Source of the DNA: Sipunculus nudus
Lineage: Eukaryota > Annelida > Sipuncula > Golfingiida > Sipunculidae
DNA length: 64,000 bases
Assembly (NCBI GenBank): GCA_026874595.1
Contig: CM049308.1
Location: 49,834,124 to 49,898,123, forward strand
Direction of reading: 5' to 3'
This document shows, in pieces, positions 1-64,000 of this stretch. The position numbers were made by a program, and so were the translations under genes. Numbering within the stretch: the stretch's first letter is position 1; every line of letters begins with the position of its first letter. The notes under the pieces were generated by a model. That model had not been told where the DNA came from. It did not search any database and was given only the letters and a program-made list of their open reading frames with translations.

Positions 1-1877
1 TCGTTTCAAACAAAGTATACACACTGATGGTTGAATGAGGGACAAACAATATCATTGTGCTAATTACTATCCCAGTTTTAATTTATTACTGGAATTAATA
101 GTCAAATTCACACCTGGTGAAGTTTTTACTCTTCTAAAGTAAGGAATTACTTATCTGATGAACATCCACACTTTCATAGCAATACACCACTTTGTGGACA
201 CAATTAAATGTACACTTTAATCATTGTAACCCTGGTGGTACAATACAAAATCTAAAATGTAGCAAAGCCTAGAATAAGAATGAATCAAATACAGAAAATA
301 ATAACATTTATCTAGTTTATGCACCATCTGGGGGGGGGGGGGAGTGCAGGGCAGAGGGGAAGCCTGCTGGTAGTGGCCAAGCTGACCCAGCTGCCTGGGG
401 CCTGGGGTGGGTTACATAATGCAAGTGAAGGCTGTACTACTAGGTGGGCTAGATGTAAACAACACTTGACATGGTGTATGAAAACATGAATAAAAGCTAT
501 TCTTTCCAATCAATTTCTTTGAAATTTCAGATTTTAAAAGATTAAATCCTTATGTATATATGCTGTGAAAATTAAATCAGCAGTGCCAAAGTTGGACAAA
601 ATTTAAGGTATTGATTTTTTATTTATGCTAATAACTTGAAAAATTTGAAAAATCTAATTTTGGGTAAACAATTGAATCTTGATTAAATAAAGTTATGTTC
701 CTGAAAAAAAGTCTCTAGGTTCAGCAATTCTCATGTTAGGTGAGTAAATATATATCTTGATTTTTTTTAAAATTGCATTATGTTTTGGCCCATAACTTCA
801 AAATAATACCCAATACTGGCCTAATTTTTGGTATGTTCATAGAAAATGTATGAAAGAATGTGAATACTAAATACGATCAAAAACAGATCAGTGGTTTTGA
901 TATTAGGCAGCCTTGAAGTGTAACAATGGCTTTTTTTTATGGAAAACGGAGTTTTTTTTCCTTAATATCTCGAAGGAACGAAGTCCTAATGGCCCAATTT
1001 TCGGTATGGTAGGAGATTTTGGGGACATCTAAAATTATGCCAACAGCCTGGGGAGCATAGAGATGTGCACTGAATGACCTACAGTCATCAAAGTGGACTG
1101 CTTGACAATGTGAGGGAATACAACAAGAGCCTAAAAAAATTTCGATAACTAGCCTAATTTTGCAGCTTTTATTTTCAAATTTAAGATTTTAACAGATTAA
1201 ATCCTTATGTATACATGCTGTGAAAATTAAATCCACAGTACTTACAGGAAAAAAACGTGCCGTGTCCAAATTTGGGCAAAATTTAAGGTATCAATTTTAT
1301 ATTTTTGCCAATATTTAAAAAAAATTAACAGATTTTGATCTAATTTTTGGTATACAATTAAATTTTGATTAATTAAAGTTGTATAACTGGAAAAAAGTCC
1401 CTACCTTTAACACTTTTGGTCTTAAGTGACCAAATATCTTCCTGATTTTTTTACAAAGTCCATTATGTTTGGGCCCATAACTTTTTTAAATTATACAATA
1501 CTGACTTAATATCTGGCATGTACATAGAAACTATATAGAGGAATATTTATGGTAAATATGAAGAAAACCAGATGAGTGGTTTTGATATTAGGCAGTCCTG
1601 AAGTGTGAAAATAGATTTCTAATAAAAATTTGAGGTTTTTCCTTAATATCTCGAAGGAACGAAGTCCTATTGACCCAATTTTCGGCATGGTAGGAGATTT
1701 TCGGGACATCTAACTGTATGCCGAATTTCAGATTCGTAGATCCAACGGTGTCGAAACGTGCCAGTCTTACGGACGGACATCCGGACAGACGGACGGACGG
1801 ACAGACAGACGGGACGGACGACGGACAATGGACCACGACTATAGCTCAGATGACTTATAGTCAGCTGAGCTAAAAAT
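1..1877 (-). mobile_element. Helentron-like family A element, truncated by the window edge
   Basis: On the minus strand the element starts at 1877 with ATTTTTAGCTCAGCTGAC, a fold-back start (AGTCATCTGAGCT follows), then a GTCC/CGTC-rich run. The interior holds two divergent direct copies of a unit of about 690 bp (about 500-1130 and 1140-1740). The same interior recurs at 29540-30840. The 3' end lies beyond the window. No replicase or helicase frame is seen, so it is a non-autonomous element. Helentron assignment is inferred from end structure. Confidence 0.55.
330..342 (+). repeat. Poly-G tract
   Basis: Uninterrupted G run within the family A repeat. Confidence 0.9.
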
Positions 1878-2133
1878 TAAACGGATGGTGTCGGACGATG
1901 AATCCCCCTGAATTGTATACGTCACATAGGGGTTTCCCCAGGATTATATATAACGTGTTTATGAGTATATGCCACGAGGAAAAACGTTTTCCGCCTGAAA
2001 ACACCGATTTTAATTATTGTGAATATAAGAAACACATGGGAATATGGAATATGGGAAATACATGTATCTGCATGTTTTGATTCAAGCGGCTGGTTTTCTA
2101 TATCTTTTACTTTTACTTCCACTTTCACAATGC

Positions 2134-2137
<4 letters not shown>

Positions 2138-2222
<85 letters not shown>
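2138..2222. repeat. (AT)n microsatellite
   Basis: About 85 nt of pure alternating AT, followed 60 nt later by a 20-nt poly-C (2281-2300). Tyr-Ile repeat reading frames here are artefacts of the microsatellite. Confidence 0.95.
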
Positions 2223-2224
<2 letters not shown>

Positions 2225-2280
2225 GTAGTGTTACCCCCAAGGACAATAGGATCAGTGTCAGTCATTAAATGTCCCCCCGG

Positions 2281-2300
2281 CCCCCCCCCCCCCCCCCCCC
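2281..2300 (+). repeat. Poly-C tract (C20)
   Basis: Uninterrupted run of 20 C, preceded by GTCCCCCCGG. The length is likely to vary between individuals or assemblies. Confidence 0.9.
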
Positions 2301-2449
2301 ATACGCACAAAGCATAATCTCGTAATCTCGTAAAGTCTCGGCTTTTCAAACCACGCCGTTAGCTTCATTCTAACAACATTCACCTGATGATCGGGTCGCA
2401 TCCTGTGAAACAGACTGTTGTGAATTTACAGTGTTGTTTTTCTCCAGAG

Positions 2450-2492
<43 letters not shown>
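2450..2492. repeat. (TA)n microsatellite
   Basis: About 42 nt of pure TA. Just downstream (2530-2612) a 25-30 nt CG-rich motif ending CGTAAAAGGAATCA / CATAAAAGGAATCA occurs twice. Otherwise 2500-3116 shows nothing recognisable. Confidence 0.9.
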
Positions 2493-2495
<3 letters not shown>

Positions 2496-3116
2496 CATTA
2501 TATTACATAAACAAACATCGTTTTTTATCCGCAACCGCGACCGCATAAAAGGAATCAGAAATCGGCCTTGCCGCAACCGAATACCGCGGCCGCAATCGCG
2601 TAAAAGGAATCATAGCTTAAAGCAAACCAATAATAATGGTTCTGACACAAACGAAGGCAGGACCAAACCATGTAAAATATGTTCCAACCTCTCGTTTCAT
2701 CGGGCACAACACATAACAACACGTCTGTTTCGTTCCGTTTTCAGACCTCCCTCCTAAGTCCGGTCAAAATTCCGTCTGCTGCTGCTTTAATTTCAGTTCA
2801 GCATAGGTGTCCATGAATATTAATCGGGACCCTCTGTATAAAAACTAATCTGTCTTAAATTAACCATGAACAGTCCAATATGGTGAGCTTCACTATAATT
2901 ACTATGTGACTAAACCGTATTACTCCCTTATTTGCTCGTTGAACACCTACTCCATGTATCAAATCAAGGACCGACCACCTTTCTTCCCAAGTTTACCATG
3001 TCGATCCTTCCAGTAAACCAATCGTCATCAAGTTGTACAAGAGTATACGGCGACCGTGCAGAGACGATCTCAATCAGATACGCCCGTTATGCTCCTTCAA
3101 CAAAGGTAAAAGAATA

Positions 3117-5028
3117 ACAAGGCCTACAGGCCTAATGCGAACCTGTGCAAAGATTGGGAGTATGAATGGAGGTTTATTTTTAAAATTTAATACTGATCCT
3201 TTTAAGTCCTGTATATCTACCTTAGTCATTATGATTTCAGCAAAATGGACATTTCAGACCTGCAAGTTTCAGACTAGGACATTTTAAACTAGAATATGGG
3301 TAGTCGACAAGCGACTTGTGTGTATCCGCAGAAATCAGAGTGGGACTGGTGAAATGAGGCAAGGATTAAGTGGCAAGGGGAATAGAGTGAGGTGTGTTGC
3401 ATATTAGCATGGATGTCTGCAGCTTAAACATGAATGTAGGTGGTGCCACCTGTCATAAAATCGAGAAAGCTGTCCAGGATGTATAAACCTGCAAAATTTC
3501 AGGTGGATAAGTCAAACCACTGCTGAGATATGAGTGATTTTATCCCAAGGCAGATGAACAGATGGACGCTGTGCATAAGTGGTTGCAGGTGGCGCCTCCA
3601 GTTTTGCTTATGATGAAGAGCTATGTGAGATCTATACACATGCAAAATTTTGGCCCAATCGGTCAAACGGTTCCTGAGATATGAGCTTAGATGTCTGCAG
3701 AGTAAACCTAAATTTAGGTGGCGCCACCTGTCATAAAATCGAGAAAGCTGTCCAGGATGTATAAACCTGCAAAATTTCAGGTGGATAAGTCAAACCACTG
3801 CTGAGATATGAGTGATTTTATCCCAAGGCAGATGAACAGATGGACGCTGTGCAAAAATGGTTGCAGGTGGCGCCACCATTTTTAGTGTATGTTATGAAGC
3901 TATCAAAGGGCTACATTTGTGCAAAATGTTTAGCCTGATCGGTTTAACGGTTCCCGAGATATGCAGGTTTATGTGTGGCAACAGACGCACAAATGGACGC
4001 TGGGCAGCGAGGAAAGGTCAGAGGTCAACCAAAAAAAATTTAGGGCGCAGCTGTTCACATGTGACCTGATGATCAAACCCGATTCGCTTTAAATGCAAAC
4101 AGTTAAAAGATATAGTTTCAATAATCTGGGAATTCTGCATCTAAACATTGTATCTAGACGTCTAGACGCTGTGGCTAGACGTCTAGACGCTGTGGCTAGA
4201 CGTCTAGACGCATTGTCTAGACACCCCCCCCCCCCCCCCCGAGCCAGGTCAGTTGCCATGGTGATGTCTGGACCCCTACTGTTTGTACTGAGTGACCTCT
4301 TTGACTTGGCTGCTGCTACTTAGAATGTTGTCAAATCTGTTTTCAAATACAGAAAGCCTTTTTCAATTGGCTACAATGCTTTTTTAAAACTGTATTTACC
4401 CAATCTATTCTTATAAAACTAGCAGAACCCTACCATAGAACAATTCTTGTAAAGTTTACACGAATCAGCTTAACAGTTTCATCATAAATCAATGTATAAG
4501 CTAGAAGAGTTTAAAATTACATTTTTGCTTGTAAAAAGCACCTCAATGTAGGTGGCGCCACCAATACCTCAAAATCAGATAAGACATGTGTGACAAACAT
4601 TGGTATAAAATTTGGTGATTATAGCTCTAGCCGTTTCTGAGATTTTAATTTTAGTGTGCTTTTTTGGACAGATGACTAAGTTCAACCTCCTGTAACTCGG
4701 CCAAAAATCTCCGAACTGGAACCATTCGAACAAACTTGAGAGAGATTGTTCCAGGGATCATTTCTGTGAAATATTGGACAATTTGGCTGGACAGTTTCAG
4801 AGAAGAATATTTTTAAAGCTTTTTTAGCTGTTCCCCTATAAAATCTAAGAAAATGCAGTAAGAAAAAAAATCAACAAAATCCGATATAGTTTTTTGGATG
4901 ACTGATTATTTGCAAAAAATTTGGTGATGCTGGCTCCTGCCGTTTTTGAGATAGCTATGGTTAACGTACAGACGACACACGACGTACGACGCCGCACCAT
5001 CGTACAAGCTCACAGGTTCGCTAAAAAT
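3117..5028 (-). mobile_element. Helentron-like family B element, copy 1
   Basis: The 5' end (minus strand) at about 5028 reads ATTTTTAGCGAACCTGTGAGC. The same motif recurs inverted near the other end (GCGAACCTGTGC at about 3136), next to a terminal stem-loop AGGCCTACAGGCCT. A 5' subterminal motif repeated inverted beside a 3' hairpin is the Helentron/HINE signature. Inside are a direct duplication of about 278 bp (copies near 3430 and 3708), three perfect copies of the palindrome GGTGGCGCCACC, and a 21-bp minisatellite. The last 500 bp are about 85% like 27890-28381. No coding capacity. Confidence 0.65.
4154..4240 (+). repeat. 21-bp minisatellite plus poly-C
   Basis: About three copies of a 21-bp unit built on the palindrome CTAGACGTCTAG (starts 4154, 4175, 4196), followed at once by about 16 C. 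Lies inside the family B element. Confidence 0.85.
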
Positions 5029-5532
5029 CCGGTGCCTAGAAACCGGTTATACCAAATATCAAGTGATGAAAAAGAATCAGGTGAACGCTCATATGCAGAA
5101 AATCCATGTCTGCATGGTCCGAAAATGACATTTACAATACTTTGTTGGGTCTTTTTTTTTTCATTTTGCTTGACAATCCAGTAAACCAAGTCGACCTCGA
5201 ACTGCTCGAGAACCTAAAGACCAGATCTTGTTAACTGACCTGGGTCGTGAATCGTAATAAATTCCTGCTGGCAACATCACAACAAATATCTCAAAGCTAT
5301 CTCACATAACCAACTCCAGATCAAAAATAAATATGGATTAAATCAAAACAGACCGCAACACAGCATAGGTCCGTACGTTATATTTTGGTTCCATTAAATA
5401 TTAAGATTAAAAATACATGAAATACAACACAATTATATATATACAGAATATTAACTGACATCACAATGTGGCAACGCAGGCCCATGCAGATATTAAGTGG
5501 CGGGATGCGATGTCATCACATCATAACCATTA

Positions 5533-5869
5533 GGCCAAAATAAAAAAAGGGTATGGTTCTCAGGCACTTTTTTTCAAAAATCAATGCGGGCGGGCGCTTT
5601 TTTTATTTTAATTTTTTTGGTATGTTTCGATAAAAATGTCAAATGATAAGGGAAAAGCATGAAAATAACAGTTTTATTTTGCTAAATAAGTAAAAGCACT
5701 ACAAAACAAAGGAAATTGTATGGTTTTATCTTCTTGAAAGAAATGTCGGAACGGCAGCAGCTCAAAATTGGAAAGTTTTTATTGAAAATCAAAATAAAAA
5801 TTTTTGATGCGGGGGTTTAAAATTGATGCGGGCGGTGCCTGAGAACAATACCTTTAATTTTTTTTGGCC
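5533..5869. mobile_element. PIF/Harbinger-like MITE, 337 bp
   Basis: Terminal inverted repeats of about 37 bp begin GGCCAAAA and include GGTTCTCAGGCAC on the left and GTGCCTGAGAACAATACC on the right. The element is flanked on both sides by TTA (5530-5532 and 5870-5872). A 3-bp TWA duplication with a GG start is the PIF/Harbinger pattern. The interior is T-rich with GATGCGGGCGGGCG near one end and GATGCGGGCGG near the other. Non-coding. Confidence 0.7.
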
Positions 5870-7741
5870 TTAGTTCTGTGAAAGTATCGATCCTTTTCAC
5901 GATTTGTGTGGAAAGATGGGACAGGATAACTATAAAGGACTCCGGTCCGGCCGTCAGGTTATTTAACTGTCAAAATAACCACGAACAGGACGATAATTCT
6001 CCTGTAAGCCTACATCGGCTTTTAAGCCTTTACATGTCAAACGAAAGTGAAATGTAAAATCCGCCCCTGAAAGATTATATATTTATAATTAACATTATAT
6101 ATATAAAGTGTGCCTTAATATAGGCTACTGGGGTATAATGATGATTTTCATGTCAAATAACTTATCATCGCAAATGACCATTAAATCTTTCAAGTTGTCT
6201 TATCCTTTGGTCCGTTTCCCTTTGGTTGTAGGACCTTCGCCCATAACAAAAAGACAAACGTACAGTATTTAGCGAAGCATGTTCTCAAAAAAAATCCAGT
6301 TCATGATTGTCTGTAGTGATTTTAGGGGTCTTTGCCAGTTTGAGGGTACTGTTTTCCAGTAGAAACTCGGCAAGACGCCAGCTAGGCGAACAGTGTCATG
6401 CGTTGAGTGTATTAGGTCTGAATAAAATGGGAAAAACGTTTTCGTCAGTGAATGCCCTATGAAATTCCCTGCGATTAAAATACAGTTAGGATGCACTGAA
6501 ATTCTGAAAATCAGGGGAAATTAATTAAGTACGAAGGGTAAAAATTGTTGCACATGGTTGGAGAAGAGAAAGTTCCTCTTGTGAGCTGAGATCATCCTAA
6601 AAATACGAAATTCTGACATTTGGGATTTAAAAAAGACCTTGCAAGATCTCTGGTGCAGATTGCTAGCAATACAATATTGATAACGTTTTAAGGAACGTAT
6701 CAAATTTAAAACTATATTCAATATTTTAGAGCATTGTAACTAGTCCTTAGCATTTCTAGTCCAAACTGCGACATCCCCAGTCTGTTATAAATAATGGTCC
6801 TAATTATACAGCTGCTGCAGTCTTCACGAATTTTGAAGACATATTGAAAAGTTTTGAATACGCAAAAATAGGCTTTTGGTGTCAATGCCTATGATGAAGC
6901 ACTTTCTCCGAGTCAAAATGATCTTTTACTCTATTTTCAAAATAACTCATTAAAGTATAAATACCTAACTTTCATATCACGGTTGACATTTTCTTTAACG
7001 AAGGATGATTAGAGTCCAAACATTTTCAACATTTACAAAACCTCAAAATATACCTGATTAAAAGAATATTTTGAACATGTAATCAAACGTTTAGAGGTAA
7101 TATTACATTGCTAATCCAATTATGTGTTCGGTCAAATCGTTTCATTTGAGCTTTAAGGACCTTCCAATTTAGTTGACCGTAAACTTTGACGTGTTTGCAT
7201 GCATAATACAATGTATATTTCTCATGCCAAATATTCCGCCTTCAACACCATATTTCACAGGAATGTTGACCATGTGACTCCCATGTCATTTGAGCTGCAA
7301 GTGGCGCCATCTGTGTTGACCTTTTTTCTGCAAGATGAAATCGCATTTTCCTCATTTCCATAGACACGTCACAAATAACACTCGTGTGAGGTTAGTAAAT
7401 TCTTTAGGGCACAAAATTTTCCAGGAATATTTATTTTTCATGTTACTGCAAAGAATTTTAGCTTGACAAACCCCAGGAAAACTTATCAGCTTTAATATCC
7501 TATTAAATGAGTCGTTTGAGGAAGGGCAATTAAATTAGTATGAATTGGATTTAATTTCAAAACGGTCAATCCCAATGGCAAAAATTGACAACTTGATGTT
7601 TCTATACATGATACCATGTTGGTTTTCAACAAATTTCTCAAGAACAGCTGCAGTTTAAAATGATGAATTTCAGGGGAATACATGGCTGTATGCTTAAAGA
7701 AATTCCCACGAGGGCTCTGAGGGGAGAACATTATTTATATT

Positions 7742-7780
<39 letters not shown>

Positions 7781-9534
7781 ATTAGAATTAAATTAAGAAT
7801 TTCGGGGCACAGTCCTTGGTATGTATAATGAATTTCGACTCCTAAATGCACTGAAACATCATAATCTTGAAATGCTTCAAACCACCTGAAATGCCCCTTG
7901 CATTTTTCCCTGTTTTCTTACAATGGTCACATTAAAATACACACTTTAACACTGTATGATGAACCATTTTAATACTCTACACTATTAATTCCTATTGTGC
8001 CTGTTGATTTTCAACTGTACTGATAGACTTAATTCTTCCTCTGACCTGACCATTTTGCAATCCTTTACCATAGTAAGACGGAAATTTACTTATGAAATAA
8101 ATTCAGTTGTGCATAGCACAAAAAAAAACACATTTTACACTGACTTAGCCTTGCATTCAAGTATTTTCACAGTTTTTGTATAATTAACCATGGAAAAAGT
8201 ATTTTGAACTTCCATTTTATCCAAACATTTTACCTATAATTCCAGGGGGGCAACTGCCCCCTTTCTTCTGCTATCTGATTATAAGCTGCAGAGAAAAAGT
8301 GATCTTTTTCCCTATACCTGGGAAAAGTTCAAAAGATTCAAAATCTATATAATTCATGTGATGGCAAGCAAGTGAAAGTGATGAGTAAGAAATAAATTAA
8401 TGTAATGGTTGTCATCACACATGTCACGATAAGCTGCTCTATTACTTAAAATATTGATGGTGCCACCTATGCTGGACAACTGCTGAAATTGTATTTTCAT
8501 GTTCATGGTCTTGATCACAAAATATCTTGCAAAATATGGCAGAGCGTCATTAGACCCCTGGACATCTTGATTAAATAGATGTATTTCAGCCATGTAATAT
8601 CTATCAAGACTGTGTACCGCCAGTATTTATTAATAAATGGTTCCACATATTAGATTTAAATGTCAGACATTTAAAAACACATGGAAAACCTTGAGACCTT
8701 GTGCCTCAGGATATCAAAAGGGGTCCTTAGAAAGTGAATGGACTCTGTCAAAGAACATAGAAACTGGCGGCTGGCTCCTGGTTTCAAGATGATCAAAACC
8801 AAAAACACATGCAACTGGTCAGACTATTTCATTGATATCAAAGTCATCATTACTCCTAGAATCCTAGCAATGGTATGCCCTTTTCTCATTGGAGACATTC
8901 ACATCATTTGATGCCAACTTTCATGTACCCTGGTCTCCCCACAATTCGTGTGTTTCTAGTTCCCAGATCACATGATGCCCAGGTGACTGTCAAGGTCACA
9001 TGATGCCCAGGTGACTGTCTAGGTCCAGCAATGGACAGTAACTGCACTTCCCTTCAAAAGCTGTCAAGATGCTCTGATCACTGTTATCCAACAGTGATCA
9101 TGCTCCAGGTCACTTGATACTGAGCTGATCATGTTCGAGGTTATTCGATCCCAATGTATTCATACTCAATGCCACATGATAGCATGCGTGGTGGCCATCT
9201 TACCTCCAATAATGCCAAATTCACCTGTGTTCTTAATCACATGATACCACAGTCATTATCCTTCAGGTCATATGATGCAGCTTTTCTTGTTCTGATACCA
9301 CAGTCATTATCCTTCAGGTCATATGATGCAGCTTTTCTTGTTCTGGATCAAATTATGGCATGAAGATTATGATCCACATCAAAGATGACATTCCCCCAGC
9401 TACTATACCCAGTATGCCATTCCTCTTGACTGAGACATCTTCAGTCCTCTTTACCCCACAGATACAACTGTCCCTTCATTGTGGCAGTGCTGTCCTTCAC
9501 ATCCAGCACTGTTTATAGCTGTCCCACTCTGCAG
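5870..9534. other. Intergenic stretch without recognised genes
   Basis: I see no exons here. There is a (TA)/(GT)n microsatellite at 7743-7780 and a CpG-richer patch around 5890-6030. A region of degenerate CATATGATGC / CACATGATGCC-containing repeats spans 8960-9360 and includes a 29-bp duplication at about 8966-9023 and the perfect 51-bp duplication annotated separately. The last 400 bp may be CINP 3'UTR. Confidence 0.5.
9243..9344 (+). repeat. Perfect 51-bp tandem duplication
   Basis: Two identical 51-bp units (9243-9293 and 9294-9344) each start GATACCACAG and end CTTGTTCT. They lie 190 bp past the CINP stop codon. No mismatch between the copies implies a recent event. Confidence 0.95.
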
Positions 9535-11952
9535 CTACCTGTGACCAGTCTCTTTCAGCATACTCTCCAGCAGGAACTCACTCTCCTCACAGATGAATGG
9601 TTGGTGCAGCCAGGCAGCAGTGTAGAACATGATGGTGTTCCTGTCTTGAGCATGAGCGATGTTCTGAATAATCGTCTCCTTCAATGATAACTCCTCCTGG
9701 AACATCTTCAGCAGTTCCCGTGAAGTTTGTGCTGGAAATCAAATACATGAAAAATGTGACCCAAGTGGACCTAAAACAAACAAAGACCTGTCTTTTTACA
9801 TTAGAAAATATCTGTTCACTCTCACTATGCCTATATTCGCACCTATACATGTCTGATCTGGAAATTTACTGTATATATTGAAGAGGAGCTTTTGTTCATA
9901 CCAGTGTTCAAAAACTATTTAAAAACAACAGAGAAAAAGTTCTGCATATTAAATATATGTGTTGCCAATTTGATTAAAGATTTGATTATTACATGGTTTT
10001 CTATTTATGCTGACTTACCAAACCTGTCTGTTGTCCATGTTTGAAAAAGAGGTTCTTGACTCAATGATTGGTTGAACTGATGAAGTTCAAGCTGACACAC
10101 TCCATCCAGCACCTCTGTCAGTACCGTCATCTTCTGAACTATCTTTTTCTAAAAGTCAAAATCAAGATGTCATTATTCCTTACTCATCTGATTATTATAA
10201 AGACTGATCAAATACTTTGAAAAAGAGAAGTTTTATTTCATCCTGGTATGTCTGCTGTTTGGTCATGTCAATGTGTGACACAGCAAAGGTGTAGCTAAGA
10301 TTGATGAAGAATATCATGGAGAAATTTCCATGACTTAAGGATGTTATCTGTAGCATGAATCATGGCATATATAGTTTACTAATGCAGAAAAGGGCACCTG
10401 TGCATGAAATACTCAACACTCAAGCATGATACTATAGAAGACTAAAAGATTACAAAATCCACGTGATTCCGCTATCTTCCTTTGTCACCTGAATTTTATC
10501 AGTATATTGTAAGATTCATGAAAAGTAGCATCATGGCCAGCATAAAAAACAGATATCACATCTCCTGCTCTTCCTTTCACTTGGTCTCAAAAACATGTGA
10601 TAAGTTTTCATGAAACAACATTACCATAGACTGATAGACTGCAGTAAAGTCCAGGCAATGCTTTTCTATCTCAGGTGGTATGTTGCTGGCATTAGCTTCA
10701 CCTTCCTGTCTATAATGTGAGAACAAAAGATTATTTCACACACTGTTTAACATGCACTAAATACATTCTGATGTGAAAACAATACTTATCAACAGGGTTT
10801 GAGCATGGAGATAGGACTGATTATGATCAAAATGATTTATTTTAATATTCTTTGACTACAGAATACGCATTTAATATAACTGATTACAATAACAATATTC
10901 TGAGAATTCCTTTATTACATGTTGTTATATTCTCAACAATGCTTTGGTTTAAAAGCTGTCACAATGGTTTAATGATTTGCTCTATTATATTACGATAATC
11001 AGTATTTAAAGTATGTGATCACTCCATACAAGTGAATTATTGACCCAGGCAGGCAGTTTTTTATAGTCTTTCTTTTAGTATTAATGTGTATTTTTGTAAT
11101 GAAGTGGTAACATTGGTAAATTTAAATATTAGTAATTAAACTAAAACTTAAAATACATACATTAGATAAACATGTTCTTGTTATACTCACAAAGCTGCCA
11201 GTTTGATGTTGGCAATTTCAGTAGCAACACTGAGCCCTTTGATGTTTAATGCTTGCCATTTCTGGATGGTGTTGTACCAGTCCGCACAGGTATCCTTCAC
11301 TTTCCTTGGTGTACCAGTCAGGTTTCCTTGAAGTGGACTTCTCCCTGGACTCACTGTAAGGATCAAACTGGTTCTTGTCAATAAACAAGATACTGTCCTT
11401 TGCAATTAAAGCACTGTGAGGTAAGACATCTGACTGAATCATGTCCAATCGAATCAGAATACATTTTCTCCTTCCTAATGATTAAAAAATCACGTATATT
11501 CTACAATATCCAAATGGTATTTGCAGGCAAATACACAATGTTTTACTTTCATACCAGTTGATTATTCACACATAACCAAGTATGCTTTTTTAATTTGATT
11601 TCTTCTCATTTCCATTATTATTATTTTTATATTTAGTGAAATAAGCACACAAGGCTTACATAGGCTTAACAGCAAAAATTAAAACAATAATTTTTTTCCC
11701 AATCCAGCACTTAAAACAGTATAACAAAGTTTGTAAAGTATGATGATATTTAATAAAATGGCTGACAAACCAGGCAGTTAATATTATTATTATCATTATT
11801 AGTAGTAGTAGTAGTAGCAGTAGTAGTAGTAGTATATATAAATTAGTAATCAACAATTAAAGGTTACCTGCTACTGGTGAAAACCCTTGCAAAAGATTGC
11901 CGTCCTTGCTATCAAGGCATGACCTATTCTTCTTTGGTGTTTTAGCAGACAT
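9535..11952 (-). CDS. CINP: Cyclin-dependent kinase 2-interacting protein (CINP), 5 exons
   Basis: CINP binds CDK2 and CDC7 and is linked to replication origin firing and ATR checkpoint signalling in the nucleus. Coding exons on the minus strand are 11952-11868, 11353-11191, 10709-10625, 10148-10019 and 9731-9535. All introns are GT..AG and the frame stays open for 219 aa (human protein 212 aa). Recognition rests on three blocks aligned from memory with human CINP: VKDTCADWYNTIQKW near residues 46-60, EPLFQTWTTDRF near 143-154, and a C-terminus with WLHQPF and ESMLKETGHR before the TAG. The ATG at 11952 opens a short lysine-rich leader (MSAKTPKK). A possible acceptor at 11966-11965, just before it, suggests a 5'UTR intron. 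The gene is head to head with RBKS. Exon 2 has a weak pyrimidine tract before its acceptor, so that boundary is the least certain. Confidence 0.9.
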
Positions 11953-13503
11953 CTTTACCTCCACCTGCAGTAAATGAAGATGAGACTTCTTGTGATCCAG
12001 AGAGATACTATTTCATAATAGCCAAGCATTGGTTGCCCTGAATTCTGCCTTTCATTTTGATATGGAAAACGTTGTGATTATGAGAAAAATGGCAACACGT
12101 TTCCATTAAAATCATAAATAAAAATTTAATCCTGCCAATGTGGTTTGTTCAGTCAATTAAACAAATCTGGCCACTCATTGAGATTTATTTTATTTTCAAT
12201 TTCCTTTATTTAAGTGTATTTTAAAGCTACCGGGGACATTTCTTGCTCGATTTTGTACGACTCTTTCATAATGATACACCTGGATGTTATAGTTATTTAA
12301 ATGAGATCTATGCTAGAATTATTTAAGTTAAAGCTAATTTTCATAAATTAATTTTAGATTTCTGAATTAGCTAAAATCCATACGATTATATAATCATATG
12401 ATCTTTAGTGTAGGCCTATACTTATAGATATAAAGTGTTTTATATACTAAAAAGGAAGTGTCCAGGCAGCTGACAATGCGGACAGACAGACCCCTGGATT
12501 TGGCTCTTAAAAAGACATACATACAGACCCCTTAAGATTTTGTCTTTAAAAACTTCATTAAAACTTAAAAGGAAGCCTTATCAATTGTTTTTAAATTTCA
12601 TAATTTTAAAGCTTAATTCAGTGTTAGACCCAGTAGTGGCTCTGTAGTATATAGAGTGCCACAGGCTTATGCTTTCATTTATCTATCAAATGGAACACAA
12701 ACAACAGTGAGTGTAGTACTTGTTCTGACCTGTTGGGTGCCTGTCATGGTCACCCGACCACTGTTCGCTATTGTTTCAGTGTGCGAGATATACAACTACA
12801 AGTATTACATTCACCTGGGAGTCCCAGGTAAGCAGCGATGATGTAAACACATGCACAAAGCTGGCTGAAACAATCGCGCCGGCTCACGTGGACTGGAACC
12901 CAACACAACACGGGGTCAGAATCAGTACTGCGCAGACAGTTAAACGCGCTCCGTCCGCAAGATAAATGAGGGCAGAGGCCTCAGGCCTCTACTGGAGTGC
13001 TGACTACTGTCACTAGGTTCAAATTCCATGTGTGCATGATCTGTAAATTAAATAAACAGGGCTTTCAGTGGAAACGTTCATGGTGAAAGTAGGGCAATAT
13101 TTATGGTAGTGATTTTACATTAAATCTATAGACTTATTAAATTTACAAAATCCAGCCCACATTACAGTCATGTTTCCCTGGGCGCAGCCATATTGCACCT
13201 CGGATGATTCTCGGATACACACTTCGGCTGCAATCGGAAAGTGGGTTGCAATAACGGAGGTATCCGAATGCTCCCGATTCCACCGTGGACGCATGGGTCA
13301 AGGCCGTAGATGGGCCCGGGAACGAGGATGCCTGCGGCTATTGACAATAGCTCGGCAACACCCATCGTTTTGACATGTAATCTGTTCGTAATCACAGTGA
13401 ATGCTCATATCCGCTGGCTTATCACATCCCTCGTGACGCTGTGTCTGTGCTAACAACCTCTCCGCTCCTCATTTGACTTATTTATTACGTCCACATCTGC
13501 AGG
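11953..13503. promoter_or_regulatory. Shared CINP/RBKS head-to-head promoter interval
   Basis: These 1.55 kb separate the start codons of CINP (minus) and RBKS (plus). The half next to RBKS, about 13170-13500, is clearly richer in CpG than its surroundings, which fits a CpG-type bidirectional promoter. The half next to CINP is AT-rich. A MITE-like palindromic repeat (12637-13000) lies between them. No clear TATA box was seen for either gene. The promoter role is inferred from gene orientation and base composition. Confidence 0.5.
12637..13000. mobile_element. Palindromic MITE-like repeat, copy 1
   Basis: The left edge (TGGCTCTGTAG..GCCACAGGCTTATG..TCATTTATCT) matches the left end of the repeat at 31630-32071. 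The right edge carries AGATAAATGAGGGCAGAGGCC, the inverted counterpart. Inside, ATTGTTTCAG and CTGGCTGAAACAAT form a second inverted pair, so much of the element can fold back on itself. No coding capacity is seen. The ends are degenerate, so the boundaries are approximate and no target duplication is called. Confidence 0.55.
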
Positions 13504-21960
<8,457 letters not shown>

Positions 21961-22098
21961 TACTCACTTCTGTTTGTAGAGTTATTCATTTCATGTTAAA
22001 CAATTACATTGAATTGTGCAATATTGTAGAAAAGAGTGACTCTGTTTGAAATGGCTGAAGCTAGAGAACTGTAACCATGTTTTCAAACTGGAGGATGT

Positions 22099-22104
22099 AA
22101 TAAA
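22099..22104 (+). promoter_or_regulatory. Likely RBKS polyadenylation signal AATAAA
   Basis: This canonical AATAAA lies 139 nt after the RBKS stop codon and is followed by a TG-rich stretch. It would give a short 3'UTR. Confidence 0.6.
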
Positions 22105-22442
22105 CTGAAGTGATTGTCGCCTGCTGGCCTCAGCATCATTCCAAAATTTTCACAACAGGAAACTAACTGTGACTTGGCAAGGCCTAGGTCTGAGAAATGT
22201 AACTGTGCTGCTTAGTAACAGTTTGACCAAGGTCATTTCTACTCGAAACAAACCTCCTCTTGGTAGGCACTGTAGGATGGACAGGACTACTTGTCTCAAC
22301 TGTCAAACTTCAAAATCAAAATTTGTTACATTTCAAGGAAACATCCATTAATATTTCACATGCGTATGCTTATAAAATATTACTTACTCCATGAAGTCCT
22401 TACCACTAGAACACCCATGTTTATCGAACTTGCCTTGAAACA

Positions 22443-22604
22443 GTTCTAATCCAATATTTTTGAGTGGACTAAATTGCCCTCTTCACTATATTCTAAATTC
22501 TCATCCAACATATTTGAATGGACTAAATTGCCCTCATCACTATATTCCAAGTTCTAATCCAACATATTTGAATGGACTTCATTGCCCTCTTCACTATATT
22601 TTTA
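22443..22604 (+). repeat. 54-bp tandem repeat, 3 copies
   Basis: The units share GGACTAAATTGCCCTC and TTCACTATAT and are spaced exactly 54 bp (TGGACT at 22465, 22519, 22573). Because 54 is a multiple of three, a reading frame stays open through all copies as an 18-residue repeat. I treat it as non-coding minisatellite. Confidence 0.85.
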
Positions 22605-24451
22605 TGGACACTGCTGGTGTATGTAGAAGCAGTGTGCCCATCAACCCTAAACAGCAGTTCTACTCTTGTTAGTCCCTGAGTCTGCCGAGTGCATGTCCCC
22701 CTAAATATTTAAGGAGTTGGAGATAAAGTTCTCCATCACCCTTTGGGGAGGTTAACTGCATAATTGTTAACATAGCGATTTTGAGATAATTTAGTCAAAC
22801 ACAATAGCATACTTTAAACATGGTTTATAGCTTCTTCATGTATTCCTCCATATTGTTCAGGAATACTTTTCCATCTCAGGTCACATTTTAGGATATGGTG
22901 TACAATTACCTACATTATAGTCTGTTGTTGAATGTTTGGAGATGGGGGTGATGTGAATCAAATTCAAATTATGTAAAATAAAGTGTTCACACTTTGACAT
23001 ATTTATACTTGTTTATATACTGTAAGTTACAAATATATTCCATATACATGTGGTGGGAGTAAAGAGACTATGATATTCAGGGGGGGGGAAGGGTGGATAT
23101 TTTGGACTTGGTTTCTCGGTATCTTCTCATGTGCATTATCCCCATCACATTTTCTCAGAAAACAAGCCTCATGTTGGGTGAGAGACCATATATTTTGATA
23201 TCAGAATTGTATTATATTGAAGGTTGAGTTTTGCAGCAGGCTTGTGAAAAAAGGTGAATTGCCCGTTTTCCTATAACTGATTTGATGACTTAGCATTCAG
23301 TCAAAACTCCTAAAATTATTATATTTTTATTATAATCCAATAACTTCTCAAAAACACTCTTTATTATGAGATGATATATACACCATGATGTACCTCTAAG
23401 CGAATCCTACAGTTGTTTCACATTTCTGATACATGAATAAACATTTTGCTGAATACAGTTTTAACTTGTAACTTCTGTTTACACAGAACTGAAGAGCCAT
23501 CATACAGAGGATTTACACTCTCATTACCACTGTACAGTGCTCGTTCCTTAATATATCTGGATCTCTAAAAATAGCCTTCTAAATTTATTTTTACATGCAT
23601 TTCTAAATTACATTATCAATTTCTTACACCAGATTTTCCTCAGATTACTGATGTACCATAACTGTATATGTGAAGAAGTAGAAATATTTCTTAACCCCTT
23701 CTGTACAAGTGTCTAAGCCAAGGGTGCCTTGTCATACATGAAGGCCCCACATGGGTCCTGCATTGGGAACATCCTACCAGCTTAAAGTCAGTCACCTTTC
23801 CATATGTGCGCCCTTCTGCGTATGTCCGGCATGCAGATTTGTTAATGGAGTTGGACTGTTGCAGGGGCCTGCATGCGGATGCCACCTGCAGTTTATAAAT
23901 TACCGGTGTGTGTCCTTGTCTTTAGGAAAGATAAAAGAGCTGACAGAATTTACAAGACTGCAGAAAGACTAAGCAGTCTTCATCAAGATATGGACCAGTA
24001 ACCAACTCTAGATAAAGTATGGCTGAGGATCGCTACCACTCACGCTTGGCTGGTGAGATAACATTAATCCATTTGCAACCTTGCCTCCCCAAAATGAATG
24101 TTTAAGGTGAATATTGACTTAAAAATTTAAGAAATTATGATTATTAGTACATACCTTTACCACAATATAATGAGTTAACCACATGCAGGATCCTGCCCAT
24201 GTGGAAATGTACTATCCGCATGCAAGGGACCCATACACAAAGTGGGCCTAACAGTTAACAACATTATTGCAGACATTGGCAAATTTTGTTATAACAATAA
24301 ATAATTCACAGAGTACATTATGGGTGTTAACATTGTCCACATGAAGTTACAGCTGCCATCTGGACAGTTTTGTTCCACAAATTTATGGCTCCTCATGCTC
24401 ATGATGTATTACATAAAAGTCTCTTTAAGTGAGAAGATGCATCGTCTTTTG

Positions 24452-25411
24452 TCAGGAACGTAAAGTCTTGATTCTTTTTGTTTCTCTGTATATAACCCAC
24501 TGCCTCACTGAAAAAAATGAAATAAAATAATTAAGCATATAAATGAATAACCAAGTGTATAAAATATTTAATCAATTATCTAACAATACCCATTATTATA
24601 TATATGAAGATGTAAATAGCTGATGAATGAACTGCTCATACATCGTATCTGAACAACATGTAACTAAATCTTGGACCATAAAAAGCTCCCATTAAAAAAC
24701 ACTTCTGTTTTAAGTGTTTTGTCTACCAGTAAGTGTAATTTTTTGTACTTTCTCAGAGTCCAGAAAAACATTACCCTCTGAAACCACATGAAATCAACTT
24801 GTAAAAATGGATACTTAATACCAGTTTCTGTTCAATCTTAAATTAAAAAATATCCCAAAGATCAAACTTTACCATAATCGATTTCCAAGAATACATATGA
24901 ATACATACCCCATGGGTCAAATAGGTATTTTTCTAGCTTGTCCGCTGTCCTGGGTCTGGTTGCACATCTGCGATGGCCTGATCCCGAGAGGCTCTCCAAC
25001 AGGACTAGAGAAATTCTGCAAAAAGGTACAAAATTTACAGATTATCACATTAATATACAATGGTTCTAGCAATTTGCCAGCCATGAACAATGGGTATAAA
25101 ACACTGCTTATAACAGTGCTTTTAGTTTAAGTTATCAAAGATGAAGTGACAATAGTAGCAGCATGAAATGCACATGCTACTGATGAAGTGAAGTCAAGTG
25201 TCAACACAATTTCAGTCAATTACAAGCTTTAATTTCTTTCACAAACAACATTACTTTATGGGGTAAGAATACAATGACCTATAATACGTTACAGGACTAC
25301 CATTCAATTTTTTATATACTTTCACATGATATAATTCACCCATATGTGTACATACTCCATGTACAGTGATAGTACACATGCTACTTACTTTCCTGCTTTC
25401 TTTGCCGACAT
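24452..25411 (-). CDS. MRPL33: Mitochondrial large-subunit ribosomal protein bL33m, 3 exons
   Basis: This is a small structural protein of the mitochondrial 39S ribosomal subunit. Coding exons on the minus strand are 25411-25389 (23 nt), 25015-24909 (107 nt) and 24507-24452 (56 nt). They join in frame to 61 aa (human 65, bacterial about 55). The L33 hallmarks are visible: an N-terminal KKAGK, then SLSGSGH, then DKLEKYLFDPW, then VRQWVIYRETKRIKTLRS. These correspond to the AGTGF..REKL..YDPVV..VLF.E.KKIR layout of the human protein. All splice sites are GT..AG (donors GTAAGT and GTATGT). The exons are too short to show up as long open frames. The gene is tail to tail with RBKS, 2.5 kb away, as in human. 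No convincing poly(A) signal was found close to the stop. Confidence 0.9.
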
Positions 25412-26347
25412 GGTTGACTTGATACAGTTTGCACCCAACTTTCCTGAAATGGGAAAAAATCCTTAGAAAAAAACTTTGTTTAGCATGTAACAAAAGAAGA
25501 AAGTCAATGAAATATGTAACAATGTTATTCAGTAATTTTCACTAAGGTTAAACATTCAAACAATTTTTTAAAATACACCACAACAAGGGACCTATAGGTC
25601 ACGGCGCTTAGCTGTTATATATGATAAACAAGGCCTACAGGCCTAATGCGCCTGTGCATATAGATATACACCAGGTATAACGCTTCAATGCTGAACCACT
25701 ACTTTTCATATTTATGAACAATGCAAGTACTAAACATTTTGAACAAGAAACAATACACAAACATCACTGCTGAAATTCTGGCATGGGTGCACACAACACA
25801 AAAATTATTGTAGGTGGCACCACAAGTCTTGTATACGACAAAGCTATTTGACATGTATAAATATGCCCAATTTCAGGCTGATATATCAAATTCCTCCATA
25901 AAATTAAGCAGGCAAATACACTTTGCAAAAGTCATTGTCGATGGCGACACCTGTCTTGTGAACGAGAAAGCCATTAAAGACACATAGACAGGTCAGAATA
26001 TCAGGCCAATACATCAAACTTACCTCAAGTCTGATGCACGGGGCTGACCAGGCTTAGGTGAGAAAGGCTGTTGCCCCGAGTGTACTGTTACAAATTACTG
26101 GCTCAGGCTACTGCACTGAGTGAACTCTTGACCTGCACCTGGCTAGACTGAGTGAACTTCTGACCTGTACCTGGCTGCACTGATTGAACTCTTGACCTGT
26201 TGCATTATCTGACACAGTTGGCAGTCTGCCAAAGTTATAAATAAATCCAGGCTGACCTTTTGCCTATTGCCAAATCTGAAATAGTAGCCACACAATTGCA
26301 TAAGCTCACAGATTGGCTCCATATGCAGCCCTGTGGGGCAGGACATC

Positions 26348-26435
26348 CATGAGGTGATTACATGATACTCATGAGGTGATCACATGCTACCCATGAGATG
26401 ATCACATGCTGCCCATGAGGTGATCACATGCCTGG
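26348..26435 (+). repeat. 22-bp minisatellite, 4 copies
   Basis: Units CATGAGGTGATCACATGCTA start at 26348, 26370, 26392 and 26414. Each contains the palindrome TGATCA or a variant. Inside the family B element. Confidence 0.9.
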
Positions 26436-27174
26436 TGCTTGGCTGCACTGATTGAACTGTTGACCTATATTTGGCTGCACTGAATGAACTCTTGATATGT
26501 TGCCAAATCTGAAACAGTTGGCAGTTTCTCAACCTATTCAAGAAACATACACAATCTTGGCCTGTTATGTATCTCTGCTAATATTTATCCAACACTAACC
26601 ATTTGAACAAACTTGAGAGGGCTTGCCTCTGGCATCATTTCTGTAAAATATTGAACAATTTGACTGGACTGTTTACAAGAAGAAGGCTTTTAAAGTTTTT
26701 TTTCAGCTTTTTCCCTGTAAAATCTAAGTAAATGCAGATAGCAAAAATAAGCTGAATCCATCAACATTTGATATGTGACAGATAACTGAATAAAATTTGG
26801 GGATGGTAGCTCCTGCTATTCCTGAGAAATTATGAGTTAGTGTACAGATGATATGCAATATCATAAATCTACATTTTTTAAAAGCTTTTAAAAAACATTC
26901 TTGTCAATATTTTCCATAGATAACCTGAAATCTAAATGTCTAGAGGCATGATGGATGCTGATAAACTGGTACTAGGCTAGATGTATCTGCTTCACACAGC
27001 TAACATATATGGTAATATGACTCAATTCAATCTTTATAATTCAGCCAAAATTAATTTTTTGGAACCATAAAAGACAATTATTATAAGAATGATTCAGGGA
27101 ATTATTCTTGCAAATTATTAAACAAACTGGCCTCAGTATCATCAGTCGAAAAACGTTTTGTAGGTTTATAACTC

Positions 27175-27770
27175 ATATGGGAAAATACAGCAAAATGGCA
27201 AAGTTCAGCTTCCCATAACTCAACCAAAAATCATTGAACCAAATCCATTTGAACAAACTTGAATTATCAACATCTAAGGATAATTAATGTGTGTGATTTA
27301 AGAATTTGGCCCAGTGGTTTTTGAGAAGATTTTTGTAGCCACTTCGCTAACATGGGCTGTTATGGCATATGACTAAATTCAGCTTCCCATAACTCAGCCA
27401 AAAGTCACTGAACTGAGACCATTTGAACAAATTTGAATTATCAACATCTAAGGATAATTAATGTGTGAGATTTAAGAATTTGGCCCAGTAGTTTTTGAGA
27501 AGATTTTTGTAGCCACTTAGCTAACATGGGCTGTTATGGCATATGACTAAATTCAGCTTCCCATAACTCAGCCAAAAGTCACTGAACTGAGACCATTTGA
27601 ACAAACTTGAATTATCAACATCTAAGGATAATAAATGTGTGAGATTTAAGAATTTGGCCCAGTGGTTTTTGAGAAGAAGATTTTTGTAGCCACTTAGCTA
27701 AAATGGGATGTTATGGCATATGACTAAATTCAGCTTCCCATAACTTAGCCAAAAGTCACTGAACCATTTT
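27175..27770 (+). repeat. Tandem repeat of about 175 bp, 3-4 copies
   Basis: TATGGCATATGAC marks unit joints at 27361, 27535 and 27712. Each unit has CAGCTTCCCATAACTCAGCC and GAATTATCAACATCTAAGG. Internal repeats of this size are typical of bivalve Helentron-associated elements. Confidence 0.85.
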
Positions 27771-30700
27771 AACAAAATTCAGGAAGCAATACCCTAGGAT
27801 CATTTCTGTGCGATATTAAACAATTTGGCCATTTCGTTTCAGAGAAGAAGTTATATGTAGCTGTCAGTATGATACGGGCACTGATGACCCCCGTACAAAA
27901 AAGGCTGATGCAGGTGGCGCCACCTAAACCTCAATTTCAGATATGACTCATGTGACCAACATTGGCATAAAATTTGGTGATGATAGCTCAAGCCATTTCT
28001 AAGATTGTAATTTTAGTATCCTTTTTGGACAGATGACTAAGTTCAACTTCCTGTAACTCGGCCAAAAATCACTGAACTTAAACCATTCGAACAAACTTAA
28101 GAGAGATTGTTCCAGGAATCATTTCTGTAAAATATTGGACAATTTGGCCGAACTGATTCGGAGAAGAAGATTTTTTAAGCTTTTTTGGCTTTTCCCCTAT
28201 AAAATCTAAGAAAATGCAGTTGACCAAAAAATAAGCAAAATCCGATAAAGTTTTTTAGATGACTTATTTTATGCATAAAATTTCGTGATGCTAATTCTTG
28301 CCATTTTCAAGATAGTATGGGTTAAGTACAGACGCCGGAAGACACCACACCATGGCATAAGCTCACAGGTTCGCTAAAAATATAATTTAGAAATGAGGCA
28401 CATGCCGGTTTTGTGTGGTAATAAATATAAGCTGTATTATGAGTTGTTGTTGTTTAGCTTATGTATGATTTTGATAGTACCTTTGGAGACAGGGAAGAGG
28501 ATTGATTTCATTTTAACAAATGGAGTACTATTGTCACACAGATTTTGACTTAGCCATATAACTTATAAGCAGAACATATAATAGAAGAGTTTAACTATTT
28601 ATTTTTGAAAAATACAAATATTGTCCCAAATATAATTTTTATTAAATATAATAAGAGAATCGTATGATTTTTTAAAATGAAATATAACTGAAATGATTAT
28701 TAAAATAATATTAAAGAATATATTCATGAATGCATTCATGAATACATTTTGAAAGTATTTGCACTGGTATTCATATACTTTCATTTTTACCTGAATTCCC
28801 ATTCTTTTTGCAAGAAACTTTATAATGGAGTACATATTCATATTTAAATACAATTGCAAAGTATTCGCACCATGTCTGGTATTTATATAGTTTTCACCAA
28901 ACGATGTTGAGAATCCAGAATATACAAAATTCATATACATTAAAATAATGATCATAAGTACCTGGTTTTATGGCTTTTTATTTATATTAAAAAAAAAATA
29001 AATGTAATATATTCATTTTGGACTAATTTCACATCAATGTACACACTAGACACAGTAGGAATCTAGATAAATATTATCAACTGCATCTTTGTCTATCATT
29101 AATTTCCTTCATATGATCCCTAATGATTTGTAATAAATAATATGATTTACTTTTTTATCATTAAAATTGAACTGAAAAATACTGCATGGTGTTATTTGGA
29201 ATATGTGACATTCTATCCATTGATACAAGATTCTTATATCATCATTAACTGCAAGTTAATTTCCTGTAATTATAAACTAACAAATTCCTTTTCTATTTTT
29301 CTTTAATTTGTTATTAAAATCCAATAAAAATTTATTAATTTATTGTTTATTGTTATGTTGTTGGTTAAAACTACTAGATGAGTTTGGTTCGACACCTGGA
29401 TCAACTGTGGCTGACCATAAGCTGCCTGGCTGCCCCAGTGAATGCCTTGCCTCAAGCATGCATAATTTGCTGAAAGTTCAACAAGGTCAACATACAGGTG
29501 ACTCAAGAGGGCTGGAGAGAGCCAAGGTCTGACATGGTCTCATAAAAACATTAATAAAAGCTACAATTTTGGGCCTATTTCTTTCAGCTTTCTATACTGA
29601 AAAGCTGAAATCCTTATGTGTGCATGATATGAATATTATATCAACAGTGCTCACAGGAAACAAACGTACCATGGTCAAAGTTGGGCAAAATTTAAGGTAC
29701 TAATTTTATATTTATACTAATATCTTATAAAATTTTAAAAAATTCAGAACTAATTTTGGGTATTCAATTGAATCTTGGTTAAATAATGTTACATCCCTGA
29801 CAAAAAATCTCTAGCTTCAGCAATCCCCTTGTTAAGGGAGTAAATATATTTCTTGATTTTTTACAAAGTGCATTATGTTTGGGCCAATAACTTAAAACAA
29901 TTACGCAATACTGACATCATTTCTGGCATGTGCATAGAGAATGTATAGAAAAATATATTTATCATATATGATTAAAGTCAGACCAGTGGTTTTGATATTA
30001 GGTAGTCTTGAAGTGTAACAATGGGTTTTTAATGGTAAAATGAAATTTTTCATTAATATCTCGAAGGTATTAAGTCCTAGTGACCAAATTCTTGGCATGG
30101 TAGGGGATTTTGGAGACATTTAATTGTATGCCAAATTTTAGGAAAACAGAGCTGAAGCTGGGGAGCTGTGCTCTTGCAAACTGCATAACACTAGCTTGAT
30201 GTAAACAATTTGTTACATGGTGCTTGAAAACTTGAATAAAATCTACAGTTTTTGATCAACTGGTTTCAAATTTTTGGTGTTAACAGACAAAATGCTAACA
30301 TAAACATGCTGTGAAAATTAAATCCACAGTACTTACAGGAAAAACACGTGCCGTGGTCAAAGTTGGGCAAAATTTAAGGTACCAATTTTTTTATTTTTGT
30401 TAATATTTTAAAAAATTTAAAAGATTTTGATCTAATTTTGGGTATACAATTTAATTTTGATTAATTAAAGTTATATTACTGGGAAAAAAAGTCCATAGCT
30501 TTAAAATGTTTTGTGTTAAGTGATCAAATATCTTTCCTGATTTTTTAAAAAAAGCATTATGTTTGGGCCCATAACTTTTTAAAATTACATAATACAGACA
30601 TAATTTCTGGCATGTACATAGGAACTATATAGAGGAATATTTATGGTAAATATGAGGAAAAACAGATGAGTGGTTTTGATATTAGGCAGACCTGAAGTGT

Positions 30701-31629
30701 GAAAATAGGTTTTTAATAAAAAATTGAGGTTTTTCCTTAATTTCTCAAAGGAACGAAGTCGCAAAGACCCAGTTTTCGGCTTGGTAGGAGATCTTGGGGA
30801 CATCTAACATTATGCTGAATTTCCAATTCCTAGGTCTTCTGTTTCAAAATGTGCCACATCTACGAACGGACGGACAGATGGACAATGGACCACGACTAAG
30901 TCAGCTGAGCTAAAAATCATACAAGACTGTTTCACACCTTCTTTTAGCTGCAGTGACAGGTGCCAACCAGGGTTGGGGCAAGTACACTGTTAAAGTACTT
31001 GAGCACTTGAGGATGAAAAATTTAAGACATTATTTGGTGTACAGTCTGATAAAAGGCAAGTCTAAATTAAAATTTACAGCATCTTAACAAAACAAGTGAA
31101 AAAAAAACACTTCCTTTAATTAATACCAAGGTGTTTAATAGATGGGATCAGCGCGACACTCCTTTACAATAAAACTAGGCTAATTACCATTAATGCAGCA
31201 TTTGCTACCTTTTGGATTTTTGGTAATTACCAGATGTCAAGTAGTGCATATGACTTGCTTCCATTCCTTACCTGACAAAAGGCCCACTGACCAGATGACT
31301 AGGTTGTCATAGTAACCATATAGAAACTGATTTATAAAATAGGTTTCATGTCACATTGGTTAACTTTATTTGTCATTACCAACTTTTATATACACCAGTC
31401 AATTTGGTTTCATTATTTGCTTCCTGAATCCAACAAAGCTGTGAACAAAGATGAAGGTCGCCAAGTGGGACAAATGGGGTTACTCAAAGTAGGACCAGTT
31501 TGCCAGTGGAAAATATCACTTTGACCACGACATTTTCTATTTGTCAATACATATTTACCATCAATCCCAGAGGTAGCAAATGCAGCATTAGTGCCCTCCC
31601 AGTTCTTTGCCCACTGGTAGACCTGGTTG

Positions 31630-32071
31630 TGGCTCTGTTGTAAACACAAAGCCACAGGTCGCTGCCTTCATTTATCTACCTGATAGGAACACATGCACTG
31701 TGAGCCAGGCTCACAGCCAGACTGGTCGGCTAGGGTGATTGTTTCAGCCAGCAGTGTGCAATGCAAGTAATACATCTTCACTGCTAACTTCCTGGTTCAC
31801 CCAGCTGAAATGTGACACATGCACCTGGCTGGCTGAAACAATCCAGGGTGTAACTCTGGAAACAACCCATGTAGCCAGTAGTTATGTGTAGGAAGTGGTC
31901 CCTTTACAAGGACACTCACAGCAGTGATGATGCAACACATGCACTGCACATTGCCCTGGTTCACCACTCTCAAGATAAGATGTACTTAAAATGGGTGCAT
32001 CATTAGAAGATGCATGCATTCCCAGCTGCTAGATAAATAAAGCCAGCGGCCTGTGGCTTACAACAGAGCCA
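31630..32071. mobile_element. Palindromic MITE-like repeat, copy 2 (442 bp)
   Basis: Terminal inverted repeats: left TGGCTCTGTTGTAA..GCCACAGGTCGCTG, right CAGCGGCCTGTGGCTTACAA..CAGAGCCA, extending to TTTATCTA / TAGATAAA. Internal GATTGTTTCAGCCAGC pairs with GGCTGGCTGAAACAATC. Related to 12637-13000. No coding capacity. Confidence 0.65.
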
Positions 32072-32289
32072 AAACAAGGTCTAGCATACTGGTAGCTAAT
32101 TTAGTTATTAGGCTAAAAGCCATTGGCATTAAAACCCCTGGCCTGGGGCCCATAACCCTGATTGGAAGTAGTGCCAGCTTGTTAGCAAGATGCCAGTGAT
32201 TGGTCAGATATGTAACAGACAACAGTTGAGGGTAACACTGTGCTGTCATCAGTGCCAATAGGGAGCCACCAAATAAACCTGGCTATGCT

Positions 32290-33188
32290 TCTATTGAGGA
32301 ACATGAAAATATAAATAAAACTACCTCTTCTCACTCCCGATTTTAACTCCTATTTTCCCCTGTAGATGTCCCTACACTTACATCAACCATTCTAACATGA
32401 ACTACTAGTGAATATCAGAAGTCGCCTGAATCGGGAATCGAACCTACGATCTCTAGACTAGTGGCCCTACATGCTGCAAAGGGAGCCGTGAAGACGAGAT
32501 ACCAGCAAGGGTGATTTTTGTTAATTTATATGTGCAACTGAAGTGCCATTTGTCGCGAAAATAGGGAACTATTCCGGTTGAGGAGGAGAATCTAGCTTAA
32601 AGAGCCCCCCACGAGTACGATGCACTAACAACACAAATATAACCTAGTATTTTGCACTCACAACACGTGCAGGGTCCATGGGGACATCATATTTACCTGA
32701 CCTAATTGTATGAAAGTTGTAAACCAGCCACGTTATGCTGGGTCTAAAATGTCTGCTTTGTCCTACACGGCTTGTTTTTGTTTTTCCAAGCACATACCAA
32801 CCAAGTTTAAAATGACAAAATAGCCATTCAAAAAGGCTAAATTAATGGTAAATGCCGAAAATCCTGTCTTACACCCGGTTCCATTTTTTGCAAACAAGTT
32901 TCAAAGTTATGAAAAATGTCAGACACATGGTTTTCAAGGGGAGTTAAATAAAATAAGACACCTTTGGGTAGGTATGCTTTGCCCCCACACCCGTTCAGGC
33001 AGGGAAATCAGGTTCCCCAGACCCCTCCTCCTCTAATATAACAGACTCCAGTTATGAGCAAAATGAAATACTGGAATTTCTGAGGAAACTAACATGTATC
33101 GCCCTTTATCAGGAAACAATTTAAGCGACACCAATTATGCATAGGGTACTGGCAGACGGCTGTAGCCCGGTTTCTATAGTTCTGCCGC
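32290..33188 (-). mobile_element. tRNA-derived composite repeat (SINE-like), copy 1
   Basis: On the minus strand the order is TATAGAAACCGGGCT..CAGCC, then ATTGTTTCCTGA, then TATTAGAGGAGGAGG, then TTTCGCGACAAATGGC, then a tRNA-like block with box B GGTTCGATTCC, then GCGACTTCTGATATTC and a tail. The same order is seen at 59975-60450 (minus), 62747-63110 and 63488-64000 (plus). About 350 bp between 32600 and 32960 appear to be an insertion relative to the other copies. Confidence 0.6.
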
Positions 33189-33679
33189 CAATACTACATA
33201 GTAATATTATTGGTCACTACTGTTCAGTGTTGTTATATTCATTCATTATCGCCCAAGTAAGCGCTTACAACAATTCTGCGAATGGTCAGAATGAACATCG
33301 CAGGATCATTTTCAATATCCCAGTTATGTAATGTACCTTAAATAAACATAATGGGAAAACCAGTCACCGGCGGTTTGTTTTCCCTGGCTTTACACACGAC
33401 AGTTATAGTTGCCAGTGCAGTTGCAGTGTGCGTGTGTTCTCACAGCAGTCAGCAGACCTCTGAAAGTTGCAACCTTGACATAGTAATAGTAGATGACCTG
33501 TGCAGCGATACTGCAGAAAAATCCAGTTAATTTCCATATCGAGTTCATAGATAATATTTTATCATAAAATTAATAAGATGCTGTCGTAAATAATTTTCTA
33601 ACGAAATTTATTGCATGTCTTAATTACAGAATCCGTTTCCTGCTTATTTACTTAACAATTTCTATTCTCCTGAAAGTAC

Positions 33680-33910
33680 TGAGCTTACAACGTCTAAAGT
33701 GTTCACATCGCCCGTATGCGTTGATTGGAGGTTGAAATTCCTCCCTCGAAACTGAAGTGCGGACCTAGCCGTAGCTGGCGGAAGTTAGCGTGTCTCGATT
33801 CGGCTTGTCTGCCACGTTGATGCGGCATTCGTTAAAACTAATAGTGGATTAGCTCTTTTAAGCGCAGGTATTTGTTTATAAACCTGCCATATTTCTTATC
33901 TTTAAGTAAA
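33680..33910 (+). promoter_or_regulatory. Probable TMED10 promoter / 5'UTR
   Basis: This is a CpG-enriched block immediately upstream of the TMED10 ATG, with ATTGG (an inverted CCAAT box) at about 33724-33728. It differs in composition from the AT-rich repeats on its left. The transcription start cannot be placed from sequence alone. Confidence 0.45.
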
Positions 33911-36900
33911 ATGGATTACGCGCACTATTTATTTGTGTTATGCAGCGTGTGTCTGGTGAGTATAGACGCTCTGATGTTTCATCTGTCACCTCACCAGAAG
34001 AAATGTTTGAAAGAAGAAATTCATAAAGATATCCTGGTAACCGGCGAATTTGAACTCTCAGAGGCACCGGGCCAGAAAACAAATTTACGAGTGAGTAAAC
34101 ATTCCTGCACAAGTATATGTATCATGTATGTCTTATTTTTACCGAGTGAATACAGCTGAAAGAATGGTTTCAACTGGTGAATATTGACCTGTGGCCAACA
34201 CTGCAACAGAACTCTGAAGAATGGGAAGTGTCAAAATAGTAGGGGCTGGACTAAATACCGAAATACACTGGGAAATACCGAAAAACACTGAAATACACAA
34301 AAATACACTGAAATAACAGACTTTAGCACCAGTATATGTGTTCAATACACATATTTATTGTACACCTATACTGGTGGTAATGACAGTTATTTGGGTCTGA
34401 CTAAATACCCCAACGGACCTAAGAATGACCCCAACGGACCTGTTTATTACTCCACTGGATCAATTGGTTATATTAACCTATTATTGAGTGTATATGTAAA
34501 TTGTCTAATCATAAAAAAAAATGAAAAATAACCCCGACTGGACTAGGAATCATAAAAACATATATATATATATATCATTACAATTACTTCCAAAAATCCC
34601 AATTACAATTACAAATTACTTTAATTTTCACAAAGTAATGATTAAATTACAATTACTTTGGCAAAGTAATTAATTACATTCAGTTACTTAAAAAAAAACA
34701 ATATATAGAGGTATGGTTCACTTAAAAGTTTCAGTCATGCTAGAATTAGAAAGGTCAACTAGTTAAATTTTTAAAGGAAAAACTGCAAACAAAATATATC
34801 TAGTCTGGTTCTCATATATATATAAGTGCATGATAGCTACACCAAAGATAATGTATCATTACATAATGTTAAAATTTATGTACTTTTCTCTTAGTACATA
34901 GTAATTTGCTAAAACTAAACTATAAGCACAGGAAGAGAGATGATCACTAAACTTGTCAAATTTAGTTCAATTCCCAGCATTTGTAAATTTAGTTCACTTC
35001 CCAGCATTTGTACTGTGAAAACAGATCCGTGTAGTTTATTATTGAAGATTGCAGAGCCAGTGATCATGCATATCAATAGGTCTACCAATAAGAAAAGTCT
35101 TGCTTCAGTCAATGTAGTAGCTTTGATGCATGTGATGCATAAGAAGACACTGCAGTATCTCTCAAGTATAAGTCTCCTTCTCTTAAGTGTACGAGTCCTC
35201 TCTGACCGTACCCTTTTTCTTTGACCAGGTTTTTTGCTCCCTGAAGGTGTTGCTACATATTGTTTCTAGGTTTCCTATATATCATTATATCATTAATATA
35301 TTTATATGCCTACTATAAATAAATATATATTATATACTTTAGATATAAGTTACATATATATATTTATATATAAGGGGTATATATATATATTTTTTTTCTA
35401 GGTTTCTTATAGATCATAAAGTGGGTTTTATATATTTATAAGGTATATATAAATATCAGGGTTGGGTTTTAGGCTGCCCAAAACCTGTTTTCCGCAGGGC
35501 AGAGCCTAAAACATGCCTTTAACTGCCTAAAATAGGTTATAACCTGCCTAAAACTGCCTTTAACTGCCTAAAACCTTATTTACCCTTAACTATGACTTTT
35601 AGTTTAACTATGTTTTATTGTTAAACATCTAAATGCATTAAAAAAATATGCTCAACAAATTAAAATTGAGGATCACTTTATTCAAACTAAACAAATTAAA
35701 CCATGACACAAAAAAAGCAACAAATGAATTCAACATTACTTCAGGGATTTCCTTATGAACACAGTTCTCTGACTCTCCTACCTCCATTACTGCCAATTTA
35801 TAAAAGAATGCTCTTACTTTAAGCTTATAACCAGATACTTTTATTGTTTTTTTTATCACAAGGGATTAAATTTTGTGATAAATGGAAAAGAAGTTTTCCT
35901 GGAATTAAAATGTTGTTCCATTCATACTGATGAATAGTTCTTTATACTGTGGTTTCACTAACATAACATGTATATTTTGTACGAAGTGTCTAGAGCTCCG
36001 GACCCGTGAATACTGCCGTGCAGCTATTTTTCCGTACTAGTTCCGGTTTACATGCGCAGTGGCGTACTGCGCAGATAACCGAAAACGGGCATCTTGTTTT
36101 GACTGGTACAGCCAAACTGAGCCGTGCTGTGCCAGCGACGGCGTTCTCCCGCTAAAATGGCTGTGAATAAGCTGTTAAATGAGGCTTCAAAAAGCAGCCT
36201 CCATTTCTGCGTATGGCATTGCAAGAACAGCATCCAGCATCGAGAAGGACAAAACGTTTCAAACGCTATGGCTGCCGTCGTGGTTGGTGACCTGTCCGGC
36301 ACTGACTATTTTTACTATATAAGTGACATAAAATAAAACTGCCGGACGAATAGCTCAGTTGTTGCGGGTCCGGCACCGTCTCTTTTACTATTTAAGTGAC
36401 ATAAAATAAAACTGCCGAACGAATAGCTCAGTTGTTGCGGGTCCGGCACCGTCTCTTTTACTATTTAAGTGACATAAAATAAAACTGCCGGACGAATAGC
36501 TCAGTTGTTGCGGGTCCGGCACCGTCTCTTTTACTATTTAAGTGACATAAAATAAAACTGCCGGACGAATAGCTCAGTTGTTGCGGGTCCGGCACCGTCT
36601 CTTTTACTATTTAAGTGACATAAAATAAAACTGCCGGACGAATAGCTCAATTGATGCGGATCCGGCAGTGTCTTTTTTGCTTTATAAGTGACATAAAATA
36701 AAACTGCCGAACCATTAGCTCAATTGTTGCGGGTCCGGCACTCACTGCCGCGCCGTGCGTATATCATATGAAGTACCGGTACTGAGCCAGATTCAAGGAG
36801 TGCCGGACCATTAGCTTTGCGTAGTCTGCGCCCGGCACTTCTGCATTACGGTGCAACTGCGCATGTGCACAGGAAGTGCCGGACGAATAGCCGGCTGCAT

Positions 36901-39900
36901 AATGGGTCCGAGCCCGGACCAATAGCAACAGCCTATTTTGTATGCCTGTAGCTTCAATGGCAAAAAGCATTGGATTGGATTTATAAATTATTCCATATTT
37001 TTTATGCTAGCCATAAACTAAAAGTATGAAAATATCCTTTACATTATCTGATAATGAACAGGAATTTCCACTATTTGTTTATTCCCTTAGCTAGGTCATC
37101 TCTTGTCAAATTTTAAGATTTTGTGCACATACTTACCTTCTATATAATGATGGATATACTCTGTTAATTGTATGATGAGATTGTGAAAATGGAACCCTCA
37201 TTAAACACTATAATTAGTATAAAACTGAAAATGTGAAAATATTTTGCAATGAATATGTTGCAAACCACAGAATATTCATAATTACTCAGGGGCTGTGTTA
37301 AACCTGAAGGCCTGAGGGGCACTGACTGCATCACTCAGTAAAATGTTTGCTCAAGAACAGTCTTCAGGGCAAGGGCTTTGATTGTATCCTCCTAGTCATG
37401 TATGAAAGTTGACATGAACATCTACTAGGACACAGCAGTAGGACTTATGACCATTGGGTCTTATGACCCCATCACCCTGATAAATTGTAATTAACTTGTC
37501 TAATCAAGCATGTCTTCCCTCTGATAGTGATACCCTGTCTTACAAGGGCAAACTGGAGGCTGTATTACATCATTCAAGGTAGCTGGGCACTCATCAGAAA
37601 ACCCAAAAGGTCCTGATAATGTCATTACCTTGGCCAATAAAACTATGTGCCACACAAACATGGTCTCATGTTCAGACACCTATACAGGCTCTTTGAAGAC
37701 TGCATGGTACCAGCCAACAGGAAATCATGCATTACTAATACTTGATAGCTTCCAGAAGCCCAGCAAAGCCTTGTGACTGCATCACCCCAGCCAGTATGGT
37801 AGTTTTACAGATCTTTAAGTAAAAAATGTAAACAAATATAGGTTTTGGGCACTTTTGGTGCCTAAAAGCGGTTTTAACCAGGTTATAACCTATGGTTAAA
37901 ACCTTCATGCCTAAAACTTGCCAACCCTGATAAATATATATACATGTTGTGTATTGAACTTACTGGTGGTAGTGACTGTTATTTAAGGGTATTTCAGTGT
38001 TATTTATGTGTATTTTGGTACTATTTCAGTGTTATTTCGGTCTTTATCGGTGTATTTAGGTATTAAGTCCAGCACACTTGTTGTACAGTATGTTAGTAAT
38101 ACTTGCAGTAATATGTTACAGAATGTCAATATTATTTCACGTTTATGCTTTGTTAGCGACTGCATCCAGAGTACCAATTGGAAATTTACCTTCACATTCA
38201 TGTGTATAATTTGGAGCAATTATAGAATCCTTCCTACAGGCTGGGGACCAATGGAAATTCATACCAAAACTGTCCTAATCAGGCACCCTATTTCATTGTA
38301 TGGTATCTTATGCATTTCTTTGTCCTGTCACTGTCACTGAATACCATTGAATAATCTGAAGAAGACTTGGTACATCACTACCTGGATTTGAACCTGCCAC
38401 CTCATGCTTACTAGTACTACACCTTAACTCACTGAGCTAACTTACTGATGTGGGGTGTGCTGATTAATTTGAACCTGGGTCATTGAAAGGCCACCTGAAG
38501 GTCAATTGCTAAACTAATGATGTAGTAAATGAATATGTATTTATTTTATATTTGGGAGTAGCACCCCCAAACCCCCACTTAGGTTAGGAACCCAGGTGTT
38601 ATTGGAAAACATATATTTCATTTAAATTGGGGGTTGCACCCCCAAACCCCTGCTTAGTCTGAAAACCACAGATAATATCTCAGGAGAGGGAGGAAAAAGC
38701 TGTTAAAAAAACATTTAATGCAACACTTCAACATGTAAATAAGTGTTATGGTAGTCATGGATATACCAGGAAAGGAAGACCATTTTTAAAGGGATATATG
38801 GATACAAATATGACTAGAGAAGAGATGCTAAGCATTTACAGGAGTGAAACATGCTTGTCAAGGCACAAATGAGGTTTGTTTTTGTCCAGTTGGGCCCTAG
38901 GGTAGAGGAACTGGTGTGGGAAGGATTCTATAATTTAATTTAATTTAATTTAACAAGAATTTGATTTATACAACCAGGCAGACTTTGTAAACACAACATA
39001 TAAGGTACCGATAGATTTTAGTCATGTTTTCAGGCAACATGTTTCTCCTGGCATGCCTGCTACCTAAATCATGACATAAATTCACCTGTATGGCTTAGGT
39101 AGTGTCTGTCCACATGACTGTCATGCGGATTAGCTTTCTTATCCACACGACAACCATGTGTTCCCATATATCGTACACTAAATATATTTTAATTTTTCAT
39201 AATATAATTACTTCAAGTATCAGAGGAATGATAAAAGTTGGGAAATTGATACAAAACAAAACTCGTGAACAGAAATAAACATGCCACAAAGAAACTTGCT
39301 ATTATAGCTGGCCAAGGAACATTCATCATGCCCAGGCTTTTCCAGTGTTATGCACTGATTGTGTCTAACTTGTAAGTATTAAGTTTATGTAAATCATCCA
39401 GCATCTACAACTTTTAAGCAGTTCTGTTGTGCTGAGGTGTCTGTTACTAGCCATATGGTTAGCAGGGGTTAGGTTTTATATTATAATATGAGAGGCTGCA
39501 GTGCGGATTGTACTTCTTATCGGCACGACGGTTGTACCAATAGCCTCGGCCATATGGCTTGCATGAGCTTCTTGTGATTTTGGTGCCACATCAAAATGAC
39601 AGTTGACGCTGATCTCTAGAGCCATTGCTTTGGCCAAAAGCTTTATAGTTGAAGTACATTTCAGGTCAACCCACCAGAGCTTCTGTGTGCAATAGTTTTA
39701 TATTTATATTTGCTTTGTCACACAGAGGCCAGGATTAAGGTTTTCAAGAGTCTATAAAATGTGAACCTAAATAAATTGCTGAACTGTGCTTGTGTTACAC
39801 CACATGCAGAGCCCTTTATTTTAGCCAGTATTATTTTTAACTCCAGTATTAAGGCTGCTTAACTGACTGTTCCCAACACCCCCACCATTTTAGCCATTAA

Positions 39901-42900
39901 AATGTCCCCAGAGAGAGGGAGAGATGAGTCATTGCCTGAACACATACATCAATACTTAACCAACCCTCCTACACTACAGAAAGGGATTTGTATTCTTATT
40001 TTCCACCAGCAGAAACTGATGAACAACATATATGATCAGCATTATAGGTGGACCATGATGTCACTAACTGTGACAGATTGTTGCCCAGCTCATTGAAAAT
40101 TAAACAAGTCCACTGCATGAGCAATTATTGCCAGTCATGCAAGTGTGGCACAGGGATGTGCTGCCAATTTGGTCTACTAGGTCTTTGCAGTACCAGACTT
40201 CCAGTCTTGGTGAACCTTTTCCAGCAACAGCATACTGTACCTTTGGCTCTATTTTATTGTCAGGCCTTTTGTTTTGACTTTGCCAAACAGATTTCAAAAG
40301 GCCAAAGAGTAGTGAATGGCTGTATGGCAGATGCACTGTAGCAATGGAATGCATTATGTCACAATGTAGACATTTACCCCAGATTCTTTCTCAATCTCAA
40401 CAGTTCATTGAATGGAAAAGTTTATGTTATAACAAACATGTGAATTTTTTTTCTGAATAAGCAATTATATTGCATTTACACAGTAAAACATAACAGATTC
40501 AAATTTATGGTGCTATTTCTTCCAGTCCCTTCGTTTCATGTGCTAATGGATATATATCTATCTATCGAGCTTCACCTGATGTCTATATGTAATCCAATGA
40601 TAATAATATACTCTAATATCTGCTGCATACAAAACTGACAGTTTTAATAATCCCCTGTCAGCTGTGAGTGTCCAGGCTACACAAATTGTTTACAACTTGA
40701 CCCTCGTCTGAGGTAAAACAACCGTCCAAAGTGAAACTCATTAATATATGGTCCACCTACTCTTAACAACTTCTCCCTTGTTTAGGGTAACAATGAGCAA
40801 CTAAAATAGTTAGATCTCACAACATGGCTACAAAGGGCCGCTGGAGTGACTAAATTTTGACCTCAGTCCCTCCCCTTTTGGAACAAGACTAAAACTATTC
40901 AGTATTTTCCCTGTGCTGTGTGTGGCATGTCAAGGCATAATTATGCCTTGTGACATTTGCTTGAGACAATGATAATTTGCCCTGACAAATGAGCAAAAAA
41001 TCAATTTTGCAGCCTGTTTCTAGAAAATTCTCTGGTCGCTTTGGAGAAGTAAAGAGTTGATGTTTCAAGGTGACCTTAATTTGTACATATTTTTTGCCCT
41101 ATATTACAATATAATCTAAAGACTTAACAGCTACTATAAACTGTATAAAAATTACTGGTTTATCAAAAGCCCATAACAGATACTCAGTGGTATACATAAA
41201 ATATTGATCACTCCCTGTCTAAAGCTTTATTGTTATATACAGGGTTGTCAAGTTTTAGGCAGGGAGGTTTTAAACATAGGTTATGACCTGGTTAAAATTG
41301 CCCTGCCTAAAAACAGGTTTCATCTCTTATTAGGCTAGTTTTGGCTACCATAATAGTTTTTAATACCCATTTGAAAGGATTATATTATTCCTTTAAAAGC
41401 TATTGTTAAGGAGAATAAGGATGTGCTGATAACTCCAGATATATATGACACGGTGGTAAAATGTTCAGTTGATTAAGTTAAACATGACGAAACTAAGATT
41501 GTTCCTGTGATTGATATTCCAGTTCCACTCTTGTTATTCCTACCACTGCCTGTCCACAGGTTTTTATTCATAATTTACACAAGAATTGGGGTAAACCGGC
41601 ATGAGGCACACATGATTTTATTTACATGTTGGTACATTTTGCACATGTATATGCAGGAATTACCATTCCAATATAATGTCATATTAGTACAAGGCTACTG
41701 GCTTAATAGACCTATTTACACAGGATTGAAACAAAAGTGGATGACACAAAAATTAATAGCTTTTAATTTAATACATTTCTGACAGTAGGTGATTATCTCC
41801 AACTGTCCATAGCAGAACTTCTAAATCAGGAAAAACCCAGTGAGAGAATCAAGTTCCTATAGAACCCCTAGATTATAATTAACAGTTATTCAAATAGTTG
41901 ACAGTTATGTAAACCATGTTTATTTCTAAATGCATATTTCAGGTCACAGACTCGAAGAACCATGTGCTGTACAACAAAGATGAAGCAACCAAGGGAAAAT
42001 TTGCTTTCACTACAGAAGAATATGATATGTTTGAGATTTGTTTTGAGACCAAAATGCCAGGAGGTAATATGAATTTTTCATCTCACAGTTGTAACATGTG
42101 TGTGGATATAATCTGTATAATATAGATCCCAGCAAATTGTATAGTAATGACAATGTTTATATGAGGCATCGGGTCATTTTAAATATCTCATGTCATTGTA
42201 AATTGTAAACCTTGTCACTGGCAAAATACAGTGTTGCCTAACAAAATGTCAAATATAAAAGCACCTCAAGTCCTCAACCATGGTTAATAATAATGTTTAT
42301 ATAAGACACAAGTATAAGTGTTATACATGTTGCTTAAATATTTAGTCAATACTACCTGTGCTGCCTCAGCTATATTTTATTGTAAGTGTCTCTTAAGAAC
42401 TTTGCAGCCTAATCTCCTATGCATCCACACGTGGTCTTTGTTTACTTCAGCGGCGATTGACCCGACACCTAGCGGTAAAAACGAACATGAACGCGCACAG
42501 ATATACTCGGACTCTGTCTTTTTTCAAACGCCACAAACTTTTCACTGAGTGAGTGTCACAACATTGTGTCCACTCATGGGTGTGTCCTGCCATCTGAGGG
42601 CGAGAATGGACACTAATAAATCATGTGAACATTGTCATGTGACTTTTTAAATGGCATGTTTCAACATGTCTATGACCTACTAACGCGACGAGAGGAACGC
42701 TCAGAAAATCCATAAAATAGCGGGTAAATATTCCAACTGCAGTAAATTGACCATTATTAAACAAAAGTGCATAAAAAAATGTATAGTTATTGAAAATATC
42801 AGATTTTAAAGTGGTTTAGCAAAGCTAGGGTACACATTTTTGTGAGCACTAGCTGGTCCAGAGGTGCCGTCTGTCATGAGGTCAACCCTGATCAGCTGAT

Positions 42901-45900
42901 GGATTTGGCCAGAAAAACCATGACGTTATTTTAGTATGATTTTATCAACAAAACGGTGAAAAAAGGTCTGTTACTTTTTGAATGATTTAATTAATACTGA
43001 ATGTAAACTGCAAAGCAGCTAAAATCACATGCAGAGCAGGCTTCCTATGCGCGTGTACATGTAAAGGCTATAATGTTACAACAGCTGCGCACAGCTTGGC
43101 AGCCCTAGGGTTGGTTTTTGGGTCTGCGTAGCGTGTCATCTCCATAGTTACGACCCTTGACCTCAGTCAGTGGGTGCATGTTAATGGCAACCAAAGCGGT
43201 GGTTCACGGGCGAAAACACTGGGTCAAATTAATGCTTGTTGAATAATTTATATGCTTAGCACAGAGATGGGAGCTCGGAATATGGATCATGGGTACCCTT
43301 TCCATCATAGTATATAATTGAAAATGCGCGTATTCTTTTAGCAACGATAGGGTACACAGTCAAACATCGGGTATGAAGTGGTGCCTGTCACATGCTCGCT
43401 CGCTCTGTTTCGGAGCACTGACATGTTATCCAGTCTTGTTTGTCTATTAAAACTTGCTATTTATTCAGGATTGGTTTATACTTGAATTATTTAAAAGAAT
43501 AAAGCTTTAACACTGGTCGTCTGTCCAACAAAAACAATATGCTGAAATTTTCTAACGGTTGTAGTACTCGCAGTTATCAATAGGTGGCACGTGTACTTTA
43601 AACACCAAATCTCATTTAAATATGCTAATGAGCACGGGAGTTCAAGCTGTTTGTATATGTAATAACTGGTTTGATCTGATAAATAATAGTTTTTATCGCC
43701 AGAAAGTACTGTTGGACTCTTCAAGATATTTTTTCACAATATTTACATTTTCTCTTTAGGTGGCCAAGGTGCAGATAGAGAAGTATTCATCAATGTGAAG
43801 CATGGAGTGGAGGCAAAGAACTATGAGGATGTAAGCCTGCTTTTCTTGGTATCTGATAACAATAACATTAATGTTTTAAAATTAAATATCAAAATATCCA
43901 AATTTAAACATTTGGAACCATCTAATGTCTTGTGATAATCGCATTATCTGACACAAATCATGTTTCTGATCAAAACTGATTTTTTCTTGTAAAAGTGACA
44001 CTACTAAAAGCATCTCATTTCATTCATTTTGTGAGTTTGTTAAGCTAAGCTGACTAGGCCATATATTGTATAGAAGTCTTCCTTCTATATGAAATGTGTA
44101 ATTACCTATTAAATTGTACACAGTGATTTGAGAGAATTGTCTCCTAGTTAGACCAAATATTTCCTTCTGTGTGCATATGTTACCCATATCAAACCATATA
44201 CCGAAAATTCTAATGAGGATGATTTATGAGTAAGTAAGAAATACTCTATCATTCAACTCATAGTATTAGTTGTCAGCTATCACTGTGTCATGATGAAGCA
44301 GTCACCCTGCATTAAGTATCCATCCATTAGACAGTCCTGTTTGTGACTTTACTCAACCCCTCAGTGTTAGTGACCTCCATCATCTGTATTTGATAATTAA
44401 ACAAAATGTCACTTATCATTGAAATATGAGGCATCGGTTGCCTGAATATCATCTCCAAAGATCTCTATTCTGTGTAAACCACACCAATGTACTTCCTCTC
44501 AAAATTGAACCAATGTAGTCCATTTTTTCAAACATCATGTAAGTAGTGCCTGAATTGGAAAATAAAAGGAGCATTCATGATGGATTTTTCATTAAAAATA
44601 AACCAGAACTGGAAGAAAATGCTTTTTGTCTGCCCTCCCAAATAAATGCACCCCTAAGTACTGAGCTATTGAGAGACTAATGCCTAGATTTGTGAGCCAT
44701 TATGAGTCCGTTATCTCCGTTATAACACTCTACTGGGCTTAACACTGAAAAACTACCCACCCACCCCAATTCACATTCGCATGTAAGTGAGGCAAGGCCA
44801 ATTCTGTTAGCCTAAAGAGCTCAGCTTGGGCTGGGTGGACCGTGAATTATATCATGGCTCCTCGGCTAATACTCTAACTCTGTGCTCTGTAGAGTCCAGT
44901 GCGCTGCCTAGACTACAGAAGCCATCATTTTAATTATGATACTTTAAAAAAATTTTAAAAGTATTAGATATCAGCATGTTACATACGATTGAATGTTTGG
45001 TCTTAACAGTTAATATCCAAATTTCAAAGAAATATAAATATTATAGCCCGGCCACACAGGAATCGCAGCCCATTAAAGTTAGTCTGTGTAATGCTAAGAC
45101 ATTCTAGAAAACAAAAAAAACTCAAATGTGAAAGATGCCTTAAAGTGTCCTCTTTACATTGCACATTTAAATTACACATTTACACATTTTCGTAATTTGG
45201 GAGGGGGACACCCCAGTGAACCTGTAATTAACTTTACAAATGAAAATGGCTGAAGATTTTTTTCATATATCTTATATAAAACAAAAACAAAAAAATATAC
45301 AATTTTTTTTATAGTCTGAAAATAGATAACATATGTAGTAATATTTTATATATAGGTAATTCATAATATTGCATATCATATAACCACTAACCCAGTATAT
45401 ATGTGCCCCCTGTTCAAGTATTTCTGGACCTACCACTATATTGGTATTTGGATTGTACAAGGGGAATCTATCAATTGAAAAAAGAGATTGTGATTGAAAT
45501 CAATTTTCTGACGTTTCATGCTTACAAAAACACCCATTTCCAAGGGATCTCCTGTTTTGTCATACATGTGCTTTGGGTAGATCGCCCGAAAGGTGGAATT
45601 GAACCACTCTGACGCTAATCAGCTACAGGTTTGAAGCCTGCACCCCGGACCACCGAGGGTCATTCGGGCAGTAGGAAAGGGGAGTGAAGGTTGTTTTATA
45701 GATGCAGTTTACCTTTTATATATTCTAGGTGTTGTAATTTAACAGACTGTCAAGATAAACTTGTTCATTTCTTTATAAAGCCAGTTGGTAGATGTCCTAT
45801 CACATGCAGAACAACAAAATACAAATTTTCATATATATACTTTGCAAAATATTATATTTTATACAAGTTTCCTTGAATTTATTACTTTAATATCTAATGC

Positions 45901-47384
45901 CAACAATTGTTGTAGTGACCTCACAGACCTGACATGGAAAGTCCCTTCAAGTACTCTCATTGATAAAGGCAACTGAGATAAGAGCAGTATCTTGCATGGT
46001 TTACTATAAATGCTAATATAAAATTACTAGCAAAACCATGTATCTGTAAAGGGGGCTTTTCAGTTCTGTCATTCTTTGGTCAAATGAGTTCTGCCATTCT
46101 TTGGTCAAACGAGTTCTATCTGGGCAAATGGTCAATTTAAGGCATTGTTTCAATTTCTTAGCCAAAAGACTGAATTTTGTCCCATCATTGTTTATCAGAA
46201 ACACATAACAGTTACACCATAATATTCTACAACCTGTAATTCTAAATAAATAGCAGTCTCTTATTATGCCTACTTAATAACTAACCAATGATCTGTTCTA
46301 CTGAACTTAAACTGAACTCTACTGAATTTAAACCAATAAATTCAAACCTTTAGAATAGATTTGTCAGGTTTGCCAAGTGACACTACCCTTGTGAATTACA
46401 CACCTGTTACTGCCTGGTATAGTAGTTGTAAACACAGACCAGATGTTGTGATATTTGTGCATGTCATGGTCAAAGCAAAAGTGCTTAACATACGTGGCAT
46501 AGGGGTGGCAAAATCAATACAATTATTAAGATGACCTGGACATGATATATGGAAAAATTTCCTCACTTAGTAACTCTAATTCTGGCCTCTGTTCCTGCAT
46601 GATATAGATCTTCACACAAAAAGCAGTATGCCTCTGTGTATTTACAGACTCTTTAAGTCATCAAAACCTTTGGTTTCAGTGAATTTTCAAATATTTTTTT
46701 TTTTTTTTTCAGATTGCCAAGGCAGAGAAGTTGAAGCCTCTAGAAGTAGAGCTTAAGAAACTGGAGGATCTCTCTGAATCTATTGTGAATGACTTTGCCT
46801 ACATGCGTTCTCGTGAAGAAGAAATGAGAGATACCAATGGTATGCCTGTTAAAAATTGTTCTTTGAATTAATAGTGATTGCATGTGGGATTTCAAATAAA
46901 CTAAATTTTGGTTTAATCATTTTCTTGTCCATGTTGTGGAAGGGATAAAGGTAATGTATGGTGAATACTGTATATGCCAAGAATTGCTGGTCTGTTAAAA
47001 ACCAGTTTTATATGAGGACCCATATCTTATTATATGATCACAAAATTTCACCATAAAGCTTGATATATTTTCTCTTTCCGGTCATGCTATCTCTCAGAGG
47101 TCAGCTCTGTAGAGCACCCCTTTTACACATTTTAAATGGAGCTACTCCAAGCTCATGATATGATACAGATATGTGTATTGAAACTGTTCTGTGGTTGTCA
47201 CCAGCTGCTTCTTACAGTAATTTTCCCATGTCATTATCTACATATAATGTACCAGGTGTGCTCTGTTATACCAACTATAAGTAAGATTCTGTGTACGTTA
47301 TTTCACTTTTTTACATGTGGGTTGCAATTCATTACTGACATCTCTTCACTACATAAGAATTTTTCTTGCCTTCAGATATGACAA

Positions 47385-47449
<65 letters not shown>

Positions 47450-47878
47450 CCTTATGGTGAAATGGATAAATAGGGACATTTGGGCAATAAATATTTGTTA
47501 ACATACAAACCAGCCATAAGAATACAGTGTATACAATATAATTCTTGCTTGTGTTGGGAATATTTAATATCCATATACATTTTATTCACAGGATGGTTGG
47601 GTATCAAAAAGATAAATAACAGTTGAGAGGCATTCAGGATAGCTGGTCAGCATTATATATGTAATGCTTAAGTATTTTGGTATTATTTGCTTTTTATCAG
47701 CTGTACTCTATTTGTAAACTGGGCAAAGCAACATAAATTGTTGTCTTGTATTTCAGAATCCACCCACTCACGAGTGCTGTATTTCAGTATTTTTTCCATG
47801 CTGTGCCTGCTGGGTCTGGCCACATGGCAGGTCCTGTATCTGCGACGATTCTTCAAGGCAAAGAAACTCATCGAGTGA
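33911..47878 (+). CDS. TMED10: Transmembrane emp24 domain protein 10 (p24 delta), 5 exons
   Basis: TMED10 is a type I membrane protein of the early secretory pathway, a p24 cargo receptor cycling between ER and Golgi in COPI and COPII vesicles. Exons 33911-34090, 41943-42063, 43760-43830, 46713-46839 and 47757-47878 join to 621 nt, 206 aa (human 219). The layout is: signal peptide about 1-20; GOLD domain with Cys32 and Cys93, the expected disulfide pair; a coiled-coil stretch ([19 protein letters not shown]) encoded by exon 4; a transmembrane helix about 174-195; and a cytosolic tail with FF at 198-199 and KKLIE at the end, for COP coat binding. The block VLYFSIFSM and the tail closely match the human protein. 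Intron 1 is 7.85 kb and holds nested transposons; intron 3 carries an antisense selenocysteine tRNA gene. It is convergent with MED6. Confidence 0.97.
35995..36910. mobile_element. GC-rich inverted-repeat segment carrying the 73-bp array
   Basis: The left edge (GCTCCGGACCCGTG..GCAGCTATTTTTCCG..ACATGCGCAG) is an imperfect inverted copy, over about 65 bp, of the right edge (CTGCGCATGTGCAC..GGACGAATAGCCGGC..GGGTCCGAGCCCGGAC). GC content is far above the surrounding hAT sequence. It may be a separate element nested in the hAT element. No target duplication was seen. Confidence 0.5.
36285..36745 (+). repeat. 73-bp tandem array of tRNA-like hairpin units
   Basis: Units start with CTGCCGG or a variant at 36339, 36412, 36485, 36558, 36631 and 36704, exactly 73 bp apart, plus a partial unit on the left. 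Each unit has GCCGGAC, then TAGCTCAGTTGT (11 of 12 matches to the tRNA box A consensus), then GTCCGGC pairing with the first motif over 7 bp, then ACC and a TTTT run. Units 1, 3 and 4 are identical. Units 2, 5 and 6 carry substitutions that break rather than compensate a pair. Solitary relatives follow at about 36800 and 36870. Confidence 0.9.
38373..38450 (-). mobile_element. tRNA-derived SINE head or tRNA pseudogene
   Basis: On the minus strand a 78-nt block starts CATCAGTAAG and ends TAGTGATG (5 bp can pair). It contains box A TTAGCTCAGTGAGTTAAGG and box B GGTTCAAATCC. The T and anticodon stems are poorly paired, so a working tRNA is unlikely. About 150 nt of further SINE-like body may continue to about 38220. 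Confidence 0.55.
38530..41942 (+). other. Rest of TMED10 intron 1
   Basis: No exon or intact element was recognised. There is a 75-bp direct repeat of the motif GCACCCCCAAACCCC (38561, 38636) and a (TTTAA)n run at about 38934-38953. A hAT-type end CAGGGTTGTCAAGTTTTAGG at 41240 is related to the element at 35457-37929. A short motif pair GCGGATT..CTTCTTATC..CACGAC occurs near 39124 and 39503. Confidence 0.5.
42420..43440 (+). other. CpG-enriched block in TMED10 intron 2
   Basis: This part of intron 2 has more CpG and higher GC than the neighbouring AT-rich intron (for example CAGCGGCGATTGACCCGACA near 42450). No frame resembling a known protein, no clear promoter element and no terminal repeats were found. 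It could be an older insertion of different composition or an internal regulatory region. Confidence 0.35.
45583..45669 (-). tRNA. TRNASEC: Selenocysteine tRNA (tRNA-Sec, anticodon TCA)
   Basis: This 87-nt gene on the minus strand matches the vertebrate tRNA[Ser]Sec almost base for base. The 5' end is GCCCGAATG and the 3' end TTCGGGCG. The anticodon loop CTTCAAA has TCA at 45634-45632. The long variable arm follows, and the T-arm is GGTTCAATTCC. The length equals the human gene. The acceptor helix pairs GCCCGAA with TTCGGGC with no mismatch. In the variable arm CTGA pairs with TCAG where human has CTGT/ACAG, a compensated change that argues for a functional gene rather than a decayed copy. 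It decodes UGA as selenocysteine after serylation and conversion by SEPSECS. It lies antisense within TMED10 intron 3. The nearest T5 run downstream (complement of 45526-45530) is about 53 nt away. Confidence 0.96.
45694..45700 (-). promoter_or_regulatory. TATA box of the tRNA-Sec gene
   Basis: TATAAAA on the minus strand lies at -25 to -31 relative to the first tRNA nucleotide. In animals tRNA-Sec is transcribed from a type 3 Pol III promoter with a TATA box near -30 and a PSE near -66 to -47. The corresponding PSE window is 45716-45735. I do not know this species' PSE consensus and cannot confirm it. Confidence 0.75.
47388..47447. repeat. (AT)n microsatellite in TMED10 intron 4
   Basis: About 60 nt of pure AT, 309 nt upstream of the last TMED10 exon. 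Confidence 0.95.
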
Positions 47879-48091
47879 ACACATTCCATGCCCCATACGA
47901 CTGCCCCTCATCATCCCCTCCCAGTAACGGAATACAAGATGGAGTCCTCACCACTACATTACCACTAAGCCCTGTTGACCCTGTCTATGAGATCGGAGGC
48001 CGGCCGTAAAAAGATTCGTGGTGTTGGACCCAACAGTTTTAATTTGAGAGAATTAAAGCTCATTTAATATTGAATGTTGGTAAACAGTAAA

Positions 48092-48097
48092 AATAAA
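48092..48097 (+). promoter_or_regulatory. Likely TMED10 polyadenylation signal AATAAA
   Basis: AATAAA lies 214 nt after the TMED10 stop codon, followed by a GT/T-rich run (GTGTTTTTGTTTTGG), which is the expected arrangement of poly(A) signal and downstream element. Confidence 0.65.
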
Positions 48098-50376
48098 AGT
48101 TTAAAAAGTGTTTTTGTTTTGGCCATGCTGACTGTATGATTCTAGTATTTTTGGGGAAAAAAGTTAAGTTGTAGTCTACTTTCACATGTATGTATTCTTC
48201 AAGTTATGATATTGAAACACCTGATCATTCATGAATTCATCTTTAACACATTATTTTCATTCTTTGCATGCCAGTTATTGAGATGAAGAAGCACAGGGTG
48301 CAATGCTCATGGATTAAATCACATATAAACTCACCAGAGTTACAAATATCCACACAGGTTTCATGCAAATTATTGTTAAACAATCGTTTTTCCTTACCAA
48401 GCTTTTAAATCAAACATATTTCCAGTGGAGAAGTTGTGCATAATTGATACTGTGTCATGAATAGATTTAATTACCTTATTAACCTTTAGGATTTATTTTT
48501 GTATTAGCAGATCACATGAAGTGTTACAGTTGATGCCTAGGATCGTATTATAGGAATTTTGTAAAGACAGACTATCCATGTTTACTTTCAGAATTTGAGA
48601 TGATGTATTGTAGGTTCATATCATCACAACCTCTCAGTATTTAAGCATGTTTCTCAGCTCACTGTTTAACAGTATGGAAATAGCTGTCAAGCAATTTTGG
48701 ATAGTTCCTTCAAAAAAAAAAGTCAAGCATTTCAGACACTTTTCTTTCACAAAGAATACACAGTTAAATTGTGTAGTTTAGTTTTATGTCTCCGTTTAAG
48801 GTATCATCTGACTTTCATAATACAATGTGTATATACAGCACTTGAGTTGATTTTCTATAATAATTGCCTTTAATTAAACTATTAAATCATTTATATCCTG
48901 TCCACAAGGCAATCAGTCAGATCTGCCATCAATCTCTTGACTTGTTGCTATGGTTACAGGTACTTTTTCCAAGGCTTAGGCCAGGATGCACAATGATACG
49001 CCGTGACTGATGGTACAATAAAGTAGCAGTCAAGGTGCAGAAATTTGACTGACATAGCTGTCCGTGAATAATATAACGGCTGTCAAATATATATCTATCT
49101 GTATATATAGTTCCCTTGTGTAAGTGGTCGCAGCAGGAATTTTTTTATTTTTTGTGTGTACCATTTGATCTTTCTCCTGTGATTGTGTTTTCTCCTAGTG
49201 GTCGTGGCACGGTTTCAGTGTTGTGCTTATGGTAATTCAAGGTAGTCAGATTGTTGTTCTATCAGTGCTTTAAGTCGATTTTCATTCATAGATAATCTAG
49301 TTTTGTATTGGGTATGTTTAAAGATAATCATGTTTTGCCTTTGAATATTTGTCAAGGACCATGCTACACAGCTTGTTTGGAAATGCCATCCTTCAGTAGC
49401 AAGGCGTTTATGGGATAAGGTGAGAATTTTTAATCAGAATACAAGGTTGCACGATCAGGGAAAGCTTTATGAACATCGGAAGATCACACAGTAAGCCAAC
49501 CTTAGTGACAAGCATCTGTTTTCTTGTGATACAGCTCTGAATAGAATATTCTGTGTTCATGCATAAGAAGGAAAGCTAAAATCTTAATTAGACATGTATA
49601 GTTAAAAAAAATCGGTAAAAATGGATGTGCAAATTTTGGTCCATTTAAAGGATCAGTCCACCATTGGATTAAACATCAAGATTTTATATAGTACAACACC
49701 GGTATATTCAAATAATGTTAATATGTACCATGATTTTGAATGCTCCACACCAGGATTTGTATCAAACAGTACTTCATACATGCAGCTGTGCTTATGTAAC
49801 AGTTGTTAGGATGTCAGAATTGAGCCTTAACAGTGGATATTGTTCTTTAAATCTGCTGGGGGAAACCGGTTAATTATTATCAAAAGTAAATGTTCAAAGG
49901 TTGCCTTTTGTAGAGAACTGTTTAGTTAAGTATGAATGTCCATGATGTCACTCTTGAAACATCTCTGGAATCAGTAGCTTTATTTTGAAGCTTGATATAA
50001 CATGAAAATTTGTTGATCCCGACTGCTTGTAAATTGCTGTCTTGCTGGCCTGTAGAAGATTTTGAGGTGTTTTGCTTACACTGGACCTCAGGTAGTTGTA
50101 AATATTCTTCCAACCTGAGCCATCTTTCAGTTATACTGGAAGCTGAAGTCATCTGTTCGTAGAAAATGTATGGATTTCTTATGAAGTCTTGTTTGAATAA
50201 ATAAAATCTATACATCTCATGCTTTGTTGTGTTGTAAATTATAAGAGCACAGATCTATGTAAAGTGCTGATGTTATTTTGCTTATGCAAATTATCCCAGA
50301 TAATTTAAATTTCCTGTTTCATCTGTAACAGTTTATATTTTTGAGAAAAGGCCATGAATTCTTTTAAAAGTTATTA
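48098..50376. other. TMED10-MED6 intergenic region, left part
   Basis: No coding exon, RNA gene or repeat with defined ends was recognised here. Part of it may be an extended TMED10 3'UTR using later poly(A) sites. Confidence 0.4.
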
Positions 50377-50377
50377 T

Positions 50378-52208
50378 TGTATCCCCAGACAAAGTCAGGG
50401 GATACAATGTTTTCATACTGGTTCCGCCGCCGCCCCGCATATAAATCTTGTTGGCGCGATAACTCAAAAAAATATTTCACGGATCTTTACCAAACTTGGT
50501 ATATGTATAGATTAGATATGGGTGAGAGGACGACGCCTATTTAAAATGAGGTCATGACCTTTACTAGGAGAGTGTCCTTGACCTTGAATAGGTCCAAATT
50601 TGGGGAAAATCACAAATTCTTAAATATCTCAAGAAATCTTGTATGGATTGATCCCAAAATCAAGTTGATGGAAGATCATGGATAGGGTTGTCATGTTCCA
50701 GAAACTGGTGGCGCCACCTATTATTCTTTACTTGTTTCCGTGCCTTTTAATACCCCCAAAATTGCCACTTGACAGTACTGTGAGCATTATAAGTCAAAAA
50801 CTTAGGAACATATACTTTAATATTATGCATATACATAGATATGGTTTATGGGATGATGTTTATTTAAATTGGGGTCATGACCTATCCTATGAGAGTGGCC
50901 TTGACCTTGAATATTCCCATATTTGGTGAAATTCACACAAAATCTTTAATATCTCAGTAAGGGATACATGGAATGATCCAAAAATCAAATTGACCGAAGA
51001 TCTCGGATAGCTTCGTCTTTTGCAGAAGACAGGTGGCGCCACCTTGTGTCGTTTTCTTGTTAAAATGATGTTAACGCAATAACTTTGTAGGAATTTGAGG
51101 TACAGTCACCAAACCTACAGGTTTGATGCATCTTATCAACGGCTAGCTCAAGTTCCAACATGGATGACCTTAATGCATATTTTTCATCTCACAGCAGTGA
51201 TTATGCTAAGGTGGTGCCACCTTGTGTCGTTTTCTTGCTTTTGCGCCTGTTAATACCCCATCATTGTGTAGTATAGCTAATGCCCTGGAAGATGTCAGGT
51301 GTCCATAGCTCCGTGCCTAAGTCCAGTGTATACTAGGTATTAGCATTGCATTTGTGTGTTTCTAGTAAATGTTTAGTAGTTAATATCTTTGCACTCAGAG
51401 ATCAGAAAACATTCATATAAACATAATTCTAAAGTTCATCATCTCTTTTATTATACCTCTAAATATCAGAAATTTACAATCAGGTTAATTATCAGAATTT
51501 GGGGTCAACAAATGATTTTTAGATTAATTGGGACAGAGAATTTGTTATATTACTAAGAATTTGTTATTAAGTTATATAACAGATTAATTCATTTCATGTC
51601 ATTAATTGGGGTGGGATATCCTAATTAGTTAATGAGTAATTAAAAAGTTTGATACGGAGAAGAAACACACAATTAGGGAACTGACCAGATCAGCCTAGCC
51701 AGCCTCTCTCAGCAACTGACCAATGACAGACCAGCTGTGCACTGATTGGTTGATCAGTGGCTGAGGGGGAAGCTTGGGCTGTTTGAATCAGTCCTACACA
51801 GATTCCCCAACTGTCATGTCATATATATATAGCAAGCCAGAATAAAGGACTTAATATATCAACAAGAACTGGATTACTTATTTATATCAGCACAGCACAG
51901 AATACAGGTGGCGCCACCTTGTGTCTTTTTCTTGCTTTCACACCTTGTAATACCCCACCATTGCCACTTGAAAACTAATGGACAGATTTCTTTCATATCA
52001 TGTATATAGATATTGGTTATTTCAATTTTGATCATGACCTCTCCTATGAGAGTGACCTTTACCTTAAATATGCCAATACTTAAAAGAAACCATGGTGGCT
52101 TGCCAAGTCACGTGTCAGTCTCTGCATCTGAATTCAAGAAGGAATCCTATTCTTCAAGGCTGAGAGGAAGGGAGGGGGGGGGGGGGGGGTAATCGTCTGG
52201 GGATACTA
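50378..52208 (+). mobile_element. Helentron-like family C element with nested solo LTR
   Basis: The 5' end is a hairpin, TTGTATCCCCAGAC..GTCAGGGGATACAA. The 3' end GTCTGGGGATAC is the inverted form of the 5' motif and is preceded by a 16-nt poly-G (52174-52189). The interior has three perfect GGTGGCGCCACC palindromes, each followed by TTGTGTC or similar, and repeated GACCT..ACCTTGA motifs, much like family B. A 607-bp LTR interrupts it. No coding capacity. Confidence 0.6.
51293..51899 (+). mobile_element. Solo LTR of a Gypsy-like retrotransposon
   Basis: A 607-bp block starts TGTCAGGTGT and ends CAGCACAGCACA, so it has TG..CA ends. It is flanked by GAAGA (51288-51292) and GAATA (51900-51904), a 5-bp duplication with one change. 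The right flank continues CAGGTGGCGCC, and the intact repeat reads GAAGACAGGTGGCGCC (51025-51041), which supports the insertion point. TATATATATA near 51822 and AATAAA at 51841-51846 lie near the 3' end as expected for an R region. No internal coding sequence remains. Confidence 0.65.
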
Positions 52209-53560
52209 TGGCACCTGCATTGCCAAGAAATATCTAGTTAAGTCATGAAAATCGATCTGCTGAAAGTGTTTGAACAGTGTTTCTGTGCCCTCTTCGTTCC
52301 GAGTTTCTCAGCGTTTCTGTTGAGACCATTCGTAACCTAACGGTCCCTGCACGATATCATTACCACCTGGAATTAATTTTTCAAGTTTGACATGGTGGTT
52401 CATTGACTCAAGATGTGTGTCAATAATGATAACTAGATCACCATACAAACATTTGCAGATATTATTGTGAAAACATTGCTTTCTCCAAACATTATCAGGG
52501 TAATATCAAGAATAACTCCGTGCCTATGTTTAACTTGGTTTTTTTTAATGCCTTAATCCAGCTTTTTTGTGCAGGAATGGAAACTTGAAATGTCTTTGTC
52601 ACTGTCAGTGTCACAGTGACTTCTCTTGACTGCCAAAGTTTGGTCTTGTGCCTGGTACACTTTACTCTTTCAGCTAATGAATTTCTCCCAGTAATTTTAT
52701 TATTTGATATTAAACATCTTGAGCATAGCTAGTGACTGGGTTCAGGATTTTATTATGTAAGGAAAGGGAAGAAAGAAGATGCCTTTCAACAAACCCAATC
52801 CAGTCAAAGTAATATGACAAATCCTGTAATGTTTGATATGAATTAACACTACATTTTTAGAAATGTTGATTTTGCTTATTACTAATTTGGATATTGTGAC
52901 ACTAGTATTTAGAATACAATACCACAATATGTGGTATTTAATGCTTCATGAAAAGTTTTCCAGATCCTGGCAGCAATCAATATAAGATCCTATGTATAGA
53001 ATTATAAAAGATCAACTATCTCGGTTTCCCTGTGTCAAAAAGGATCCTATTTTCAATATAAATGCCTCTCCTTATATTTAAGAAATTTATCATATGGAAA
53101 ATTATTATTGAAAAAGTTAAAATGGTACAAGTTAAGGCTGTAGATACCACTTTATTTTTAAAACATTGTGGCAATCAACCAGCACAGTGGTGATCCAGGC
53201 AGCTGAGTGACAGCATGCACACCAACTCTATAACATTTGCACTGTCCACATATCTTGCATATCAATGAATGAAAAATGTTGCAAAGGTGCTTGAAACTGC
53301 ACTGACACGAGTTTATTAAATCCACACATAAATATTCAAGTGATGCAAGATAACTGAGCACCAGTGGAATTGTTCCTCTCTTGTATTAAATACAGGATCT
53401 TGCATGAAGTGAATGAAGATTGGACATTATTTCGTATAATGTCCAATTAATAAACAGTTCATGTCTGATTCTCATTTCTGAAGGGTTGTTTCCGTGCTTT
53501 TATGAGATGATCAAACTTCTATAACAGGCTGTGGCACTGCACAGACAGCATTCTGATGTG
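52209..53560. other. TMED10-MED6 intergenic region, right part
   Basis: No gene is recognised. The last 400 bp are probably MED6 3'UTR (minus strand), with AATAAA candidates at 53317-53312 and 53156-53151. Confidence 0.4.
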
Positions 53561-56500
53561 CTACCTCATCAGTTTTTGTTTCTTTTCTGGTGGTGGTCTG
53601 ATTTGGGCGATTTGAGATTTGTCATCCTTTTCAGTCTTTATTTCCTTTGGTTCTTGTTTGATGACTGGTTCTTCTGGAGGAGCTAAAGATAAATTAAAAT
53701 ATATTATAAAACAAACAATCAAGCATGTCAGAAAATATTGTTATGTCAAGATTTTACTTCAATACTACACTTACTCTTTTCTTTGGTACCTTAGACTGAT
53801 CCAGTTTCAAGATCAGGTAATGGCTATTGAAACAATACTAAATATGCTAAAATTTACCTGATCATCAAATTTTAAAATTACTAAGTTTCAATTACATCAT
53901 TCACAGGAACTAATTTCATCCACATTTACAGCAGATTCCTGAGGCAGTGGTTATACCCTGCAGTCATTCCAGATCTCCTTTGTTTTAACTGCTGCTTTGA
54001 ATTGCGAGAGTTAGAATTACTGCAGTGTATAAATGCTGCATGTAGAGTGAAAATTAAAGTGATTATTTTAAATAGTTTGGAGATGGACCAACATTTGCAT
54101 CCTGGTAAAACCCTTTCATATCAGTTAACCATGATGGAGATATAGCTTGCAAAATAAACTCTTATCCAAAAACTTTATGGGATATAGCAATATGGTCTGA
54201 CCAGGTCAAACAACATTTTTTTTTAGAAATAATAATGTCATTTATTGAATATATACATTTTGCATGATGAAATATTTTGCAAAGGCACTTATTTTTTAAT
54301 CAATACAATAATGTAATTAAACTACTTTCACAAGTGTATAGAAATATTACATCACCTGGTTTTTCACCTGTAGCAGGTGCTGCCACCTTTGGAGGGAATT
54401 TTTTGGCAAGTTCAGCAAGCAGTAAATCCACTCTCTGCCTTTGAAAAACAGAACTTGGCTCTTCCTTTTTCTTGGTGTCTTTACCTTTCTGTTTTTCTAT
54501 AAATAAAAAAAATAAATGTCCATTCATCATTAACATTTAACTAAAATCCAACATGTCTTCAAGTCATTATGTTAGATAACTTGGCAAGCTATGGAAAATT
54601 ATTGTGAATGTTATGGCCATCGTCATTGTTTCAAGATAAACTGGTACAAGATGATATTATACACAGGGACCAAATGCCACAATTTAAGTTTCCAAAAGGC
54701 CAACAAGCCAGTTACATCATGAATTTTAAATAAAGCAACTAAACCATCAAGTAACTTAATGTGCGCTCCCTGTATGACAAATGCAAAAAAAATTTGTTGC
54801 TATATTTAGATCAAGGGTCTTGTAATAGTACATTAAATCAGGAGATCTAAATAATCATATAAATGTTAACCTATACAACCTCTGATGCATTTGCTCTTGT
54901 GGATACTGCATTTGAAAAGTTTTGACTAATGTGTGCTGATCACATTATGACATTTGTAATGTCGGATCTGATTGGCCATAATGTGATTTCCCAAATCAAT
55001 TTCCAAACTCAAGTCTTCCAGATCTGCAATCCTCACCTAATGCCAAACATTTCCATGATCCCGACGTGGGTGCTGGTGAGAAAATGAGGTAAACTGTATA
55101 CTACTAACCTGATATCATTTTGTAACAAACTTATTTCCTTTGACATACTTGGTACAAAAGAAAATCACAGGTTGTGTGCTGGCAGTCACACTGTATTTTG
55201 GACAGGTCTGTACTTCTGTTGCCCTACTTGACTCTAATCATTCCTATGAATCTTGGAAAGACAAAGGAAGTCTCTTTTAAATGCTGCACATGAAATAAAC
55301 TCACCGACTGTGGTTGGCAGCCAAACTGGAAATTGGGTGGGTCTGTAATTGATAGAGCTGGAGCCCTCAGAGACACTAATCATCCCTATGTTTTATAGAG
55401 AGATGAAATGTATTCTCTTTGAGATAATGCCCATGAAAGAAAGCATCACAGATAGAGGAACAGAAGGACGGGCAGACAAGGCGATCACTATTAGGGCATC
55501 CCTTTTCAAGCAGGGCCTAACAAGTGATATGAACACTGATCACATGGTAATCCTAAGCCTCCACTGTGTAAGACTACATACGAGATGAACAATGACGTAC
55601 CTTCTTCCTTGTCCTTGAACTCCCACCAGTAACCTTTAGAGGGATGATACCTGGAGTAGGACTGAGCTGAAATATACACACAGCTGTCAGAATGTCATGC
55701 CTGGATATCAATACTGATGATGAGTTCACTGGAGCAGTGAAATGAATGAAACAATTGCATAATTGCATTAGTTAAACTAGTTTCATATCATAATTATTGT
55801 TTCGATGAGACTTAAGTTAACATCGACAAAATACATTTATGAAAGTGTTACTCTAAAAAACTATCATTTATTAAGTCAAAATAAAGGTTCTGTGTTAAAA
55901 AGACTTTATAAAAGTTTTATATTTACCTTCATCAAATGCAGACTGGAGGTAGTGCAATGTGTTGGACTGAAACACAAATAATGGATAAATTAGTACAGTG
56001 ATAATACAACAGGACCTACTTATGATGGATCAATTAGCTTGTTTCACATGAGACAGTACAGATAGTACAGTGATAATACAACAGGATGTACTGAACTTTA
56101 AACAATGAGGCCTCAGAATGTTGTCATCTTATTTGAAGGATTTCTTAAATTTTTTTAAGGTCATCCCAAATGAATTGTTGGTAATAGTAATGTGGAAGAG
56201 GTCTGACACATTTGGTCACAGTGGCCCAGATTTGAACAAGACCTGTACTGAATGAACATGTTGAGATGATAAAGAAGAATAATGTTCCAAGCCTGAGAAA
56301 ACCAGGCAAACTACTGGTGATCAAACATGCAACCTGACATACAAGTGCTTCGCATGACTTCTCTAAAATAATATACACTGATTAGATAAGCTTGCGGGAA
56401 CATGGCTGGCAAAATACTCCTTTGATTTTAAAGGGGCCAAATCACCTCTCTGCCCTTTATAAACTAAAGGTAATCCTGTCGAGCTTTCATTAAAAAAGGC

Positions 56501-59005
56501 CAGAAAATGTAGATATCACTGCACATAGGCTGCTTGTTTTGTTTATATCAACATGTTTATGAAAGGTGGGGGCCCGCCAAACTAATCAAAACAAATTCAA
56601 CAAGGGCATCTGGCAGCAAGTCAGTAAGCCAGAGCTTTTCAAATGGTGTTTTACAAGAATTGACCTGACTATCTCCGCATATATGCAACCTTCCAGCTAA
56701 GGTTAAGGTTTATCCCTGTTTGTCAACATTGCTGTGCTTACAACCATACTGTTGATAAACAAGTTTACACATCCTTCATGAAGGTGTTATAAGAACTTTT
56801 CAAAACCAAAATTACCCTTAGATCATAAATATACACAGAGGGGAAGCCAGAAATCAGATAAATTCTTTTTCAAAAGGAGGTGATTGAGCACCTTTAAAAG
56901 ATTAATTCTTCAGATCAGATAAATGGACTTAACTCATTTACATTACAAACACATGGAGTTTGTGCATCTGGATGAAAAAAGACTTACCAGTCTAGAGTTG
57001 AGAACTGAGCCAAGGTCTGGGGCTTGATAAACAATTCCTGCTATGATGTAGTAATCACATAATGGTGTCACTGTAAATACAGATCGAAGTAAAATACAGA
57101 TTTACACTTAAAAATACCTGACTGATACTGTAATTTGGTAGAAGTATATGAGCTAAGGCATAAAATGTGATGACAAGGGTCCAGATAAGGCTCTAAATTT
57201 ATATTTTGCAAACCTTTTAGATTTTCCATTGTCTTATTATAGAGTGACATGGCTTAACTTTGGTGGTAATTAAATCAATAAACATGAAAACAGTATATAA
57301 TAGGAATAAGGCATTTATTGTGTATCACATGCCATTTATTGTTTTGATGTCCTTGAAACAATTACAGAAGTATCCCTTTTAACTGTTAATAAAGTTTTCT
57401 CTTAACTCTTATTTTAAATGAATTTAATATTTGCAATGTATATTTCGAATGCATATCAAGGTACTTTGGCAGTCTTTGTATCAGTTGTAGTTTTGAATTC
57501 ATCTTGATAAAAGGCATAAATGTGCAGATATGATGAGAGACAAGTGTTCACTATCACAAACTAGTAAACTAATTTAACCCACAATGACTTACCCTGTGTA
57601 GCTGAGTGTCTGTGCTGCTTCCTGATGACATATAATATTGGTTCCTGTACATGCAGCAGCATATATTCAATTCCTGTCATGTTTCTGTAAGTGGTCAAAT
57701 AAGTTTATGTATCAAGTGTGTGACACACCAGTATCATGGACAACTAAAAAACAACAAACAGTGGATTCACTTAAATGTTCAACAGGTGTTATCAGGTGTG
57801 TCATCCCATTTTTAAGAGAAACTGATTAAATTATCAATCTGACATCAGTGAAGCTATGAAAGATGTATATTATTTTACTTTCTTATCATTGTGTTACATT
57901 GTGTTATCATTGTGCACTTGAGCACCAAATGTGGCATATGGGCTGCAACAAACTTAGTCAAACAAATATTCTAAAACTGTGTAAAAGTGAAGATATTGTA
58001 GATGTTTGTATCTGTCATGCATTCTTTAAAAACATCAATGATCAAATGGGACACACAATTCAAATACCAAATATGTATATGTTGTTTTGTGCTACAAAAA
58101 TAAATATCCACACTGAATATATTGGCACAACTAATTTCAGGACGATCCTCATTGTCTTTCCTGAGAAATCAGATTTTCTTACATAAAATTTACTCGCATT
58201 GGATTAAAATAAGGCCATGGTCCCATTTTAAATAGGCTTAGTTGTCTGATTCACATCACATTTTACATGTAAATAATATTCATGAACAAAAATTACAGCC
58301 AAGAGAAGGACCTTTACCATGAACAGTGACATATTGCAGTGCATCATTTCCCATCACAATACAAAATGAATGATATAATAACCTGTATGAAAAGTTTTGC
58401 TGTAACTCACTTGAGTTGTTCTGGGTTTGCCCTTTGCATCTTAATAACTTCATTGTTGCATGTTCTATCATAGAATGGGTTTGTACGCTCAGCAAAGTAG
58501 TCCAAGATGTTCCCTTGGTTCAAAATGCTCACCCATGCACTGTCATGCCAGGATATACCTAATGTGTTGTCTGCAAAAATAAACAAGGGATCAATGGGTC
58601 ACGTCGCTCACCTGAATTTTGGAAAATATTAGCAACTACAAAATGTTTTTATTTCTTTTGGTTTTTCATGTATATTAGCTTTTGAAAAGCTAAGAGGAAA
58701 TGGCCCTGCTAAAACGAAACTGTAAATAAAAAAATAATGGTCATGAGCTCAAGCATATGCCTTGTGTTATAAATGAAACCAGCAGCCTGAAAGCATTTAA
58801 TGATGCACCAAGGGAAAAAATGGGCCTACATTAAATGTTATATAAAAGTTACATTTCATAAACAAATAATGTGTGAAGGAAATTAAGTTTTCAAAAGTTG
58901 AATATTTGGCCATATGAGTTACAAAATAATCCTACAAAGTTTGACTAATATTCCAAAATTGTGTAAGCATAATTAAATGCATAACTGACCTGCACAATCA
59001 TCCAT
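53561..59005 (-). CDS. MED6: Mediator complex subunit 6 (MED6), 8 exons
   Basis: MED6 is a head-module subunit of Mediator, needed for activated RNA polymerase II transcription. Secure exons on the minus strand are 58570-58411, 57684-57593, 57070-56988, 55966-55927, 55666-55601, 54496-54356 and 53682-53561, all GT..AG and in frame. Conserved blocks are [90 protein letters not shown] and [20 protein letters not shown] charged tail ends [11 protein letters not shown]. The first exon is proposed as 59005-58990 (16 nt, MDDCA plus one base; donor GTCAGT). It restores the phase required by the next exon and gives 239 aa against 246 in human. This exon is the weak point (about 0.5). The gene is convergent with TMED10. 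Candidate poly(A) signals on the minus strand are at 53317-53312 and 53156-53151. Confidence 0.93.
58584..58616 (-). mobile_element. Isolated 3' end of a Helentron-like family A element in MED6 intron 1
   Basis: On the minus strand TCAGGTGAGCGACGTGACCC then ATTGATCCCTTGT, the same layout as the 3' ends at 25583-25620 and 21561-21594. No matching 5' end was found nearby, so this is likely a fragment. Confidence 0.5.
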
Positions 59006-60640
59006 AGCAATTAGCTTGGCTTTTGTTAACTTAAATTTTTTATCTCAATTTTTTTTTGTGAAAAATGTTACCACAAGCCATTCGTGAAAATTATATGCTT
59101 GCGAAAAGTTGGACCTTGCCAATTCGCAAAATTTGAGCTTCACGAAAAAATAACATTCTTCAGTATTTGGTTTTACAAAACGTTTTTCCTGGCAAGGATT
59201 ATAAGTTCTTGTGTTTTCTTGAAGCTTTTTATTCAGCATTATCCAGGATCCTGGATACATAAGCCACATACATGCAGTTACTAGTTTAGACTCATCATGG
59301 CTCAACTGAAATGTAGGTTGGATTCTAGATTCGCACCCCGATTCAACCTCTGTTCAGGGTCAAGGTCTAATGAAATAATGATAGGACCCTGTTTGACCTG
59401 AAATTTGACCCAGTCACCGCCTCACTTGGTTGATCAGTAACTGTAAACAACATGTGATTCTTGATCCCTTGGGACTCATGCCTTAATTCTGCATGCAATA
59501 ATGGTTAATCCCACAATTCATGCAGGTAATCCTCTTGCATAATGTTGAAAAGACCCAAAAAACGTCGCTGCACTATCACCGTGCATTTACGTCTTCAACA
59601 ATTCAGGAAGAAGTTGTATCAGGTAAATTATCCAAGGTAAGCATGTGCATAAGTTTGTTTATATTTACAATACTGCGTCACAGATAATACATCGCAAAAT
59701 AGATCCACAGGTTTATCAATATACAAAATATGTGTCACAGACAAATACCTGGTACCGTTTGTTGGTTATATTTTAAATGGATGTTGTCAAAGCATACTCT
59801 ATACTTTGCTCCATTGCCTTTATTATTGTAATTTTCAATTGCCAGGTGACATGGCTTGCATTTGACTAAAAATAGTGCAGAGGGCACAAAGGTTTGCAAG
59901 AGATCTATCCTTCACAGACGAGATCTCGTGTGTGGAGAATATCCCGAAGCATGTTCAGAATACAGTCTGTTTTCAGGATCATGGAAATATAAATAAAACT
60001 ACCTCTTTTCATACCTTTATTTTACCTCCTATGTTTCCCTGCAGATGTCACTTCACTCATTTCACCTATTCTAACACCTGCTACCAGTGAATATATGAAG
60101 TGGCCTGAATTGGGAAGCGAACCTACAATCTCTAGACCAGGAGCCCTACAAGCTACTAAACGACCCATGAAGATGAGATACTAGAGGCGCTGATTTATGT
60201 TCATACACAGCTTCGAGTGAAGTACCATCTATCGCGAAAAAAGGGGTACCATTTTGTTTTTGTAAAAAAGCAGAATTAAGCATAAGGTGGGGGCTGCCAC
60301 CCCCACAATCCTGCTCATGTGGTCACCCCTGACCCATCCTCCTCTAATATTAATAAACTCCAGGTATGAACAAAATGAAATACAGGAATTTCTCATTAAA
60401 ATATGATGTATCGGCCTTTGTAAGGAATCAATAATTTATGCGATACCCGTTTTGACTAGTGGACATGGAGACCAGATTCTGAACATTTGCCAATGACCCT
60501 GATACAGAGCCCAGGCTAAAGCCCCAACTTCCCAAGTGGAGGACCAGATGGGTTTAACTGATGAAAGTCCAGTCATGTTATCAATATCATGCTTATTATT
60601 TGTATATCTCTATAGTTTTAACACTGCATCAACCAGTTAA
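59006..60640. other. MED6 upstream region
   Basis: This holds the presumed MED6 promoter, without a recognisable TATA box, and a minus-strand tRNA-derived composite repeat (59975-60450). No other gene is seen. Confidence 0.4.
59975..60450 (-). mobile_element. tRNA-derived composite repeat, copy 2
   Basis: Same family as 32290-33188: on the minus strand it has AATTCCTGTATTTC, TATTAGAGGAGGATGG, TTTCGCGATAGATGG, a degenerate tRNA-like block with box B GGTTCGCTTCCC, and TACAGATTGTAGG-like neighbours. It ends in an A/T-rich tail with TTTTATTTATATTTCC. Confidence 0.6.
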
Positions 60641-62621
60641 CAGGGTTCGTACGCACCTTGAAAACCTTGAAAAGTGCTTGAATTTAGTCATTTCAATTTC
60701 AAGGGCTTGAAAAGTGCTTAAAAAGAGAGAGTGGTTTGGAAAAGTGCTTGAAAAATAAAATTTTGTGAAAGAGTTTGGTGTATGTTGTGTGTATGCATAC
60801 CTGGTATTTTAATATCGATTTTCGGGCATCTCTACGTCAAATGTATGAAATAGAATTAACCCAATCGTGGATGAATGAGACCGGGCAGTGAAAGTGACGA
60901 TGTAACAAGTTTACATATGAGGGTAATAACCATGTTTATTATCAAATAGTAAAGGAGCTGCTTTACTGGAAAGATCGTTGAGATTTCCCCCGAGGTACGT
61001 ATAAAAGCTCTTTAATTGAAAACTCAATCCACGCTAGGTGAGTTCACGTAAGTATTTTCGCAAGATTTATAATATAAATTTTAAAGTAATACTACAGAGA
61101 TTATTAATATAGCTAGTGAGAAGATCTGTCCAAAGGAAATAATTATCTGGGAACAAACCAGGGGAATAAAATGTGTGAAAAATACATGATGGGAACAATT
61201 CAAATCTGAGGGATAATAATAATATAAAACTAATTCGCTCAGTAGAATATGTCGTTTAAATCAAGTTAACTTTACGTTTTACATTGGTAACTCAGCGATA
61301 ATTATTATATCAGAGGGGTCATATTTCCCCAACGAACCCAATCCGACTTTGTTTTGGTTAAATTTTTCAGTTTATCCAAGGGTTGCGTGTTTTTTTATCT
61401 TCGTACCTGCGCATTTCACGTGTACGCGCTGTGATCGTCATTTGTTAGCTCCATAAAACCACTGATCAGCGAAATACAGTTTATACGCGGGGTCAATCCA
61501 ATTAAGGATAAATACTGTTTGTCCGAAATAGGTTAAGGTGTTTGGCAGGTGCTGATGTATATTCACATACTCTGGCGTCAGTTTGTAAAAGGCTGGGATC
61601 CATGGGGGAAATCACATTTTTGTTGCGATGTGATAGCCGTTTGTAAGCGAAGTACGCTGGCAGTTTAAAGAGTGATCAGCGACATATACAACTTCCAGCA
61701 TTGGCCCCCTCCCTGCCCTGCATAACGATTGCATAAAGGTTGCCAACAAGAGTTTTTTTTTAAAATAAGATTTCACATTTTTAGTTTTAATCAAATGTTG
61801 GACATGTTTGAATAGAAATCTGGCTGCGTCTGTGATCGTTAGATAACAACCTTCACAGGTGTTGCCCGGCCATTTGTTGACACGTGCGGCCAGTGACTTG
61901 GGGGTAAACGGCAGAAACCTCGTGCACGACAAGGTCGTCATATCAAACGTGCTGATACGAAGTTTGACTAGTATTGTTTTGAATAATTTGATAATACTAT
62001 ACCAAAATATCGTATAAGGGTAACATATTACAGGCTTTTATTTTTTTTTTTTTGCCGTTGAAAACTTGAATGAATATCCCCCACGATTGCCGAACTGTCA
62101 GAGTTTTTCGGCACCCTTTCTGCCGGAGCATATAATTTGCTAAAGTTTGAGCTAGTCGGCAAATCAGAGATCCCTATTCAAGATATTATAGGTTTTAGAC
62201 CCTCGTTATCAGATTAGTTAAATCTGTCAAGGTCATGCCAAAGATGAGTGATCATTTTGAATGTAAAGTTAAAACAATGGGCCGCTGTGTATTAAACCGC
62301 GACTGGCTATACCGAAGGGTAAAGCACAAGCGCTTCAATTGTTGTTAATGTAGATTTCGGCTAAATTTATTTTTTGAGTCATTTCCTTATAACTATTACT
62401 TATTTTACATTTCCTAGCCTTTTTTATCACACTATATGGTCCATCTCATTATAAATATTACTTTGCATTTTGTGTTACAAGCCTTTCGATGTCGGCAACA
62501 TGCATGGGTGAAGGTGCACTGACCGTCCATAAATTTTAATGTCCTTGAAAATACTTTTCAGGTCCTTGAAAGTGCTTGAAAAGTGCTTGAAATTTTTCTC
62601 ATGATAAGTGTACGAACCCTG
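60641..62621. mobile_element. CAGGGTTCGTAC-ended transposon, 5-bp duplication, 1981 bp
   Basis: The ends are CAGGGTTCGTACGCACCTTG and CTCATGATAAGTGTACGAACCCTG, followed inwards by repeated CTTGAAAAGTGCTTGAA motifs on both sides in inverted orientation. It is flanked by GTTAA (60636-60640 and 62622-62626). The CAGGG ends suggest a hAT relative with a 5-bp duplication. A minus-strand frame of 109 codons at 61612-61941 resembles nothing I know. The GC content of the centre is raised. Confidence 0.7.
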
Positions 62622-62746
62622 GTTAAGTCTGTATCATATGATTCATAAACCAGCGGTACTACTTATTTAATAGAACACGGGCTTCAGCCCAACAACCTTA
62701 GGATATGCATGAAGTCGTACTGCTGCTTGATTTTGCAACTTATTTT

Positions 62747-63110
62747 GGCAGAACTATAGAAACCAGGCTGCAGCCTACCGCCGGTACCTTATGCACAATG
62801 GGTGTTGCATAATAAATTGTTTCCTGACAAAGGCTGATACATATTATTTTCCTGAGAATTCCCGTATTTAATCTTGCTCATTACTGGAATCTATTATATT
62901 AGAGGAGGAGGGTCCGCCCCCACCTTAAGCTTAGTCTAGAGATTGTAGGTTCGATTCCAGATTCAGGCGACTTCTGTTGTTTAGTAGTTGTTTATGTTAG
63001 AAGAGTTGAAATGATTGTAGGGACATCTACAGGGAAAATAGGAGTTAAAACAGGGAATGAGAGGAGACAGTTTTATTTATATTTTCATGTTCCTCAATAG
63101 AAGCATAGCC
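62747..63110 (+). mobile_element. tRNA-derived composite repeat, copy 3
   Basis: Starts GGCAGAACTATAGAAACC, then ATTGTTTCCTGACAAAGGC, TATTAGAGGAGGAGGGTCCG, the half-tRNA with box B GGTTCGATTCC, GGCGACTTCT and TTTTATTTATATTTTCATG. The 5' part of the tRNA block is missing compared with copy 4. Confidence 0.6.
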
Positions 63111-63210
63111 CGCATTCTATAGCGGCTCTCTTATTTTTATCTTCCACTTACACTCTCCTCCATTACATAAATCCTAAACATCATTAGACATTATGTCCGT
63201 ATACACTCAT

Positions 63211-63409
63211 CAGGGGCGGATCCAGGATTTAGGGAAAGGGGGGGGGGGGGGGGGTCCAACCCATGAGGATTAATCCTATAAAAGAGAGGTCATCAGGTCC
63301 GGAAAAGGAGGGTCCAGGCCGCAAATTTTCGTCTAAAACCCTCTAAAAAAGGTTGTTTCGGGTGTAAAAAGGGGGAGTCCGGACCCCCCACCCCCCGGAT
63401 CCGCTTCTG
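63211..63409. mobile_element. CAGGGGCGGATCC-ended MITE, 199 bp
   Basis: The ends CAGGGGCGGATCC and GGATCCGCTTCTG are inverted repeats (11 of 13). CTCAT flanks both sides (63206-63210 and 63410-63414). The interior has a G17 tract (63238-63254) and a C-rich counterpart. A minus-strand reading frame across it is not protein-like. Confidence 0.7.
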
Positions 63410-63487
63410 CTCATATTCATAACCTTGTCGAGAGAGTCCTTGAGTGATCCTACAGTCGCTCTGAAGCCCGCGTTCTATAGTCGTTCC

Positions 63488-64000
63488 GGCAGAACTATAG
63501 AAACCGGGCTTCAGCCTACAGCCGGTAAAACGGGTGTCGCATAATAAATTGTTTCCTGGAAAAGGCCGATACATATCATTTTTTGCCTCAGAATTCCCGT
63601 ATTTAATTTTGCTCATAGCTGGAGTTTATTATATTAGAGGAGGAGGGGTCCGGGGAACCTGGGTTCCCCATCTGAACAGGGGTGTGGGGGCGGAGCCCCC
63701 ACCTAAAGCTTAATTTTTCCTGTTAAAATAGTAAATGGTTTCCCATTTTCGCGATAGATGCCTCTTCAATCGCAGATATAAATGAACAAAACTTGCTCCT
63801 GCTGGTATCTTGTCTTCACGGCTCACTTAGTAGCGTGTAGGGCTCCTAGTCCAGAGATCGTAGGTTCGATTCCCGATTCAGGCGACTTCTCATGCTTAGT
63901 AGTTGTTTATGTTAGAAGTGTAGTGTAGGGACATCTACAGGGAAAAGTAGCAGTTAAAATAGGGAATGAGAGGTGACAATTTTATTTATATGTTCCTCGA
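63488..64000 (+). mobile_element. tRNA-derived composite repeat, copy 4 (most complete; cut by window end)
   Basis: The order is as in copy 3 but includes GGGGTCCGGGGAACCTGGG, GTGGGGGCGGAGCCCCCACC (a strong hairpin), TTTTCGCGATAGATG, and a full tRNA-like block at about 63812-63892. That block has box A-like GGCTCACTTAGTAGCGTG (63820-63837) and box B GGTTCGATTCC (63863-63873). Stem pairing is imperfect, so it is a tRNA-derived repeat rather than a tRNA gene. Confidence 0.65.

What the first reader, a model, noticed from the sequence alone, without database searches (positions are those of the whole stretch)
45583..45735. Intact selenocysteine tRNA gene hidden antisense in an intron of TMED10
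All 87 positions align with the vertebrate gene without gaps. The acceptor stem is perfect, one variable-arm pair is compensated, and TATAAAA sits at -31 to -25. tRNA-Sec is usually single copy, so this may be the organism's only source of Sec insertion. Placement inside a secretory-pathway gene, transcribed against it, raises the question of Pol II/Pol III interference.
Basis: partly seen in the sequence, partly recalled or inferred. Interest (0 to 1): 0.8.

Follow-up and report, generated by a model that had tools for sequence, protein, structure and literature searches.

The report
Second, promoter-bearing selenocysteine tRNA gene
An intact selenocysteine tRNA gene sits backwards inside an intron of an animal secretory-pathway gene, but the same genome holds a second, near-identical and slightly better-equipped copy elsewhere, so it is most likely a duplicate of a well-known gene and not the animal's only one.

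Summary
The tRNA-Sec gene is real: window 45583-45669 (-), anticodon TCA, G73, RF01852 79.2 bits, antisense in an intron (about 43831-46713) of a TMED10-like gene. It is not the only copy: a DNA search of the genome finds one other, on C7, differing in one of 87 bases. The two share nothing outside the gene, as a retrocopy would. Yet the window copy has a PSE and TATA box placed as in this genome's U6, U6atac, RNase P and RNase MRP genes; no other of 127,740 start sites in the window, and 0 of 2,999,870 simulated ones, score as high. So it is most likely a genuine second gene, not a dead retrocopy like human TRNAU2. It looks weaker than C7: C for U at position 9, lower promoter score, and no T-run until 53 nt downstream (C7: 4). 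In-frame TGA at two GPx active sites indicates Sec use. Multiple tRNA-Sec copies are known elsewhere. Interference with TMED10 has a precedent but is untested. New member of a known kind; low interest.

The parts
45583..45669 (-). tRNA-Sec gene (87 nt, anticodon TCA, G73)
45694..45700 (-). TATA box TATAAAA at -31 to -25
45714..45733 (-). proximal sequence element AACACCTAGAATATATAAAA at -64 to -45, ACC core 30 bp upstream of the TATA box
   Evidence: matches a matrix from 12 type-3 promoters of the same genome
45526..45530 (-). first T-run (TTTTT) downstream, beginning 53 nt after G73; presumed Pol III terminator
33968..47875 (+). span of the coding exons found of the TMED10-like host gene (5 exons)
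43831..46713 (+). host intron (GT-AG) that holds the tRNA gene antisense
   Evidence: splice sites read by eye

Best explanation
This is one of two genuine tRNA-Sec genes of this animal. RNA polymerase III, recruited by SNAPc on the PSE and TBP/BRF2 on the TATA box, would start at or next to G1, read through the gene and stop at the first T-run 53 nt downstream. The 3' trailer would then be removed by RNase Z and CCA added, giving a tRNA-Sec that differs from the C7 product only at position 9 (C for U, the AD-linker). The C7 gene, better on each of the features compared (Rfam score, promoter score, terminator, U9), is probably the main source and the window gene a minor or redundant one. Shown: sequence, fold, promoter elements and their fit to this genome's own type-3 promoters, the second copy, TGA at GPx active sites. 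Inferred from general knowledge: factor binding, transcription, processing, relative output.
For: Rfam and ARAGORN match; 29 of 30 pairs standard, two compensated against recalled human. PSE+TATA score 19.94 bits with a 12-promoter matrix, higher than 8 of the 12 references score when left out of the matrix; of 127,740 pretend starts on both strands of the window only its own three positions (45668-45670) reach it, next best 16.5; 0 of 2,999,870 Markov positions reach it; 6 other tRNA loci score -16 to +3 (four of these are copies in one array, two of them with identical upstream 120 bases, and one is on a contig that looks bacterial, so about three independent controls). ACC-TATA spacing 30, as in both U6atac genes (L041 has overlapping TATA words, so its spacing is ambiguous). 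The 87-mer DNA search finds only 2 places, so no litter of close dead copies. Two GPx loci with TGA at the active site.
Against: No T4 run until 53 nt after G73, whereas 11 of 12 reference loci have one within -6 to +7 of the model's end, as printed (8, 3), and C7 at the 4th base; the exception, L016, is a truncated U6 match with none until +309. C at position 9 where human (recalled) and C7 have U; A48 stacks on U9 in mouse tRNA-Sec (PMC3101227, passages). Spacing 30 against 31 in 9 of 12 references. Homology of the two copies stops at the gene ends, the pattern of the human retrocopy. No expression data and no relatives to test conservation.
Confidence: 0.78

Rival explanations
1. A recent RNA-mediated or tRNA-only copy of the C7 gene that landed in the TMED10 intron and is a silent pseudogene, as human TRNAU2 is in the PARVB intron.
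For: Homology is limited to the gene; no near terminator and one substitution; the human precedent is intronic too (PMC5330540, section 11).
Against: PSE and TATA at the right places, which a retrocopy would not bring and which chance does not give; no CCA or poly-A at the 3' end by eye, and the longest word shared by the 30 bases on either side is 6 letters and not next to the gene; G73 and all human-like pairs kept, unlike TRNAU2.
Confidence: 0.13
2. A once working old duplicate, now redundant and beginning to decay: near terminator lost, position 9 changed, promoter weaker than that of C7. This overlaps with the best explanation, since a decaying gene may still be transcribed; the odds given are not exclusive.
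For: The differences compared between the copies all go against the window copy. Other type-3 genes of this genome also come in pairs (MRP 78% alike, U6atac 113 of 118).
Against: 86 of 87 bases are kept while 1.5 kb of flank on either side show no match, so selection or conversion acted until lately, if the duplication is old; the promoter outscores 8 of 12 left-out references.
Confidence: 0.3
3. The nested gene acts as a regulator of its host: antisense Pol III transcription slows Pol II in TMED10 and ties secretory capacity to Sec supply.
For: Orientation and placement match the mammalian Polr3e/MIR case, where an antisense intronic Pol III unit lowers host protein about 1.5-fold (PMC5358760, abstract and discussion).
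Against: Nothing here tests it; no relatives were at hand to see whether the arrangement is conserved.
Confidence: 0.05

Closest known systems
Animal tRNA-Sec genes (human TRNAU1/TRU-TCA1-1; RF01852)
   Same: Same length, fold, anticodon, G73, U-U in the acceptor stem (human letters recalled), PSE plus TATA promoter
   Different: 7 of 87 bases differ from the recalled human gene; terminator begins 53 nt away; one of two copies; no DSE found
Human TRNAU2 (TRU-TCA2-1) retropseudogene in the PARVB intron (PMC5330540, section 11)
   Same: Second copy, intronic, homology limited to the mature tRNA
   Different: TRNAU2 has C73, broken acceptor pairs and no Pol III signal; the window copy keeps G73, its pairs and a PSE/TATA promoter
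Genomes with two or more tRNA-Sec genes (zebrafish; Daphnia pulex, Lingula, Branchiostoma; PMC5330540 text and Table 3)
   Same: More than one intact copy in one genome
   Different: Table 3 lists copies with compensated pairs and zebrafish has identical ones; here the copies differ at one unpaired base, like the paper's 69 predictions in 46 genomes with no mutation or none that affects pairing
MIR nested antisense in Polr3e intron 1 (PMC5358760)
   Same: Pol III unit antisense in an intron of a Pol II gene
   Different: SINE with internal promoter; the effect on the host was measured there, not here

Membership tests
Eukaryotic tRNA-Sec gene | covariance-model match to RF01852 over full length | tested here: met
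   79.2 bits, gathering score 47, model 1-91 of 91
Eukaryotic tRNA-Sec gene | TCA anticodon and G73 | tested here: met
   G73 is called essential in PMC5330540
Eukaryotic tRNA-Sec gene | 9+4 bp acceptor/T helix, 6-bp D stem with 4-nt loop, long variable arm | tested here: met
   29 of 30 pairs standard; pair 8-79 is U-U as in recalled human
Eukaryotic tRNA-Sec gene | external PSE+TATA (type-3) promoter | tested here: met
Eukaryotic tRNA-Sec gene | distal sequence element | tested here: inconclusive
   octamer and ZNF143-like words: one ACTACAA at -247 in the window, none in C7, nothing shared among the 10 type-3 genes looked at
Eukaryotic tRNA-Sec gene | oligo-T terminator next to the 3' end | tested here: not met
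   first T4+ run begins 53 nt after G73; usual in these genes but not a defining feature of the RNA
Eukaryotic tRNA-Sec gene | expression, charging with Ser and conversion to Sec | not testable with these tools
   no RNA data held
tRNA-Sec retropseudogene (TRNAU2 type) | homology limited to the mature tRNA | tested here: met
tRNA-Sec retropseudogene (TRNAU2 type) | broken acceptor pairs and lost G73 | tested here: not met
tRNA-Sec retropseudogene (TRNAU2 type) | no upstream Pol III promoter | tested here: not met

The most novel reading that the evidence does not exclude
The C9, long-trailer copy is a specialised tRNA-Sec gene whose output is tied to its host: antisense Pol III traffic and host Pol II elongation regulate each other, so Sec supply and p24/TMED10 secretory capacity are linked in this lineage.
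Probability: 0.04. Interest if true: 0.6.

Novelty: new member of a known kind. Interest (0 to 1): 0.22.

Why it matters
It adds a case to the animals with more than one intact tRNA-Sec gene. Because the copies differ at one base inside the mature tRNA, their relative use can be read straight from tRNA sequencing. It also warns against calling an intronic tRNA-Sec copy either unique or dead from its body alone: the upstream PSE and TATA tell more.

Tried and rejected
Sole source of Sec: rejected, second copy on C7. Haplotype duplicate or assembly artefact: rejected, since the flanks fetched (1.5 kb a side) do not match and the copies lie on different large contigs. Other RF01852 hits as further copies: rejected; one search lists 52 matches, 3 over the cut-off, namely the two genes and L003 (47.6 bits), which by eye has a TGA anticodon and reads as a serine tRNA; the 87-mer search gave 2 places. 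DSE search by short words found nothing shared. Whole-genome duplication as the cause of the paired type-3 genes: considered, not tested. Phylum of the animal: not settled; the 11 COX1 matches are nine of near-equal score on eight contigs, one on C123 that reads as a bacterial oxidase by eye, and a fragment on C5; no mitochondrion was recognised.

Rows left out of the promoter matrix: of 31 U6 matches 6 were used, those with a visible ACC/TATA pair (L009, L010, L011, L013, L014, L016). The rest are a dispersed U6-containing repeat (L012, L017-L035, L037), others short or odd (L015, L036, L038) and one without locus. RNase P, U6atac and MRP: all 2 of 2 each were used; L046 has TCC in place of ACC. 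The U6 choice was made by eye and leans towards the motif; the six other promoters were not chosen. L016 is a truncated U6 match without a near terminator, so perhaps not a gene.

Full report
Observation. The - strand of the window reads an 87-nt tRNA-Sec at 45669 down to 45583. ARAGORN calls it with anticodon TCA and Rfam RF01852 matches it end to end at 79.2 bits, the only family over its gathering score in the window. So the stem is 'perfect' only in the sense of being like the human one.

Host. tblastn with a recalled human TMED10 finds five exons on the + strand. The four given to Pfam all match EMP24_GP25L, PF01105. The tRNA lies in the intron between GAGGAT|GTAAGC (donor at 43831) and the acceptor ending CAG at 46713 (read by eye), antisense to the host. 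Whether TMED10 has paralogues here was asked but not answered.

Not the only copy. RF01852 over the 1.43-Gb assembly lists 52 matches; 53 of 61,505 first-look candidates were scored. Two stand far above the rest, C7:54033618-54033703 (80.6 bits) and the window copy (79.2 bits); the third scores 47.6. A DNA search with the 87-mer finds these two places and no other at E up to 1. They differ at gene position 11 only, T in C7 and C in the window. By alignment with the human gene this is tRNA position 9 of the AD-linker; in mouse tRNA-Sec A48 stacks on U9 (PMC3101227, passages seen). Outside the gene the 1.5 kb fetched on either side show no match.

Promoter. The 12 promoters used have a TATA box 31 bp (9 of 12) or 30 bp (3 of 12, both U6atac genes among them) downstream of an ACC-type PSE core, TCC in L046; where TATA words overlap the first was taken. 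C7 tRNA-Sec has spacing 31, the window copy 30. A matrix from the 12 scores the window copy 19.94 bits and C7 27.4 bits; left-out references score 7.6 to 25.6, and the window copy is above 8 of 12. Over both strands of the window, 127,740 pretend start sites, only positions 45668-45670, the gene's own start give or take one base, reach this score; the next best is 16.5. In 2,999,870 simulated positions with the window's dinucleotide make-up none does. Six other tRNA loci score between -16 and +3, though four lie in one array and one is on a contig that looks bacterial. A first version with 10 references gave the same picture. Limits: the U6 loci were picked by eye, and no DSE was found.

Terminator. 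The first run of four or more T begins 53 nt after G73 in the window copy and at the 4th base in C7. In 11 of 12 reference loci it lies within -6 to +7 of the model's end as printed (8, 3); L016, a truncated U6 match, has none until +309. This is the main mark against full activity. Read-through of typically 50-200 nt beyond the terminator of yeast tRNA genes is described in a review, with extended transcripts processed or degraded (PMC5356446, passages).

Sec use. The Pfam GPx scan gave 9 matches, 4 fetched. L051 has TGA in NVASK*GFTDKNYKQL and L052 in NVATY*G at what looks like an exon end, the usual Sec site as I recall it. Each match also holds one further TGA outside the active site, apparently in intron sequence. 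No SECIS search was made.

What it is. A retrocopy would not bring a promoter, and chance does not place a PSE and a TATA box so well; unmatched flanks with 86 of 87 bases kept speak for selection or gene conversion on the body. I therefore take it as a genuine second gene, probably weaker than C7, with decay or redundancy as the main rival, which overlaps with it. Other type-3 genes also come in pairs: MRP 78% alike with no shared flank, U6atac 113 of 118 with repeat-like matches downstream, RNase P 94% with some shared downstream sequence on one contig, U6 as neighbours 1.3 kb apart with 85% alike surroundings. Duplication of such genes is thus common in this genome.

Known context. Secmarker's authors report that tRNA-Sec is generally assumed single copy, that zebrafish has two identical ones, and that 69 extra predictions in 46 genomes carry no mutation or none that affects pairing; human TRNAU2 in the PARVB intron is a silent retrocopy (PMC5330540, section 11 read in full; passages). 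Human TRNAU1 uses TATA, PSE and DSE (PMC6627462, passages). An antisense intronic Pol III unit lowers Polr3e expression modestly (PMC5358760, abstract and discussion). The literature was searched. One search asked for TMED10 with tRNA-Sec terms: of 154 papers holding two of its terms the 10 listed have no mention of TMED10, so this arrangement was not met in print, within that open-access library and that listing.

Noticed in passing
window 36294-36741: Six copies of a 73-bp unit in another TMED10 intron, each with a GAATAGCTCAGTTGTTGCGGGTCCGGCA-like stretch that resembles a tRNA 5' part/box A; perhaps a tandemly amplified tRNA-derived SINE head (by eye).
   Followed up: partly
L012, L017-L035, L037: A dispersed repeat family carries a U6-like sequence behind a constant upstream block (ACCAGGAGAAACGACGACCAGTGAATTC...) with no TATA box seen by eye.
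   Followed up: no
G000 C60, C61, C62, C66, C72, C74, C75, C89, C123: Eight contigs hold COX1 matches of near-equal score (418.8-420.4 bits; the one on C60 is at best 59% identical to any listed GTDB genome, an Oligoflexia MAG), and C123 holds a cbb3-like oxidase by eye: probably co-assembled symbionts or contaminants, perhaps several strains.
   Followed up: partly
G000:C97 (L004): A 61-kb contig with closely packed bacterial-looking tRNA genes, AT-rich (by eye).
   Followed up: no
G000:C7 about 54030100-54033300, upstream of L001's gene: About 3 kb whose translations show a tandem repeat open in several frames, ending some 300-350 bases upstream of the C7 tRNA-Sec gene (by eye).
   Followed up: no
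L039-L042, L045, L046: RNase P, U6atac and RNase MRP each found as two copies in this genome, on different contigs for U6atac and MRP; may point to an old genome duplication.
   Followed up: partly
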